From the NCBI RefSeq assembly GCF_024500045.1, contig NZ_JTEO01000004.1, forward strand, positions 496,001-560,000: 64,000 nt of DNA, given 5' to 3'. The notes beneath the pieces are model-generated. The model worked only from the letters and a program-made list of their open reading frames with translations. It ran no database searches and was not told the DNA's origin. The stretch is from Methanolobus chelungpuianus (GTDB taxonomy: Archaea > Halobacteriota > Methanosarcinia > Methanosarcinales > Methanosarcinaceae). How positions within the stretch are numbered: position 1 is the stretch's first letter; each line of letters starts with the position of its first letter. Below, piece after piece: positions 1-64,000 of the stretch. A program made the translations under genes and the position numbers.

Positions 1-792
1 GCGCCCATACGTATCATCTTGGGGGATCAGGATGCAAGAAGGCTTGTGCAGCCTGCCACCGGGCTGGATATTACTGAAAGGATGGCTGATTTTACTTCTG
101 CGTATCTGGACAGGCTCGATACTATTGATGGAGCCATCCTTAAATCAAGGTCTCCTTCCTGCGGCATCGGGAATACGAAGATCTTTTCCTCTTCCGCGAG
201 CAAGGATTGCCTGCACCGCAAGGGTACAGGTTTTTTTGCTGAAGGACTGAAACTTCATTTTCCGTCCCTTCCCACAGTGGATGAAGAGCAGCTTTACGAT
301 CCTGCGATAAGGGATGACTTCCTGGCGCGTGTCTTTGCCCTGGCCTCGTTCAGGGAGGCGGCAGGGTCAGGAAAAATGAGTGAACTGTTGGACTATCACA
401 CGCGCAACAAGTTGCTATTGATGGCTTTCGACAAGAAGGCCATGAAATGGATGGGTGACCTTGCGGCCAACCATGGGAAGCGCCCGCTTGATGATGTACT
501 GAAGGACTATGGCCGATCTATCCGGGAAGTGCTTTCCCGGGAGGCCGGTATCGGGTCGAACATCAATGTGCTCATGCACGCAATTGGTTATTTTTCCGAC
601 AGGCTGACAGGTGATGAGAAGCTCCTCTTTGAGGGCATGATAAGCAAATACCGCAGGGACAGCACTGTGCTGGCGGAGCTCAGGCAACTCCTCCTTTCCT
701 GGATAATGCGCTCCAATGTGGAATATCTGGCTCAGCAGACTTACTTTTCCCCTTATCCTCCCGAACTGTCGGGGACTTTGCGGCAAGTTTGA
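1..792 (+). CDS. DUF523/DUF1722 (YbgA-type) protein, 5' end outside window
   Basis: The reading frame is open from base 1, so the true start lies upstream; 263 residues are visible. The first ~70 residues are the end of a DUF523 domain: an early LVQPATG stretch and the ILKSRSPSCG signature, with its conserved cysteine at about visible residue 54. Residues ~130-250 are a DUF1722 (YbgA-like) domain rich in K/R and LL motifs. DUF523 proteins include thiouracil desulfidases (TudS) that carry an iron-sulfur cluster; DUF1722 has no firm function. The fused architecture is common in bacteria and methanogens. A TTG at base 19 could be mistaken for the start, but homology continues upstream of it. The precise substrate is unknown. 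Confidence 0.8.
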   Translation, partial: APIRIILGDQDARRLVQPATGLDITERMADFTSAYLDRLDTIDGAILKSRSPSCGIGNTKIFSSSASKDCLHRKGTGFFAEGLKLHFPSLPTVDEEQLYDPAIRDDFLARVFALASFREAAGSGKMSELLDYHTRNKLLLMAFDKKAMKWMGDLAANHGKRPLDDVLKDYGRSIREVLSREAGIGSNINVLMHAIGYFSDRLTGDEKLLFEGMISKYRRDSTVLAELRQLLLSWIMRSNVEYLAQQTYFSPYPPELSGTLRQV

Positions 793-855
793 TATCTCCG
801 GACCTCATAGTCTTATACGGGATCGCTTGTACGCGGCGACCAGGGGTAATGCAAA

Positions 856-1107
856 ATGGAAGATGAGTTTCGGGAAAATGGTGATATGGATTTTCCGGAC
901 ATCGGGGATGATGACCCGGAAGAGACCGTGCAGGTCTGTCCTGTGTGCGGGAGCATGGAACTTTACTATGAGGCAGGCGGAGTCGAAGGACTGTACCACT
1001 GCAAGAACTGTGGCTACATCGGCTCTTTCATCGTAGAGGCCAACGAGGAAATGGCCAGGCTGATCAGGGAAGAGTACGAGAACAAGGGACGTAATACTGC
1101 ACTATAG
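856..1107 (+). CDS. small zinc ribbon protein
   Basis: An 83-residue protein of unknown function. The first 27 residues are very acidic and probably disordered. Then come two CxxC knuckles, C28-x2-C31 and C49-x2-C52, in a CPVCG...CKNCG pattern typical of a rubredoxin-like or transcription-factor zinc ribbon, followed by a helical tail (EEMARLIREEYE). Such proteins may bind nucleic acid or protein, but nothing here decides which. It lies 63 bp after the DUF523 gene on the same strand and may be co-transcribed. The start is the ATG at 856; a weak purine-rich stretch precedes it. Confidence 0.7.
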   Translation: MEDEFRENGDMDFPDIGDDDPEETVQVCPVCGSMELYYEAGGVEGLYHCKNCGYIGSFIVEANEEMARLIREEYENKGRNTAL

Positions 1108-1200
1108 GCTGGCCTGCCGTAATTGGCAGTTGCTGCATTCTGAGAAAAAGTGATTGCGGGTATCACCGGAGTGATACCTTTGAACGTTGGGATATTATGC

Positions 1201-1791
1201 TTAAGCTGCTGCAGGAAGTGCCTTGACTTCGGTCTTCCTGATCTCGACCCTTCTGAGGGGGTAGATGAACTTAGCATTCCTGTAGATGTTTGCGGAAAGC
1301 TTGCCCATGATGGCTTCTTCGATGAACTGCTCGAAGTTGAGTTCTGCTGCGCGCTCAACGACGATCTTGTTCATGATCTCCCTGATGGACTTGATCTGGC
1401 TGGTCCTTGCCCTCTTGACAGTGAAGCAGATGGGCTTGACCCTTATGACGTAGCCGTCCTTTGTGGTCACATCGAGGTTGGTGTCGATCCTTGATGTCTG
1501 GCGCTTGACGATGGAGCGCAGGTAATCGGTTGTGATTTCGTGTCCAATGAATCTGGTGTTGGCAACGTCACCATTGACTTCACTGATCTCGAGGATGAGC
1601 TTTGTGTTGTGTTTTGTGAAGTCGTTTGCTATCTCTCCGACAGTGGTCTCAACAACACGGCCAACGAGCTGCTCCGGGTCTTCTGCAGGGGTAACTCCGA
1701 TGTTTGTCCTGCTGATGAACTCGGGTGTCTCTACGTTGTACCAGGTCTTTGACTTCCACTTGTCTAACTTTCTCTGTACTTTCTTTGCCAA
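1201..1791 (-). CDS. rps1e: 30S ribosomal protein eS1 (S3Ae)
   Basis: A 196-residue protein beginning [18 protein letters not shown], the hallmark N-terminus of the archaeal/eukaryotic eS1 (S3Ae) family, at the usual length. It is a structural protein of the small subunit near the mRNA exit. The start is TTG at 1791, chosen because a strong Shine-Dalgarno GGAGGAATT lies just upstream and the next residues are the conserved AKK. It is monocistronic here; a TATA-like element near 1921-1930 on the minus strand would give a leader of about 110 nt. Confidence 0.97.
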
Positions 1792-1917
1792 GGAATTCCT
1801 CCGGATGAGTGTGATTTTATGATATTGATAATGTAATTGGTGTAAGTGTTCAACGGGCGATCATGATATGAAATGAAGTAATCTATGCATTAAATTGGCT
1901 TTCTATAGTAGTCATGT

Positions 1918-1930
1918 CCGTATATAAAGA
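1918..1930 (-). promoter_or_regulatory. probable TATA element of the eS1 gene
   Basis: On the minus strand the sequence reads TTTCTTTATATACGG, a good archaeal TATA box preceded by a purine-poor BRE position. It would place transcription start near 1900, roughly 110 nt before the eS1 start codon. No rightward gene begins nearby, which supports the minus orientation. Confidence 0.4.
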
Positions 1931-2017
1931 AATCGGTTCATGCGGTATTTTACAGAGTGCGGCCATGAAAATATGAATATTGACCCACAGATCCGGGACA
2001 AAATATTGAGAGAGGCT

Positions 2018-2479
2018 CTATTTTATCTCTCCTGTTTCCTTTAAGAAGCTTATCCACCGGCGTGCTTCAGCGACTCTCTCGCGATTAAACGTTTCAAAAA
2101 ACTCTTTCTCTTTTTCTTTTGACACGCCCTCTTCAATATCCCTGAGATCCATGAGAGTGCGCAAGAGTCCGGCAGTCTCATCGAACAACTTCTTTGCTTC
2201 TTCTTCTGTAAGTTGCCCGGTTGCCAGTTCAAGCTCATCTTCTTTTGCTTTTTCACTGATGTGCAGAATGCACCTGTCAATAAATTCCCTGTCTTTGTTA
2301 TCAAGTTTCTTTTTGTTGAGAAGCTCCCATACAACAGTGTGCGGGTTGTACTTCTTTCCATTCAGTTCTATATTATAAGGTATCTCTCTGCCTACCCAGA
2401 TCAGGCGCCGATGTAACGCTGCAAGTAGATGCTTTCTCTCATGTTCTGTAATGGTCCTATCTTCAGACGTTTCGCTCAT
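2018..2479 (-). CDS. DUF5788 family protein
   Basis: A 153-residue soluble, highly charged, helical protein that matches the DUF5788 family of methanogens; function unknown. The first half holds a conserved-looking HLLAALHRRLIWVGREIP segment. The rest is rich in K/E heptads (about residues 75-135) and could be coiled coil. The ATG at 2479 has a good Shine-Dalgarno (GGGGGA) 4-5 nt upstream. The gene stands alone, convergent with nothing and divergent from thiM. A 26-bp near-perfect palindrome sits ~30 bp upstream, about where transcription should begin, so the gene is probably tightly regulated, perhaps by itself. Confidence 0.75.
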   Translation of the reverse strand: MSETSEDRTITEHERKHLLAALHRRLIWVGREIPYNIELNGKKYNPHTVVWELLNKKKLDNKDREFIDRCILHISEKAKEDELELATGQLTEEEAKKLFDETAGLLRTLMDLRDIEEGVSKEKEKEFFETFNRERVAEARRWISFLKETGEIK

Positions 2480-2509
2480 AAATCCCCCTTTGATAAACTG
2501 TCAGGGTGG

Positions 2510-2535
2510 CACAAATACTTAATTAGTACTTGTGC
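2510..2535. promoter_or_regulatory. 26-bp palindrome upstream of the DUF5788 gene
   Basis: Two 11-bp arms, GCACAAATACT and AGTACTTGTGC, flank a self-complementary AATT. Twelve of thirteen pairs match; the one mismatch is 2516/2529. A minus-strand TATA-like element (ACTTATATTTGC, near 2545-2555) would put transcription start inside the palindrome, so it looks like a repressor operator rather than a terminator. No T tract follows on either strand. Confidence 0.6.
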
Positions 2536-2859
2536 TTTAATGCAAATATAAGTTTAGAGGATTCCATTTGTCAACTTATCATTTCCTTATCTATGAGCTA
2601 TCTGACAACTTTCATCCCTTTTGTGCTGGGCCTCATATTCCCACCATGTTTTTTATTGAATGTCTGGGCAGTTTGGCAGCGTAACTTGAAAAGGCCTTGG
2701 ACATTCCTATATTTATACATGAATATGGTGGAAGTACATACAGGGTAAACTGCCATCCGCATGATTAATACATAATGAGCTCGATAGCGGGTCATCGACT
2801 GGAATCACTATTTGAACATGTCAATCCAGGACGTGCAAAAATAAGCATCGAGGACTATA
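2536..2859. other. intergenic region upstream of thiM
   Basis: No supported gene in these ~320 bp between the DUF5788 and thiM promoters. I looked for a TPP riboswitch, expected from thiM function, and did not find the conserved CTGAGA and ACCTGA elements. A stretch near 2705-2720 (CCTATATTTATACATG) could be a TATA element for thiM, giving a leader of about 120 nt. Confidence 0.4.
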
Positions 2860-3645
2860 ATGAAGGACCCACTCAAGACACTGAGAGAAACAAGACCGCT
2901 GATACATCACATAACGAACTGGGTAACGATATATGATTGCGCCAACATCACAAGAGCATTCGGTGCGCTTCCGGTGATGGCACATGCACGCGAGGAATGC
3001 GCCGATATGACAGGTATTGCATCCGCGCTTGTGATCAACATCGGCACCCTGACATCCGAGCTTATCGACTGCATGATCATCTCGGCAGCCGCCGCGAACA
3101 AGAAGGGCACCCCGGTAGTGCTTGATGCAGTGGGTGTCGGTGCAACAAAGTTCAGGGACGACATGGCTGCGAAAATCCTTAACTCCGCAAGGGTCGACAT
3201 CATCAAGGGCAATTATTCAGAAGTGGCAAAACTTGCAGGTGAACATGCGCAGACCAAGGGAGTAGAGGCAACCTCCATAGATGCCGATCCCCTGCAGGTC
3301 GCAAAAGCTCTGGCAGGGTCAAGGTCGTGCACCGTGGTCATGACAGGCAAAGAGGACATAATAAGCGATGGTAAAAGGACTTATATTGTGAGGAACGGCC
3401 ATGAAAGGATGGGCTCCATTGTCGGGACCGGCTGTATGGCTGCGTCGATAATAGGCTCTTTCGCCTCTGTCAACAGCGATCACTGCGATGCTGCAAAGGA
3501 TACACTATGCTATTTTGGCGTGGCAGGGGAACTGGCAGCCGCAAAGTCGGAGGGCCCGGGAACATTCAAGATGTACCTCTATGACGAGGTGGCCAACCTT
3601 ACAGATGAAAAAGTAAAACCCCTGATGGACTTCGAAGAACTCTGA
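2860..3645 (+). CDS. thiM: hydroxyethylthiazole kinase
   Basis: A 261-residue ThiM, the ATP-dependent kinase that phosphorylates 4-methyl-5-(2-hydroxyethyl)thiazole for thiamine salvage. Visible family motifs are HHITNWVT near residue 16, LDAVGVGA near 88, a [12 protein letters not shown] segment, and the catalytic GTGCMAAS near 189, whose cysteine lies where ThiM enzymes carry their conserved active-site Cys. Length is normal. It is followed 9 bp later by thiE, so the two form a thiamine salvage operon. No riboswitch was seen upstream. Confidence 0.95.
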
Positions 3646-3654
3646 CAGGCAGCC

Positions 3655-4308
3655 ATGGACAAAAAGAAATTGCTTGGCGAGATAGATTTCTATCTCGTTA
3701 CGGATTCAGGCCTCTCTAAGAAAGGTAGCCTTTCTGATGTACGCAACGCGGTGGAAGCCGGATGCAGGATAGTCCAGTACCGTGAGAAGGACAAGAGTAC
3801 AAAGGAGATGGTGGAGGAAGCTCTTCTGATAAAGGGGATCTGCAGGGACAAGGCTATCTTCCTGGTCAATGACCGCATTGATGTTGCCATGGCTGTGGAT
3901 GCGGACGGCATACATATCGGTCAGGACGACATGCCAATTCAGCTTGCACGACAGCTTCTGGGAAGTGACAGGATCATCGGCCTTACAGTTCACGACCTCG
4001 GGGAGGCGCTGCAGGCCGAGCGGAAAGGCGCTGATTACGTCGGCCTCAGTCCCATATTCGGCACGTCCACCAAGAAAGACGCAGGAGAGGGCATCGGCCC
4101 TGAGCGGATAAGGGAAGTGAAGGATGCCCTGAGCATCCCAGTGGTCACCATAGGCGGTATCAACAGGAAGAACTGCGTGAGTGTTATTCAGGGCGGCGCC
4201 GATAGTCTGGTGGCGATCTCAGCTGTCGTATGCAGTGACGATGTAAGAAAGGAAACCAGGGAATTCATAGACCTCATACGCAATACAAAACGCAATCGTG
4301 CCCCTTGA
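3655..4308 (+). CDS. thiE: thiamine-phosphate synthase
   Basis: A 217-residue TIM-barrel enzyme joining hydroxymethylpyrimidine diphosphate and thiazole phosphate to make thiamine phosphate. Seen in the sequence are the substrate motifs QYREKD (~residue 40), [30 protein letters not shown] and the phosphate-binding GGI near 165. It lies directly behind thiM. The two make a minimal salvage pathway for thiamine; no thiC or thiD is in view. Confidence 0.95.
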
Positions 4309-4323
4309 GCACATAACCGGGTC

Positions 4324-4342
4324 GGGGTGTTCCCCCTTTTCT
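4324..4342 (+). terminator. terminator after thiE
   Basis: A GGGG-TGTT-CCCC hairpin followed by TTTTCTTTTT, 16 bp after the thiE stop codon. The T tract continues to within a few bases of the convergent peptidase stop codon. Confidence 0.55.
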
Positions 4343-4344
4343 TT

Positions 4345-5046
4345 TTAGCTGAGTTTTGCCCTTGCGGATTCCACTGCATTCTTACTGACAGTCTTTGATG
4401 CAAACGTATCCGCCAATCCCTCAAGCTCATTTCCTGTACAGTTCCTGGTAAATGTTATCATGGACAGGTTTCTCAGAATGGGAGTTCCGGTCCTGTGACG
4501 CAGATGCCATACTTCGTGTGCAAGTATAGCTTTCAGTTCGTCCATGTCCATGATCTCGATCAGCCCGATGGACAGGAAGATGGCCTTTCCGCAAGCGAAT
4601 GCTCTTGGGACTGCAGAATCGTAATAATAGACATTCACTGTGCCGGATGAGTTCAAACTACTGTTGTTTCCGACCTTGTTTACAAAAGCCTGAGGCCATT
4701 CCATGATTTCCACGATCGGTCTGGCCCTGTATCTTCCGATGAGGACTCTCTGGTATACTCGCGGCAGGAGCAGGGCCGCGAGAGTCGAGAGGCCGGCATA
4801 AGCTGTGTATATCTCAATAGTAAGCATCCGGCTGCAGTGCATGGATGAGACGACTATGCCGATAGAAGCGAGCATGCATAACTGTGCGGCAATGAATGAG
4901 GATATACGGATGCCGGGAGTTTTGGCATTAAAATATGACACGAACAGCAACAGGGCCGTGAACAGCGATGCCAGCAGCAATGGAAGCATGCCAGAATCTG
5001 AGATGCAGGTAATGTAGCATCCGATCTCATTGCTTATGGAAAACAT
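4345..5046 (-). CDS. BlaR1/M48-like membrane metallopeptidase
   Basis: A 233-residue protein with three hydrophobic segments in its first ~95 residues (about 18-37, 50-66, 73-92), then a cytoplasmic-type zinc peptidase domain. HEVWH at 177-181 is the HExxH zinc site, and E209 in ELEGLAD fits the third ligand of M48 enzymes (ExxAD). It lies 44 bp downstream of a BlaI-type repressor on the same strand. In BlaR1-BlaI and MecR1-MecI pairs the membrane peptidase senses a signal and inactivates the repressor. There is no penicillin-binding sensor domain here, so the signal must differ. It could be a short housekeeping M48 protease, but the pairing argues for a sensor. Confidence 0.75.
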   Translation of the reverse strand: MFSISNEIGCYITCISDSGMLPLLLASLFTALLLFVSYFNAKTPGIRISSFIAAQLCMLASIGIVVSSMHCSRMLTIEIYTAYAGLSTLAALLLPRVYQRVLIGRYRARPIVEIMEWPQAFVNKVGNNSSLNSSGTVNVYYYDSAVPRAFACGKAIFLSIGLIEIMDMDELKAILAHEVWHLRHRTGTPILRNLSMITFTRNCTGNELEGLADTFASKTVSKNAVESARAKLS

Positions 5047-5090
5047 TTACCAGTGCCCCGCGAATCCCGCCACTCTATTATCCCGATACC

Positions 5091-5447
5091 TTATTTCTTG
5101 TTATAGGTATGGAAGTTCTCTATGGCTACCTTGCCGAAAGTGTCCACAAGGCTATCCAGCACCTTGCGGGTGATGGAATTTGCCGTGCTGTCCATGGACT
5201 CGCTTGCGGAATACAGATATCTTACCCGCTGTCCGCTCCTGTCCACTGTCCTTTTTGCATAGCCGGCCTTTACAAGCCTGTCAAGCGTCCCTGCAACGCT
5301 GGATAGGGGGATACCCGTCCTTTCAGTGATATCGGGCGTGGTGCACTCACCGTTCTCCCAGAGGACTGTCATTATCTGGGCCTCGATGGGACTGAAGAAC
5401 TTGGTAAGGCCTTCATTTGAAAGGTTTATCCGGTCAAGTTTAACCAT
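5091..5447 (-). CDS. BlaI/CopY-type winged-helix repressor
   Basis: A 118-residue winged-helix protein. Residues ~13-80 match the BlaI/MecI/CopY fold: FSPIEAQIMTVLWENGE, TTPDITERTG and a recognition helix SSVAGTLDRLVKAGY, then a basic wing (KRTVDRSGQRVRY). The C-terminal ~40 residues should dimerise. The frame extends to a TTG at 5471, but the ATG at 5447 is preferred because a 17-bp TTTACA-N5-TGTAAG inverted repeat (5451-5467) lies just in front of it, where an autoregulatory operator is expected. It is followed by the membrane peptidase gene and is divergent from the ABC transporter operon, whose promoter has three more copies of the repeat. Confidence 0.85.
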   Translation of the reverse strand: MVKLDRINLSNEGLTKFFSPIEAQIMTVLWENGECTTPDITERTGIPLSSVAGTLDRLVKAGYAKRTVDRSGQRVRYLYSASESMDSTANSITRKVLDSLVDTFGKVAIENFHTYNKK

Positions 5448-5450
5448 GCG

Positions 5451-5467
5451 TTTACAACAGGTGTAAG
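5451..5467. promoter_or_regulatory. BlaI-type operator at the repressor gene
   Basis: TTTACAACAGGTGTAAG: half-sites TTTACA and TGTAAG around a 5-bp spacer, one mismatch. It abuts the repressor start codon on its upstream side, so binding would block its own transcription or translation start. The TACA...TGTA half-sites are those known for BlaI, MecI and CopY operators, although spacing in those is shorter. Confidence 0.6.
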
Positions 5468-5588
5468 GCAATATAAGTCTTACTGTGCCGCATAAGCTGA
5501 GTCTTGATAAAGATCAGCATGCTCTTTTGCTCTGCTTTTTGTTCCACTAGTTCACGGGCCCGTTTTGAATACCTGCAGATGCAAGTGC

Positions 5589-5605
5589 TTTACATTGAAC
5601 GTAAA
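5589..5605. promoter_or_regulatory. BlaI-type operator, copy 1 of the transporter promoter
   Basis: TTTACATTGAACGTAAA. The flanks extend the symmetry to 7-bp arms, GCTTTAC at 5587-5593 and GTAAAGC at 5601-5607. Same 17-bp frame as the copies at 5617 and 5642. Confidence 0.6.
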
Positions 5606-5616
5606 GCTCAAATAGA

Positions 5617-5633
5617 GTTACAGTTATTGTAAA
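5617..5633. promoter_or_regulatory. BlaI-type operator, copy 2 of the transporter promoter
   Basis: GTTACAGTTATTGTAAA, half-sites GTTACA and TGTAAA around GTTAT. Its centre lies 28 bp from copy 1 and 25 bp from copy 3. Its right half and the left half of copy 3 also form GTAAAG-N6-CTTTAC, so the copies could be bound cooperatively. Confidence 0.6.
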
Positions 5634-5641
5634 GTATGCGC

Positions 5642-5658
5642 TTTACATTCACTGTAAA
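5642..5658. promoter_or_regulatory. BlaI-type operator, copy 3 (perfect) of the transporter promoter
   Basis: TTTACATTCACTGTAAA, a perfect 6-bp inverted repeat around TTCAC. It is the best copy of the four and the closest to the permease start codon at 5709. Confidence 0.65.
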
Positions 5659-5673
5659 TTTGCTGCAGACTAT

Positions 5674-5689
5674 GCCGGGACGCCCCGGC
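5674..5689 (+). other. GC-rich hairpin in the transporter leader
   Basis: GCCGGG-ACGC-CCCGGC lies between the operators and the permease Shine-Dalgarno (GAGGTAATT). CTGCAG occurs on both sides and could lengthen the stem. There is no T tract, so it is more likely a leader structure than a terminator. Confidence 0.4.
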
Positions 5690-5708
5690 TGCAGATGATG
5701 AGGTAATT

Positions 5709-6884
5709 ATGCATTTACACTCTTTGGTCCTGAAAGATATATCCCGCAGAAAAACAAAACTCCTTGTTGCTGTACTCGGTGTGGTGGTGGCCTCTGCGGC
5801 AATGGTCGCGGTAGTGACAACTTTTTCAGCAGCTACCGACAGCCTTTACGAAGAATCCAACAACTTCGGTGCAAACATCATTGTAAGGCCGGAGGTCAAG
5901 ACCATTCCACTGGTGGCGGGCTCCACTTCCATGGGTTCCCTGTTCACAGGCGAGAACTACATCGAGGAATCGGATATTCCCCGGATACACACCATAATGG
6001 ACAGTTCCAAATTGTCCGCTGTGGCGCCGAGATTATACGGGGTCGCAGAACTTGGAGATTCGTCAGTCGTTATAATGGGCGTGGATCCGGACGAGGAAAG
6101 GAAGCTCAAGTCATGGTGGAAAGTGCAGGGCAGCTGGATATCCTCTGAAAACACCGGTCCGACCGAAGTGATGGTCGGTTCTGATATAGCCACACCGCTC
6201 GGACTTACCGAAGGCTCCCTCATCACTCTCCGCAATGGTAATATCTCCATGGATGCCCGGGTCGCAGGTGTGATAGAAAGCACAGGCAGCAATGAAGATG
6301 CGTATGTGATACTCCCGCTTGCAGCTTCCCAGTATCTGCTCGACAGGGAGGGGAAAGTAAGCAGCCTTGAGGTCAGGGCATTGTGCAACGAATGCCCGGT
6401 TGAGGAGATCAGCATGCAGATCGAGGATAAGTTCCCCGGCCTGGAAGCCAGGTCCATGAGCCAGATAGTCCGCAACGAGCTGGCAATTGTGGAACACACC
6501 CGGTCTTCTGCGATGGCAGTCTCGATCATCACTCTGCTTGTGAGTACACTGACCGTGGCTTCCACCATGCTTGCCTCAGTGAACGAGAAGCTCAAGGAGA
6601 TAGGGATTATGCGTGCGGTTGGTGCCAGTGATGTGCAGGTCGTATCCATGCTGTTCTTTGAAGGCGCTATCATAGGGGCTGTGGGAGGCGTTATCGGGTT
6701 TGCTGCAGGAACAGTCGCTTCCACTATTGCCGCTCCCCTGCTGGTACAGGTGACCCCCTCTCCAATGTGGTCGATCCTGCTTCCTGTGACAGGCATGTGT
6801 GTCTTTACAGGCATGCTGGCGTCCATACTTCCTGCTAAGAGGGCTCTTGGTGTTGATCCGGCGGAGGTGCTGAGAAGTGTCTGA
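5709..6884 (+). CDS. FtsX/MacB-type ABC transporter permease
   Basis: A 391-residue permease of the MacB/FtsX type. One N-terminal membrane segment (~17-38) is followed by a ~220-residue extracytoplasmic domain. Three C-terminal segments (about 265-290, 318-345, 355-378) carry the FtsX signature IMRAVGAS. Such permeases do not import small solutes through a channel but drive extracytoplasmic work or extrusion. The start ATG has a GAGG Shine-Dalgarno. The gene overlaps the ATPase gene by 8 bp, and an FtrD-like lipoprotein gene follows. Three BlaI-type operators lie upstream, so expression should depend on the divergent repressor. The substrate is not shown; the FtrD-like neighbour suggests iron. 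Confidence 0.88.
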   Translation: MHLHSLVLKDISRRKTKLLVAVLGVVVASAAMVAVVTTFSAATDSLYEESNNFGANIIVRPEVKTIPLVAGSTSMGSLFTGENYIEESDIPRIHTIMDSSKLSAVAPRLYGVAELGDSSVVIMGVDPDEERKLKSWWKVQGSWISSENTGPTEVMVGSDIATPLGLTEGSLITLRNGNISMDARVAGVIESTGSNEDAYVILPLAASQYLLDREGKVSSLEVRALCNECPVEEISMQIEDKFPGLEARSMSQIVRNELAIVEHTRSSAMAVSIITLLVSTLTVASTMLASVNEKLKEIGIMRAVGASDVQVVSMLFFEGAIIGAVGGVIGFAAGTVASTIAAPLLVQVTPSPMWSILLPVTGMCVFTGMLASILPAKRALGVDPAEVLRSV

Positions 6885-7548
6885 TGATAATATGATACGC
6901 ATCCTGAAAGCAGGCAAAAGATACCGCATAGGAAGCGGTGAGCTTGAAGTGCTGCGTGATGTCAGCCTGGAAGTGAAAAAAGGTGAGTTCGTATCCGTTA
7001 TGGGACAGTCGGGCTCGGGTAAGACCACCCTGATGAACCTTATCGGCATGCTTGACAGTCCCAGCGGGGGAAGCATATCCATCGACGGCGCCGATATCAC
7101 AGGCAAGTCCCAGAAAGAGCTGGTTGCACTGAGGCGCAGGACTGTTGGTTTCGTTTTCCAGCAGTTCCATCTTATACCCTCGCTCACGGCCTACGAGAAT
7201 GTAGCCCTGCCTCTGATCTTTGCAGGGGAGAAGGATGACGGATCTGTGGCCGCTGCTCTGGAGAGGGTCGGACTGTCCCATCGGAGGGAGCATAAGCCTG
7301 CGGAGCTGAGTGGAGGAGAACAGCAAAGGGTCGCCATTGCACGTGCGATCGTCATGAGGCCGAAGATATTGCTGGCCGACGAACCCACAGGGGCGCTGGA
7401 TGCAGCTACAGGCTCGATGATTATCTCCCTGTTAAGGTCGCTGGCAGGAGAAATGACTGTGATCATGGTCACTCACAACAGTGAACTTGCTAAGCTGTCC
7501 GATCGCATCGTGAATTTGAAGGACGGGAATATCGAGGAGGAGAAATGA
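6877..7548 (+). CDS. ABC transporter ATP-binding protein (MacB/LolD type)
   Basis: A 223-residue ATPase with Walker A GQSGSGKTT (~42-50), Q-loop FVFQQFHLIPSL, signature LSGGEQQRVAIARA (~145) and Walker B ILLADEPTGALD (~164). This is the LolD/MacB subclass that pairs with FtsX-type permeases. GTG at 6877 is the start: GGAGGTG lies 7 nt upstream, while the later ATG at 6892 has no Shine-Dalgarno. It overlaps the permease stop by 8 bp and the following lipoprotein start by 4 bp, so the three genes are one translation-coupled operon. Confidence 0.95.
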   Translation: MSDDNMIRILKAGKRYRIGSGELEVLRDVSLEVKKGEFVSVMGQSGSGKTTLMNLIGMLDSPSGGSISIDGADITGKSQKELVALRRRTVGFVFQQFHLIPSLTAYENVALPLIFAGEKDDGSVAAALERVGLSHRREHKPAELSGGEQQRVAIARAIVMRPKILLADEPTGALDAATGSMIISLLRSLAGEMTVIMVTHNSELAKLSDRIVNLKDGNIEEEK

Positions 7549-8033
7549 GATCAAAAACAATAGTTATGATTTTGTCAGTGCTGGTATTGGCCGCATTTGC
7601 ACTTGGATGCACCGGGAACGATTCACTGAAAGGCTCTGCAAGGCCCGTGGAAGCTGTATGGATAAATCCGGCCGTGAAGGCGGATGTAGTTTCCATACCC
7701 ATTGAGGCAGTAGATAAGAACACCAATGTTCACTTTAAAGTAAATACAGGCGCCAGCGAAGTTGCAGTAATGGCTTACAGGCTGGGCGATGAACTATTTA
7801 TCAGGTCCAGTGTTTGCCCACCCTGCGGTTCCATGGGATTTGCACTCGAAGGGAACATACTCGTATGCGATGCTTGTGCCACCAGGTTTGATGCCTCCAC
7901 AGGCATGGGCGTAGGAGGTGCCTGTATAGCATATCCCAAGGAGAGCATTCCCTATACAGTCTTGGACGGAAATCTCACAATGAGCCTCAGTGACATCATG
8001 ACTGCATATCAGGAAACCTTAGAACCGAACTAA
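7545..8033 (+). CDS. FtrD-like (DUF2318) iron-sulfur lipoprotein
   Basis: A 162-residue secreted lipoprotein: a basic start, a hydrophobic stretch and a lipobox-like FALGC ending at C22. The mature part has C91-x2-C94, C108-x2-C111 and C127 in SVCPPCGS, VCDACATRF and GGAC. This is the cysteine pattern of the DUF2318/FtrD-like membrane iron-sulfur family. Relatives accompany Ftr1/P19-type iron uptake loci, which also carry FtsX-type permeases and an ATPase. The ATG overlaps the ATPase stop by 4 bp and follows GGAGGAG. I infer a redox or metal-handling role outside the membrane in partnership with the ABC pair. No Ftr1 permease or P19 protein is in the window. Confidence 0.75.
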   Translation: MRSKTIVMILSVLVLAAFALGCTGNDSLKGSARPVEAVWINPAVKADVVSIPIEAVDKNTNVHFKVNTGASEVAVMAYRLGDELFIRSSVCPPCGSMGFALEGNILVCDACATRFDASTGMGVGGACIAYPKESIPYTVLDGNLTMSLSDIMTAYQETLEPN

Positions 8034-8064
8034 CAGATGGCACTGGGAAGGTTCAGTAGAGTGC

Positions 8065-8087
8065 GGCAGCAGGTGCTTCCTGCTGCC
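8065..8087 (+). terminator. terminator hairpin after the ABC/FtrD operon
   Basis: A perfect 9-bp stem, GGCAGCAGG and CCTGCTGCC around TGCTT, 31 bp beyond the lipoprotein stop codon. A short T-containing tract (ATTTT) follows. Confidence 0.55.
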
Positions 8088-8179
8088 CTGTCATTTTGAT
8101 GACATATCGGTTTCTGAGTGATGAATGTCCGTAACATATTAATGAATACGGCTTTCTCTTAACTAATGGAGGAGTGATT

Positions 8180-9124
8180 ATGAAAGCCGCACAGATCAAT
8201 GAATTCGGAACGGATAGTGTAGTTATAAACCACAATGTTAATACTCCTGAGATCGAGTCGGGGAAAGTCCTTGTAAAGGTCCATGCCGCAGGAGTGAACC
8301 CATTTGACTGGAAGGTACGTGAGGGTTACGTTCCCTCAGCAAAAAATCATGGGTTCCCGATGACCCTGGGAGGGGATTTCGCCGGTACTGTGTTGGATGT
8401 CGGGGAAGGTGTAAGCCTGTACAGGAAAGGCGACCACATATATGGCAGCGGGATTATCCTGTCAGGGGGTTCGGGGGCTTTTGCGGAGTATGTACTGGCG
8501 TCTGAGAAGCTGACAGCCCTGAAGCCGGAAAAGGCAAGTTATCCGGAAGCTGCTGCACTGCCTCTTACAGGTGTCAGCGCTTATGATGTCGTCTTCAATA
8601 AGATGCAACTGCAGGAGGGACAGAAGATACTCATACACGGAGGCTCGGGCGGAATCGGTTCGATGGCCATCCAGATGGCAAAACATCTGGGAGCCTATGT
8701 GGCAGCAACAGCGCGGAAGGATAAAAGTGACTATCTAAGAAACCTTGGGGCAGATGAGGTCGTCGACTACAAGGATGAGATATTTGAGGACCGACTGAAG
8801 GATTACGATGCAGTTTTCGATACAGTGGGAGGGGATACTTACAAAAGGTCCTTCAAGGTGCTTAAAAATGGAGGCATCATCGTTTCCATGCTTGAACAGC
8901 CCGACCAGGAACTGATGAGTAAATATCAGGTGAGTGCAGTGGGGCAATCGACAAAAATAAACAGCCACAGCCTGCAGAAACTGGCAGGGCTCTTTGACGA
9001 CGGAGTGATCACAGTCACTATTGACAGGATCTTCCCGCTGGATGAAGCAGGACAGGCTCTGGAGTACCAGCGTGCAGGAAACGTGAAGGGGAAAGTCGTG
9101 ATTGCAGTATTACAGGAAGAGTGA
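8180..9124 (+). CDS. NADPH-dependent quinone-reductase-like oxidoreductase (zinc-free MDR family)
   Basis: A 314-residue medium-chain dehydrogenase/reductase without the zinc-binding cysteines of alcohol dehydrogenases. The N-terminal GroES-like domain has HAAGVNPFDWKVREG; the Rossmann motif HGGSGGIGSMAIQMAK sits near residue 155. It resembles quinone oxidoreductase and zeta-crystallin-like proteins that reduce quinones or enones with NADPH. The start is ATG 8180, behind GGAGGAG; an in-frame GTG at 8174 lies inside the Shine-Dalgarno. It stands alone between two terminated units. The physiological substrate is unknown. Confidence 0.88.
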   Translation: MKAAQINEFGTDSVVINHNVNTPEIESGKVLVKVHAAGVNPFDWKVREGYVPSAKNHGFPMTLGGDFAGTVLDVGEGVSLYRKGDHIYGSGIILSGGSGAFAEYVLASEKLTALKPEKASYPEAAALPLTGVSAYDVVFNKMQLQEGQKILIHGGSGGIGSMAIQMAKHLGAYVAATARKDKSDYLRNLGADEVVDYKDEIFEDRLKDYDAVFDTVGGDTYKRSFKVLKNGGIIVSMLEQPDQELMSKYQVSAVGQSTKINSHSLQKLAGLFDDGVITVTIDRIFPLDEAGQALEYQRAGNVKGKVVIAVLQEE

Positions 9125-9132
9125 AAGAAGGA

Positions 9133-10701
9133 TCAGAGGAACCTGATCCCTTTGGGCACCTCTCCCACTCTTTTCCTGAACTCCTCCGGCCAGTTGGCGG
9201 GGTCCAGTCCCTTCTGGGCAAAGAACGCCGATGCCCATCTCTCAAGCCCGACACCGGAGCAGCCTGACCAGAGTTCCTCGCCGCTCTGGCATTTCACGTT
9301 GAATCCGGCAGGGTACTTGTTACCGTTAACACTGACGTTCTGGAACTCGAGCCATTCGCCGTCCGGGCCGCGGTAGGGGAGGGGTGCCTCGTAGTCGGTA
9401 GTGCCTGCTTCGGACTGCTTGGCAACTCCTGTAAGTCCTTCCTGTGCCATGAACCAGGGTGTCACCCAGGCTTTCCTCCATTCCAGCTCAAGGATCTCGT
9501 TGAAGATGTGCATGTACCTGTCGTGCAACTCGCTGGCAACCCTGATCACCTGGTCTTTGGTCCCGACCCAGACGATCTCTATCCTGTGGAACTCATCCAC
9601 GCGCTCCATGCCATGGATACCACCGCTCTCGTACCTGTGGGATGTGCCCGACCTGTCAAAGACCTTGATGGGGAACTCGTCGGTGGGTATGGTCTCACCC
9701 TGCAGGTAGGTCCAGAAGGGGGGGCACTGGGCATAGCACATGCCGCCGATAGGATCGCCGATCTTCTCCTTGATAAGGGAGGTGGGGACCTCAAGGGTCA
9801 CTTTATAATGGTCAATGACCTCTTCCCAGAACTTCGGGTCACGGGTCTTTGGAGGGCATACGTAGTATATCTCGGGATAGACTCCCTTTGCATGTCCTGA
9901 TTTCTGCCAGACTTCCCATGGAACCAGCTTTGGGAAGATCATCTCTCTGTATCCCAGAGGCTCGAGCAGTTCCTCGAACACTATTTTTTCAAACGCCCTG
10001 AACATCCTGGTGGACTGCGGACCGTGTATCCACTGACCCCTGCTGGCTCCTCTCTTTATCCAGCCGGCATCCACCATTGCCTGTGTCGGGTCTTCCGAGA
10101 ACTTGTGCTCCTTCTTTTCGCTCTGCCAGAGCACGTGCCAGTGCTCGGCCTTCCCGCCGTAGGACTGCTGCTCTATCTTTTCTTCCATCAGGGACAGTAT
10201 CCTGTCGGGAACGCGGTTTGACATGGCAGAATCATCCACATCAAGATCCAGCCGGAGGATACCTGCATCATAAGTAACGGACCTCACATAGGGGATCTTC
10301 ACTTCGGCAAGCGGCTTCTCCGAAGGCATTTCTATTGTGAATGAACTTACATCGGTGCCGCGTATCCCTATGCGGAAATCCTTTCCCAGTTTTGCGCCGA
10401 GAGGCTTTTTCAGGCGCATCACCGCATCGTGCACCCTCACATGCCTTCCGGACTCAAGTGTGAGATTGACCCTTTCTCCTTCAACGCTCCAGTCCACGAC
10501 CTTTGCCCCCTGTCCCTCCGGGGCACCCTTTGTGAATATCGTCCTGTTGGATTCATCGATCAGCTCCGCAATGGCATCCTTTGCCGGTGTCGCATCGGCG
10601 CTGGTCCTTATGGCACATTCCAGCCTGAACTTCAATTCTGTTGAACTGCCGCCTCTGACCTCATCCTGCGGGCAGCAGGTATCTCTCTTTTTAACTTCCA
10701 T
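9133..10701 (-). CDS. serS: seryl-tRNA synthetase, type 2 (methanogen type)
   Basis: A 522-residue enzyme of the rare SerRS found in methanogens, clearly different from the bacterial/eukaryotic form. It has the idiosyncratic N-terminal tRNA-binding domain ([15 protein letters not shown]), the active-site segments [24 protein letters not shown] and [11 protein letters not shown], and the C-terminus PKGIRFL. Family members bind zinc through two Cys and a Glu in the active site, and the matching cysteines are present. The first ~19 residues ([15 protein letters not shown]) extend beyond the usual start, so initiation may be later than the ATG at 10701. Confidence 0.96.
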
Positions 10702-10791
10702 TCTTATTCCATTCCTGAAGTGATAATATGAGTAGACAAGGTGAATTTATATCCATCTATAAATGACCTTTGCACTTGGTACTGGTATTCA

Positions 10792-10823
10792 AGATATATC
10801 TTTTGTCAGATGTATCTTTTGAT
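10792..10823. repeat. tandem 16-bp direct repeat between serS and udg
   Basis: AGATATATCTTTTGTC followed at once by AGATGTATCTTTTGAT, 13 of 16 bases identical. The first contains the palindrome AGATATATCT. It lies in the 272-bp divergent promoter region, which has no supported gene. Confidence 0.5.
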
Positions 10824-10973
10824 AATTAAGGGCTTCTCTTTTTGGGTCTTATGTCTTATTTTTTTATCCGGATAGTTTCCTCCCGGTCATTTCTTTTCAG
10901 ATATCCTTTTAAAAGAATGGTATCTATGTACCTGCAACATTAGATCCTCCATATGGATAAATGAGGGTAAGAT

Positions 10974-11561
10974 ATGGGAAAAGCACAGGGAACTGATATA
11001 TCAGCAGTTGTTGAGGAAATGGCCGCCGCAGGCTTCGGAAATCTGGAAGAGACTATCCTGCAGTGCGCAGACTGCGCCCTTCGTGAGGGTGCCACGAACC
11101 CCGTGATAATGAAAGGCTCCCGCACTCCCAGGGTGCTGTTCATAGGGGAGGCCCCGGGAAAGACCGAGGATATGACAGGCATTCCCTTCAGCGGAAGGGC
11201 AGGGAAGAAGCTTGATGAGATGATAGGATACATGGGTCTCTCAGCTGAGGATTACGCAGTCATCAACGCAGTGAAGTGCCGTCCCCCGAAAAACCGCAAA
11301 CCGCTGAAAAGCGAGATAGAACTTTGCCGCCCCTTCCTGCTGGCCCAGATCCGGATGCTGGACCCGGAGGTGATCATCCTGCTTGGCAACACGGCTGAGG
11401 AAGCATTCTGCAGGAATAAGAAGCTTGAATGGGGTGTGCCTAAAGTTTCCGGTGGCATGAACATAGTTAAAATATATCACCCGGCAGCGATGATCTATCA
11501 GCGCTCAAGGATCGAAGAGCAAAAAGCGCTCATCGATAAGAACAGGCACCTGTGGGAATGA
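10974..11561 (+). CDS. family-4 uracil-DNA glycosylase
   Basis: A 195-residue iron-sulfur uracil-DNA glycosylase, which removes deaminated cytosine from DNA. The cluster cysteines are C31-x2-C34 and a C-x15-C pair in VKCRPPKNR...ELCRPF. Active-site segments are GEAPGKTED, GIPFSGRAGKKLDEM and the late YHPAA motif. Length is normal for the thermophile-type family. The ATG follows a GAGGGT Shine-Dalgarno. It ends exactly against the convergent pcc1 stop codon with no gap. Confidence 0.95.
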   Translation: MGKAQGTDISAVVEEMAAAGFGNLEETILQCADCALREGATNPVIMKGSRTPRVLFIGEAPGKTEDMTGIPFSGRAGKKLDEMIGYMGLSAEDYAVINAVKCRPPKNRKPLKSEIELCRPFLLAQIRMLDPEVIILLGNTAEEAFCRNKKLEWGVPKVSGGMNIVKIYHPAAMIYQRSRIEEQKALIDKNRHLWE

Positions 11562-11825
11562 CTACTCCCATTGATCACGTTTTCCTTTTTCACACCTTTT
11601 AGCTTCCTGAAGTACTTCTTCCGCGACCTTTGCATTCATGAGCAGGTCATCGAGGGTTGCTATGAGTGAGGTGATCTTTTCCGTGGAGATATGTATCTTT
11701 GCACTTCCCCTGCACACTTCAGTATGCATGCTGGTGAGATTATCCGGAGCCAGTGACCTTGCAATCTTCTCAGTTATCCTGGATGCATCCTCATCAATGA
11801 ATTCAATGGTGGTCCGTATCTTCAT
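11562..11825 (-). CDS. pcc1: KEOPS complex subunit Pcc1, copy 1
   Basis: An 87-residue Pcc1-family protein: MKIRTTIEFIDEDASRITEKIARSL, then a SAKIHIS strand and a SLIATLDDLLMNAKVAEE helix, the compact alpha-beta fold by which Pcc1 dimerises and holds Kae1. KEOPS makes the t6A37 modification of ANN-decoding tRNAs. It is the last gene of the leftward glm-recJ run, 12 bp after recJ. A second, divergent Pcc1 is encoded at 52113. Which one serves KEOPS cannot be told from sequence. Confidence 0.85.
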   Translation of the reverse strand: MKIRTTIEFIDEDASRITEKIARSLAPDNLTSMHTEVCRGSAKIHISTEKITSLIATLDDLLMNAKVAEEVLQEAKRCEKGKRDQWE

Positions 11826-11837
11826 TGTACCATGCCC

Positions 11838-13175
11838 TTACTTTTTCCCGAGCTGCTGGCCCACTATCTCATCCACTTTACTGATGAACTGCTCTTCAGT
11901 TCCCGGGGGTATGGAGGCTCCCGATGCTATGTTGTGTCCTCCTCCCTCTCCGCCAACAGCCTTTGCGGCCTCCCTGAGGGCAAATGCAAGGTCCAGGCCC
12001 TTTGAAACCAGCGCCCTTGTGCCCCTGGCAGACACCTTAACAATGTCATCCACCTGGTTCACAGCCACAAAGGGCATATCGGGATTGATATATCTGACCA
12101 TGGTGCTTGCAACCATTCCCGTGGATTCCATGTCCTTTGTTATCAGGTAACCGATGCTTTGTCCCATGCGGAGCATATCGCTGGCAGCTTTGATGTTCCC
12201 GACTATCTCACGCTGGTATCCGACGGACATCTTCATGGCCTCTTCAAGGTGCGTTTTATCCCTCATGCCTATAGAGATGGCAATCCCTGCTTTTTCCATC
12301 CTGCCGCATGTATTGAAGATAGAAACGAGGTCGTAGACATTCTTCACAAGCTCCTTGTTCAGGTAATAGACATCTCCGATGGAAGCATCTATGGCTTCGG
12401 ATGTTGATCTTTTCGCCAGTTTTAGGGCGACGGCCGATGTGAGCTTCTTGAGCTGCTCTTCCGAAAGCCTGCTGGTCTCTCCACGCAGGCCGAGGATGCT
12501 GAGGAATTCATCAATTCTTTGCCGGTCTCCCGTTATATCCAGGTAGGGCTCGGGTGTGTACTCAAGCACATCTGCAATGTTTCCGTCTCCCACTTTCAGC
12601 CCCTTCCTGACTGTCACCACGCCGGCATCGACTGCTTCCTTAAGGATGGTGCCGTTGACAGTGTCCATGAGCTGCTTATCTCCCACAGCTCCTGCAATGG
12701 CCATTCCCGCAAGGTCCACATTTGCCGGGTCCAGTGCCTTTGCCACCAGATAGGTCGTTCCCGATGCAGAGATGTGCATTGCACCATCGATACCCACAAG
12801 GTGCGGGTTAACTACCACCTTTGCAGGTGAGTCTCCCACCGGAACGTGATGGTCGAGTATTACCATAGGGTTCTTTATTGCTGAAAGTATGCCGGACTGC
12901 CCGCTACCCATATCGCAGAACAGGACGAGGTCCCTTTCTTCTGCACTTGCCATTACCATATCTGCCACAGAGCTGTCCAGTCTCGGAACAATGGTGGCAT
13001 GGAATCGGATACCCTTTCTCAACAGGGCCTGGCATATGATCGATGCAGATGTGAGTCCGTCCGCATCATTATGGGAAATGACCCGCACATGATCGTGGTC
13101 CTCGATCACTGCAGCTGCCTGTCGGGCCATATCTTTCAGTTTTTGGGTCTCGACATTGAAGTTCAATGGTATCAC
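11838..13175 (-). CDS. archaeal RecJ-like DHH exonuclease (GAN type)
   Basis: A 445-residue DHH phosphoesterase with NDADG in HNDADGLTSA (~residue 35), a DMGSG motif, DHHVP near residue 105 and the DHHA1 motif GGEGGGH near the C-terminus. This is the archaeal RecJ homologue family, some members of which join GINS in the CMG replicative helicase complex and degrade single-stranded DNA or RNA. It starts at GTG 13175 by position of homology; no clear Shine-Dalgarno is visible. It sits between glmU1 and pcc1, a common archaeal order for RecJ and Pcc1. Nuclease activity needs the intact metal ligands, which appear present. Confidence 0.88.
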   Translation of the reverse strand: MIPLNFNVETQKLKDMARQAAAVIEDHDHVRVISHNDADGLTSASIICQALLRKGIRFHATIVPRLDSSVADMVMASAEERDLVLFCDMGSGQSGILSAIKNPMVILDHHVPVGDSPAKVVVNPHLVGIDGAMHISASGTTYLVAKALDPANVDLAGMAIAGAVGDKQLMDTVNGTILKEAVDAGVVTVRKGLKVGDGNIADVLEYTPEPYLDITGDRQRIDEFLSILGLRGETSRLSEEQLKKLTSAVALKLAKRSTSEAIDASIGDVYYLNKELVKNVYDLVSIFNTCGRMEKAGIAISIGMRDKTHLEEAMKMSVGYQREIVGNIKAASDMLRMGQSIGYLITKDMESTGMVASTMVRYINPDMPFVAVNQVDDIVKVSARGTRALVSKGLDLAFALREAAKAVGGEGGGHNIASGASIPPGTEEQFISKVDEIVGQQLGKK

Positions 13176-13201
13176 TCGGTAAATGAAAAATGATAGAAAA
13201 C

Positions 13202-14410
13202 TTAATTAGTTTTTCTTCCGGGAGTGATGACTTCCCCCGGATGGCTGTAGCTGCCTGCTTCCATCATCATACCAACATTGATGCTGGTGTTGATGCCGGT
13301 GTGCACATCGTCGCCCATGATGACCCCGAGCTTCCTCCTGCCGGTATCCACGACCTTGCCCTTCACAGAGCATTTAATGTTCTTCCCGTCATGCCTCAGG
13401 TTGGCCACCTTGGTGCCGGCACCGAAATTACACTTGAGACCGATCACGCTGTCCCCAAGATAAGAAAGGTGCCCGATCTTGGTACCATCCATGATGATGC
13501 TGTTCTTGACCTCCACCGCATTACCTATGTGAACATTATTGCCGATCGCAGTGGATGCCCTGATGAAGCAGTTGGGCCCGATGTCGCAGTCATCGCCGAT
13601 GACCACCGGGCCGATGATGTAGGACCCGTTACGGATTATAGTCCCCCTGCCCACAGTGACCTCTCCGTGCAGGGTGGCGTAGGGTTCCACGGTGCCCTCG
13701 CACATGCCTTTCATATTCTCCAGCAGGACCCTGTTGGCATCAAGCAGGTCCCAGGGCCTGCCGATATCTATCCAGTCGGAATCCAGCACCGCGTATCCGA
13801 CATTACAGCCGGCATCTATCATCATCTGCAGTGAGTCCGTGATCTCAAGTTCCCCCCTGGGGGATAGCTGCGTCTTTGCTATGAAGTCAAAAACGGCTTC
13901 CGTAAATAGGTATATGCCTGCGTTGGCAAGCTTACTTGGCGGGTGCTGGGCCTTCTCGATGATCCTTATAACCCTGTCGCCATCAGTCTCTATCACTCCG
14001 AAGTGGGAAGGATCGTCAACTTCCTTGACTGTGATCACGGCATCCTTATCTGTGGATATCAGGTGCCTGATGTGTTCGGGACTTATCAGCATGTCCCCGT
14101 TGAGTACCACAAACCTGCCGTCAACATGTCCTTTGGCATATCCTATGGCATTGGCAGTCCCAAGCTGTGAGTCCTGGTGCACGTAGTCAATACTTATTCC
14201 TTTCCCGCTGCCGTCCCCGAAATAGTCCTTTATGGAATCCTCGCGATAGCCTGTGATGATCACAAAGTCCCTTATTCCGGCTTGTATGGCGGCATCCACG
14301 GAATGTTCCATCATGGGCTTGTTGGCTATGGGAAGCATCACCTTGGGTCGGGCTGCCGTGAGCGGGCGCATCCTTGTGCCTTCGCCCGCAGCAAGGATCA
14401 CTGCCTTCAT
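13202..14410 (-). CDS. glmU: bifunctional sugar-1-phosphate nucleotidyl/acetyltransferase (GlmU-like), copy 1
   Basis: A 402-residue two-domain enzyme. The N-terminal nucleotidyltransferase begins with the pyrophosphorylase signature [13 protein letters not shown], and VLNGDML is the metal-binding stretch. From ~residue 245 a left-handed beta-helix of hexapeptide repeats follows ([23 protein letters not shown]), the acetyltransferase half. In archaea such proteins acetylate glucosamine-1-phosphate and form UDP-GlcNAc. Its ATG overlaps the glmM stop by 4 bp (ATGA), so the two are coupled. A paralogue lies at 17577, and the two may differ in sugar or nucleotide. Confidence 0.88.
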
Positions 14411-15708
14411 TTAAGGCTCTCCTTCACTATGCCTTCAGCCAGAGCATACAGCTTCTCCACGTTATCCCTGGCCTGGGCAGTGACGCGGACCTTTGGCTCA
14501 GTTCCAGAGGGCCGGACAAGCACCCAGCCGTTATCCATCTCTACCCTGATGCCGTCAATATCGGATACAGTGCCCATTGGCTGCAGTTTTGACCTAACGG
14601 CCTCCATGACCTTTTCCTTATCGCAGTCAGCACAGGGAATGGTGCCCCTGAGGGTCGGGTACTGAGGGAGTGCTTCCCTTAGCTGTGACAACTTTGTCTC
14701 CTGCACTATCTCGACCAGCCTGGCAGCAGCATAGATGCCGTCCGGGCAATAGGATATCCTCGGGAATATCCAGCTTCCTGAAGGTTCTCCGCCGAACTCG
14801 GTGATGTGCTTCTTCATCTCTTCGGCAACGTATACATCCCCGACCCTTGTCCTTACGATCTCGGAGCCTTCGAGAGCGTCATCGACAATAAGGGATGTGT
14901 CTACGGGTACGCATACCTTTGTCCCGCCTTTGCACTCGTAGTGCCCGAAGATGGCGAGCAGTTCGTCACCTGATACGAAGTTTCCCTTTTCGTCAACAGC
15001 CATCATCCTGTCGGCATCACCGTCGTGAGCTATCCCCAGCCGGGCACCGAACTCGACCACTGCCTTTCTCAGCAATTCCAGGTTCTTCTCGTTGGGTTCA
15101 GGATTACGTGCAGGGAAATGCCCGTCAAGCTGGCTGTTGAGGGTGATCACCTCACATCCCATTTCCCGCAGGAGGAATGGAGTGATCGTGCCCCCCGCCC
15201 CGCAGCCGCAATCAAGTATCACTTTCATGGAGACCCTTCCTACGTTCTTCAGGATCATGTCCATATGGTCCCTGACGGCATTACTGTACGATGTGATAAC
15301 ACCTGCCTGGTCCCATCTCACTTTCACGAAGTCCTCTTCCTCTACTATGGACTCGATATCTTCCTGCTGTTTTGAATCAAAGGCCATGCCGTCTGGGTTC
15401 CAGAGCTTGATGCCCACGTACTCTGCAGGGTTGTGGGATGCGGTTATCATTACCCCACAGTCATAGTCCCTTGCAGCGTAAGCAAGCGTGGGGGTTGTAA
15501 CGAGCCCTACGCGGACGACCCGGCACCCGGAGCTGGCAAGCCCGCTGATGACTGCGTGCTCTATCATCTCGCCTGCGACCCTGGGGTCCCTGCCGATAAC
15601 TGCGCTCTTTTTTGATCTTCCCAGCGCCATGCCCACTTTCAGTGCCAGGTCGACTGTGATATCCTTATTTGTGACTCCCCTGATACCTGAAGAACCGAAT
15701 AGTTTCAT
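14407..15708 (-). CDS. glmM: phosphoglucosamine mutase
   Basis: A 433-residue alpha-D-phosphohexomutase. The phosphoserine loop is [15 protein letters not shown] (~residue 90), the metal loop is HDGDADRMM (~243), the sugar-binding loop is GGEPSGSW (~318), and the C-terminal phosphate loop is [11 protein letters not shown]. Its place between glmS and glmU makes phosphoglucosamine mutase (glucosamine-6-P to glucosamine-1-P) the best call, though archaeal mutases can be broad. It follows glmS by 23 bp. Confidence 0.92.
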
Positions 15709-15731
15709 TCAATGCCTCCGATCATATCTTA

Positions 15732-17564
15732 TCATTCTACGGTCACGCTCTTTGCAAGGTTCCTCGGCTTATCGATGGAACAGTCCTTCGCAAGGGCTGT
15801 GTAGTATGCGAGCAACTGGAGCACCACGGAAGACAGCACAGGAGATGTCATCTCATGTGAGGCCGGGATGCGTAAAACCATATCCGCATACTTTTCTATC
15901 TCCTTATCATCCTCATTGGCAACAGCTATCACGACAGCATTGCGGGCCTTTACTTCCTTGATATTGCTCAGTATCTTGTCGTAGGTGTGACCCTTGGTGG
16001 CAATAGCAACAACAGGTGTTTCCTCTGTGATCAGAGCAAGAGGTCCGTGTTTCAGCTCCCCGGCCGCATAGCCTTCTGCATGGATATAGGATATCTCCTT
16101 GAGCTTAAGCGCCCCTTCCAGGGCCACAGGGTAATTGAGGTAGCGTCCGATAAAGAAATAGTCCCTCTTGTCAGCAAACTGCTGGGCGCATTCCTTTATC
16201 TTCTCCTTCCTGTTGAGTATCCTCTGGATCTGGCCGGGAAGGCGCTTGAGATTCACTATGAGGTCCTTTGCCTCATCTGCCGTGATGACACCCCTTGTCC
16301 TTCCCATGTGGATCGCCAGCATGTAGAGCGTGATGAGCTGTGCCGTGAACGTCTTTGTTGCAGCGACCCCTATCTCGGGGCCGGCGCGCGTATATACAAT
16401 GCTGTCTGATTCCCTGGTGATGGTGCTTCCCACGACGTTGGTAATGGCAACTGTCCTGCATCCGTAGGACTTGGAACTCCTGACGGCTGCAAGGGTGTCT
16501 GCGGTCTCGCCGGACTGCGTGATCGCTATGGTAAGCTCCTCACCGCACAGGACCGGATTGCCGTACCTGAACTCGGAGGCCGTTTCTATATCGGTGTGTA
16601 TCCCTGCAAGCTTCTCGAAGAGATATTTTCCCAGTATCCCTGCGTTCCAGGAAGTTCCGCAGGCAACTATCGTGGCCCTGCGCAGGTGCTTTATCTGCTC
16701 CGGGTTGAGGTAGAGCTCATTCATCCTGACAGTGCCCTCAAGTTCCATGAGCTTGCCTGCAAAGGTGTTCTGTATGGATGTGGGCTGCTCGTGTATCTCC
16801 TTGAGCATAAAATGATCGTATCCGGACTTCTCCGCAGCTTCCAGATCCCACTCAATAGTCTCCGGGGATTTTTCCAGCAGCTTTCCTTCCGGATCGTATA
16901 TCCGGATGGCGTTGGGAAGGATATAGCCTACCTCATGGTCACTCACAAAGACCACGTTCTTGGTGTGTTTCAGGAAGGCTGTGACATCGGATGCTGCATA
17001 GTTCCCGGTCTCACCAAGCCCTATCACAAGAGGGCTGTCCTTGCGTGCAAAGACGACGCGGTCGGGCTCGTTGCAGCACAGGGCCGCTATTGCATAGGAG
17101 CCTTCGAGATCCCTGACAGTCTTATGCATTGCTGCGAGCAGATCGCAGCTGGGTGTGCCATTGTTCATATTGTGGTGAAGGAGATGGGCTATGACTTCGG
17201 TATCAGTGTCTGACTCGAATACATATCCAAGCTCAGTGAGTTTCTCCTTTAGCTCAAGGTAGTTTTCAATGATGCCGTTATGCACCACCGAGACACCGGA
17301 AGAAACGTGCGGGTGAGCATTCCTTGTTTCAGGTCTCCCATGAGTCGCCCACCTGGTATGGCCTATCCCTACGTTAGCTTTGATCTCGGCGGGGAGGATC
17401 GACTCCAGATCTGCGATCTTCCCTACGGTCTTATACGTTTCAAGTGTGCTGTTAAGAACAGTGATCCCGGCAGAATCGTATCCCCTGTACTCGAGCCTTT
17501 TCAGGGACTCCAATAAGATCGGTGCAGCTGGTTCCTTACCAACGTACCCTATTATACCACACAT
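15732..17564 (-). CDS. glmS: glutamine-fructose-6-phosphate aminotransferase
   Basis: A 610-residue enzyme making glucosamine-6-phosphate. The N-terminal class-II amidotransferase domain starts MCGIIGY, with the catalytic Cys2 exposed after Met removal, and has GIGHTRWATHG. Two SIS sugar-isomerase domains follow (CGTSWNAG, ITQSGETADTL, ELKHGPLAL), ending in the family C-terminus KPRNLAKSVTVE. Length is exactly that of the family. It is the second gene of the leftward glmU2-glmS-glmM-glmU1 operon. Confidence 0.97.
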   Translation of the reverse strand: MCGIIGYVGKEPAAPILLESLKRLEYRGYDSAGITVLNSTLETYKTVGKIADLESILPAEIKANVGIGHTRWATHGRPETRNAHPHVSSGVSVVHNGIIENYLELKEKLTELGYVFESDTDTEVIAHLLHHNMNNGTPSCDLLAAMHKTVRDLEGSYAIAALCCNEPDRVVFARKDSPLVIGLGETGNYAASDVTAFLKHTKNVVFVSDHEVGYILPNAIRIYDPEGKLLEKSPETIEWDLEAAEKSGYDHFMLKEIHEQPTSIQNTFAGKLMELEGTVRMNELYLNPEQIKHLRRATIVACGTSWNAGILGKYLFEKLAGIHTDIETASEFRYGNPVLCGEELTIAITQSGETADTLAAVRSSKSYGCRTVAITNVVGSTITRESDSIVYTRAGPEIGVAATKTFTAQLITLYMLAIHMGRTRGVITADEAKDLIVNLKRLPGQIQRILNRKEKIKECAQQFADKRDYFFIGRYLNYPVALEGALKLKEISYIHAEGYAAGELKHGPLALITEETPVVAIATKGHTYDKILSNIKEVKARNAVVIAVANEDDKEIEKYADMVLRIPASHEMTSPVLSSVVLQLLAYYTALAKDCSIDKPRNLAKSVTVE

Positions 17565-17576
17565 TTTACCCCACCC

Positions 17577-18794
17577 TCAGATGACAATCGAATTTTGCGC
17601 CAATGCTTCTGTTATTAATTTGCCCGAATTCACCCTGCAATTCGGATATATCATAATCCCTGCTCTTACAAGTACATTACTGCCTATGTCAGTATCGTCA
17701 CCTATTATCGTACCCAGTTTGTCTGCAGGGTGCAGGCTGCCTTCTATCTCTATCATGAGCTTTTCCTTATCCTCGGTAACGAAATGAGAGCCTACAGTGA
17801 CGTTGCTCCCGATCACGGAGTTGGAGATGAGCGAATGTGTTCCCAGGCGAACATCGTTCATTACTATGCTGTTCTGTATCTGGGTGAACGACGCGATAGA
17901 TACATTATTCCCTATGCTTGTTGAGGGCAGTATGACCGCGTTTGGCCCGATATCACAGTTGTCCCCTATCACCACGGGTCCTACAATGTAGCATCCGGAG
18001 CGGATAGTTGTATTGTATCCTATGGAAACACTACCTTTCACCACAGCACCTTCCTCAACTGTGCCTTTCTTCAGATCCTGCTCGAATTCCCCGAGCACTA
18101 TAGGGTTCGCTTTCAGCAGGTCCCATGAGTAAAGGGCGTCAAGCCAGTCCGAGAATGTGTTTGCCATTATCACCTTCATACCCTCATCGATCATTATCTG
18201 GAGGGTGTCCGTGATGGCATACTCGCCTGTGGGCGTAAGCGGTGTCCGTTCTATCAGTTCGAATATCTGGGGCCTGAAAAGGTATATTCCGGTGTTGATC
18301 AGGTGACTTACCACATGCTGGGGCTTCTCTACTATCTTTTTTATGCGCTGCCCTTCGACAACCAATACTCCGTATCCTGTCGCGTTCTCCTTCTTGCATG
18401 CAAGCACCGTTGCATCTCCGCCTGCGCTCCTCAGAAGATCGCGGATAGTATCGGGTTCAATGATGTTGTCCCCGTTGACCACCAGGAAAGCCTCATCTTC
18501 CTGCCCGATCATAGCGCGGGCCTTGAGTATGGCGTGTGCCGTCCCTATCTGAGCCTTCTGCTCTACATAGCGTATCTTAACCCCGAGATCGCCACCATCT
18601 CCAAAGTAATCCATGACACGTTCTTTTTCATACCCTACTACGAGGATGATATCCTGAACCTCATTTTTGGACAATGCGTTTATGACGTGTTCCAGGATTG
18701 GCTTGTTTGCTACGGGCAACATTACCTTTGACCTTGTAAGTGTGAGCGGACGGCATCTTCTACCTTCCCCGGCCGCGAGAACGACTGCTTTCAT
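17577..18794 (-). CDS. glmU: bifunctional sugar-1-phosphate nucleotidyl/acetyltransferase (GlmU-like), copy 2
   Basis: A 405-residue paralogue of the enzyme at 13202, with the same plan: VLAAGEGRRCRPLTLTRSK at the start, VVNGDNII for metal, and a left-handed beta-helix from ~residue 250. The two are clearly homologous but differ along their length, so this is an old duplication rather than a recent one. It is the first gene of the operon, 12 bp before glmS. It may be the true UDP-GlcNAc enzyme or act on another sugar phosphate. Confidence 0.87.
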   Translation of the reverse strand: MKAVVLAAGEGRRCRPLTLTRSKVMLPVANKPILEHVINALSKNEVQDIILVVGYEKERVMDYFGDGGDLGVKIRYVEQKAQIGTAHAILKARAMIGQEDEAFLVVNGDNIIEPDTIRDLLRSAGGDATVLACKKENATGYGVLVVEGQRIKKIVEKPQHVVSHLINTGIYLFRPQIFELIERTPLTPTGEYAITDTLQIMIDEGMKVIMANTFSDWLDALYSWDLLKANPIVLGEFEQDLKKGTVEEGAVVKGSVSIGYNTTIRSGCYIVGPVVIGDNCDIGPNAVILPSTSIGNNVSIASFTQIQNSIVMNDVRLGTHSLISNSVIGSNVTVGSHFVTEDKEKLMIEIEGSLHPADKLGTIIGDDTDIGSNVLVRAGIMIYPNCRVNSGKLITEALAQNSIVI

Positions 18795-18910
18795 GGAGTA
18801 CTATGTTCTTTAAAGCAATTTATATCTTGCCTTGAACAGGGAGCCATTCAATATGGGGCCATGGCATTTTAGATAGTGACTCCTCTCGCAGGAAAACAGT
18901 TATGCTGTAT

Positions 18911-18940
18911 AAAAAACAGGTCTGGCCGGGTGACCAGACT
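18911..18940 (-). terminator. intrinsic terminator of the uS15 gene
   Basis: On the minus strand a GTCTGG/CCAGAC stem (18920-18939) with an 8-nt loop is followed by CTG and six T residues. It lies 35 bp beyond the uS15 stop codon. Confidence 0.65.
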
Positions 18941-18973
18941 TCAGTTGAATCTAGTTAAAGGATGATGCCAGAT

Positions 18974-19432
18974 TTATCTGGTAATCATCATCTCTGCAGT
19001 TTCAGGCTTGTATTTCCAGTCAGCGGGAAGGACCTTTGTGGACTGGTAGTACTTGACCAGCCTTCTGATCTTGGACTCAGTGTTCTGGAGGGAGCGCTTG
19101 TTGTGTACGTCCTTGTGGTTGGCTACAATGTGCTTTCTGATTCCGATTGCCTTTACTATGAGGTTGTACAGGTCTTCCGGAACAGTTGACTGCTCTCCTT
19201 TCTCCTTGATGATCTGGCCGATCTTCTTGCTGGTTACGATCTTGACATCGGGTACGCCGTACTTGTCCCTGAGTGTCATGCCTATAACGCTTGTGCTCAT
19301 TCCCTGCTTCCAGAGGTCCATTATGACCTTGGTGACCTCTTCCTCGTTCATTGTGGACCAGGCTGGCGGTTCAGTGCGAAGCGGTCTTGTGGATCCGGAC
19401 TGTCCTTTCTTCCGGGTGTGCATCTTTGCCAT
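18974..19432 (-). CDS. rps15: 30S ribosomal protein uS15
   Basis: A 152-residue archaeal/eukaryotic-type uS15 (S13 of eukaryotes) with its N-terminal extension [17 protein letters not shown] and the conserved core [17 protein letters not shown]. It binds 16S rRNA in the central domain. The ATG at 19432 is preceded by AGGAGGAATTGC, a strong Shine-Dalgarno. It appears to be transcribed alone and has its own terminator. Confidence 0.97.
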
Positions 19433-19809
19433 GCAATTCCTCCTGATAATTATAATTCCTTATTGAATCCTTATTTGAGATATGATTTGTTCGTATGGTT
19501 ACCGCAGTCCTCAGGCATGTCGAACGAACAGGAGAACCTGATTGTACGGATGTCAATGTAATGGGCGAAGTGTTCATAAAAAAGCATTATCAAATATATA
19601 TGTTGTGATTGGCCCTTCAGGGCCTTTAGATTTGTTCGTCTTGAACCTTTTTGCCAGACCACCATTCTCCGGCGCATTGGAAATGGACGATGCTGACAGC
19701 AGGATAACTGCCGGCAGGACAACGGATGCCAGTGTGAAGCGCATGGGGATACTTCCGCAGACCTTTCGTTACTGAAGATGTCCTTGCGTGCAGAGCCATT
19801 TCCCGAACC
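19433..19809. other. intergenic region between uS15 and HisRS genes
   Basis: No supported gene in 377 bp. It holds an 11-bp exact direct repeat, GATTTGTTCGT, at about 19484-19494 and again near 19629-19639. TGTTCGT (19488-19494) can pair with ACGAACA (19524-19530). A hairpin GGCCC-TTCA-GGGCC lies at 19611-19624. A rightward TATA-like AAATATATATG near 19592-19602 precedes a 30-codon frame at 19684-19776 that I do not accept as a gene. Confidence 0.4.
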
Positions 19810-21042
19810 TTAAAGGGCAAGCTTGCTAATGACCTCCTCAACAGTGAGGAGTTCCTGCTCCCCGCTCTGCATGTCCTTGAGCATTAGCTTTCCGGCAGCT
19901 GCCTCTTTATCTCCTATGATGACGGCATATCCGGCTTCCAGGTAGTTGGCGTAGGATAACTGCGCCTTGAAATTTCGTTTCATAAGATCTATGTGGACCG
20001 GTATATAGGGGCGAAGCTGCATGGCGGTCTTCACGGCTTCAAGCCTTGTGGATTCCATGGCGATGATCACAACGGGTTTTGCTTCTTCAGGCTCGATGGT
20101 ACATACTTCCATTATCCTGTCAAAGCCGAGCCCGAAGCCTGTGGAGGGGACCTCGCCTCCTCCGAAGAGCTTGATGAGCTGGTAGGACCCGCCGCCACAT
20201 ACCTGCTTCTGTGCTCCCAGGCCCTCGGCATATACTTCAAAGACCATACCTGTATAGTAGTCCAGCCCCCTGGCGATGCCGAAGTCTATCGTGTACTCGA
20301 CCCCGTAGGTGTCCAGCAGCGTGAGCAGTTCCTGATATGTAGTGAGCTCCGGTATGTCGCCTACAAGCATCCGTGCCTTTTCGATCGCATCATTGCCTGT
20401 GAGGTCGATAAGCTCAGTCAGTTTCATACGCAGGTCGGAGGGCGCGTTGATTTCCGCAAGATAGTCTTCAAGCGCCTGGTACTCTTTCTTGTCCACCAGC
20501 CTCATGATCTTGCTCTGCTGCCCGGTCTCAAGCACGCTGAGCAGGCGCCTGATAACACCCAGGTGGTTCACATGCAGGTCTCCCCTGATTCCCACAGCCT
20601 TCAGCATCTCATTGGCAAGCGCAATGACCTCGGCATCGGCGTCAGCCTTGTCACTCCCGATGAGTTCCACGCCGAACTGCCAGAACTCCCTGAAGCGTCC
20701 CTTCTGAGGGCGCTCGTACCTGAAACAGTTCTCAAAGTAGAACAGCTTCAGGGGCCGCTGGCGCGCCTGCATCTCATTCACATACATCCTCATGACCGGG
20801 GCGGTGAGCTCCGGGCGCAGGGTCATCTCCCGTTCTCCCTTGTCGGTGAAATTGTACAGTTCTCCGACTATTCCCTCTCCTGATTTCATGGTGAAGAGCT
20901 CAAGGGACTCGAAGGTGGGCGTGATTATCTCCTGGAATCCCCAGTTCCTGACCACCCTGCGTAAGATGTTCTCTACATTCCTTCTGCGCCTGGTATCCTC
21001 CGGGAGGAAATCCCTGGTCCCTCTTGGTCTGCTAATTGTCAT
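19810..21042 (-). CDS. hisS: histidyl-tRNA synthetase
   Basis: A 410-residue class-II synthetase. Motif 2 is in [23 protein letters not shown], the histidine motifs are ARGLDYYTG (HisA) and GGGSYQLI, and motif 3 is [14 protein letters not shown]. The C-terminal ~95 residues are the anticodon-binding domain ([17 protein letters not shown]). It begins [16 protein letters not shown], the typical N-terminus. Divergent from trpB2 across a 198-bp AT-rich promoter region. Confidence 0.97.
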
Positions 21043-21188
21043 TTTTGATCAACCTGATAAAAGCGATTATAAGATTGCAATAATTTGCCTGTTATGCTGC
21101 GATACTATAAGTGTAGCCTATTTTAGATTTTCGATTAGTTTCCTTTGGAAGCCATTTCTACTATATCACAAGCATTAAATACTCACTT

Positions 21189-21208
21189 AATGTACTAAAA
21201 CCTACATT
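21189..21208. promoter_or_regulatory. inverted repeat upstream of trpB2
   Basis: AATGTA and TACATT separated by 8 bp, about 35 bp before the trpB2 start. Its half-sites resemble the TGTACA box of the archaeal TrpY regulator only loosely, and no TrpY gene is in the window. Confidence 0.3.
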
Positions 21209-21240
21209 GATGAATTTGTTTTTACTAATGAGGCATCACT

Positions 21241-22539
21241 ATGGATCGCACAAAAATACTGCTCGACGAAAATGACATGCCAAAGCAATGGTATAACATC
21301 CTTGCCGACCTGCCGGTAGAGCCACCTCTCAACCCTGCAACCCGGGAGCCCATGAATCCTAAGGACCTTGAGCCCATATTCGCAAAGGAACTTATCAAGC
21401 AGGAGATAAGCTCCGAGAGATATATCACCATCCCGGAGGAAGTCCGTGAGATATACAAGCTCTGGAGGCCTTCACCCCTGTACAGGGCGCACAGGCTTGA
21501 AAAGGTCCTGGGCACTCCCGCAAGGATATACTACAAGAACGAAGGGGTGAGCCCTGCAGGAAGCCACAAGCCAAACACTGCCATTGCACAGGCCTACTAT
21601 AATATGAAGGAAGGTACCGAAAGGATCAGTACCGAGACCGGCGCCGGACAGTGGGGAAGTGCATTGTCCCTTTCCTGCAACTACTTTGACATCGAGTGCA
21701 AGGTTTACATGGTGCGCTCCAGTTACTACCAGAAACCATACAGGAAATCCCTTATCAATCTGTGGGGAGCCAATGTGGTGCCGTCCCCGAGCCCTGACAC
21801 TCAGTTCGGACGCAAGATCCTTGAGATGTACCCGGACACCACCGGCAGCCTGGGCATAGCCATCAGTGAGGCGATTGAGGATGCGGCCCTCAATGACAAC
21901 ACCAAGTATGCTCTCGGAAGCGTCCTGAACCACACCTGCCTTCACCAGACGGTAGTGGGCCTGGAGACGCAGAAGCAGTTCGAGATGACCGAGGATTATC
22001 CGGATATCGTTATCGGATGCTGTGGCGGAGGAAGCAACCTCGCAGGTGTGAGCCTGCCATACATAAGGGATAACATCGCAGGCAAGACCAACATAAGGAT
22101 CATAGCCGTCGAGCCTTCGGCATGTCCAAGCCTCACAGGAGGCAAATTCGAGTACGACTTCGGTGACATGGCGCAGATGACACCCCTGCTTAAGATGTAT
22201 ACGCTGGGTTCAGGTTTCATACCCCCGGCAATCCATGCAGGCGGTTTAAGGTACCACGGCGCTTCCCCGATAGTCAGCAAACTAGTGGCAGACAAGCTCA
22301 TGGAAGCCAGGGCCTACCACCAGGTGGAGGTGTTCGATGCTGCAGTCACTTTCGCCCGCAGCGAAGGAATAGCACCTGCTCCTGAATCCTCTCATGCAAT
22401 AAAAGCCGCCATCGACGAAGCTATCAAGTGCAAGCAGACCGGCCAGGAGAAGACCATCCTCTTCAACCTCAGCGGTCACGGCCATTTCGACATGGGGTCA
22501 TACGACAAGTACTTCTCCGGCGACCTCAGCAACGAGTAA
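21241..22539 (+). CDS. trpB2: tryptophan synthase beta-like protein, TrpB2 type
   Basis: A 432-residue PLP enzyme of the TrpB2 subgroup, recognised by its longer N-terminus ([15 protein letters not shown]) and the insert pattern around GAGQWGSAL. The PLP lysine lies in AGSHKPNTA and the phosphate loop is GGGSNLAG. TrpB2 makes tryptophan from indole and serine, or phosphoserine, and works poorly with TrpA. No other trp gene is nearby, consistent with indole salvage. A hairpin terminator follows. Confidence 0.92.
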
Positions 22540-22566
22540 GTTCCGGGAATACAGGAGCATCAGCAA

Positions 22567-22590
22567 TGCATGGCATACTAAGGCCATGCA
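22567..22590 (+). terminator. terminator between trpB2 and the GH15 gene
   Basis: A perfect 8-bp stem, TGCATGGC and GCCATGCA, with an 8-nt loop, 28 bp after the trpB2 stop. T-rich sequence including TTTTTTT follows toward the convergent GH15 gene. Confidence 0.55.
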
Positions 22591-22628
22591 CTTCTTTTCC
22601 TTTACCTTGTTTTTTTACTTCCAGCAGC

Positions 22629-23867
22629 TCACGCAGGATGGAACCTGTCCCTGTATTTCTTGTAGGAAATTATGAATTCCGCATGCGGCCACGTCAGCGG
22701 TATGGTGACATACGCAAGCCCGTCCTTCCATTTTGGATGAGCCCTTATATCTTCTATTAACTTCACCTTGCTGTCCCTCAGTATCTTGCCGTTGGTATAA
22801 TCCTCAAGCCAGAGCTCGAACCTCTCTATAGTGGAAATGTGCTCCGGCAGCGTATACTCGTGTGCCATGTCAACCACCCAATCAAGGTATGTCTCGGCCA
22901 TATCCTGGTTATCGGTCTCTGTGTGGTGGTTTGAAAGCTGGCAGGTGAAATGGCCCCAGGGCCCGTAACCTCCGTTGTTGCGTCCCCAGTACTCAGGATA
23001 CCTGTTAAGGCCGCCTATCTCGCTGTCCCATAGTTCCCTATGTATCCTTCTGACGGTGGAGACTATCTTGACGTCATAATCGCTTATCAGTTCAAAATAT
23101 GCAGGTGCATACTCCACGGCATCAACATCGTGGACGACGGATGCAAAAGAATCGTATCCTATGGGCTTACTGTTCTTGTCCTTCACGCGGATACACTTTA
23201 CAAAAGAACGTCTCCTGGGGCTGTAAAGCCTTGTGAGGATGGCCTGCCTGATGATGCCTGCCTGCTCCTCCCATGCAGATACGTCCTTCCCGATGGCCTT
23301 TCCCATATCGATGGCAGCATATATGCCTGCACAACAGGCACAGTTGGCGTATATTTCAAAGCCGTGCTCATATGCGGGATATTCATGGATGCTGTTGATA
23401 GTGTGGATCAGATTTACTTCTTCGTTCTTGTTCATCAGGATGAACTCAACAGCCTTCCTGACGGTTTCCCAGTGTTTGGCTACGAATGCCTTGTCAGCCA
23501 TCTCTTCGTAGAAAGAGCCCCCTGTAGCCTTGAAATACTTCCCCATCACAAAGAGCACAAGACCGTTGCCATCTATCTGCAGTTCCTTATAACTTGCATC
23601 GTTGCCGTCGACATCATACCGCTGGGAGAATTCTCCAAGAGGTTTCTGTGAGTTGAGTATGAATTCCAGTCCCTTGCGGGCCTCGTTCATCAATCCTGCT
23701 TCCACCGCTCCGTAGATGCATACGGAGTGATCCCTGGGATAGATAAAAGGATAACGTGTGCCGGGAGGACTTGCATAGAAGCCTCCTTTTTCATGCTGGT
23801 TGTTTTTAAGCATTCTGACACTGCTCTCATACAATCTTTCTGCTTCTATCAGGTTCAAGCGCTTCAC
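22629..23867 (-). CDS. glycoside hydrolase family 15-like protein
   Basis: A 412-residue (alpha/alpha)6-barrel protein with GH15 features: an early YPFIYPRDHSV segment, several helix-pair repeats, a GPWGHFTCQLSNHHTETDNQ stretch and the late PLTWPHAEFI motif. GH15 includes glucoamylases, glucodextranases and trehalases. It has no signal peptide and so acts in the cytoplasm. It overlaps the upstream unknown gene by 4 bp and follows gpgP in the same direction. I infer it cleaves a glucoside linked to glucosylglycerate or glycogen metabolism, but the substrate is not shown. Confidence 0.8.
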   Translation of the reverse strand: MKRLNLIEAERLYESSVRMLKNNQHEKGGFYASPPGTRYPFIYPRDHSVCIYGAVEAGLMNEARKGLEFILNSQKPLGEFSQRYDVDGNDASYKELQIDGNGLVLFVMGKYFKATGGSFYEEMADKAFVAKHWETVRKAVEFILMNKNEEVNLIHTINSIHEYPAYEHGFEIYANCACCAGIYAAIDMGKAIGKDVSAWEEQAGIIRQAILTRLYSPRRRSFVKCIRVKDKNSKPIGYDSFASVVHDVDAVEYAPAYFELISDYDVKIVSTVRRIHRELWDSEIGGLNRYPEYWGRNNGGYGPWGHFTCQLSNHHTETDNQDMAETYLDWVVDMAHEYTLPEHISTIERFELWLEDYTNGKILRDSKVKLIEDIRAHPKWKDGLAYVTIPLTWPHAEFIISYKKYRDRFHPA

Positions 23868-24397
23868 TCCTTTTCCGGGTGTTCTATAAAGTAGACAAAA
23901 AATGCCCTTTCGAGTATCATTGCCACATCCTGCTTTGCCATGCCAGACCTCTCAATGGCTTCATCATTGTACTGTATCACATCACCAAGAGGTGACTTGG
24001 AACCGAGATTGTAGAACCTGGTGCCTGCAAGTTCGGCCCTTTTCTGGTTGTAGCTGTGCTGCAGCACATCCAGTACATGCGACATGGCAGGGAACTCCCA
24101 CGGAGTATCAGATTCGCTCTTGAGCTTTGACATGGTGCTGAAAATGTCCATGAACTGTGGAGGATTTTCCTTATATATGTTTGCGAACTCGACTACTTCA
24201 TTCCCAAAAGGGGTTTTTGGCAAGTAGACAATATCAGTATCCATTCTTGCACCCTCGAATCCCGGACCTTCCAGGATTGCAAGTTCCTCACCTATGGACT
24301 GCATCCAGTATATTGTTTCCAGTGGTCCTTCCCTGTCAACCATCTTCGTTATCCCTACCAGAAATGCTCTGGGAAGCATATTTTCAAGCCTTATCAT
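23864..24397 (-). CDS. conserved protein of unknown function
   Basis: A 177-residue soluble protein that I do not recognise. It is acidic and helical, with no membrane segment, no cysteine clusters and no nucleotide-binding loop. Its ATG overlaps nothing upstream, and its stop overlaps the GH15 start by 4 bp, so the two are translationally coupled. gpgP lies 142 bp upstream on the same strand. The context suggests a part in glucoside metabolism or its regulation. Confidence 0.6.
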   Translation of the reverse strand: MIRLENMLPRAFLVGITKMVDREGPLETIYWMQSIGEELAILEGPGFEGARMDTDIVYLPKTPFGNEVVEFANIYKENPPQFMDIFSTMSKLKSESDTPWEFPAMSHVLDVLQHSYNQKRAELAGTRFYNLGSKSPLGDVIQYNDEAIERSGMAKQDVAMILERAFFVYFIEHPEKE

Positions 24398-24539
24398 GTG
24401 ATATACCCCTTCTACCCCGATGAACCTAAGATCTCGGTTGCATCATGGATGATGCGCACCGGACTGTTAAACATTAGATTTTGATCATTAATACAATGTT
24501 CGTTTTCTGCAGGTGGTGACCGAATTCATCCTGTATGGT

Positions 24540-25352
24540 TCAGGGCGCTTCTTTCAGGATACCCATGATAGCCCTGTTCCACCCCACAGGCCCGATCCCA
24601 TCGACCCTGTCCACTCCCGGATCCCCTATCTTCGGATCATGCTTTCCATTATGCTTCTGTACAAGGAAAGGCATGTCTACTGCACGAAGCATGGGAAGGT
24701 CGTTAAGGCTGTCCCCCAGGCCGATGGTCCTGACCTCTCCCAGCTCCTTCCTGTACAGGTTTGCGAGTATGGTTACGGCTTTTCCTTTGTCATTATCTCC
24801 CAGGATATGCCAGTAGCGCCCTCCTCTTGTGAAATTCAGGCCGCGGGAGTTTATGCTTTCCGCCAGTTTTTCAGCTTCCTTCTCATCTCCTTCCAGCTTG
24901 AAGGCCTCGTCATACTCGCGCATCTTTGCCAGGGTCGCGGACTCGATATCAAGCCCCGTATCCTTGCTTACCCTACGGGCATCCATGTCGCCGAATCCTA
25001 TGATACGCATCTCCTCATGGCTCCGGATGTCTGCAAGGACATGCCTGAGTATGTCGTAGGCTGTTCCCAGCTCGATCACGTCGTAGATGCCCTGTGTCCT
25101 TGAGACCGGATAGTCCGTCTCAAAATATCCCCGGGGGATGAATATGCCTCCTCCGTTCTCTGATATGAAAGGGTGGGACAGGTCCAGTTCCTTCACATAC
25201 ACCTCGATCTCGGCCCGGGTCTTGCTGGTACAGAATATAAGTGGTATGTCTCGCTTTTTAAGCTCATCGATCGCAGGTTTCGCAGCTTCGTAGGAGTATG
25301 TGTCATGGTCTATCAAAGTCCCGTCAAGGTCGGTGAAAACTATGTATCTCAT
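24540..25352 (-). CDS. gpgP: glucosyl-3-phosphoglycerate phosphatase (MpgP-type HAD)
   Basis: A 270-residue HAD phosphatase of the mannosyl-3-phosphoglycerate phosphatase family. Motif I is FTDLDGTLIDHDT, motif II is IFCTSKTRAE, and motif IV is GLGDSLNDLPML; a cap domain lies between. In Methanococcoides burtonii an enzyme of this family dephosphorylates glucosyl-3-phosphoglycerate to the compatible solute glucosylglycerate. Because a gpgS is in the same window (29810) and no mannosyl synthase is seen, GpgP is the better name. The enzyme may accept both sugars. Confidence 0.85.
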   Translation of the reverse strand: MRYIVFTDLDGTLIDHDTYSYEAAKPAIDELKKRDIPLIFCTSKTRAEIEVYVKELDLSHPFISENGGGIFIPRGYFETDYPVSRTQGIYDVIELGTAYDILRHVLADIRSHEEMRIIGFGDMDARRVSKDTGLDIESATLAKMREYDEAFKLEGDEKEAEKLAESINSRGLNFTRGGRYWHILGDNDKGKAVTILANLYRKELGEVRTIGLGDSLNDLPMLRAVDMPFLVQKHNGKHDPKIGDPGVDRVDGIGPVGWNRAIMGILKEAP

Positions 25353-25599
25353 TCATTCCTCTCCCGAATGGAACACGGACAACGACAGCTTACGCGGCCC
25401 ATCAACAAGTTCTTGAATTCACACTGCCCTGTGTGCCCTGTCCCGAATCTCTTAAATCCCTGATAATATGCTATTTTACTTATCTCATATAATCATATTC
25501 GATAAAATAGCGATATGTGCCAACAGAGGCATGGCGGGAAAATACATTCACTCTGCACAGGGTAGTTTTATTAGATATCGTCACTTCTTACCACACAAT

Positions 25600-27828
25600 A
25601 TGGAAATAAGGTCCCTTGATATTCCGGCAGAGGTGCGGGATTTTTACCTCAGTTCCGGTATTGGAAATCTATATCCTCCACAGGCAGAAGCCATCAGCAA
25701 AGGTTTGCTTGAGGGCAGGAATGTTCTTGCAGCGATCCCTACCGCGTCGGGAAAGACGCTGCTGGCGGAGCTTGCCATGCTGAAGTCCATAGCCAGGGGA
25801 GGCAAGGCACTCTACATAGTTCCCCTGAGGGCGCTGGCCAGTGAGAAATTTGACCGCTTCAGGGAATTCTCCGGGATAGCCCTCAAAGAGGGGGGCGTCA
25901 AGGTTGGTATCTCAACAGGGGATTTCGAATCCCGGGATGAGTGGCTGGGTTCCAATGACATTATCGTGGCAACCTCCGAGAAGACCGATTCTCTCCTGCG
26001 TAACGGCACCTCGTGGATGGAGGACATCACGACCATAGTCGTGGACGAGGTACACCTGCTTGATTCTGCCAACAGGGGCCCTACCCTGGAGGTCACCCTG
26101 ACCAAGCTCATGAAGCTCAATCCCGGCTGCCAGATCATTGCACTGTCTGCAACAGTGGGCAACGCCTATGAGGTTGCTAACTGGCTCGGGGCCGGGCTTG
26201 TGCTCAGCGAGTGGAGGCCTACGGACCTGATGGAGGGGGTTTTCTACGGCGGGAGCATCAATTACAGGACATCCCAGAAGCAGGTGCATGATGCTTCCGG
26301 GGACGATGCCATCAATCTGGTCCTTGATACCCTTGAGGACGGCGGGCAGTGTCTCGTATTTGAGAGCAGCCGCAAGAACAGTGTAGGCTTTGCACGCAGG
26401 GCCGGGATGAAGGTTGCAGGGCTGCTGGACAAGAGGACCCGCGCAGCACTGGATGATATTGTCGAGCAGGTCATCGAGGCTGGCGAATCGGACACTGCAA
26501 AAGTGCTGGCACAGTGCATCAGGAACGGTACCGCTTTCCATCATGCCGGCCTGAACTCGGCTCACCGCAGGCTGGTGGAGGACGGCTTCCGCTCCAACCT
26601 GATAAAGATGGTTGCCAGCACACCGACACTTGCTGCTGGTCTTAACCTGCCAGCGAGGCGTGTGATCGTGAGAAGCTACAAGCGCTATGACCCTAACTTC
26701 GGCATGCATCCCATCCCTGTGCTCGAGTACAAGCAGATGGCAGGCCGGGCAGGACGTCCGCATCTTGACCCCTACGGTGAGGCAGTGCTCATAGCCAAGT
26801 CCTATAATGAGATGGAAATGCTCTTTGAGAACTACATCGAGGCGAATGCAGAGGATATCTGGTCCAAGCTGGGTACGGAGAACGCTCTCAGGACGCATAT
26901 CCTGTCCACCATAGTCAACGGCTTTGCCACCAGCAGGGACGGCGTCATGGAGTTCATCGAAGCCACATTCTTCGCTCACCAGAACGACACATGGGGCATT
27001 GTCTCAGTGGTAGACGAATGCCTGGATTTCCTCAGGGAGAAGAAAATGCTGCAGGGAGAGACCCGCCTGACAGCAACATCACTGGGAAAGCTCGTGTCCA
27101 TGCTCTATATCGACCCGATGTCTGCTGCCATTATTATTGAAGGACTGGATAAAGCAACGCATGTGACCGAACTGACGCTGATGCATCTCATATGCAAGAC
27201 CCCTGACATGCGCCAGCTCTACCTGAGGGCCGGGGACTATGAGCTCATCAATGATCTCGTCCTGTCCCGCAAAGAGGAGTTCTGTGAGGTGCCGGCCCCT
27301 TTCAGGGCCACTGATTACGAATGGTTCCTGGGCGAGGTAAAAACAGCTCTTCTGCTCCTGGACTGGATCAACGAGCGCTCTATGGATGACATCAGTAAGG
27401 TGTTCAATGTCGGCGATGGCGACATCCATGCATTTGCGGAGCTTGCGGAATGGCTCATGCATTCCCTTTCAAGACTGGCAGCCATCACGGGCCATGACAA
27501 GGCTGGCATGGCAGGGTCTATCGAGAAGAGGATACACTACGGTGCGCGCCAGGAACTCATGGAGCTTGTGGGAATCAGAGGCATAGGGCGTGTGCGTGCG
27601 CGCAAGTTGTATGACAGTGGCCTTCACAGCATTGAGGAAGTCAGGAAGGCCGACCCTGCGGTTCTTGGAGGGCTGCTGGGTCCAAGGACTGCTGAGAAGC
27701 TTCTCCGGGAGATCGGTGCCAGGCCCGGGATCAGACCCGGAGGCGGTACGGACGGGAATCCGGATCCAAGGACCATGGATTCCTTGATGGAAAGCGAGCA
27801 GAGCACTTTCAGCGATTTTGAGCGATAG
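25600..27828 (+). CDS. hel308: ATP-dependent DNA helicase Hel308
   Basis: A 742-residue superfamily-2 Ski2-like helicase. The Q-motif is YPPQAEA, Walker [10 protein letters not shown] (~47), DEVH (~149), SAT (~182) and AGRAGRP (~380). The ratchet and winged-helix domains follow, then a helix-hairpin-helix near 650-675 ([14 protein letters not shown]). It unwinds lagging strands at stalled forks. The frame is open 44 codons further upstream, but [16 protein letters not shown] at 25600 matches the family start. No Shine-Dalgarno is present, so the mRNA may be leaderless. It stands alone, divergent from gpgP. Confidence 0.96.
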
Positions 27829-27905
27829 TGTCTTTTGAAGAATCTATATATAATGAAAATCCATTCCTCTCAGAAATGGAAATGCCGTTATAACAGGGAA
27901 TCATC

Positions 27906-29186
27906 ATGCTTTACAAAAGAATATCTGAAATGAGCAGGGAAGAGAAGGACAGACTGATCAGGCGCGGCGGGGAACTTGCTGATGTCAGGGACACTGTCGC
28001 ATCCATACTGCAGGATGTAAGACAGAACGGCGATGCTGCTCTTCGTCTGTATACCGGGAAGTTTGACGGCGCCGAGCTGGGTGCCATCGAAGTGTCCGAA
28101 CAGGAGATGGATGAAGCTATGCAGAGCATAGATGCCTCCCTGCTGAAACATCTTGAGTTTGCAGCCGGTAACATAAGGAAGTTCCATCAGGCCCAGATGC
28201 CTGAGAAGGTCTGGTTCATGGAACTGTCCCCCGGCATAGAGCTCGGGCAGAAGTTCACACCCCTGGAAAGCGTGGGTGCGTATGTTCCGGGTGGGCGGGC
28301 TTCCTACCCATCCACGGCCCTGATGACCATCATTCCTGCCAAGGTCGCAGGCGTGAGGAATGTGGTGATGTGCACTCCCCCGGGAGCCGACGGCAGGATA
28401 AATCCCCTTACCCTTGCGGCAGCCAGGATCGCAGGCGCAGATCATGTGTACAAGGTAGGAGGCGTGCAGGCCATAGGGGCCATGGCATACGGCACCGAGA
28501 CTGTGCTCAGCGTGTGCAAGATCGTCGGGCCGGGCAACGTATATGTGACCGCTGCCAAGATGCAGGTCCGTGACAAGGCTGAGATCGATTTCCCGGCCGG
28601 CCCCAGCGAAGTACTAATCATAGCTGACGATTCGGCGGATGCCCGCATGGCTGCCTCGGATATCATTGCCCAGGCTGAGCATGACCCTAATGCGGTTTCC
28701 GTCCTGGTGACCACTTCGGCGCAACTGGCGGAAGATGTACACGCAGAGGTACTCGGGCAGGCTGCAAGGACTGCGAGGGCTGAGATCGTCAGGAGCTCCC
28801 TTGCCAATGCAGCTGTCATCCTGGCCGGGTCCCTTGAGGAGTGTATTGGCTTTTCCAATGATTTTGCCCCTGAACACCTGGAAATAATGGTCTCGGAGCC
28901 GGACTACGTGCTTGAGAGGATAGAGAATGCAGGCTCTATATTTGTGGGCAACTACGCGCCGGTGCCTGTGGGTGACTATGCTTCGGGCACCAACCATGTG
29001 CTGCCAACGGCAGGATATGCAAAGATATACTCCGGGCTCAATATATCCCATTTCATGAAATCCGCAAGTATCCAGAGGATAAGCAAGCAGGGGCTTGAAA
29101 CACTGAAGGATGCTGTGATCTCTATTGCTGAGAAGGAAGGTCTCACAGGTCATGCTGACTCCATAAGAACTAGGTTCAGTAACTAA
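27906..29186 (+). CDS. hisD: histidinol dehydrogenase
   Basis: A 426-residue NAD-dependent enzyme for the last two steps of histidine synthesis. Motifs are [42 protein letters not shown] and the C-terminal [13 protein letters not shown], which carries zinc-binding and catalytic histidines. Length is normal. No other his gene is adjacent, as is common in methanogens. A run of twelve T residues right after the stop codon probably ends the transcript. Confidence 0.96.
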
Positions 29187-29189
29187 CAA

Positions 29190-29201
29190 TCTTTTTTTTT
29201 T
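29190..29201 (+). terminator. poly-T terminator after hisD
   Basis: An uninterrupted T tract about 12 nt long a few bases beyond the hisD stop codon, a classic archaeal U-tract terminator with no hairpin. Confidence 0.6.
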
Positions 29202-29251
29202 GTGCTGTAAATCGATAATTATTTAATAGGTAAGCACATAGACTAATTTAG

Positions 29252-29276
29252 TAAGTTCTAACGATTATAGAACTTA
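29252..29276. promoter_or_regulatory. 25-bp inverted repeat upstream of the DUF1699 gene
   Basis: Perfect 9-bp arms, TAAGTTCTA and TAGAACTTA, with a 7-bp spacer. The right arm ends 15 bp before the ATG at 29292. A TATA-like element near 29217-29227 (AATTATTTAATAG) would place transcription start within or just before the repeat. It is an operator candidate. Confidence 0.55.
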
Positions 29277-29291
29277 ATGTGAGGGAGTTCC

Positions 29292-29690
29292 ATGAAGATC
29301 AGAGTTGTAAGTTCGCGAGAGGAGATACCAAATCTGAACCCAAACGAGAAGGTAATTCATCTGGCATTCAGACCATCTAACAAAGACATCTTTTCCCTGG
29401 TGCAGACCTGCCCTAAGGTGGAAGTGATACAGATACCGAGTTCTTACAGGCGCACGGTTTCCAAGTCAATAGAGATGTTCCTTGAAATGCAGAACATAAA
29501 ATTGATCGAAGGGGATGTATGGGGGCACAGGAAGGATATCAATGAATACTACAGTGTATCTCCGGCGCTGCTTGACAAGGTCAAGGAGCTCAAGTCCGAA
29601 GGTATGTCTGACGAAGAGATTGTGAACAAGCTGGAGCGTGAGGGTAAACTGAACCGTGATATGCTCTACTACATATTGAGCAAGAAGTAG
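29292..29690 (+). CDS. DUF1699 family protein
   Basis: A 132-residue soluble protein of the DUF1699 family, found in methanogens; function unknown. It begins MKIRVVSSREEIPNLNPNEK and has a Rossmann-like first half (VIHLAFRPSNKDIF, VEVIQIPSSYRRTV). The C-terminal half (SPALLDKVKELKSEGMSDEEIVNKL) resembles a helix-turn-helix. The ATG follows a GAGGGAG Shine-Dalgarno. A strong inverted repeat in its promoter suggests specific regulation, possibly autoregulation through the HTH-like tail. Confidence 0.8.
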   Translation: MKIRVVSSREEIPNLNPNEKVIHLAFRPSNKDIFSLVQTCPKVEVIQIPSSYRRTVSKSIEMFLEMQNIKLIEGDVWGHRKDINEYYSVSPALLDKVKELKSEGMSDEEIVNKLEREGKLNRDMLYYILSKK

Positions 29691-29809
29691 TTCTCTCAGT
29701 AACAGCAGCTGGTGTGCATCACCGGAGACTGCACACAACCCTCTTTTATCCTGTTTTTTTATTACTGGTTTTTTACATTGTCTTTGATCATTAGTACTTC
29801 CAGGCCCGT

Positions 29810-31033
29810 CTATGCACGGTTCCGTATGACCTCTTCAAGGTCTGCATGTGCCGCGTCCCTCAACTGCTCCCGGAGATCAGGTATTGCAGACAGGGCACGT
29901 GCCCAGTCAGGAAGAAGTGCACCTGACGGATCTTTAAGGTATTGTGTCCCGGCAAGCATCAGCGTCTCGGCAAATATCTCTACGTACCTTTCCTCCAGGT
30001 GCCTGCTGTATTCAAGTCCGTTACAGACTGCATCAGCATGGTACTGCCTGATCAGGTCCTGTGCCGAACGCCTGTATTTTACCTGTATCCCTCTGAGGAA
30101 CGATGTGGATACCTGGGTGCTTGTGGTCTCGTTCACAACCCGCAGGAAGGTAACCATGATGTCGTTCACCATTTTTGTCAGGCCTTCACTTGGATTCGTG
30201 CCCAGCTCCTTATGCTTGTGGTCATAGAAGCCAAGGTCGGTCTGGCATACTCTTTTGAGGGATGTGTTCCTGTAGATCTCGGCCAGCATTCCTACCTCCA
30301 GTCCCCAGTCGGAAGGTATCCTGATGTTAAGTGCCAGGTCCCTTGTGAAGGCAAATTCACCCGAAAGGGTGTACCTGAATGCCTGCATGTACTCGAGGAT
30401 GTCGGATTCGTATTTCACGTCCCTCATGAGCGTATCCAGCAGGGGACGTACAAAAAGCCTGTAAACACGCCCATGCATGGTCTTTTTCTCCAGATTGATC
30501 CTTGCATAATATCCTTTGTTGAAATAGAAGTTGAGCTGCGGATGCACAATAGGATAGAGCAGTTTGGCGACAAATTCCTTGTTGTAGTTGATGATATCTG
30601 CATCATGGAGCACTATGGCATATGAATAGAGGCTTGCTATGCCCAGGGATATCCATGCATCCTTCCCTTTCCCTGAGAATCCCGTGATATCAAGTTCGTT
30701 CTCCTTCATCTCCTCGATCACGGAGCTTATCCGGGAGCCGTTACACCAGACGATCAGATGGTCCAGCTCAAGCCGCTCAAAGAAATCGACCACTGTGCGA
30801 TACTGTTCCCTGTTATCAGCTGCAAGTGCAACTACCACTTTTTTCAGGAAAGTGCACTTGTTCAGCTCGTCAATTATCCGGGGCAGGGGAGGATTCTCGA
30901 TCTCACTGTACAGCATTGGCAATACTACCACAGCAGGGCGGACAAAGGATAGCTCCTGAAGGTGCTGCAGCATTCTGTCTGTATCGCTGTAGAAATTGTG
31001 AATTGTTGTTATCTTTTCCTGAAAAAAGTCCAT
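29810..31033 (-). CDS. gpgS: glucosyl-3-phosphoglycerate synthase
   Basis: A 407-residue retaining glycosyltransferase (GT81/GT2-like) that moves glucose from an NDP-sugar to 3-phosphoglycerate. Seen are the nucleotide-sugar fold start PAVVVLPMLYSEIENPPL, GFSGKGKDAWI and the metal motif VLHDADIINY. The frame extends 16 codons upstream, but the ATG at 31033 is preferred: AAAGGAGTGG precedes it and MDFFQEKITTIHNFY fits the family. Together with gpgP at 24540 it makes glucosylglycerate, a solute used under salt or nitrogen stress. The two genes are 4.5 kb apart. Confidence 0.88.
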   Translation of the reverse strand: MDFFQEKITTIHNFYSDTDRMLQHLQELSFVRPAVVVLPMLYSEIENPPLPRIIDELNKCTFLKKVVVALAADNREQYRTVVDFFERLELDHLIVWCNGSRISSVIEEMKENELDITGFSGKGKDAWISLGIASLYSYAIVLHDADIINYNKEFVAKLLYPIVHPQLNFYFNKGYYARINLEKKTMHGRVYRLFVRPLLDTLMRDVKYESDILEYMQAFRYTLSGEFAFTRDLALNIRIPSDWGLEVGMLAEIYRNTSLKRVCQTDLGFYDHKHKELGTNPSEGLTKMVNDIMVTFLRVVNETTSTQVSTSFLRGIQVKYRRSAQDLIRQYHADAVCNGLEYSRHLEERYVEIFAETLMLAGTQYLKDPSGALLPDWARALSAIPDLREQLRDAAHADLEEVIRNRA

Positions 31034-31066
31034 TTGACCCACTCCTTTTAAAATAAAAGTAAATTC

Positions 31067-31083
31067 AATTGTAAATAACAATT
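31067..31083. repeat. inverted repeat in the gpgS/cobA intergenic region
   Basis: AATTGT and ACAATT around AAATA, upstream of gpgS on the minus strand. The composition is AT-rich, so chance is possible. Confidence 0.3.
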
Positions 31084-31099
31084 ACGATTTAAACAAGAT

Positions 31100-31127
31100 A
31101 AAATATGCCTTCTAAAATATGCCTTCT
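31100..31127. repeat. perfect 14-bp tandem repeat upstream of cobA
   Basis: AAAATATGCCTTCT occurs twice in direct tandem. It lies between the divergent gpgS and cobA genes, before the cobA TATA-like element (AATATATAAC near 31149-31158). Confidence 0.6.
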
Positions 31128-31209
31128 TGCCTCCATGTGCCGGGACAATGAATATATAACTTGGAACGATTCATTAGAATCAAAGCAAGACAGACAGGAT
31201 TCCGCTAAC

Positions 31210-31971
31210 ATGACGCAATATGGAAAAGTGTATCTGGTGGGCTCGGGACCCGGCGATCCGGAGCTTCTGACCCTCAAAGCCCGAAGGCTGATAGATTCTG
31301 CCGATGTCGTGGTCTATGACCAGCTTCCCGGAAAGGTGATCCTTGATTCCATCCCGGCAGGCACGGAAAAGATAGATGCAGGAAAATACGCAGGTGAGCA
31401 CACCCTTAAGCAGGACGAGATCAATACGGTTATTATTGAGAAGGCAAAGGCAGGCAAGAATGTCGTTCGCCTGAAGGGCGGAGATCCTTATATGTTCGGG
31501 CGGGGTGGCGAGGAGGCCCAGGAGCTCGTTGAGGCCGGGATCGAGTTCGAGGTCGTGCCAGGAATAACTTCTGCGATAGCTGTACCTGCTTATGCCGGGA
31601 TACCCGTGACCCACAGGGATCATGCATCCATGGTGACCTTCATCACCGGCCACGAGGACCCGACAAAGGAAGAGAGCGCCCTTGACTGGGAGACCCTTGC
31701 GAAGTTCGATGGCACTCTTGTGGTATTCATGGGTGTCAAGATGCTTGAGAGAAACGTGAGCGAGCTCATTAAGAACGGCAAGGATCCGCAGACCCCTGTT
31801 GCACTGATCGAAAGGGGAACCCGTCCGGACCAGCGCGTGACAGTCGGTGTCCTCGAGAACATAGCATCACTTGCTAAGGAACGAAAGGTCAGGGCTCCTG
31901 CTATCACTGTTATTGGCAATGTGGTAAAACTGCATGATGAGCTTGGCGAGCAGATCCTTGCAGATCGCTAG
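31210..31971 (+). CDS. cobA: uroporphyrinogen-III C-methyltransferase (SUMT)
   Basis: A 253-residue methyltransferase that converts uroporphyrinogen III to precorrin-2, the branch point for cobalamin, coenzyme F430, siroheme and archaeal heme. It shows the family motifs YLVGSGPGDPELLTLKA at the start, RLKGGDPYMFGRGGEE and GVKML. The open frame runs 35 codons further upstream, but homology and the TATA-like element at ~31150 support the ATG at 31210. hemD follows with 13 bp between, so these are an operon. Confidence 0.96.
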   Translation: MTQYGKVYLVGSGPGDPELLTLKARRLIDSADVVVYDQLPGKVILDSIPAGTEKIDAGKYAGEHTLKQDEINTVIIEKAKAGKNVVRLKGGDPYMFGRGGEEAQELVEAGIEFEVVPGITSAIAVPAYAGIPVTHRDHASMVTFITGHEDPTKEESALDWETLAKFDGTLVVFMGVKMLERNVSELIKNGKDPQTPVALIERGTRPDQRVTVGVLENIASLAKERKVRAPAITVIGNVVKLHDELGEQILADR

Positions 31972-31984
31972 AGGAGGAATGTCA

Positions 31985-32797
31985 ATGGCTGAAAATGCAA
32001 TGTCTGAGGGTGCTAAAAAGCCGGTGATAGCCATCATGCGCCCAGAGAGATACATCCGGGAATCCGTGGAGCTGGCCCGGTCAATGGGTTTTGAACCTGT
32101 CACAGTGCCCATGGTCGAGATAACCGATATGAAAGATGAGTACTTTGACGGCTTTGTGGAAAGGGTGCTCGACGGCAGGGCTGATTATGTCATATTCACA
32201 AGTGCCAACGGGATAGATTTCACCCTGCGCAAGATCCCTGAAGGTTCAAGGAAAGCCTTTATCGACGCACTCAACAGGACAAAGGTCATAGCCATTGGTC
32301 CGACCACGCGCAAGGCTCTTGAGAAGACAGGCATCAATGTGATGGGGATGCCCGGCGTCTACAGTTCCGAGGGTCTTGTGGACTACCTGCGCAACGATGT
32401 GACAGGCAGGACAGTTGACACTGCCAGAAGCTTCTATGGCTCCAGACAGCTTGTTGAAGGCCTGCAGAGCTGCGGTGCCGTTGTCAACCAGACCAAGGTA
32501 TACACCTTGGCAAAGCCTGAGGGGGGCGAGCAGGACAGGCTCATCGATGCAGCCCTTAATGGAGAGATATCTGCCTTTGCTTTCACAAGTTCCATGATGG
32601 TGCATAATTTCTTCGAACATGCACGCTCAAGGGCTTCCGAGGAGCAGGTTATCAATGCACTGAACAGCTCCGTTGTTGCAGCCATTGGAGGTCCCACGGC
32701 GCAGACCCTTGCAGGATATGGGGTCAAAGTGTCCGCAATACCTGACAAATTCACTTTCGAGGAAGTGCTCAGGTCCATCAGGGAGCAGCTATCCTGA
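31985..32797 (+). CDS. hemD: uroporphyrinogen-III synthase
   Basis: A 270-residue HemD, which closes hydroxymethylbilane into uroporphyrinogen III. HemD proteins diverge strongly; here the landmarks are VIFTSANGIDF (~residue 67), VIAIGPTTRKALEK, and FTSSMMVHNFFE with VVAAIGGPTAQTL in the second domain. Of the possible starts, ATG 31985 is best: GGAGG lies 7 nt upstream, while ATG 31979 is only 1 nt from it. It supplies the substrate of the preceding CobA. Confidence 0.92.
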   Translation: MAENAMSEGAKKPVIAIMRPERYIRESVELARSMGFEPVTVPMVEITDMKDEYFDGFVERVLDGRADYVIFTSANGIDFTLRKIPEGSRKAFIDALNRTKVIAIGPTTRKALEKTGINVMGMPGVYSSEGLVDYLRNDVTGRTVDTARSFYGSRQLVEGLQSCGAVVNQTKVYTLAKPEGGEQDRLIDAALNGEISAFAFTSSMMVHNFFEHARSRASEEQVINALNSSVVAAIGGPTAQTLAGYGVKVSAIPDKFTFEEVLRSIREQLS

Positions 32798-32989
32798 AAA
32801 AGAGCAGATCAGTAACTTCAACTTTAATTATTCTTTTTTCACTTTATCCGCTCCTGTGTTTTCTGTCGTGGTTCCGGGTTTCTTAGTATATGTACGAACC
32901 ACAGGTGTAATATACTATTATTCTATAGTCTGCTCAATCAAGGATGCAGGTCTCTCCTGTACTTGTCCTTTTATTGCGGAGCATTCATC

Positions 32990-34192
32990 ATGATAGGCAT
33001 CTCAAAGTTATACTGCAGGACCGTAGAGCCCTCTGACGCGCTGCGTTACGGGCGCGATTCAAAGAAACTTCCCTCTCATCTGCTCCAGTTCTCAAAGGAC
33101 AAGAAGCCGGTTGTTGTCTGGAACGTTACCCAGCGCTGCAATCTTCGCTGTGTTCACTGCTATGCCCATTCAAAGGATATTGATTACAGTAACGAGCTTA
33201 CCACAGAGCAGGGTAAGGATCTGATAGACGACCTCGCAGAGTTCGGCTGCCCGGTCATACTGTTCTCGGGGGGAGAGCCCCTGATGAGAAAGGACCTGCC
33301 GGAACTGGCAGCATATGCAACCTCAAAAGGCATCCGTGCTGTGATATCCACAAACGGTACTCTCATCACGGAGAGTATGGCAAAGACCCTCAAGGAGATT
33401 GGCCTGTCATACGTCGGTATATCCCTTGACGGCATGAGGGAAACCAACGACATGTTCAGGGGTGTCGAAGGAGCTTTTGACAGGGCCCTGAGGGCGGTTC
33501 GCAACTGCCAGAAGGAAGGCATAAAGGTTGGCCTGCGCTTTACTATCAATAAGCATAATGTGAAGGATATTCCTGCCATTTTCGACCTGCTGGAAGAAGA
33601 GAATATCCCCCGCATCTGTTTCTATCATCTTGTGTATTCCGGAAGGGGTTCGTCGATGATAGATGAAGACTTGTCCCTGGAGGAGACCCGGCAGACCGTG
33701 GACCTGTTAATTGACAGGACAAGGGAGCTTCATGGAAAGGGCAGGATGGTGGAGGTGCTCACGGTTGATAATCACTGTGACGGTCCCTACATCTACCTGC
33801 GCCTGCTCAGGGAGGACCCGGAGCGCGCAGCAGAAGTGCTTGAACTCCTGCAGATGAATCAGGGCAACTCCACTGGAATAGGCTTTGGATGCGTTTCCTG
33901 GGATGGCTCCGTCCACCCTGATCAGTTCTGGAGGCATTACAGCTTTGGCAATGTAAAGGAACGCAGGTTCAGTGATATCTGGAGAGATACTTCAGATACC
34001 CTCATGGCAGGCCTGAAGGACCGCAAGCCACTGTTAAAAGAGAATGCAGACCGATGTGCCAACTGCAAGTGGCTTGATGTGTGTAACGGCAATTTCCGTG
34101 TGCGTGCGGAAGCAGTTTTCGGTAATGTATGGGCAGATGATCCGGCATGCTATCTGACAAAAGAGGAAATAGGGTACGATAAGAATATCTGA
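32990..34192 (+). CDS. ahbC: 12,18-didecarboxysiroheme deacetylase (radical SAM, AhbC)
   Basis: A 400-residue radical SAM enzyme. The [4Fe-4S] motif is CNLRCVHC (C-x3-C-x2-C) near residue 45, followed by FSGGEP. The C-terminal SPASM-like cysteines lie in GFGCVSWDG, CANCKWLDVC and DPACYL. The start MIGISKLYC...DALRYG matches AhbC/NirJ proteins of the alternative heme pathway, in which siroheme is decarboxylated, deacetylated by AhbC, and finished by AhbD. Its position after cobA and hemD agrees. AhbD and heme d1 enzymes are related, so AhbC versus AhbD rests on the N-terminal pattern. Confidence 0.8.
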   Translation: MIGISKLYCRTVEPSDALRYGRDSKKLPSHLLQFSKDKKPVVVWNVTQRCNLRCVHCYAHSKDIDYSNELTTEQGKDLIDDLAEFGCPVILFSGGEPLMRKDLPELAAYATSKGIRAVISTNGTLITESMAKTLKEIGLSYVGISLDGMRETNDMFRGVEGAFDRALRAVRNCQKEGIKVGLRFTINKHNVKDIPAIFDLLEEENIPRICFYHLVYSGRGSSMIDEDLSLEETRQTVDLLIDRTRELHGKGRMVEVLTVDNHCDGPYIYLRLLREDPERAAEVLELLQMNQGNSTGIGFGCVSWDGSVHPDQFWRHYSFGNVKERRFSDIWRDTSDTLMAGLKDRKPLLKENADRCANCKWLDVCNGNFRVRAEAVFGNVWADDPACYLTKEEIGYDKNI

Positions 34193-34429
34193 TACCTTTT
34201 TCCTTTCAGCCCCTCACTTTTACATGTGAGGCGCCATGTAACTCACATATACATATGCCAGCAGGGATGCAGTCATAGCAAGTATGACCATTTTTGCTGC
34301 GAGAGCTACGAACATTTATATCGCCTTCCTGTTGTATGGATTGGTTTGCATCCATCCCCAAGGATAAGCTTCCCTGCCCATCTATATAAAAGGTGTGGCG
34401 ATCGGCTGCCACGATATGGACATTTGTGT
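34193..34429. other. convergent 3' region between ahbC and the superoxide reductase gene
   Basis: No gene seen. CCTCAC and GTGAGG (34212-34231) form a hairpin that could end the ahbC transcript. On the minus strand GTGGC and GCCAC (34395-34412) followed by ACCTTTTATATAG could end the superoxide reductase transcript. Confidence 0.45.
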
Positions 34430-34780
34430 TCATACTTCGATGCAGTTCTGCCATACTCCGTGTATGTTGCAGTATTCCAGTGCGCAGAAAGCCTTGAAAT
34501 TGTCAATGCCCTTTACATGGAATGTGGCCACCGGATCGGTATATATCGGCTCGAAGCCCATGCGCCCGAAGTTGATGGTCCGTCCCTCTTTTGTGATACC
34601 GTAAAGCTCCACCCATTCAATGTGGTGTTCCGCAGTATTGGGATGCGGTACTTCTTTCCCTACGGTGACCCTCACAAAGTCGTTCTTGTCTTTTCCATGC
34701 CCTCTGATAATATCTATTTCTGGCACATGCTTTTCTTTTCCTTCAGCTTCTCTGCCTTTAAGTATGTCTGCGAAATTCAT
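34430..34780 (-). CDS. superoxide reductase (neelaredoxin type)
   Basis: A 116-residue class-II superoxide reductase, which reduces superoxide to peroxide without making oxygen. The iron ligands are all visible: EKH at 16-18 (E16, H18), H46 and H52 in HPNTAEHHIEW, and C104 and H107 in CNIHGVW. The desulforedoxin domain of class I is absent. It stands alone. Such enzymes need rubredoxin as donor, and none is in the window. A peroxiredoxin at 39703 would remove the peroxide. Confidence 0.95.
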   Translation of the reverse strand: MNFADILKGREAEGKEKHVPEIDIIRGHGKDKNDFVRVTVGKEVPHPNTAEHHIEWVELYGITKEGRTINFGRMGFEPIYTDPVATFHVKGIDNFKAFCALEYCNIHGVWQNCIEV

Positions 34781-35041
34781 ATTTTTGCCTCTTCTTCCCC
34801 CGCTTCACTCTGCAATCCTGTTCTCAGGAATCACAACACTCCATCATTTTATTGAATAGGTATGTATAAAGCCGTTGCGCTAAGCCGGTCTGCCAAAACA
34901 TGTTCTTCTGTTATGCTTTTCTTCCGGTGCGCCTTTCCGGGGCCTGACTGCTTCCGACCGGTTAGTATATCACATAAAGCTTGCTTTACTACCTGACGCC
35001 TGCAGCCTGCCCGCAATAAAGAGGCGCATGCAACCAGATAT

Positions 35042-35050
35042 GTTTAAATA
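35042..35050 (+). promoter_or_regulatory. TATA element of valS
   Basis: GTTTAAATA lies 62-70 bp before the ATG at 35112, so transcription should begin near 35073-35076, with a leader of ~40 nt. Confidence 0.45.
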
Positions 35051-35070
35051 ATCTTAGACCACTCTAAGAT
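35051..35070. promoter_or_regulatory. 20-bp inverted repeat between the valS TATA box and start
   Basis: Perfect 8-bp arms, ATCTTAGA and TCTAAGAT, around CCAC. It occupies the space between the TATA box and the predicted transcription start, where a bound repressor would block polymerase. It is too early in the transcript to act as an RNA hairpin. Confidence 0.55.
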
Positions 35071-35111
35071 AAAAAATACAATCACTATATAACGTTTATC
35101 GGAGAGTTAGA

Positions 35112-37703
35112 ATGACGGTCCCAAAAGAATACATCCCGCATGAAGTTGAACCCAAGTGGAAATCAAGCTGGGATATGTCCATGTACCATTTCGACTGGAA
35201 AGACAATACAAGACCACAGTATATTATCGATACTCCTCCACCTTATCCTACCGGTAACTTCCACATCGGTAACTCTCTCAACTGGTGCTATATCGACTTC
35301 GTGGCACGCTACAAGAGAATGTGCGGTTACAACGTCATGTTCCCTCAGGGCTGGGACTGTCATGGCCTGCCTACCGAGGTAAAGGTCGAAGAGATCCACG
35401 GCATCACGAAGAACGAGGTCCCAAGGGAGCAGTTCAGGCAGATGTGCCGCGATCTCACCCTTGGGAACATCGAGAAGATGCGCGCCACCCTGATGAACCT
35501 GGGCTTTTCCGTGGACTGGAGCAATGAGTTTGTTACGATGGAGCCTGAGTATTACTCCAAGACCCAGCGCTCCTTCAGGAAGATGTATGATATGGGACGT
35601 GTCTACCAGTCAGAGCACCCTGTGAACTGGTGCCCCCGATGTGAGACCGCCATCGCCTTCGCTGAAGTGGAATATGAGGCAAGGGATACAAAGCTCAATT
35701 TCCTCAACTTCGACAAACTGAAGATCGCGACTACCAGGCCTGAGCTGCTTGCAGCCTGTGTGGCGGTTGCCATCAATCCAGATGACGAGCGCTACAATGC
35801 CCATGTCGGCTCAAATGTGAAGGTTCCCCTCTTCGGCCACGAGGTCCCTGTGATCGGCGACATGCAGGTTGATCCGTCATTCGGTACCGGCGTTGTCATG
35901 ATATGTACCTTCGGTGACAAGCAGGACGTACGCTGGTGGGTGGAACACCAGCTTCCGCTGCGCAAGGCCATCGACAAGAACGGCCGTATGACCGCCATCG
36001 CAGGCAAGTATGAGGGAATGAGTATCCCTGAATGCAAGGCTGCAATAATCGAGGATCTCAAAGCGCAGGGCCATCTTTACGAACAGAAGACCCTGGACCA
36101 GAATGTGGGCATGTGCTGGCGCTGCGACACTCCAATAGAGATCCTGTCAGAGAGGCAGTGGTTCGTGAAAATAGATACCGATGCGGTTGCAAAGGCAGCC
36201 GACGAGATCAAATGGCTGCCCGAGTACATGAAGGTCAGGCTTGACAACTGGATCAGCACCATGGAATGGGACTGGTGCATCTCCCGCCAGAGGATCTTCG
36301 CAACCCCGATACCGGTGTGGTACTGTAAGGACTGCGGCGAGGTCATGGTCGCAAAGGAAGAATGGATGCCCATAGACCCCACAAGACAGCAGCCGCCTGA
36401 GGCATGCCGTTGTGGCTGCACAGGATTCGAGCCTGAAGAGGATGTGCTGGACACCTGGATGGACTCTTCCATCACAGTGCTGAATGTGACCGGCTGGCTC
36501 TCCGATCATGAGATGAGACTTCCGGCACAACTGCGTCCGCAGGGCCACGATATCATTCGTACCTGGGCCTTCTACAGCATACTGAGATCCATGGCCCTTG
36601 CAGGCAAGAGGCCCTGGGATTCCATACTTATCAACGGCATGGTCCTTGGTGAGGACGGGCATAAGATGAGCAAGTCCCTGGGCAATGTCATCTCGCCGGA
36701 AGAGGTCATCAAGGAGTACAGCGCAGATGCGTTCCGGCAATGGGCGGCTGTTGGCGGCTCTGTAGGCTCTGATGTCATGTTCCGCTGGAAGGATGTCGTA
36801 GCTGCTTCCAGGTTCTTTACCAAGGTGTGGAGCATATACAGGTTCTCAATGTCCCACCTTGAGGACTACGAACATAAGGAAGTGGACGCATCAGAACTGG
36901 AAGTCGTGGACAGGTGGCTGCTGAGCCATCTTAACAGGCTCATTGTGACTGTGACGGACAGCATGGAAGCATACCAGTTCGATGAAGCCTTCAAGGCTAT
37001 ACGCGGCTTCTCATGGGAAATACTAGCCGACAACTATCTTGAACTCATCAAGTCCCGCCTTTACGGTGAGGACGGCGCAGGCAGGCAGGCCGCAAAGTAT
37101 ACTCTGTATGTGACGATGGACACTCTCGTAAGGCTGCTCGCACCCTTTGCTCCCTTCTTCGCAGAAGAGATGTTCTCCTATCTGGGCAAGGGAAGCATAC
37201 ACGTTCAGTCCTGGCCAAAGGCAAGGGAAGATCTCATTGATGAGGAGTCAGAGAAGTCCGGTGAGTTCATCAAGGACGTTGCAAGCGCTGTCAGGAGGTA
37301 CAAGTCCGAGAAAGGCATGGCGCTCAATGCAAGCCTTGCAAAGATCGAGCTCTATAGCGTAAGCCTTGATGTGGCAGATCTCACAGGAGTGACGAATTCC
37401 CCGGTGGAGGTCATACCAGGCAAGCCAGACTTCGAGCATGTGCCCGTGAATGTCAAGCCTAACATGGGCAAGATCGGCCCCAGGTTCAGGGGACAGGCGA
37501 AGGCCATAATAGATGCTCTGCTTGAGGAGAACCCGAAAAAGATAGCCGATGAGATCTCCGGAGGCAGGATATCCTTATCCGTTAATGGCGAGATCATAGA
37601 GCTTGAGCCCGAATTCGTCGATGTGGAAAAGGAAGTGGTGTCAGCAGGCAGGTCCGTGGACGTGCTGGATGTAAGTGGAATGCCGGTTGTGATTGTCAGG
37701 TAA
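35112..37703 (+). CDS. valS: valyl-tRNA synthetase
   Basis: An 863-residue class-I synthetase. HIGH appears as HIGN in [13 protein letters not shown] (~residue 48) and KMSKS in [10 protein letters not shown] (~518). The editing (CP1) domain spans ~160-340 ([18 protein letters not shown]), and zinc-type cysteines lie at MCWRCDTP and CKDCGEV. Length is typical for archaeal ValRS. It is transcribed alone from a promoter with an unexplained palindrome. Confidence 0.97.
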
Positions 37704-37846
37704 AAGGCCTCTGGGATTGGTGTGACATGAAGCCAAAGCATGGTTTTCGCAAGGTTTAAGGCTCCGTCACACCTAGCCTTTACATATCCCTACGTACATA
37801 TGCAGAATCAAAGCAGGACATGTAAGTCTCTGTTGCTGGTGATCAG

Positions 37847-38329
37847 TTGAAAGTCAGATCCAGGGTACAAATAAGGAAATCGGACAAGGCCAGGTTGCTT
37901 AAGGAGCTGAAGGATTCCTTTGGTGATGTTGTGGACAGTTTCTCCGAAAAGAAGTTCGAGACAGCTACTGCGGATGACCTGCCGATTGTCATAATCGAGG
38001 GCAAAGTACTGCTTTTCCAGATAGGTGATGCTTATTTCCCCACTGTGAGAGGAGTGCTTGAACTTGGCCTGAGGAAGAACGTGGTCAAAGTCGATGCCGG
38101 AGCAGTCCGGTTCGTTGTCAACGGTGCTGATGTGATGTGCCCTGGCATAGTTTTCGCCGATCCTGATATCAAGGCAGGGGATCCGGTGATCATTGTGGAA
38201 GAGACACATAACAAGCCGCTTGCCATAGGTACTGCCATCATCTCCGGGGCCGACATGAAGGCAAGTTCCGGCAAGGCTATCAAGTCAGTACACTATGTGG
38301 GCGACAAGCTGTGGAACCTTGACATCTGA
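37847..38329 (+). CDS. PUA-domain RNA-binding protein
   Basis: A 160-residue protein with an N-terminal alpha-beta domain (residues 1-75, RSRVQIRKSDKARLLKEL) and a C-terminal PUA domain (~78-155, VVKVDAGAVRFVVNGADVMCPGI...IKAGDPVIIV). This is the architecture of archaeal MCT-1-like proteins that bind tRNA or rRNA. The exact target is unknown. TTG at 37847 is the likely start, with GGTGAT upstream. It stands alone between valS and sepF. Confidence 0.82.
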   Translation: MKVRSRVQIRKSDKARLLKELKDSFGDVVDSFSEKKFETATADDLPIVIIEGKVLLFQIGDAYFPTVRGVLELGLRKNVVKVDAGAVRFVVNGADVMCPGIVFADPDIKAGDPVIIVEETHNKPLAIGTAIISGADMKASSGKAIKSVHYVGDKLWNLDI

Positions 38330-38415
38330 AAGAAATGATTAATATATCATGAAATGGTTTATAAATATACGCATAATTATAGTTAATCATAAGCGAACGT
38401 GAATGGCACATGGGT

Positions 38416-38429
38416 CCGGGCCTGCCCGG
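38416..38429. other. GC-rich hairpin between the PUA gene and sepF
   Basis: CCGGGC-CT-GCCCGG, a strong stem in an AT-rich 190-bp gap. A TATA-like TTTATAAATATA at 38358-38369 lies upstream of it, so it could sit in a long sepF leader. No T tract follows, so it is not a clear terminator. Confidence 0.35.
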
Positions 38430-38519
38430 GTCTGGATGCTGGCATTACTCGGTAATAATTTAAGTAGTATCGATATTATTAATATAGCAGCAATGTTATT
38501 CAATACATGAGGGCTCATT

Positions 38520-38900
38520 ATGGCAAAGATCATGAACAAGTTGTTTGGTGGCACTAGCAAAACCACAACAGTTGAAGATGAATACACCGAACTTGACCTT
38601 ACCAAGTACGAAGAAGTGCTGGATGAGGAACCTGCAGAGACATACATAAGGGTTGCCGAGCTGACCAACCTTAACGAACTGACTGCCCTTAAAAGGGAGA
38701 TATATGGCGGAAATATTGTAATGATCGATATCTCCAACATAAAGGCCGACAAGCTCATGCTTGACCGCGCATTGAAGGACCTAAAGGATGTTGTCATGGA
38801 TGTGCATGGCGATATCGCGGGAATAAAGGATGACCAGGTGCTTGTGACACCCACCGGCATCAAGATCGACAGGTCTAAGATCCTTGGTGGAAGGTATTGA
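38520..38900 (+). CDS. sepF: archaeal cell-division protein SepF
   Basis: A 126-residue SepF. The N-terminus MAKIMNKLFGG fits an amphipathic membrane anchor, a ~40-residue acidic linker follows, and the core is at ~40-126 (YIRVAELTNLNELTALKREIYGGNIVMIDIS). In archaea SepF attaches FtsZ filaments to the membrane. No ftsZ is in the window. It overlaps the next gene by 4 bp, which ties division to an unrelated zinc protein. Confidence 0.9.
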   Translation: MAKIMNKLFGGTSKTTTVEDEYTELDLTKYEEVLDEEPAETYIRVAELTNLNELTALKREIYGGNIVMIDISNIKADKLMLDRALKDLKDVVMDVHGDIAGIKDDQVLVTPTGIKIDRSKILGGRY

Positions 38901-39535
38901 GTGAAGAAGCTCCCTGCCACAATTTCGTAACCCGTACTTCCTGTCCCCTCTGTCATGAGGAGCTTATCATCAACTGGCAGGGTGATGATATTCCTTATTT
39001 TGGCGAGGTCATGCACATCACATCAAGGTGTGATTGCGGCTTCAAGTTCTCGGATACCCTGATCCTCGCACAGAGGGAGCCTGTGAGGTATGAGCTGAAA
39101 GTTGAGAGCATGGAAGACCTGTACAGCAGGGTGGTGCGTTCCACTTCCGGTACGATACGTGTGCCTGAGCTTGGCATTGATGTTGAACCGGGCTCAATTT
39201 CCGAGTCTTACGTGACCAATGTGGAAGGCGTGCTTGACAGGATACTGAGCGTTGTAGTGACAGCAACCAAATGGAGTGCGGAAGAGCCGGAGAAGTATTC
39301 TCTTGGCCTTGATATCCAGCAGGCCTTAAGGGATGCCATGGACTGCAAAAGAGAACTCACCCTTATCATAGAGGACCCTCTGGGGAACAGTGCTATCATT
39401 TCCGATAAGGCAAAGTCCACACTGCTCAGCCCGGAAGAGGCAGGACAGCTCAAAACCGGGATGATCGTGTTCGATACCTCGTCTGCAGAGATGGAGATCG
39501 ATGCATGTGATGCGGATCACTCCTTAACGGATTGA
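38897..39535 (+). CDS. ZPR1-type zinc finger protein
   Basis: A 212-residue protein with one ZPR1 module: a four-cysteine zinc finger (SCPLCHEEL...SRCDCGF) and a beta-rich domain beginning VRYELKVESMEDLYSRVVRSTSGTIRVPELGIDVEPG. Eukaryotic ZPR1 has two such modules and acts as an assembly chaperone of elongation factor 1A; archaeal single-module forms are of unknown role. It starts at TTG 38897, overlapping the sepF stop by 4 bp (TTGA). Confidence 0.88.
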   Translation: MSEEAPCHNFVTRTSCPLCHEELIINWQGDDIPYFGEVMHITSRCDCGFKFSDTLILAQREPVRYELKVESMEDLYSRVVRSTSGTIRVPELGIDVEPGSISESYVTNVEGVLDRILSVVVTATKWSAEEPEKYSLGLDIQQALRDAMDCKRELTLIIEDPLGNSAIISDKAKSTLLSPEEAGQLKTGMIVFDTSSAEMEIDACDADHSLTD

Positions 39536-39544
39536 TCCCTTTAC

Positions 39545-39568
39545 GGGCCTGCCTAAGCAGCCAGGCCC
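39545..39568 (+). terminator. terminator hairpin of the sepF-ZPR1 operon
   Basis: GGGCCTG and CAGGCCC form a 7-bp stem with a 10-nt loop, 9 bp after the ZPR1 stop codon. The T tract is weak. Confidence 0.45.
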
Positions 39569-39702
39569 CCGTTCCTCTGCAGCTTATGAATTTCGATTAC
39601 TCCTGACCAAGCTAAATTTTTTCATGTTGTCTCCGAAACCTTATATATATTGGGATCCGATATAAACTATCATATATTTGATGAACTGTGGGAGGATACA
39701 TC

Positions 39703-40458
39703 TTGCCAGAGGAACGCTGTCACAATGTCACCATGCCGCTTATAGGGGACGATGCGCCGTCCTTTACTGCCAGAACCACTTTGGGTGTTGTGAACTTCCC
39801 CGATGATTACAGGGGGAAGTGGGTGGTGTTCTTCAGCCATCCCGGTGATTTCACTCCTGTATGCACCACAGAGTTCATGCGTTTTGCCTCCATGCAGGAG
39901 GAATTCGGGAAGATCAACACCGAACTTCTCGGTCTCTCAATTGACAGCAACAGTTCCCATATAGCGTGGCTTGAGGCCATCCGGGACAAGATAGAGTATA
40001 AGGGTATGAAGAATGTAGACATCATGTTCCCCGTCATTGAGGATCTGAGCATGGACGTTGCATGCAGGTATGGCATGATACACCCTCATGCACGCTATTC
40101 TCCCGAGGAGATCCTTGAAAAGTTCGAGCGTACAGGGGGAAAACTCAAGCTGCAGGAGTTCAGTACGGAGACTGTACGTGCAACCTTTATCATTGATCCG
40201 CAGGCAAAGATCCGTGCAATGCTCCACTATCCGTTTTCCAACGGCAGGAACATGGATGAGATTAAAAGGCTGATCCTCGCTCTCCAGAAGTCTGACAGGG
40301 AGCACGTATATACTCCCGAGAACTGGCATCCAGGTGAGGATGTCATAGTCCCCAATCCTACCACATGGACAGGCGCGAAGGACCGGGCGACTGGTGAAAA
40401 CGAGAGCCTGAAATGCAGCGGCTGGTTCCTGTGCATGAGAAAGGACATCAAAAGATGA
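39703..40458 (+). CDS. peroxiredoxin (Prx6-like archaeal type)
   Basis: A 251-residue peroxiredoxin. The peroxidatic cysteine is in HPGDFTPVCTTE (~residue 47), the catalytic arginine lies in VRATFIIDP, and a C-terminal extension carries CSGWFLC, matching the long archaeal 1-Cys/2-Cys group. It reduces peroxides. The start is TTG 39703, exactly 7 nt after GGAGG; an in-frame GTG at 39688 is upstream of that site. A good TATA element (TTATATATAT, 39641-39650) shows it has its own promoter. Confidence 0.93.
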   Translation: MPEERCHNVTMPLIGDDAPSFTARTTLGVVNFPDDYRGKWVVFFSHPGDFTPVCTTEFMRFASMQEEFGKINTELLGLSIDSNSSHIAWLEAIRDKIEYKGMKNVDIMFPVIEDLSMDVACRYGMIHPHARYSPEEILEKFERTGGKLKLQEFSTETVRATFIIDPQAKIRAMLHYPFSNGRNMDEIKRLILALQKSDREHVYTPENWHPGEDVIVPNPTTWTGAKDRATGENESLKCSGWFLCMRKDIKR

Positions 40459-40629
40459 TCCCCGCTTTTACGGTTTTTATTCCCCGTCTCTCTTTTACCT
40501 TCTCGCGGATCTCTCCGGGCAGTTGCTGGAATACCTGATCATGAAGGAAATGCCTTATAAGCAATGCATTTGTTAATTTAGCCAAAATCAATGGAAATAT
40601 TGTGATATAATCAGTATATAGGTGACCCT

Positions 40630-42063
40630 ATGGCAGAACAAGAGAAAGAGGCCGCACTTCCTAAAAAAGAGAATTTCAGTGAATGGTACAATGATCTCCT
40701 CCAGAAAGGAGAGATAATGGATGTCCGTTACCCTGTTAAAGGACTTTATGTTTGGTATCCTTTTGGTTTCAACATCAGGAGGAATACTTACAATATCATG
40801 CGCGAACTGCTTGACAAAGACCACCAGGAGACCCTGTTCCCGCTCCTGATCCCGGAGAACGAGTTCATGAAGGAGGCAGAGCATATCAAGGGTTTCGAGG
40901 ACGAGGTCTACTGGGTAACGCACGGAGGCACATCACCTCTGGATGTGAAACTTGCACTGCGTCCGACCAGTGAGACTGCCATTTATCCCATGTACAAGCT
41001 CTGGGTCCGCTCCCATGCAGACCTGCCTCTCAAGCTGTACCAGATAGTGAATACCTTCAGGTACGAGACCAAGCACACGCGCCCTCTTATCAGGCTGCGT
41101 GAGATCACCTCCTTTAAGGAGGCACACACAGTGCATGCCACTTGGGATGAGGCAGCGGCACAGGTGGACGAGGCCATAAGGATATATACGGAGTTCTATC
41201 GCAGGCTTGCTATTCCGGTACTGCCCTCCAGGAGACCTGACTGGGACAAATTCCCGGGGGCTGACTATACCATAGCCACAGATGCGCTCATGCCGGATGG
41301 CAAGACCCTCCAGGTCGGCACGGCTCACCATCTTGGGGCTAACTTTGCAAAGACCTTCGATATCACCTATGAGGACGTGAACGGTGAGCAGGTATATGCC
41401 CATCAGACCTGCTATGGTGTTTCCGAACGCTCGGTGGCTGCATTGATCTCCATACACGGCGACGACAAGGGGCTTGTCATTCCGCCAGAGATCGCTCCGG
41501 TGCAGGTTGTCATTATCCCTATCATTTTCAAGGAATCCTCGGATGTGCTGCAGGCGTGTGAGAGCGTAAAGAATAAGCTTGAGGCCGCCGGAATCAGGGT
41601 AAAGGTAGATGCAAGCGAGGATCGCCCCGGGGCCAAATACTACAAATGGGAAATGAAAGGCGTTCCTGTAAGGCTTGAGCTTGGTCCGAGGGACCTGAAG
41701 AACAACGCTGCGATGCTGGTGCGCCGTGATACCGGAGAGAAGAGGCAGGTGTCTCTTGAGAATATCTCTGATGAGGTTCTTTCCTTGTTCGGGGCTGTCC
41801 AGACTTCTCTGTACGAAAAGGCAAAACAGGAAGTCGAAGAGCGTATATTCGACTGCAGCACTCATGATGAGATAAGGCAGAAGATAACACAGGGTATAGC
41901 GAAGGTCTTCTGGTGCGGTAAGAAGGAATGCGGCCTGAAGCTTGAGGATGAGATCGGTGCCGGCATCCTGGGTATCCCCACAGGGCAGGAGCCATGCAAA
42001 GGCAAATGCATCACCTGCGGAACTGATGCAGATATGCAGGTATATGTGGCAAGGACCTACTGA
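40630..42063 (+). CDS. proS: prolyl-tRNA synthetase
   Basis: A 477-residue archaeal/eukaryotic-type class-II ProRS. Motif 2 is [17 protein letters not shown], motif 3 is [11 protein letters not shown], and the proline/ATP segment is [13 protein letters not shown]. The C-terminal domain has the zinc site ([12 protein letters not shown]...CKGKCITCG) and ends in Tyr, as the family does. Length is normal. No bacterial editing insert is present. Confidence 0.97.
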
Positions 42064-42105
42064 GCACTCGGTGCCGGGCTCCTGGCAGGGGCTCCGGTAC
42101 TGTGC
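42064..42105 (+). terminator. hairpin after proS
   Basis: GTGCCGG (42071-42077) pairs with CCGGTAC (42094-42100, one G-U), and the outer GCAC pairs with GTGC. It starts just after the proS stop. There is no T tract, so it may act as a 3' stability structure. Confidence 0.4.
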
Positions 42106-42168
42106 ATATGACCGGTCTCTGACAGGAAAAGATGATATATACCATCTAAAATAAGTGAGGTGATAACT

Positions 42169-43239
42169 ATGGATGCCCTATCACCCGAGAATGCCAGTTT
42201 GCCTGAGAGGCCCCTGTTCGTATGTGTGCTTGGAAACACTGAGACCGCCTACATTGAAGGTCTCTCGGCCGCCGGGAAAACTGCAAAGCTGACGGATTAC
42301 ACGCCTGCAGGAGATGCGGAGGTCCTGCACAAGGGTACTATCATCGACATCCCTATCCTGCCGATGACCCCTCCTTATGATACCCCCACTCCTGCCCTGA
42401 TAACAAGAGTGGCCCTGACCCTCACCGGGGTACCATTGCTGATCGTGAATGCAGGCCTGAGGGTATTCCCTGCAAAAGAGGTTCCCCTTGTGGAACTCGG
42501 GGGCATGCCGGGTTCTGATATAAGGGGCTCCGTGGCTGTGCATAAAGTTGATGAGGTCTTCAGTAATGCATTCAAACTGGGACAGGAGCTTGCCGGGAAG
42601 CATGACCTTGTAGTCATAGGGGAGAGCATTCCTGCAGGGACCACAACTGCCAACGCAGTGCTGCAATCCCTGGGATACAGCGGGGATGTGAGCAGCAGCT
42701 CGAGTTCCAATCCTCTGTCCCTTAAAAGGGAAGTTGTTGCAGCTGCCCTGAAATCCTCGGGCATCACACCCGGCTCCCTGCGGGATGAGCCGCTGAAGGC
42801 TGTAGCTTGTGTAGGTGACCCTATGATGGTTGCAGTTGCAGGTCTTGCTGCCGGTCTTGGAAGCACGCCCGTGATACTTGCAGGCGGCACTCAGATGGAA
42901 GCCATCTATGCAGTAATAAAGCACCTGGAATACCCGACGGATAGCATCACTATAGTCACGACAAGCTATGTTGTCAATGACGAGTCTGCCAGTTTCCGGG
43001 AGATCGCAGAGAGGCTCGGTGCAAGCTACTACGGTGTTGATCCAGGGTTTGGCAAGTCCGCTTCACAGGGCCTGAGGCAATATGAACTTGGTTTTGTCAA
43101 GGAGGGTGTGGGCGCAGGCGGTGCCATGTACCTCGCTCTCATGTATGGCCATTCCAGGGAAGAGATTCGCTCAGAGATAGAGAAGCTGTGCACAGAGCTG
43201 TGCCGGCTTGGCAGTCTTGACCGGGTCGAATGCCAGTAA
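42169..43239 (+). CDS. CobT-like nicotinate-nucleotide phosphoribosyltransferase family protein
   Basis: A 356-residue protein of the archaeal family related to nicotinate-nucleotide:dimethylbenzimidazole phosphoribosyltransferase. Visible are GDPMMVAVAGLAAGL, ILAGGTQMEAIYAV and the late glutamate-rich end VGAGGAMYLALMYG. It should activate the lower-ligand base in cobamide assembly, though the archaeal family is not well proven. The start is ATG 42169, behind GAGGTGAT; an in-frame GTG at 42160 lies in that site. It stands alone before tRNA-Trp. Confidence 0.82.
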   Translation: MDALSPENASLPERPLFVCVLGNTETAYIEGLSAAGKTAKLTDYTPAGDAEVLHKGTIIDIPILPMTPPYDTPTPALITRVALTLTGVPLLIVNAGLRVFPAKEVPLVELGGMPGSDIRGSVAVHKVDEVFSNAFKLGQELAGKHDLVVIGESIPAGTTTANAVLQSLGYSGDVSSSSSSNPLSLKREVVAAALKSSGITPGSLRDEPLKAVACVGDPMMVAVAGLAAGLGSTPVILAGGTQMEAIYAVIKHLEYPTDSITIVTTSYVVNDESASFREIAERLGASYYGVDPGFGKSASQGLRQYELGFVKEGVGAGGAMYLALMYGHSREEIRSEIEKLCTELCRLGSLDRVECQ

Positions 43240-43290
43240 ATATGGCCTTCCATGTGGCATTTCAGGTTCGTCGCTACAGATTGTACCGCT

Positions 43291-43299
43291 AAATATATC
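43291..43299 (+). promoter_or_regulatory. TATA element of tRNA-Trp
   Basis: AAATATATC lies 37-45 bp before the first tRNA base, allowing a short 5' leader to be removed by RNase P. Confidence 0.45.
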
Positions 43300-43335
43300 T
43301 TCCATAAGGCATATTCAGGGGTACAGTCAGATCAT

Positions 43336-43530
43336 GGGGCTGTGGCCTAGCCCGGCATGGCGATGGGCTCCAGCGGATAGATGATGAACAACGGGTCTAC
43401 TGAGGCTTAACCCGACGGGGTTGGCCGGTGAGGAACCGTTGGAGCACTGATGTTGCTCATACCTTAATGCTGTGTAATGCAGCAGTTCGGAGAGACCCGT
43501 CGATCGTGAGTTCAAATCTCACCAGCCCCA
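43336..43530 (+). tRNA. tRNA-Trp (CCA) with a 121-nt intron
   Basis: The acceptor stem GGGGCTG (43336-43342) pairs with CAGCCCC (43523-43529), with discriminator A at 43530. The T-arm is GTGAG-TTCAAAT-CTCAC. The anticodon stem ATGGG pairs with CCCGT (43496-43500), and the anticodon CCA is 43370-43372. Exons are 43336-43373 and 43495-43530, a 74-nt mature tRNA; the intron lies between positions 37 and 38. The splice sites form a textbook bulge-helix-bulge: CTCC (43368-43371) with GGAG (43489-43492), and 3-nt bulges AGC and AGA each cut after the second base. CCA is not encoded. Confidence 0.95.
43374..43494 (+). ncRNA. box C/D guide RNA inside the tRNA-Trp intron
   Basis: The intron holds box C ATGATGA (43381-43387), box D' CTGA (43400-43403), a degenerate C' near 43428-43434 (GTGAGGA) and box D CTGA (43447-43450). 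The guide before D', ACGGGTCT (43391-43398), pairs with the 3' exon around position 39; the fifth base upstream of D' faces C39. The guide before D, TGGAGC (43440-43445), pairs with GCTCCA of the anticodon loop, and its fifth base faces C34. These are the positions methylated by the intron-encoded guide known in Haloferax tRNA-Trp, so the tRNA carries the guide for its own 2'-O-methylation. Confidence 0.9.
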
Positions 43531-43758
43531 TTTCCTTTTTCTTGGCTTCCTGAAAGCTTTTTTCAGCATTTTTCATACATTCATGTGCCTAAAATTATAT
43601 ATGCAGAAAGAAGTATAATACTCTCTAGAATCTCGCTGTTACTCTCATGAACCGTGAAAGTATGGGGTGTGATTACCATCATATTTATATTGACATGCAT
43701 ATATTAACCATAGATGTGCGATCATAATAAATGTACTTAAAAATGGAGCAAAAAGTGG
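43531..43758. other. intergenic region before the response regulator
   Basis: No gene in 228 bp. A small hairpin CTGAAAGCTTTTTTCAG near 43550-43566 with following T-rich sequence may end the tRNA transcript. TATA-like elements occur near 43679-43705 and may serve the regulator gene. Confidence 0.35.
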
Positions 43759-44529
43759 ATGCAGGACAGGGACAAAGTACTCATTGTTGATGATGAGCAG
43801 GCAATTGTTGAACTGATGGGGCTTTACCTGAGGTCTGAGTATGATGTGGTCAGTGCATACAACGGCCAGGAAGCTCTTGAGAAGATCAGGAGTGATAAAC
43901 CTGACATAGTCCTTCTGGACGTCATGATGCCTGACATGAATGGGTACGAGGTCTGCAGGAGGCTGAAAACTTCCGTGGAGACTCAGTTCCTTCCGGTGAT
44001 CATGGTCACGGCTCTGTCCGGTAAGGACGACCGCATAAAGGGTATTGAGGTAGGCGCCGACGAGTTCCTTGGCAAGCCCGTGAACCGGCTGGAGCTGGTT
44101 ACCCGTGTGAGGTCTTTATTGCGCATCAAACACCTGCAGGATAAAATACTTGCCGAAAGGAACGATGCTCTGGGTTATCTTGATGCGGCAGGTTTCATTG
44201 TGGTGGTCGTGGACCCGGACCTGAGGATCAATCTCATTAACAGGAAGGGCAATGAGGCACTCGGATATGAGGAATTCGAGCTTATCGGGCAGGATTTTGT
44301 GAAGGCTGTCGTCCGGGAGGATATGGGTGACGAAGTGAGGACATCCCTGCTGGCTGCACTGGCAGGCAATTCGAAGCTGCCGGATTACTGGGAGATCCCT
44401 GTTGTATGCAAGGATGGCCGGCATATCACTATCCGCTGGTATGATACCCTGCTGGGCGGCAATGGTGGCGAAGTTACGGGTCTGATCTGCTCCGGCGAGG
44501 ATCTTAGCATCTTCAGCAAGGATGTCTGA
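43759..44529 (+). CDS. orphan response regulator with PAS domain
   Basis: A 256-residue protein. Residues 1-120 are a receiver domain with D11-D12, phosphoacceptor D54 in LLDVMMPDMNG, the threonine/serine switch in VTALSGKDD and K105 in FLGKPVN. After a short coiled linker (LQDKILAERNDALGYLDAAG) a PAS domain fills ~135-250 (FIVVVVDPDLRINLINRKGNEALGYEEFELIGQDF). There is no output DNA-binding or catalytic domain, so it should act by protein contact or as part of a phosphorelay. No histidine kinase gene is adjacent. Confidence 0.88.
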   Translation: MQDRDKVLIVDDEQAIVELMGLYLRSEYDVVSAYNGQEALEKIRSDKPDIVLLDVMMPDMNGYEVCRRLKTSVETQFLPVIMVTALSGKDDRIKGIEVGADEFLGKPVNRLELVTRVRSLLRIKHLQDKILAERNDALGYLDAAGFIVVVVDPDLRINLINRKGNEALGYEEFELIGQDFVKAVVREDMGDEVRTSLLAALAGNSKLPDYWEIPVVCKDGRHITIRWYDTLLGGNGGEVTGLICSGEDLSIFSKDV

Positions 44530-44658
44530 TAGCAGTATCAGGACCACCGACTGCTTTTTCTGTGTTCTCTCTGGTCAGCATGACCTCCGGAAATGTCCCT
44601 TAATTTTCCGGTAAAAAAGTTTAAATCCTATCAGCGGGTAGTAGCCCTGTTTCATTGT

Positions 44659-44672
44659 CGGGATATGTCCCG
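44659..44672 (+). other. hairpin in the rpl15e leader
   Basis: CGGGA-TATG-TCCCG follows a TATA-like TTTAAATC near 44630-44637, so it lies in the first part of a ~75-nt leader of rpl15e. It could be an autoregulatory site or simply chance. Confidence 0.35.
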
Positions 44673-44733
44673 TGGGAATGTGGCTTTTGAAGCTGAACCG
44701 TGAAACAAGTAAATGAAACAAAGGTGAACGTAT

Positions 44734-45324
44734 TTGTCCAGATCATTTTACAGCTATATAAGAGACGCATGGAAGGACCCTGACACTACCTATGTCAGCG
44801 AACTCAGATGGGAAAGGCTCCAGGAATGGAGAAAAGAGGGCTCAGTCACAAAGATAAGGCGCCCTACCCGTATCGACCGTGCACGCTCTCTTGGCTACAA
44901 GGCAAAGCAGGGCATAGTGGTTGCCCGTGTACAGGTGCGCAGGGGAAGTCTCAGGAGATCCAGGTATGTGCGCGGAAGGCGTACCCACAACATGGGTAAG
45001 AATAAGATCACTGCCGGAAAGAGCATCCAGAGGATTGCTGAAGAGCGCGCAGGCAGGAAGTTCCCGAACATGGAAGTACTGAACTCCTACTGGGTAGGGG
45101 AAGACGGTAAGCTCAAGTGGTACGAAGTGATCCTTGTAGACCCAAGCCACCCGGTAATTCAGAGTGACAGCAACCTCAACTGGATATGCAACAGCAGCCA
45201 CAAGGGGCGTGCCCCGCGCGGCAAGACCAGTGCAGGCCGCAAGGGCAGAGGTATGATGACACGCGGTAATGGTACCGAGAAGACCAGGCCGAGCATCAGG
45301 TCACACCAGAACAGGGGCAAGTGA
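44734..45324 (+). CDS. rpl15e: 50S ribosomal protein eL15
   Basis: A 196-residue archaeal eL15, starting [17 protein letters not shown] and ending in the basic tail typical of the family ([20 protein letters not shown]). TTG at 44734 is the start, behind AGGTGA. It opens the long superoperon for RNA processing and protein turnover, and its stop overlaps the next start by 4 bp (GTGA). Confidence 0.97.
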
Positions 45325-45773
45325 TCCATTATATTGACTTGCGTGCGATAGCGCATTCCACTGAAGATCCGGCCAGGGTCCGCAAGGCCCTGGACTTCTT
45401 TTTACTGCCTTCTCCGGAAGGGGAGGACCGCAATACCGATGATATTGTGGAAGTGATCGATGCTGAAGGCCATTATGGCAATCGCATGACAATCTTCAGT
45501 GCGCATGTACCGCGCAAAAAGGACCTGAAAGCACTGGCCGCTTTTATTAGGCAGCACATGTTGCCTGAGGATGTTGAGCTCCTGAGGGAGGAGATGCCGG
45601 ACCGTCTTGATGACGACCAGGTATTCCACATCCGGCTCGACAAGCAGGCAGCTTTCGGGGAACAGGTAAAACTCACGTCCTCATCGGATGCCATTATTGT
45701 CCGGGTCAAGATCGAGACATATCCGAAGAACCGGCAGAAGGCTGGCCTGATCGTGGAGGAGTTGTTTGGCTAG
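45321..45773 (+). CDS. RNA-binding protein of the COG1325 family
   Basis: A 150-residue protein of the archaeal family regularly encoded between eL15 and RNase P p30 genes and predicted to be an exosome-associated RNA-binding protein. It begins [23 protein letters not shown] and has an alpha-beta fold with [14 protein letters not shown] and a late [12 protein letters not shown] strand. GTG 45321 overlaps the eL15 stop by 4 bp, and its own end overlaps rnp3 by 8 bp. The role is inferred from context only. Confidence 0.85.
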
Positions 45774-46503
45774 CTCCGGCTTCTATGACCTGAATGTCTG
45801 CTGCATCCCTGAAAACGGTAACTCGGTTCGGGAGTTCGCTACAGTGGCAAGGCGTCTGGGCTATAGTGGCATTGCCATCACAAACCCGGACACTGCTAAA
45901 CAGCAGGTATCCTGCGACAGGATCGGTGGCTTTGAAGTACTGAGCGGAGTCGAGATAAGGACCGACAACCCTTCAAAACTTCATGGCATGATCAGCAAGT
46001 ACCGGGGCAAGGTAGACGTCATCGCTGTCTCGGGAGGCAGCGAGAGCATAAACCGGGCTGCTGTTGAGAATCCGGGCGTGGATGTGCTGGTGAACCTGGG
46101 CATCGGGCAGGATAACGGCTTCAATCAGGTGCTTGCAAAAGAAGCAAGCGAGAATCATGTAGCCATTTCCTTTGACCTTGGGGTCCTGATCCATTCAAGA
46201 GGAGGAAGCAGGGTCCAGGCATTGGCCAACAGCAGGAAGAACCTGCAGCTGGTGAGAAAGTATGATGTCCCTTTTATCCTGACAGGTAATGCCAGATCCT
46301 GTTTTGACATGCGTGCCCCCCGGGAGCTGGCAGCTCTTGCCACACTGTTCGGGATGTCTGCAGAAGAGGCAATGGCCGGACTTACAGCAACGCCTTTGTC
46401 CATAATCGCAAGGAATCGTCCTCCTGCAGGATATATAAGTGAGGGTGTGCAGCTGGTGTATGATGATGCAGATGCCGGAAGTACGGATGAAGGTGACTGC
46501 TGA
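45766..46503 (+). CDS. rnp3: RNase P protein component 3 (Rpp30)
   Basis: A 245-residue TIM-barrel protein, one of the four or five archaeal RNase P proteins that help the RNA cleave pre-tRNA leaders. Seen are FYDLNVCC at the start, the barrel strands GYSGIAITNPDTA and VDVIAVSGGSE, and VPFILTGNARSCFDMRAPRELAALATLFGM. TTG 45766 starts it, with GTGGAGGAG upstream. It overlaps rnp2 by one base (TGATG). Confidence 0.95.
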   Translation: MASSGFYDLNVCCIPENGNSVREFATVARRLGYSGIAITNPDTAKQQVSCDRIGGFEVLSGVEIRTDNPSKLHGMISKYRGKVDVIAVSGGSESINRAAVENPGVDVLVNLGIGQDNGFNQVLAKEASENHVAISFDLGVLIHSRGGSRVQALANSRKNLQLVRKYDVPFILTGNARSCFDMRAPRELAALATLFGMSAEEAMAGLTATPLSIIARNRPPAGYISEGVQLVYDDADAGSTDEGDC

Positions 46504-46877
46504 TGAAGATACTTCCTCCAACGCAGCGTGCAAGGAACCGGTACCTGGCATTTGAGCTTATATCGGAGGAGCCGGTAAAGAGGGAGGATTTGATAAGGGA
46601 GGTCTTTTCGTCCTCCGGCTCCCTTCTGGGTGATGTCGGATCAAGTGAATGCGCCATACGGCTGCTTGCCTTCGAGGATTCAAAGGGAGTAGTGCGCTGC
46701 GCGTACGACAGGACTGTCAGTACGCGTGCAGTGCTTGCATGTATCACGGCCGTGAAAGGTACGAAGGTCATTGTTCACATACTCGGCATATCGGGGACTG
46801 TCCAGGGAGCGACAAAAAAGTATTTAGCGGGTGTGGATGTATTTAATCCGAAGGAACAGTCACATATAAATGAGTAG
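46503..46877 (+). CDS. rnp2: RNase P protein component 2 (Pop5)
   Basis: A 124-residue Pop5 homologue with the family start LPPTQRARNRYLAFELISEEPV, an RRM-like fold, and ALACITAVKGTKVIVHILGISGT. It forms a complex with Rnp3, and the two genes overlap, which fits equimolar synthesis. Confidence 0.95.
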   Translation: MKILPPTQRARNRYLAFELISEEPVKREDLIREVFSSSGSLLGDVGSSECAIRLLAFEDSKGVVRCAYDRTVSTRAVLACITAVKGTKVIVHILGISGTVQGATKKYLAGVDVFNPKEQSHINE

Positions 46878-46946
46878 AATACATATTTCAAGTAGAAACT
46901 AGATTTAGTGTTGCTATTTTAAGTTAATAGAGGAGATGAGATTAAG

Positions 46947-47735
46947 ATGCAAATGACACCACAGATGGGTTACGATCGTGCCATCACTGTTTTTAGTCCT
47001 GACGGACGCCTTTTCCAGGTAGAGTATGCAAGGGAGGCCGTCAAGAGAGGTACGACTGCAGCCGGTGTAAAAGCAATTGACGGGGTAGTGCTGCTCGTTG
47101 ACAAGAGGATCACAAGCAGGCTGATAGAAGCTGAATCCATCGAGAAGATATTCCAGATCGACAATCATATAGGGGCTGCTACATCCGGTCTGGTTGCAGA
47201 TGCCCGTGCCCTCGTGGACAGGGCAAGGGTCGAAGCCCAGATAAACCGTGTGTCCTACGATGAGCCGATAGGTGTGGAAGTGCTTTCCAAGAAGATATGC
47301 GATCACAAGCAATCCTACACCCAGTATGGCGGTGCACGTCCTTATGGTACAGCTCTCCTGATAGCAGGTGTCGATGATTCCAGGCCGAGGCTGTTCGAAA
47401 CAGACCCAAGCGGTGCACTGCTCGAATACAAGGCTACGGCAATAGGTGCCGGCAGGAGCACTTTCATGGAGATATTCGAATCCGATTACAGGGATGACAT
47501 GGATATGGACGCTGCAATCATGCTCGGAATGAAGGCCATCTACAGGTCCACGGAAGGAAAAGTGGATGCTGCCACTCTCGAAGTTGGTCTTGTCACCCTC
47601 CAGGATAAGCAGTTCAGGAAGCTCTCTGAGGATGAGGTCGAAACTTACGTACAGCGCATTCGCGATGAACTGAAAGACGAATCCAAAGGCGAAGGCGAAA
47701 AAGCCCAGGGCCCTGAAGAAGGATCGACAGAGTGA
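46947..47735 (+). CDS. psmA: proteasome subunit alpha
   Basis: A 262-residue alpha subunit of the 20S proteasome. It starts with the gate region [19 protein letters not shown] and [13 protein letters not shown], the alpha signature. K66-type residues that bind the ATPase C-terminus lie in VDKRITS. The last ~20 residues are acidic and disordered. It has no propeptide or catalytic threonine, as expected for alpha. The beta subunit is not in view. Confidence 0.97.
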
Positions 47736-47770
47736 TCGAGTAAGTTCAAAAAGTTATCGGAGTGACTAAT

Positions 47771-48463
47771 ATGGTATCTCTTGACGAATCTGTGATAGCA
47801 AGGCTCAAGAAAGGCAAGCACCAGTTCGAGGTGTATGTGGACCCTGACGGAGCATTTGCATTTAGAAGGGGCGAAAAGATCAATATCGAGGATATAATTG
47901 CTGTTGAGTCTGTTTTCTCTGATGCAGGTCAAGGGGACCATGTTTCCGAATCCGAGCTTGAGAGCGCTTTTGGCACTACCGATATCATGGAAGTTGCCAA
48001 GAATATCATACTGCACGGAGAACTTCAGCTTACTAAGGAACAGAGGAAGCACATACTTGAGGAGAAGACCCGGCAGATAATCACAGTTATTGCGCAGAAC
48101 GCCATCAATCCCCAGACAATGACCCCTCACCCCCCGGCCAGGATAGAAAAGGCCATGGAAGAGGCGAAGGTCCACATAGATCTTTACAAGAGCGTGGAGG
48201 AGCAGGTCAATATCGTAATGAAGGCGATCCGTCCCATAATCCCCATCAGGTTCGAGGAGATCAATATCGCGGTCAAGGTTCCTGGGGAGTATGCCGCCAA
48301 ATCCTATGGTGAGATATCCAAATTTGCAACCCTGGTCAGGAATGAATGGCAGGGTGACGGGTCCTGGGTGGCTGTGGTGAAAATGCCTGCAGGAATGCAG
48401 AACGACTTCTACAGCCTGATAAATCACCTGACTAAAGGGGATGCTGAAACAAAGATTTTATGA
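47771..48463 (+). CDS. sbds: ribosome maturation protein SBDS
   Basis: A 230-residue SBDS (Sdo1) homologue, which helps release the anti-association factor from the large subunit. The three domains are visible: the FYSH domain (1-90, KGKHQFEVYVDPDGAFAFRRGEKI), a helical middle (LTKEQRKHILEEKTRQIITVIAQNAINP) and the ferredoxin-like C-terminal domain (RPIIPIRFEEINIAVKVPG). ATG 47771 follows GGAGTGA; an in-frame GTG at 47762 lies upstream in that site. Confidence 0.96.
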   Translation: MVSLDESVIARLKKGKHQFEVYVDPDGAFAFRRGEKINIEDIIAVESVFSDAGQGDHVSESELESAFGTTDIMEVAKNIILHGELQLTKEQRKHILEEKTRQIITVIAQNAINPQTMTPHPPARIEKAMEEAKVHIDLYKSVEEQVNIVMKAIRPIIPIRFEEINIAVKVPGEYAAKSYGEISKFATLVRNEWQGDGSWVAVVKMPAGMQNDFYSLINHLTKGDAETKIL

Positions 48464-48472
48464 GGATGTACA

Positions 48473-49264
48473 ATGGAACGTGAAATTGTATTGCCGGGAC
48501 AGCTTTTATCGGAGAATCCAAACGATGCAGGTTCCGGTACTTATGTAAGAGATGGGAAGGTATATTCTCTTCTGTACGGTGTCAAAAATGCCAAGAATAA
48601 GATATCGGTCATTCCCTTCTCCGGAAAGTACATCCCTGCAGCCAAGGATTTTGTCATTGGCACTGTTATCGATGTAACTCCTTCGAACTGGATATTCAGC
48701 GTCGGTTCTCCATATGATGGCCTGCTGCATGTTTCTGAATATCCGAGGCGTGTGGATTCATCCCAGATGGCCGGAATAATGGATGTCGGTGATTCCGCAT
48801 TGCTGCGCGTAAAGGACGTGAGTCCGGCCATGAAGGTAGAACTTTCCATGAGGGACAGGGGATTACGTCCTCTTAAGGTAGGGCGCATAATCGAAGTCGT
48901 CCCCGCAAAGGTCCCAAGGGTCATAGGACATGGTGGCTCGATGGTTTCCATGCTCAAGAAGGAAACCGATTGTGAGATCTTCGTAGGCCAGAACGGAAGG
49001 ATATGGATCAACGGGAAAGACAAGGACATGGATCTTCTTGATGATGCCATCAGGATGATCATGCAGCAGTCGCACATGGACGGGCTGACTGACAGGATAT
49101 ATCAATTCCTGAAGGACGAAAAAGAAAAAGACAATGGCACAGTTCCTGAGGAAAAGGATGCTGTTACGGTGGACTCCGGCGAGGGGTCAACAGAGGATCC
49201 ACGCGACATTTCCGAGGATACTTACAGAAAAGTAGATGCGCTTCTTGAAGAGACGGATGAATGA
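48473..49264 (+). CDS. rrp4: exosome subunit Rrp4
   Basis: A 263-residue cap subunit of the archaeal exosome. The N-terminal domain starts REIVLPGQLLSE, the S1 domain runs ~60-140, and the KH domain is at ~150-210 (VIGHGGSMVSMLKKETDCEIFVGQNGRIWI). An acidic tail of ~40 residues (VTVDSGEGSTEDPRDISED) follows. It captures RNA 3' ends for the Rrp41-Rrp42 ring and is followed by both ring genes. Confidence 0.96.
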   Translation: MEREIVLPGQLLSENPNDAGSGTYVRDGKVYSLLYGVKNAKNKISVIPFSGKYIPAAKDFVIGTVIDVTPSNWIFSVGSPYDGLLHVSEYPRRVDSSQMAGIMDVGDSALLRVKDVSPAMKVELSMRDRGLRPLKVGRIIEVVPAKVPRVIGHGGSMVSMLKKETDCEIFVGQNGRIWINGKDKDMDLLDDAIRMIMQQSHMDGLTDRIYQFLKDEKEKDNGTVPEEKDAVTVDSGEGSTEDPRDISEDTYRKVDALLEETDE

Positions 49265-49322
49265 TCCAGACAGTCTTCTGTAAAATGTGACCGGCCTATA
49301 GCGTGAATATTGGAGAATTAGT

Positions 49323-50387
49323 ATGAGTGATAAACCTGAAAAGTTCATTGATGAGAATGGTTTACGCCTCGATGGCAGGCAGATCAATGAGATACGGCAG
49401 ATGAAAATAAAGATCGGCGTGCTTTCCAGAGCAGATGGTTCCTGTTATCTGGAATGGGGCAACAATAAGATACTTGTGGCAGTCTATGGTCCCAGGGAGC
49501 TTCATCCCAGGAGGCTGCAGAAGGCTGATTCAGCCCTTATCAGATACAGATACAACATGGCAGCTTTCTCGGTGGAGGAGCGCATACGTCCGGGTCCCAG
49601 CAGGAGGAGCATTGAGATATCAAAGGTAAGCCGTGAGGCTTTCGAACCTGTCATTATGACACACCTCTACCCCGGCGCAGTGATCGATGTTTTCGCAGAG
49701 GTGCTCCAGGCTGATGCCGGCACAAGGACTGCTGCAATCAACGCCGCTTCCGTGGCTCTTGCTGATGCAGGTATTCCCATGAAAGGCCTTGTGTCCGCGT
49801 GTGCGGTAGGTAAAGTGGATGGCCAGCTTGTGCTTGATCTTAACAAGGCGGAAGATAACTATGGCCAGGCAGATCTTCCTGTGGCAATGACACAGGATGG
49901 CGAGATAACCCTCCTCCAGATGGATGGGGATATGACCCAGGAGGAGTTCAGAAAGGCCCTTGAGATGTGTAAGGAAGGCTGCAGGCAGATCCTGGAGATG
50001 CAGAAGGAAGCCCTCAAAGCCAAGTTTGCAGATGATACTGCCCTGCCGGTTCCTGATGAAGCTGAGGAAACAGTAGATGTGGCAACCGCCCTTGAAGATG
50101 TTGTTGAGGAAGCTGAAGAAGCAGCCGATTCAGAGGAACCGGAAGCTGAGGAGACCGAAGAGGCGGATGAATCCGCAGAATATCTCATTGAAGAAGACCT
50201 TGAGCCAGCTCCCGAAGAAACAGAAGCAGAGGATGTGGAAGACGAGACCGCTGCTGAAGAGTTGGATGAAGAGGATGCTGATGAGGAGGTCCTCGATGTG
50301 GAGGAAGAGTTCATTGAGCTTATCGATGAAGATACGGAAGATGAGGAAAAGGTAGCTACCGAGGGAAGTGAGACTCGTGAGCAATGA
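49323..50387 (+). CDS. rrp41: exosome catalytic subunit Rrp41 with long acidic tail
   Basis: A 354-residue Rrp41, the phosphorolytic active subunit of the exosome. The RNase PH core occupies ~1-245, with [20 protein letters not shown] and the catalytic acid region [19 protein letters not shown]. The last ~105 residues are almost wholly Glu/Asp/Ala/Ser, with no aromatic core, and appear disordered. Most archaeal Rrp41 proteins end near 245 residues. The tail is not a fusion to a known domain. It overlaps rrp42 by ~11 bp. Confidence 0.95.
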
Positions 50388-51159
50388 AATAATGTCTGTG
50401 TTGAAAAAGGATTATATCTATAATCTGATGCTTAAGGGTAAACGTGTCGATGGCCGTTCCTTCGATCAGATCAGGGATATTGCACTGGAGACAAAAGTCA
50501 TAGACAAGGCGGAAGGTTCCGCCTGGGTGAAATATGGTGAGACCGAGGTCCTCGTAGGTGTAAAGCTGCAGGCTGGAGCTCCATTCCCTGACTCTCCGGA
50601 TGAGGGTGTCATTATAACCAGTCTCGAGCTGAATCCGCTTGCATCCCCTGAATTTGAGGCAGGCCCGCCGAAAGAGGGTGCTATCGAGATGGCCCGTGTG
50701 ACAGACAGGGGTATTCGTGAATCAGGCGCAATTGATTTAAATAAGTTATGTATTACGAAGGGAGAAGAGGTATGGATTGTCTTTATTGATATCCATGTTC
50801 TCAACGACGCTGGCAATATCCAGGACGCTTCCTCCCTTGGTGCAATTGCAGCTCTCATGACAACTACCATCCCTGCAGAGCGCGACGGGAAAGGAGAGAA
50901 TATGGCGATGCCTATGAGAGATACGCCTCTGGCTGTCACGCTGGTGAACATTGGCGGCTCTCTGATGGTTGACCCGGGTCTTGACGAGGAAACCGTATGT
51001 GATACAAAGATCACGATAGTTTCAAATCGGGACGGTTCCATATCCGGCATGCAAAAGAGCGGTAATGGGGCGTTGACAGAGGAACAGGCGATCAGGGCCG
51101 TAGAAATGGCATGTGAGAAAGCAGCGGAGCTACGCAAGGCTCATCTGTCGAGTATCTGA
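50377..51159 (+). CDS. rrp42: exosome subunit Rrp42
   Basis: A 260-residue RNase PH-like subunit that forms the ring with Rrp41 and shapes the RNA channel but lacks phosphorolytic activity. Markers are [41 protein letters not shown] and [16 protein letters not shown] 50377 ([11 protein letters not shown]) is the likely start, with GAGGGA 10 nt upstream; GTG 50368 and ATG 50392 are in frame. It overlaps the end of rrp41. Confidence 0.94.
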
Positions 51160-51209
51160 TACATTCACACTTCAACTGAATTCATATTTAACTCAAGGAG
51201 ATTAGACTC

Positions 51210-51497
51210 ATGGCAAAGAAATATACGAAGAAAGGGCGTGTAACCAGATCAGCAGGCAGGTTTGGTGTACGATATGGTAGAAAAGACCGTAAACTGGTTG
51301 CGGATCTTGAAGAGAAGATGCGCATGCCTCATATTTGTGCAAAGTGTGCACGTCCGACAGTGAGCAGGGTAGGAACTGGCATATGGAAATGCGCAAAATG
51401 TGATTACACATTTGCAGGCGGCACATACATACCGCAGACCAGCGTTGGTAAAACCGTTACTCGCCTTGTCAGGAAAGCCACTGAACAGATAGCTTAA
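51210..51497 (+). CDS. rpl37ae: 50S ribosomal protein eL43 (L37Ae)
   Basis: A 95-residue zinc ribbon ribosomal protein. [19 protein letters not shown] and the C-x2-C...C-x2-C zinc site ([26 protein letters not shown]) are diagnostic. It lies in its usual place between rrp42 and rpoP. An AAGGAG Shine-Dalgarno precedes it. Confidence 0.97.
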
Positions 51498-51504
51498 GGT
51501 GAAC

Positions 51505-51642
51505 ATGGATTACAAGTGCACAAGATGCAAACGGAATGTTGAGATCGACTATGAGTATACAGGTATCCGCTGCCCTTACTGCGGGCACAGGATACTTGTG
51601 AAAGAGCGACCGACAACTATCAAGCGCATCAAAGCAGAGTAG
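51505..51642 (+). CDS. rpoP: RNA polymerase subunit P (Rpo12)
   Basis: A 45-residue protein, [18 protein letters not shown] at the start and [13 protein letters not shown] at the end, with zinc ligands C5, C8, C23 and C26. This is the archaeal Rpo12 (eukaryotic RPB12) subunit. It is very short and easily missed. It starts 7 bp after the eL43 stop, with AAGGTGAA upstream, and ends 6 bp before the Brix gene. Confidence 0.95.
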
Positions 51643-51648
51643 AAGTAG

Positions 51649-52116
51649 ATGCTTATCACTTCTTCTCGCAAACCCTCTGCCAGTACGCGTACTTTATGTA
51701 AGCTTCTGGCATCCTTTTTTGACAGTGATTATGTCAACCGTGGTAAGATGGGTATGGGTGAGGTCCTGGCCAGCTCTCATGGTTCTCCGCTTCTTATAGT
51801 GGGAGAGTATCACGGCAATCCAGGCAATATCAGCATATACGATCCTGAAGGATTTTGCGCATTATCTGCTAATGTTATTCTGGTGCCATCAGCGAGCCCT
51901 TATCCCCGCTCCAGGGGTGCGGTGCCTGTTGTGGCAGGTGAGGGTGACCTTGCACAGGCTTTATCAGGCATGCTTCTGCTGGAGAATGTAAAAGCACCTC
52001 AGGGTTCCCGGGTTCTCACAGTCTGGGAGGACAGGATGGATTTCATTGAAGGGGATAGCACCCTTTTCAACCTGAAGGTCAAAAGTTACCGGATATATGA
52101 GGGTGATTCACCCTGA
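51649..52116 (+). CDS. Brix-domain ribosome biogenesis protein
   Basis: A 155-residue archaeal Brix/IMP4-type protein, expected to bind rRNA during subunit assembly. It starts LITSSRKPSASTRTLCKLLASFF, the typical opening of the family, and has the GPLLI-like strand SPLLIVGEYHGNPGNISIYD. It is in the standard superoperon place between rpoP and pcc1. Its stop overlaps the apparent CTG start of pcc1. Confidence 0.88.
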   Translation: MLITSSRKPSASTRTLCKLLASFFDSDYVNRGKMGMGEVLASSHGSPLLIVGEYHGNPGNISIYDPEGFCALSANVILVPSASPYPRSRGAVPVVAGEGDLAQALSGMLLLENVKAPQGSRVLTVWEDRMDFIEGDSTLFNLKVKSYRIYEGDSP

Positions 52117-52361
52117 AGCTGCGCCTGGAATCCGTGTTTGAGACTGTCCATGCAGATGCTGTTCTCAGATCCCTTGAGCCGGAGCTTGAAACCCCGGTCA
52201 CTGAGCGGTCCAGGATGGAAATGAGGGCTGACGGATCCGGCCTGCACCTTGTTATAAATGCTGACGACATAATCTCCATGCGTTCGTCCCTGAACACCTG
52301 GCTGCGCCTGGTACAGGTGGCCTGTGAAGTGGCTTCCCTGCAGGAAGAGCTTGCTGATTGA
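52113..52361 (+). CDS. pcc1: KEOPS subunit Pcc1, copy 2, probable CTG start
   Basis: An 82-residue Pcc1-family protein. An ATG is lacking. GTG 52134 would remove the first beta strand KLRLESVFETV, which the family needs. In frame upstream the only plausible start is CTG 52113, which overlaps the Brix stop as CTGA, the same 4-bp overlap used by ATG, GTG and TTG starts elsewhere in this window. GAGGGTGA lies about 6 nt before it. The second half has RMEMRADGSGLHLVINADDIISMRSSLNTWLRLV, a clear Pcc1 pattern. The other Pcc1 is at 11562. If CTG is not used, the GTG product would be truncated. Confidence 0.8.
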   Translation: MKLRLESVFETVHADAVLRSLEPELETPVTERSRMEMRADGSGLHLVINADDIISMRSSLNTWLRLVQVACEVASLQEELAD

Positions 52362-52475
52362 CTTTTCTCATCCACTTCATTTAAAAAACGGATTAAAGTG
52401 GCTGTTTTCAGCGGCTCATACACTATAGAAACATTAAAATCACTTTAGGTTTATTGGTATGCCAGGTGAAACCAA

Positions 52476-52829
52476 ATGAGTACGCAAATACCCCCACAGA
52501 TACAGAACCAGTTAGCACAGTTGCAGCAGGTTCAGCAACAGGCGCAATCACTTGCTATGCAGAAGGCACAGATGGAATCCCTGCAGAACGAGTCACGGGT
52601 GGCGCTTGAAGAGCTTGAGAAACTTTCAGATGATGCAGTTATCTACAGGACTGTCGGGGAACTCCATATCAAGGCTGGCAAGGAAGAGACTATTGCCCAG
52701 CTTAAGGAGAAAGTGGAAACACTATCATTGAGGCTGCAGTCCATATCCAGACAGGAGGAACGTATCTCCAAGCGCTTTACGCAACTTCAGGAACAACTTG
52801 AGCAGTCCATGGGGAAGCAGGCACAGTAA
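52476..52829 (+). CDS. pfdB: prefoldin subunit beta
   Basis: A 117-residue prefoldin beta: long N- and C-terminal coiled coils (~8-50 and ~75-112, rich in Q and L) around a beta hairpin with YRTVGELHIKAGKEE. Prefoldin hexamers deliver unfolded proteins to the thermosome. It is the last gene of the superoperon, 114 bp after pcc1, and may have its own promoter. Confidence 0.95.
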   Translation: MSTQIPPQIQNQLAQLQQVQQQAQSLAMQKAQMESLQNESRVALEELEKLSDDAVIYRTVGELHIKAGKEETIAQLKEKVETLSLRLQSISRQEERISKRFTQLQEQLEQSMGKQAQ

Positions 52830-52891
52830 GCCCTCTTTCCTTTTAATGACGTAACTCGGGTCAATCTATTTAGTGATGATCAGAGGTGTTC

Positions 52892-53884
52892 ATGCAAGTT
52901 GAAGAACTGGAGTTTTACAACCGGCTTCTGGACTATCAGAATATCCTTTATTTGTGCCACCGTAATGCCGACCCGGATGCAGTGAGCAGTGCTTTTGCCC
53001 TTTCTGAGGCTATCGGCGGGACTATAGGACTTGTTGATGGCTGCAACAGGGTCGCTTCTCTTTTGATAGACAAACTGAAGATAAAAGTAGTGGAAAGACC
53101 GGACCCTTCCGAGTATGATATCACGCTGGTCGTGGATACGTCCACCATTTCCCAGCTGAACGATATCAAACTGGGAAAATACTGTGTCATAGATCATCAT
53201 GCCACTACTGCTCTTATAGAGAATGCCGATTTCTACCTGCACCGTCATGCCACGTCCACCGCAGAGATGGTCTTTGGCATCCTCAAGATAATGGGGGCTC
53301 CCATCATGCGCAGGACTGCACTGGGGCTCATGACCGGCATAATTACCGATACAGGCCACTTCAAGCATGCCACTGCCGAGACCTTCAGGACGGTATCTGA
53401 GATCGTGGATGCAAGCGGGGTGGAGTATGCAGAGGTCCTTGAGATGATGGCTACAACACCGCAGGACATATCCATGCGTATAGCCATGCTCAAGTGTGCT
53501 ACAAGAGCTAACATCGAGCGCGTGGAGGACTGGCTTATAGTGGATTCGCATGTGAACTCTTTCGGAGGGGCGGCTTCTTCTATGTTCCTTAACATAGGTG
53601 CCGATATAGCTCTCATAGGCACATCAAGGGATAACAATGTAAGGGTCAGTGGCAGGGCCAAGCGCGAGGCTGTCAGCGCCGGAGTCAATCTCGGAAAGAT
53701 AATGGAGGATATAAGCTCCAGCTATACCGGGACAGGAGGAGGCCATGCAGGTGCCGCCGGGATAGATGTTGTGGCTGATATGGATGTCATTGTTGAAGAA
53801 TGCAAGGGCAGGATACGGGAAGTATTGAAAGGAAAACCCAATCCTTCAATATGTCCCGCTGTCCTGCAGGAAGATCCTGAATAA
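52892..53884 (+). CDS. DHH/DHHA1 phosphoesterase (NrnA-like)
   Basis: A 330-residue DHH phosphoesterase. Metal motifs are HRNADPDAVSSA (~27), VVDTSTISQ, IDHHATT (~100) and the DHHA1 motif GGGHAGAAG (~290). The layout matches short NrnA-like enzymes that degrade oligoribonucleotides or hydrolyse cyclic dinucleotides or pAp. It is unlike the RecJ-type protein at 11838. ATG 52892 follows AGAGGTG. The substrate is not known. Confidence 0.82.
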   Translation: MQVEELEFYNRLLDYQNILYLCHRNADPDAVSSAFALSEAIGGTIGLVDGCNRVASLLIDKLKIKVVERPDPSEYDITLVVDTSTISQLNDIKLGKYCVIDHHATTALIENADFYLHRHATSTAEMVFGILKIMGAPIMRRTALGLMTGIITDTGHFKHATAETFRTVSEIVDASGVEYAEVLEMMATTPQDISMRIAMLKCATRANIERVEDWLIVDSHVNSFGGAASSMFLNIGADIALIGTSRDNNVRVSGRAKREAVSAGVNLGKIMEDISSSYTGTGGGHAGAAGIDVVADMDVIVEECKGRIREVLKGKPNPSICPAVLQEDPE

Positions 53885-53902
53885 AAATGAAATGGCGATA
53901 GA

Positions 53903-55207
53903 ATGAGAGAGTACTGGAACCCATGGATAGAAAGAATGCCTGTTTCCGAACTGGAAAAGATACAGGAGAAAAAGTTATGTGACCTGGTGAACTATGTTTA
54001 CCGGCATTCGGGCTTTTATAGGAAGCGATTTGATGAAGCGGGCGTGGACCCCGGGGAAATAAAGACCCTTGCGGACCTTAAGAAGCTCCCGTTCACCTAC
54101 AAGAGTGACCTGCGGGACACCTATCCCACAGGCATGTTCTGCGTGCCTAACGAACAGCTTGTACGCTTCCATGTATCGTCCGGGACTACGGGGAAGCCTA
54201 CCGTTGTAGGTTATACCCAGAACGACATCGATGTATGGACCACATCCCTTGCACGGGCCATGACATCCATCGGTGTGGGAAGGGGCGATATCGTCCAGGT
54301 GGGTTACGGTTACGGTCTTTTTACAGGAGGTCTTGGCGCCCACTACGGTGCTGAGGAGGTTGGTGCCACCGTTCTCCCGGTCAGTTCAGGCAATACCGAA
54401 AGGCAGATCGAGCTGATGCAGGACCTCGGGTCAACAGTGATTGCATGCACACCTTCATATTTCCTTTTCATGAACGAGGTTGCTAACAATCTGGGTGTCA
54501 GCATAAAGAATAACACCCAGATGCGGGTGGGTATCTTCGGTGCGGAACCCTGGACAGAGGAAATGAGGAAGAGGATCGAGGAGTCCACGGGAATAAAGGC
54601 ATACGATATCTATGGTACTTCGGAACTGAGTGGTCCTCTCTTCACAGAATGCATGTACCAGGAAGGCATACATGTGTGGGCAGACCAGTTCCTCATCGAG
54701 ATCATCGATCCGGTAACGGGAGAGCAGCTACCCGACGGCGAGCGCGGGGAACTTGTCATCACGACCCTCGCCAAGGAAGCTCTGCCTCTCATCAGGTACA
54801 GGATAGGAGACATCACTGTGATCAACAGGGATGAGTGCAGGTGCGGAAGGACCCACCCGCGTATAATGCGCGTGTTGGGCCGTGTGGACGACATGCTCAT
54901 CATCAGGGGTATCAATGTGTTCCCCGGACAGATCGAGGCCGTGCTCATGAAGATACCCCAAGTTGGGGAGCACTTCATGATCGTTGTTGACAGGGTCAAT
55001 GAGCTTGATGTCATGAAGGTCCAGATAGAGATGACTGATGAGGCTTTCAGCGACAAGGTCAATGATATAATGGTTCTTGAAGCCAAGGTATCATCCGCCC
55101 TGAAGCACGTGCTCAACCTTGCCGTAAAGGTGGAACTTGTTGAGAAGGGCAGCCTGCCACGTTCCATGGGCAAGGCCAAGAGGGTCATAGACAACAGGAA
55201 ATTATAA
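53903..55207 (+). CDS. phenylacetate-CoA ligase family protein (PaaK-like)
   Basis: A 434-residue adenylate-forming enzyme. The AMP-binding loop is SSGTTGKPTVVGYT (~93), with YDIYGTSELSGP and the C-terminal hinge RVDDMLIIRGINVFPGQIE. Such ligases activate aryl acetates (phenylacetate, indoleacetate) made by oxidation of aromatic amino acids and usually occur with IorA/IorB. An ACT-domain gene follows 40 bp later, a pairing frequent in archaea. An IorA-like gene lies 2 kb further on the other strand. Confidence 0.9.
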   Translation: MREYWNPWIERMPVSELEKIQEKKLCDLVNYVYRHSGFYRKRFDEAGVDPGEIKTLADLKKLPFTYKSDLRDTYPTGMFCVPNEQLVRFHVSSGTTGKPTVVGYTQNDIDVWTTSLARAMTSIGVGRGDIVQVGYGYGLFTGGLGAHYGAEEVGATVLPVSSGNTERQIELMQDLGSTVIACTPSYFLFMNEVANNLGVSIKNNTQMRVGIFGAEPWTEEMRKRIEESTGIKAYDIYGTSELSGPLFTECMYQEGIHVWADQFLIEIIDPVTGEQLPDGERGELVITTLAKEALPLIRYRIGDITVINRDECRCGRTHPRIMRVLGRVDDMLIIRGINVFPGQIEAVLMKIPQVGEHFMIVVDRVNELDVMKVQIEMTDEAFSDKVNDIMVLEAKVSSALKHVLNLAVKVELVEKGSLPRSMGKAKRVIDNRKL

Positions 55208-55247
55208 TATCTGTCACTACATAATCTTGATCTGTAAAGGTGGTTCA

Positions 55248-55685
55248 ATGGAAGATAAGATAATAAAACAAATTTCCCTGTTCGCTGAGAACAAGCCGGG
55301 CCGTCTTGCCAATATTGCCAGCAACTTCCGCAAGTCCGGCATCAATATAAGGGCTTTCACAATAGCCGAAGCCGGAGACTTCGGGATCATCAGGATGGTC
55401 GTTGACAGGCCTGACGATGCACATGAAGTGCTGCATAATGCGGGTTTCACAGTATCTGAGACCAACGTTCTCGGCGTTGAGATGGAAGATGTGCCGGGAG
55501 GCCTTGGGAAGATAGCTGACGTACTGGGTGAGAGAAGCATCAACATCGATTATGCATATGCTTTTGTCACAAAGACCGAGAAGGCATTGCTCATACTGAG
55601 GGTCAATGATATTGAGGGAGCCATACTTGTCCTGCAGGGAGCGGGCATCAGGCTGGTAGACATGGCGGATGTACAGCAGATATGA
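55248..55685 (+). CDS. tandem ACT-domain protein
   Basis: A 145-residue protein of two ACT domains (~5-70 and ~75-143), each starting with the usual pattern (ISLFAENKPGRLANIASNFRKSGINI and VEMEDVPGGLGKIADVLGERSINI). ACT domains bind amino acids and act as sensors. Its position after a PaaK-like ligase is a known association and suggests a response to an aromatic amino acid. ATG 55248 follows AAAGGTGG. Confidence 0.9.
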   Translation: MEDKIIKQISLFAENKPGRLANIASNFRKSGINIRAFTIAEAGDFGIIRMVVDRPDDAHEVLHNAGFTVSETNVLGVEMEDVPGGLGKIADVLGERSINIDYAYAFVTKTEKALLILRVNDIEGAILVLQGAGIRLVDMADVQQI

Positions 55686-55758
55686 TCTGCTTATATCCCT
55701 AATCCCTTTATCATCGCGACCACTACTAATTTATATTCCTTACATTTATTTCCATCAA

Positions 55759-56106
55759 ATGAATGCCGGTATACCTGCGGGTCCAACAGACAAGCCAAAA
55801 AGCAAACTTGGCGGTTCTCATACCACTATAATCGGGGAGCGACAGGGGAAAAAGATCGTCGCTCTGGTAAGCCAGCACCCCGAAGTGAAGAAAATAATTC
55901 CCTCAGTTATCACTGTAAGGGCCAAGGGGGCTTCAGGCGGCATTATTACCGGCAAGGTCCAGCGTCCCGACGAACGGGGAAATCTCCGTCTGCTCATATC
56001 ATACGGCACATCCTCCCAGGAACTGCGTATCGTCACTACAGTAGGTGATGTTCTTGAAGGTGAGCGTATAATGAACGAGCTGAACGCAATGCTTAAGGAC
56101 GGCTAA
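55759..56106 (+). CDS. DUF2103 family protein
   Basis: A 115-residue protein matching DUF2103: SKLGGSHTTIIGERQGKKIVAL, EVKKIIPSVITVRAKGASGG, and a late GTSSQELRIVTTVGD. It is small, basic and soluble and has no cysteines. Function unknown; some relatives were labelled metal-binding, but nothing here shows that. ATG 55759 is chosen over an earlier in-frame start because homology begins there. mmp12 follows 18 bp later. Confidence 0.75.
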   Translation: MNAGIPAGPTDKPKSKLGGSHTTIIGERQGKKIVALVSQHPEVKKIIPSVITVRAKGASGGIITGKVQRPDERGNLRLLISYGTSSQELRIVTTVGDVLEGERIMNELNAMLKDG

Positions 56107-56124
56107 TCTTAAGGGGTGTTCATT

Positions 56125-57102
56125 ATGTTTATCGGAGTAGATCATGGTACGACTGCAATGCGTTTTGCATCCGCCGGCAAGGATGATGCCGGCGTGATCA
56201 GGCTGGAAGTCCCCAGACAGGACATCGCTCCCATGAGCGAGCCGGAAGTCATATCCCTGATCGAGGAAGGTTTTGGTGTGAAGAGCGATGAGATCGAAAT
56301 GATCGCTGTCACTTATTCCATGGGTGACAGCATAACATCGATTGAGAACATCGATCACGTCCAGAACCGTGGAGTAAGGAGCATCGAAGGTGCAGGCAAG
56401 AAAACAGGCGGTGGAAGCCGCGTGTTCGACGCAGTGAAGAACTCCGGCATTCCTGCTGTAGTCATCCCGGGAATACATGACAAGAGCCGTACAGATCCCC
56501 GGCTCAATGTGTTCTCCCACTCCACAAGCCCGGAGAAGATAGGTATCGCCTATCATGCTTTCTGCATGGGACTTGCGGATTTCGTGCTATCGGACATAAG
56601 CTCCAATACAGTCACCCTCGGGGTTGCTAATGGCAGGGTCATCGGTGCTATCGATGCCTGTATATTTGCCCCTGGCCTGGTCCATGGGCCTCTGGATGTG
56701 CAGGCGCTGAGGGACGTGGATGCCGGAAAGATCAGCGCCAATGAGGCATTCACCAAGGCAGGTGTGCTCAAGCACACGCCTTTCTCTGACAGGCACGAGC
56801 TATTAAAAGCCGCGCTCAACGGTGATTCCGAGGCACTTCTTGCGCTGGACACCATTGCTCTGTTCGCAGCTATGGAGATCTCCTGCATGCAGATGCTCTT
56901 AAAGGACTACGGTTCCAGAGGGGAAGTGGTCCTGGAAGGCTCCGTAGGTGAGATCCCACGGGTGGTGGAAAAAATAAACGCTCATCTGGGGACAGAATGC
57001 CATGTTCTTGACAGGTGGAGCGCTGCGATCGGATGTGCCGAGATCGCGCGGGACATTGCCGGCGGCCGCAGGGAAATACTGGGCATACCTGTGAATTTCT
57101 GA
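56125..57102 (+). CDS. methanogenesis marker protein 12
   Basis: A 325-residue protein in the ASKHA (sugar kinase/actin/Hsp70) fold. It has a phosphate loop at the start (FIGVDHGTTAMRF), VTYSMGDSITSIENI, and GEVVLEGSVGEIPRV near the end. It belongs to the family found only in methanogens, marker 12, whose exact role is unknown. ATG 56125 follows AAGGGGTG; an in-frame GTG at 56116 lies in that site. It converges with the IorA-like gene. Confidence 0.88.
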   Translation: MFIGVDHGTTAMRFASAGKDDAGVIRLEVPRQDIAPMSEPEVISLIEEGFGVKSDEIEMIAVTYSMGDSITSIENIDHVQNRGVRSIEGAGKKTGGGSRVFDAVKNSGIPAVVIPGIHDKSRTDPRLNVFSHSTSPEKIGIAYHAFCMGLADFVLSDISSNTVTLGVANGRVIGAIDACIFAPGLVHGPLDVQALRDVDAGKISANEAFTKAGVLKHTPFSDRHELLKAALNGDSEALLALDTIALFAAMEISCMQMLLKDYGSRGEVVLEGSVGEIPRVVEKINAHLGTECHVLDRWSAAIGCAEIARDIAGGRREILGIPVNF

Positions 57103-57167
57103 AACAGGATATATCGCGTGTATGCTGTTTGAAACGCCAAATTGCAGCCTTGCCGGGCACTGCAGGA

Positions 57168-58697
57168 TCAGTACATTACACATTTGCATTTAACATAGAT
57201 CACTGAAACGCCTTTGAGGTCCAGTTTTTCTTTTATCATCCTTTCCAGCTCTTCAAATGCTGCTTCCCCCATGTTCCTGGCGCCTGCATCCGGATCGAAC
57301 ACTTCAAGGTCCGGGACAAGCGCACGGACAGCCTCCTTTATATCCGGCGCCGCCTGCCCTCCTGTCATGGCTGCGACATCATTCTGCAGCACGATAACAA
57401 GTACGTCTGATCCGTGGTCAACAGCATTTATGAGTCCTATTATCCCTGAGTGGGCGAGTCCGAAGTCCCCGATGACAGCAATTCCATTTTTAGTAAAACC
57501 GCAGGCAGTGGATATTGCTCCGCCGAGTGAGAAACCGGTGTCGACAGCTCCGAGGGGTTCGGGTGCCGTGCGTATGGAGCATCCCATATCCCCTGCGATC
57601 ATCACATCGAGCCTGCGCAGTATGTGGTAGAGGGGCATGTAGGGGCAATCGCTGCATATTGGCCGTGGGCCTCTTTCCGCTATTGTCTGGATGGACGTGT
57701 ATTCAGTTACATGTGCCCTGTCCAGGTTCTCCAGGGCAAAACCTATATGTTCCCTGTTCAGGAGCCCGTAAGGAAGGTGTCCTGTTTCCTTCCCGTACAC
57801 ATTTCCAAATATCCTGGTATGGGATTCTATGAAGGGCTCGCTTTCTTCTGTAACGAGGATCCTTTCATGCTTCCTTACAAAACTCGCCGCCAGCTCATAA
57901 GGGAAAGGTGACACGACACCAAGCGCGAGATGCGAAACCGAGTTCCATTGCTCATCCCCCGATAGGAGTTCGTCAACGATCGCTGATGGGAAACCCGAGG
58001 ATATCACCCCGACACTCCCCTTGGTCGATACTCTGTTAAGGGAGCCCTTTTCCGCTTCCCTGGTAAGGATCGGCTGTGATCTCAGGTGGAACAGCTGGTG
58101 CTTTCCGTGCATAGTGAGCTTCCACACGGACGGATCAAAGAGCTTTCCCCGGCCGCCTGCACGGGGAGTGATCCTCAGGACGCGGCCCTCGCTTTTCTCA
58201 AGCCTGTCGGTGACCCTGACAATCACAGGTGCGCTTGCCTCCTCAGATATCTCAAAGGCCCTTATGAGGCACTCATAGGCAGTTTCAGGGCCGGAGGGAT
58301 CGAATACTGCAATCTCGGCTATCTTCCCGTACCATCTTGAATCCTGTTCGTTCTGGGAGCCAAAGGCTGCCGGATCGTCCCCTGCAAGGATGACCACTCC
58401 GGCACCAATAGTATGCGTGACCGAGGTTATCAGGGGATCTGCCAGAAGGTTCATCCCTACATGCTTGACAAGCACGAGTGACCTGCATCCGCACACCGAT
58501 GCTCCCAGGGCGGTCTCCATCGCAGACTTCTCGCTGGTGAACCAGTGAAAATCGTAGGTGCCATCATTATCCCGTATAAATTTCTCAGCAACGGCAGTGA
58601 TTGGAAAACCGGCAACAGCTGTTATTCTCTTTACACAGCTGTCAATTGATGCAAGATACAGTGCATCGAGCCCGGTAGTATGTATTGTCTTCTGCAT
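57168..58697 (-). CDS. IorA-like TPP enzyme lacking the ferredoxin domain
   Basis: A 509-residue homologue of the alpha subunit of indolepyruvate:ferredoxin oxidoreductase. The N-terminal pyrimidine-type domain is present (HTTGLDALYLASIDS, AGFPITAVAEKF), and the TPP-binding domain has GDFGLAHSGIIGLINAV and the ND loop with MTGGQ. IorA is normally ~600 residues and ends in a domain with two [4Fe-4S] clusters. Here the chain stops right after the TPP domain, with only KCKC at the end, and no IorB gene is seen. It may use another partner or another reaction. It is 13 bp downstream of the marker-11 gene and probably in its operon. Confidence 0.82.
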   Translation of the reverse strand: MQKTIHTTGLDALYLASIDSCVKRITAVAGFPITAVAEKFIRDNDGTYDFHWFTSEKSAMETALGASVCGCRSLVLVKHVGMNLLADPLITSVTHTIGAGVVILAGDDPAAFGSQNEQDSRWYGKIAEIAVFDPSGPETAYECLIRAFEISEEASAPVIVRVTDRLEKSEGRVLRITPRAGGRGKLFDPSVWKLTMHGKHQLFHLRSQPILTREAEKGSLNRVSTKGSVGVISSGFPSAIVDELLSGDEQWNSVSHLALGVVSPFPYELAASFVRKHERILVTEESEPFIESHTRIFGNVYGKETGHLPYGLLNREHIGFALENLDRAHVTEYTSIQTIAERGPRPICSDCPYMPLYHILRRLDVMIAGDMGCSIRTAPEPLGAVDTGFSLGGAISTACGFTKNGIAVIGDFGLAHSGIIGLINAVDHGSDVLVIVLQNDVAAMTGGQAAPDIKEAVRALVPDLEVFDPDAGARNMGEAAFEELERMIKEKLDLKGVSVIYVKCKCVMY

Positions 58698-58710
58698 GCT
58701 GTTCCTGGTG

Positions 58711-59628
58711 TCAGTTATCGCCGATCATGGCGTCAGGCCGGACAGAATCATCGGGACGGGCAAACCATGCCAGCGCAGCCAGCGCGCCAATTATGCCGTT
58801 GCCGTCTATCCATATCTCGACACCATGTTCCTGTGCGTACCGGAGTGCATATTCCCTGCTAAGCTCTCCTGAACGGCATTTCATGCTGTACTCCTGCACT
58901 GCTGCAGCATCGAAATCAGAAAGCACGACCATGCCTGTGTCTTTTGAGACGCTGTATCTTATGAGTGCCGCCCTGATGCTTTGGAGCAGTTCCTCCTTGG
59001 CAGCCGCACTGGTGCAGGCAAATTCCAGCACAGTGGAAACGCAGTTCTGTGTCCTGGCCGCCACGGGGTAGAGCTGTACAAGGGAGTGTGACAGGTAGAT
59101 TGATTCCGGGCAGTCGAGCTCTTTAGCTATATTATGGGTCAGGGTCCAGGTAGCCCCCTTTTCCTTGGTGTCGGTGTCATCGATGCCTATAATGACCCTT
59201 TCTCTCCTCGGGACCACGATAGTGCCCTTTGCTGCACGGCCTCCTCCTGATTCAGTGCACTCGTAACGCAGCACTCCGTTAGCAAGGGCCCTGCATCTGG
59301 TGGCACCGACTCCGCCACCTCCAAGGCCTGCATATGTTATGGATACCTCATCACCGCTGACAATCACTGACTCGATACCTGCCGCGAAGCGGGAAGGTTT
59401 CAGTTCAAGGTGCGATGTGCCTGTTCTCACAAGGTAGCGTATCATGTTGCCAATAGACCTTGCCTTAAGCACAAGCGGTGAATGTGAATAATGGAACTTT
59501 ACCCATGCAGCACCACCATAGCAGTTAGTGTGCTCGATGATCTCCGCATACCCGTTGTTTTTATCGCATACAGCATATATGCCCTTATAAGGAATGGTGT
59601 ATGGATCCTCAAGTACTATCTCTTTCAT
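58711..59628 (-). CDS. methanogenesis marker protein 11
   Basis: A 305-residue protein of the methanogen-only marker 11 family. The N-terminal half is rich in glycine (GLGGGGVGATRCRALANGV), and the second half contains a TiaS-like segment, IGIDDTDTKEKGATWTLTHNIA, as in tRNA-Ile2 agmatinylcytidine synthase. The function is unknown. It heads a two-gene unit with the ferredoxin-less IorA homologue. Confidence 0.88.
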   Translation of the reverse strand: MKEIVLEDPYTIPYKGIYAVCDKNNGYAEIIEHTNCYGGAAWVKFHYSHSPLVLKARSIGNMIRYLVRTGTSHLELKPSRFAAGIESVIVSGDEVSITYAGLGGGGVGATRCRALANGVLRYECTESGGGRAAKGTIVVPRRERVIIGIDDTDTKEKGATWTLTHNIAKELDCPESIYLSHSLVQLYPVAARTQNCVSTVLEFACTSAAAKEELLQSIRAALIRYSVSKDTGMVVLSDFDAAAVQEYSMKCRSGELSREYALRYAQEHGVEIWIDGNGIIGALAALAWFARPDDSVRPDAMIGDN

Positions 59629-59746
59629 CTGAGTGCCTAATAGCAGGATAATACTTTAAATGTTTTGTTTGTACCCGGCTTTGCAGAAAGCCTGCACATT
59701 AACCACGACATTCACAGAAAATAGGAGTGAAAAGGAGATTCCCTTC

Positions 59747-61456
59747 TCACTTGTGCGTATAGTAAGCCACTATCTCGCTGCCTGCCGAATCGATACGGCA
59801 GAACCCGAACCTCTCGAACTGGACAACCTTGTCCAGCTCAGCGGCAATCTGTTTCTCACCAATGCCTGTGAACTCGCCGTCCGGGGAGAGTACTCTTACA
59901 GGGACACCGTTGACAGGAGCCCAGTGGATGATCTTCATCTTCTCCTTCTTCGCGGACCCGATGGTATCGTCAATATAGCGTGCCTGGAAAGGCTCCATGG
60001 AAGTGATCTCCACGTTGTAGAGATCCTTGAGCCTGACCTTGGAGCCGGCTGCAAACTTCCCGGCGTCTTCCCTGCAGACCAGAACCTTAGTGCCTACATC
60101 GATCTCACGGCAGCCGCGGTCTTCTGTGGGATGCAGCGGCGGGTTTGCAGTACACGGCTCTGCACCTGTGATCTCAAGCTCCACGGGGTCCCATACGAAG
60201 AAGTACCTGTTGGCCTTTGGCTCCACGAGTTTCCTGTTCTCTGCATAAAGTGTGTCAAGACTGATACTGATATCTGTTTCACCGACACCCATATCGAGCA
60301 TGAACTTGCGGACAGCTTCAGGCTGGATACCACGCCTCCTTATGGCACGCACCGTGGGCAGGCGCGGATCGTCCCAGCCGTTGTACTCTCCTTCCTCTAT
60401 GGCCCGGCGGAGGCCGCTGGTACTGAACTTACCGAACTCATGCATCTTCACGCGGCCCCAGTGTGTCGTTATGGGATAGTCCCAGCCGAGATATTTATAA
60501 ATATAGGTCTGACGTTTCTCGCTGTCCATCAGGTCCTTACCCCTGATGATATGCGTCGTGCCCAGGACATGATCCTCGATGGCGCCCTCAAAATCAAGGA
60601 GAGGCCATACAATATACCTGTCCCCGACTTCCGGACGGGGATGTGGCATCCTCAATATCCTGAAAGCCCCGAAATCACGCAAAGCCGGGTCCTTGTGCCT
60701 GATATCTGTCTTGATGCGCAGTACAGCGGATTTCTCAGGATAAGCTCCCGAGAGCATCTTGTCCCAGTGCTCCAGGTTCTCCTTCGCAGGTGTGTTCCTG
60801 TGGGGACATGCCTCCTTTGCGTCCTTGAGAGCTTTGAATGCCTCACTTTCACAGAAGCAGACATAGGCATGCCCGCCCTCAATGAGCTTTCTCGCATGTT
60901 CGTAATAGATGGGGATCCTGTCGGAAGCGATGATGATCTCATCCGGCCTGGCGCCGAGCCAGTTACAGTCCTCTCTGTACCAGTCATAAGCCTCCAGCAT
61001 GGGACGCTTGGTCTGTGTATCAGTATCATCGAAACGGAGTATCAGCTTGCCGTTATACTTCTTCACATACTCGGAGTTCACCACTATGCCCCGGGTACTT
61101 CCAAGGGTGGGAGGACCATTAGGATTTGGCGCAAAGCGCATAACGACCTTTCCGCATTCAGCCTTTTCCAGAGGCTTGAGCCCCTTCTCAGGTTCCTTTC
61201 TGGTACAGAGCTCTTCTATAAGCTCCGGAGCTATCTGCTCAAGGCGGGCCTGCCACTGTTCAGGACTGCCTTTTGTGACCTCTCCAAGTATCTCCTGGAT
61301 GAAAGGGGTCACTTCCTTTGCCTTGTTACGCAGGTGGGGGCACTCGCCCATAACACGGCCCATAACGGCGGCTATCTGTGGAGCCTGGCCATATTTCACA
61401 GCGTTCTGAAGGGCATACTTCTCAACGGTCTTTTTGTCGTCCTCGGTTAGTGTCAT
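59747..61456 (-). CDS. gltX: glutamyl-tRNA synthetase (archaeal type)
   Basis: A 569-residue class-I synthetase of the archaeal/eukaryotic GluRS group. ATP-site motif 1 is in RFAPNPNGPPTLGSTRG, where the usual HIGH reads TLGS; KMSKS is represented by KFSTS in HEFGKFSTSGLRRAI. The C-terminal anticodon domain is of the beta-barrel type (VDVGTKVLV). N-terminal ~90 residues are a helical appendix. It charges tRNA-Glu and, in methanogens, tRNA-Gln for later transamidation. Confidence 0.95.
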   Translation of the reverse strand: MTLTEDDKKTVEKYALQNAVKYGQAPQIAAVMGRVMGECPHLRNKAKEVTPFIQEILGEVTKGSPEQWQARLEQIAPELIEELCTRKEPEKGLKPLEKAECGKVVMRFAPNPNGPPTLGSTRGIVVNSEYVKKYNGKLILRFDDTDTQTKRPMLEAYDWYREDCNWLGARPDEIIIASDRIPIYYEHARKLIEGGHAYVCFCESEAFKALKDAKEACPHRNTPAKENLEHWDKMLSGAYPEKSAVLRIKTDIRHKDPALRDFGAFRILRMPHPRPEVGDRYIVWPLLDFEGAIEDHVLGTTHIIRGKDLMDSEKRQTYIYKYLGWDYPITTHWGRVKMHEFGKFSTSGLRRAIEEGEYNGWDDPRLPTVRAIRRRGIQPEAVRKFMLDMGVGETDISISLDTLYAENRKLVEPKANRYFFVWDPVELEITGAEPCTANPPLHPTEDRGCREIDVGTKVLVCREDAGKFAAGSKVRLKDLYNVEITSMEPFQARYIDDTIGSAKKEKMKIIHWAPVNGVPVRVLSPDGEFTGIGEKQIAAELDKVVQFERFGFCRIDSAGSEIVAYYTHK

Positions 61457-61592
61457 CGCTATTCTCCGAAAGGATATGGATCAAGGATGATCCAAGATGA
61501 GTGTTCATTATCTGACAGTATATCCGGAATATCCGATTTGTGTTTTTTGAAAGAACAGGCTTGAATTGTTATAACCGGATTTAAATGTGCGC

Positions 61593-61892
61593 TTACTGGG
61601 GTTTGCCCATGTCCCTTATACGGGTGGCCTTAGTCACCACGTCAGAGATATCGGCCTCAAAGGACGAGAGGAACTCCTCCACTGAATCTCCTGTTACCGC
61701 ACCATGTGTGGATGGCTTTATGAGCCTCTCCTGTTCCAGGATGCGCAGCGAGTAACGCACTTTATGGGTGGGCATGCCTGTCTCCTCGGCCAGTTTCAGG
61801 ATACCGATGGGGCCGCGTTCCACAACTGCCCTGAGAACCATCAAATGGCGCTCCGCAAGCTCCAGTTCCCTGATGATCTGGTCGAACAGCAT
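61593..61892 (-). CDS. small winged-helix transcription factor
   Basis: A 99-residue protein with a winged helix at ~12-70 (HLMVLRAVVERGPIGILKLAEETGMPTHKVRYSLRILEQERLI) and a short helical tail. Archaeal regulators of this size usually bind DNA as dimers. Its ATG overlaps the FAH-family stop by one base (TAATG), so it is translated together with that gene. Target unknown. Confidence 0.82.
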   Translation of the reverse strand: MLFDQIIRELELAERHLMVLRAVVERGPIGILKLAEETGMPTHKVRYSLRILEQERLIKPSTHGAVTGDSVEEFLSSFEADISDVVTKATRIRDMGKPQ

Positions 61893-62623
61893 TATACAAC
61901 CTCGTTCCTTAACGTTCCGATCCCTTCTATCTCGATCTCCACAGTGTCACCCGGGTGAAGCTCCCCTACCCCCGGCGGAGTGCCGGTGGCTATGATATCC
62001 CCAACCTCAAGGGTCATTATGCCCGATATGAACTCTATCAGGTATGGCACATCGAAAATGAGATTGGAAGTATTTGAATCCTGTCTTGTCTGGCCATTGA
62101 CCCTGGCTTTAATGGAGGCATTATCCGGATCGAATTTGGCTGCCGGTATGATGAAGGGACCTACCGGAGCAAAGGTATCAAAGCTCTTGGCCCTTGTCCA
62201 CTGTCCATCCTTTCTCTGGAGGTCACGGGCGGTGACGTCATTGAAGCATGTGAAGCCCGCGATCACATCATAGGCCCTGTCGTATTTAATGCTCTTGCAC
62301 TTCTTGCCGATTATCACTGCAAGCTCTGCTTCGTAATCCACTCTCTGGCTGCTTCTGGGATACAGGATCCTTCCCTCATGGCCCAGGATGGACGAGGGTG
62401 GCTTTATGAAAAGTATGGGCTCATCCGGGACCTGCAGGCCGAACTCCGCGGCATGATCGTGATAGTTCAGTCCTATGCACACGATCTTCGTAGGACTGCT
62501 GGGCGGAAGGGTTTCCAGTTCATCCAGTTCATAGGTCTTCCCGTCACCATCGTGGGAAGTGACAATGCCGTTATTTACCTCTCCGTAGAAGATGTCGTCA
62601 AGATATCTGAAGCGTCCAAACAT
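61892..62623 (-). CDS. fumarylacetoacetate hydrolase family protein
   Basis: A 243-residue FAH-fold enzyme. The conserved metal-binding E..E pattern appears in VDYEAELAVIIGKK, and GFTCFNDVTARDLQ, KSFDTFAPVGP and IIATGTPPGVGELHPGD are family signatures. The family includes acylpyruvate hydrolases, oxaloacetate decarboxylases and isomerases, so the substrate is open. It leads a two-gene unit with a winged-helix protein. Confidence 0.9.
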   Translation of the reverse strand: MFGRFRYLDDIFYGEVNNGIVTSHDGDGKTYELDELETLPPSSPTKIVCIGLNYHDHAAEFGLQVPDEPILFIKPPSSILGHEGRILYPRSSQRVDYEAELAVIIGKKCKSIKYDRAYDVIAGFTCFNDVTARDLQRKDGQWTRAKSFDTFAPVGPFIIPAAKFDPDNASIKARVNGQTRQDSNTSNLIFDVPYLIEFISGIMTLEVGDIIATGTPPGVGELHPGDTVEIEIEGIGTLRNEVV

Positions 62624-62874
62624 TAGTCAAACTCTTTGCTTTCATTCTAGATAAGTATAGATGCTTTAGCTGAATGAAGGGGCTTTCCAGCTAATATCAG
62701 CATCATCCCATACTCTGTCCGATCAGTGGGTATAGATTCAATTATAACTATTTATTATTTAAAATATTTATTTATATTAATACGTATATATTCTCTTCGG
62801 AGATTACAATATGGGATCTCCGGAAGTGCCCTGCTAACAAGGGGGGTCATTTCCATAGCAACGTGAGGATTAGT
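62624..62874. other. intergenic region, AT-rich
   Basis: No supported gene. Several AT-rich TATA-like stretches lie near 62741-62790 (TATTTATTATTTAAAATATTTATTTATATT). An 8-codon frame with a CGGAGAT Shine-Dalgarno occurs at 62811-62837; it may be a leader peptide or chance. Confidence 0.35.
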
Positions 62875-62994
62875 ATGCAATATACAAAAGAACACCACGA
62901 GAACCTTTACGGCTTCCGCGAACGTGACAAGTTCGATTATTCCGTAGACATAGTTTTCGGGGAGTTTGACGAAACCATAGTGCTCTTGCACTGA
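62875..62994 (+). CDS. possible 39-residue protein
   Basis: An ATG at 62875 with GTGAGGAT upstream opens a 39-codon frame: MQYTKEHHENLYGFRERDKFD at the start, then FGEFDETIVLLH. It is acidic and has no membrane segment. Its strong ribosome-binding site and position 100 bp before a permease gene speak for it, but it matches no family I know. Confidence 0.4.
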   Translation: MQYTKEHHENLYGFRERDKFDYSVDIVFGEFDETIVLLH

Positions 62995-63094
62995 ACGATA
63001 CGATCCATGAGACTGCCGGGAAACAACTGCAGTCCCATGCAGCATTTACCATCTCTGCGGCTTTACGGCCTTGCAGAGAGGAATATATTTAAGC

Positions 63095-64000
63095 ATGGTC
63101 CCTGTTCCTGACAACTTGATGACGCTGCCTGTCCTCATACTTGCAATTGTTTTTATCCTGACCGCAATAAGACAGATAGGTAACCTGAGGCTTGGCATCT
63201 GGCAGATAATGTCGCTGGGCGCTCTCGGAGTACTGCTGACAGGGCAGATATCAGTTACTGATGCCCTTAATTCTGTGAATATGGATGTCATGCTCTTCCT
63301 TTTCGGAATGTTCGCCGTGGGGCAGGCATTGGAGATGAGCGGCTATATTTCCCATATCTCCTACCGCTTTTTCAGGAGTGCGAGGACCCTTGATGCCGTA
63401 ATACTGTACATCCTGTTCGGGATGGGCCTCGCATCCGCATTCCTGATGAATGATACACTGGCAATAATCGGTACGCCTGTAATGCTGCTCCTTGCCAGGG
63501 AACATAACATCGATCCCAAGGTGCTGCTTCTGGCATTGGCCTTTGCCGTGACCACAGGAAGTGTCATCAGCCCCATAGGCAATCCCCAGAATCTCCTGAT
63601 AGCCCTGGGCGGGGGTCTTGAGGACCCTTTCGTTACCTTCGCCCGCTACCTGCTGCTTCCTACAGTGGTGAACCTGCTGATAACCTACATGCTGCTTAAG
63701 GTCTTCTACAGGAAACATTTCTCTCCTGTACCGCTTGACCATGCAGTGCCAAGGATCACTGACCACAGGCTTGCCAGGTGGTCAGGTATGTCACTTTGCC
63801 TGGTCGTCATCCTGGTGGCGGCGAAGATCGTTGTCACATCGGCAGGCATTCCCTTCGATTTCAGGCTGACCTACATTGCCCTTATTTCGGCAATCCCTGT
63901 GCTTTTGCTCAGCAGCCGGAGGAAAGAGATACTGCAAAAGATGGACTGGCATACACTTGTGTTCTTCGCTGCCATGTTCATACTGATGGAGAGTGTGTGG
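63095..64000 (+). CDS. ArsB/NhaD-type anion permease, 3' end outside window
   Basis: An open frame of 302 codons to the window edge. The protein is hydrophobic with about eight membrane segments so far: PVLILAIVFILTAI, LGALGVLLTG, MLFLFGMFAVGQAL, ILYILFGMGLASAFLMNDTL and so on. The motif SAFLMNDTLAIIGTPV and SVISPIGNPQNLL mark the ion transporter superfamily (ArsB/NhaD/SLC13). It could carry arsenite, sodium or a dicarboxylate. Its start is uncertain: ATG 63095 has a distant AGAGG, while ATG 63119 would suit a TATA box at 63082-63090. Confidence 0.85.
   Translation, partial: MVPVPDNLMTLPVLILAIVFILTAIRQIGNLRLGIWQIMSLGALGVLLTGQISVTDALNSVNMDVMLFLFGMFAVGQALEMSGYISHISYRFFRSARTLDAVILYILFGMGLASAFLMNDTLAIIGTPVMLLLAREHNIDPKVLLLALAFAVTTGSVISPIGNPQNLLIALGGGLEDPFVTFARYLLLPTVVNLLITYMLLKVFYRKHFSPVPLDHAVPRITDHRLARWSGMSLCLVVILVAAKIVVTSAGIPFDFRLTYIALISAIPVLLLSSRRKEILQKMDWHTLVFFAAMFILMESVW

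Follow-up and report, generated by a model that had tools for sequence, protein, structure and literature searches.

A conserved operator array and a putative BlaI-type, protease-controlled gene switch in methanogenic and methane-oxidising archaea

The closest described counterparts of the locus reported here are bacterial. In the BlaI-BlaR1 system, BlaR1 cleaves the repressor BlaI between Asn101 and Phe102 (PMC9834060). The operator of the CopY/CopR repressors, RNYKACANNTGTMRNY, contains an N2 spacer (PMC7253601), compared with N5 in the archaeal sites described below. The DUF2318 domain of FetA from Campylobacter carries a CxxC-x13-CxxC-x15-C motif (PMC6083913), and the FetA neighbours FetBCD make up a predicted ABC transporter on which normal growth at low iron depends (PMC10783030). 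The literature searched for archaeal BlaI circuits yielded nothing relevant and no description of the switch considered here; nor did it name a regulator of cytochrome c maturation in archaea. In the eLife 2022 and PLoS Biol 2022 papers on archaeal Ccm, BlaI and regulator terms lead to no Ccm transcription factor.

The locus lies in a 64-kb stretch of Methanolobus DNA, referred to as the window, and comprises a repressor-peptidase gene pair, an ABC/FtrD operon on the opposite strand and four palindromic sites between them (Table 1).

Table 1. Features of the repressor-peptidase and ABC/FtrD locus in the window
Feature	Position	Strand	Remarks
Membrane M48 metallopeptidase, 233 aa	4345-5046	-	Pfam PF01435, 4.4e-8; lies downstream of the repressor, in the same direction
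HEVWH zinc/catalytic motif of the M48 peptidase	4504-4518	-	H177, E178, H181 invariant in 48/48
Span of Cys10, Cys14, Met69, Cys71, Met74 of the M48 protein	4825-5019	-	Candidate extracytoplasmic sensor cluster
BlaI/MecI-type winged-helix repressor, 118 aa	5091-5447	-	Pfam PF03965 Penicillinase_R, 2.1e-9
Asn111-Phe112 codons, candidate scissile bond	5112-5117	-	Aligned with BlaI Asn101-Phe102
Autoregulatory operator	5451-5467	-	TTTACAACAGGTGTAAG, 1 mismatch; between repressor TATA-like box and start codon
TATA-like box of the repressor gene	5470-5477	-	CTTATATT; leaderless promoter inferred
Operator 1, ABC/FtrD promoter	5589-5605	+	TTTACATTGAACGTAAA, 1 mismatch; upstream of expected TATA position
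Operator 2, ABC/FtrD promoter	5617-5633	+	GTTACAGTTATTGTAAA, 1 mismatch
Operator 3, ABC/FtrD promoter	5642-5658	+	TTTACATTCACTGTAAA, 0 mismatches, perfect palindrome arms
MacB/FtsX-type ABC permease	5709-6884	+	PF12704, PF02687
ABC ATPase, LolD/FtsE/MacB class	6877-7548	+	PF00005, 1.1e-37
FtrD-like (DUF2318) lipoprotein	7545-8033	+	PF10080, 1.6e-10

The initial annotation had proposed four TTTACA-N5-TGTAAA palindromes, and all of them are present, beginning at positions 5451, 5589, 5617 and 5642. Measured from start to start, the ABC-promoter sites are separated by 28 and 25 bp, as claimed, and the site said to abut the repressor gene (5451-5467) ends 3 bp before the ATG (5447). With at most one mismatch allowed, the four sites are the sole matches in the window and account for four of the 11 matches in the 2.6 Mb genome. 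One such site occurred in 42 of 20,000 first-order Markov copies of the region 5440-5709 and more than one in none. When gaps of 0-15 bases between TTTAC and GTAAA were compared in this region, a gap of 7, which equals N5 between TACA and TGTA, alone gave more than one match, namely four. The core TTTAC-N7-GTAAA fits the sites slightly better than the original motif because the inner A/T is often G/C. The four palindromes are far beyond chance expectation.

Of 60 related genomes, 22 gave repressor matches at E 1e-3, the majority of them strong, and none was found in the viral contigs searched. A scan of named genomes yielded 50 repressor loci from Methanolobus, Methanosarcina, unclassified Methanosarcinaceae, ANME-2 and Methanoperedens. 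In all 50 loci examined for it (the window and 49 of these) an operator is located 19-21 bp upstream of the repressor start codon, with TAC (positions 3-5) and TAAA (positions 14-17) invariant and G13 varying once. A similar AT-rich TATA-like box precedes this operator at the same place in nearly all loci, which positions the operator between the TATA box and the start of an apparently leaderless gene. The three-site array of the ABC promoter recurs in the Methanolobus and Methanosarcina loci with the window's spacings of 28 and 25 bp (two loci deviate by 1 bp), and Methanosarcinaceae MAGs keep two of the ABC-promoter sites. The expected conservation of the repeats beside repressor orthologues is thereby borne out, both for the autoregulatory operator and for the array. 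Terminators, hairpins or mere chance repeats would be an alternative to protein-binding sites, since palindromes are able to form hairpins, but this reading is refuted by conservation and must be regarded as extremely improbable: position, spacing and core bases have been maintained across deep divergence, unlike the DNA around them, and the simulated copies do not reproduce the pattern.

Within Methanolobus, the 10 of 27 genomes that have the full-length repressor are exactly those with the FtrD family, which the other 17 lack. A co-occurrence of repressor and CcmE was rejected for this genus, as CcmE is found in all 27 genomes with the repressor present or absent. In a sister species (L035) the repressor is 100% identical to that of the window (5091-5447) while the M48 protein differs by 8%, and strong selection on the repressor is therefore suggested. 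In Methanosarcina sp. ERenArc_MAG2 the repressor frame is truncated and two operators remain (L131:8001-8278), apparently a decaying copy, beside which no M48 or ABC neighbours were found.

The assignment of the repressor to the BlaI-type family agrees with its Penicillinase_R match, which spans residues 19-112 and scores 38.2 bits against a cut-off of 22.6; related MarR and TrmB models are also above cut-off. The structure model depicts a wHTH plus a single long C-terminal helix. Its closest folds are MarR proteins, and fold comparison does not separate BlaI from MarR. The C-terminal CxC metal-binding motif of CopY is absent from the repressor, the single cysteine of which (C35) is not conserved. 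As the direct HMM alignment with MecI stops before the Asn-Phe region, the candidate cleavage site was located on BlaI (1sd4): in a profile including distant relatives, Asn101-Phe102 of BlaI corresponds to repressor residues 111-112, gap-free there but with low local alignment confidence. Six residues only follow Phe112, far fewer than in BlaI. Asn-Phe is kept in 48 of 49 repressor orthologues, the exception being L130, where the M48 gene is absent as well and the operator is degraded. One locus (L046) retains Asn-Phe, repressor and operator and has lost its M48 neighbour; the link between Asn-Phe and M48 is therefore suggestive, not proof, and conservation of the pair may instead serve dimer packing.

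A membrane peptidase had also been named as partner of the repressor, and this holds: an M48 gene follows the repressor gene in 47 of 48 evaluable loci of the 50-locus set (18 of 20 in the first set), the two genes often overlapping. The protein belongs to M48 and not to M56, the family of BlaR1. For the window peptidase, Pfam gives Peptidase_M48 only, plus DUF5700 below cut-off, with no M56 domain, and a BlaR1-type extracellular penicillin-binding (beta-lactam) sensor domain is absent from the 233-aa protein. Of the gluzincin motifs, H177ExxH181 is invariant and E209xxxD213 conserved. Five residues outside the catalytic domain, C10, C14, M69, C71 and M74, do not vary in any of 48 proteins, many of which are only ~40% identical to the window protein. 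The model, which is of middling confidence (pLDDT 77), consists of an N-terminal helix with C10/C14, two TM helices, a short loop with M69/C71/M74, a long helix and the protease domain. It has no Foldseek matches at E < 0.001, and among membrane-protein structures it matches BlaR1 best (8exq; probability 0.99, E 0.016). Judging from charge distribution and helix order in the model, the Cys/Met parts would face outward and the protease inward.

A distant relative, L057, matches both M48 and M56. There (L057:6115-10599) and at L058, a distant repressor and an M48/M56-like peptidase lie next to a Fer4 protein and a MacB-type ABC operon; TTTAC-N7-GTAAA sites are missing, and other palindromes in the upstream DNA, CTACTAT...ATAGTAG, may be the operator of this repressor. 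Many Methanoperedens loci have an additional M48 gene of HtpX-like type behind either the repressor or the first M48 gene (L045:3753-4727), and at L051:5831-6799 such a gene comes immediately after the repressor.

The repressor might also bind its sites but sense the signal directly or via a non-proteolytic partner, with M48 as a nearby housekeeping or quality-control protease. Such sensing would suit a protein whose model is closest to MarR folds, most MarR-fold relatives being ligand-responsive, as well as L046, which kept repressor and operator without an M48 neighbour, and the L055 paralogue described below, which lacks an adjacent M48 gene. We nevertheless rate it as rather unlikely in view of the near-perfect M48 pairing in Methanosarcinaceae, ANME-2 and Methanoperedens, where the genes often overlap, of the Asn-Phe conserved at the BlaI cut position, and of a repressor with one non-conserved cysteine and no CopY CxC motif. 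Proteolytic relief remains the preferred reading.

The FtrD-like lipoprotein contains CPPC-x13-CDAC-x15-C at 7815-7925 (read from the sequence), which fits CxxC-x13-CxxC-x14,15-C. An FTR1/FetM permease (PF03239) was searched for in the window genome and not found. The permease-ATPase-FtrD operon and the repressor orthologue are located on different contigs in two ANME-2 genomes, G037 and G040 (L160, L161), and the operon promoter still has the sites. In G037 an operator pair 28 bp apart, with CTATATATCC between, is followed by the start codon of the unlinked operon, and in the unlinked ANME-2 copies the pair equivalent to operators 1 and 2 flanks a clear TATA box. The persistence of sites at unlinked operons is the strongest argument that the ABC-promoter sites belong to the repressor and are not a by-product of adjacency. 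In Methanoperedens (L168:3941-6019, 311-3489) an FTR1 protein with Fer4_5 domains adjoins an operator-bearing ABC ATPase-permease set, possibly an archaeal Fet-like system.

TTTACR-N5-YGTAAA has 72 occurrences in five Methanoperedens-family genomes, compared with 9 for the reversed control (~8-fold). N4 spacing in Methanoperedens-family genomes (13 versus 11 in the control) and the bacterial-type N2 spacing (4 versus 7; 12 genomes) are at background level. The spacer had been suspected to differ from that of the bacterial boxes, and it does so at all sites; as N5 is enriched and N2 is at background, N5 is the true archaeal geometry. No enrichment is seen in 15 genomes without the repressor (10 versus 22), so that the motif tracks the presence of the repressor, which supports the repressor as binder.

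About 42 of 60 sites in four Methanoperedens-family genomes are located in promoters of a coherent gene set (manual count), which includes CcmE, CcmF, CcmH, CcdA/DsbD, two kinds of thioredoxin, an ABC ATPase (adjoining an FTR1-Fer4_5 gene in one genome), AsnC-TRASH regulators and the repressor. One thioredoxin heads a thioredoxin-CcmF pair, the other a thioredoxin-PCYCGC-CcdA-Fer4_5 operon. Several CcmE promoters show the order operator-TATATA-operator with 29 bp spacing, a layout as in operators 1 and 2 of the window. The circuit of the initial annotation, which ran from the repressor onto the ABC/FtrD operon, is thus supported by the sites conserved there, but it is not confined to that operon and covers cytochrome c maturation in Methanoperedens.

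Further sites were observed in single genomes. In Methanoperedens G050, a NuoL/Mrp-like proton-pump gene is preceded by two operator-like sites, at distances of about 180 and 384 bp (L163:3353-3574). G037 encodes a second BlaI paralogue, 31% identical, with the motif at its own start codon (L055:7576-11545) and two motif copies before a thioredoxin-PCYCGC-DsbD-Fer4_5 operon; it has no M48 neighbour. For Methanolobus, a regulon beyond this locus was not found, the remaining genome matches being at control level; one of them (C6:183947) falls within an ORF.

The sites 4-10 bp before the AsnC-TRASH start in several Methanoperedens genomes could suggest that the palindromes bind another regulator, such as the AsnC-TRASH protein, with the BlaI-type gene merely one target. 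However, TRASH_HVO_1752 proteins are missing in G040, in G048, in the window genome and in most of the Methanosarcinaceae that bear operators, which marks them as targets and not as the binder; this candidate was rejected on that account. Enrichment follows the BlaI-type gene, and the diverged BlaI paralogue at L055 carries such sites too, both at its own start and ahead of the neighbouring operon, so that binding by another regulator is very unlikely.

Binding of the BlaI-type repressor to the palindromes is strongly supported by these comparisons. An autoregulated repressor relieved by the M48 membrane protease is, as a whole, the probable explanation. The 118-aa protein would bind TTTAC-N7-GTAAA palindromes as a dimer. 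At the site between the TATA box and the start of its own leaderless gene it would repress the repressor-peptidase pair, and through the three ABC-promoter sites, the first two of which are placed like the TATA-flanking pairs in relatives, it would shut the permease-ATPase-FtrD operon, presumably by blocking TBP/TFB or polymerase. Cleavage by the M48 protease at Asn111-Phe112 in the dimerisation helix would derepress both promoters, and in Methanoperedens the same switch would control the cytochrome c maturation machinery. More tentatively, and with slightly less than an even chance, an M48 protease with a Cys3Met2 sensor on the outer face may cut the BlaI-type repressor in response to extracellular metal, heme or thiol-redox state; this would be the first archaeal BlaR1-like switch and would control cytochrome c assembly, hence extracellular electron transfer, in methane-oxidising archaea.

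Methanoperedens needs c-type cytochromes for the outward transfer of electrons from methane. If the mechanism is true, the tuning of cytochrome c maturation genes is explained by a single small repressor whose operator can be read, and BlaI/BlaR1 regulated proteolysis, known from antibiotic resistance, extends to archaea with a different protease family and signal. The recurrence of repressor, protease and palindromes in methane-making and methane-eating archaea, with palindromes also ahead of cytochrome c assembly genes, points to a protease-controlled gene switch of archaea that has not been described before.

Compared with known systems, the operon resembles the Campylobacter FetABCDEF iron-uptake cluster in combining a DUF2318 CxxC-x13-CxxC-x15-C protein with an ABC permease and ATPase, and at L093 also in a thioredoxin that follows FtrD. 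Unlike that cluster, it has one permease gene, and its FtrD, a small lipoprotein, lacks both the eight TM helices and the YHS domain of FetA. No FTR1/FetM was found in the window genome. A Fur site precedes the Campylobacter cluster. The archaeal Ccm system (CcmABCEF in Methanosarcina, CcmH in ANME-2d) enters as regulon targets in Methanoperedens. With the CopY/CopR copper repressors the repressor shares the superfamily and targets in metal/redox chemistry outside the membrane, but it has no C-terminal CxC metal motif and no copper ATPase among the targets seen. By its domain it is a member of the BlaI/MecI/CopY superfamily, but it neither follows the N2 operator rule nor has the metal motif of CopY. 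The peptidase resembles BlaR1 in layout without being an M56 member. Closest are the staphylococcal BlaI-BlaR1 and MecI-MecR1 systems, with which the locus shares a Penicillinase_R repressor, an autoregulated repressor-protease pair, TACA/TGTA-like half-sites, a membrane gluzincin with HEXXH and ExxxD, and Asn-Phe at the cut position. It differs from them in being archaeal, in the M48 instead of M56 protease, in a predicted outer Cys3Met2 cluster in place of the beta-lactam sensor domain, in half-sites 3 bp further apart, and in its targets, which are cytochrome c maturation and ABC/FtrD genes instead of beta-lactamase or PBP2a.
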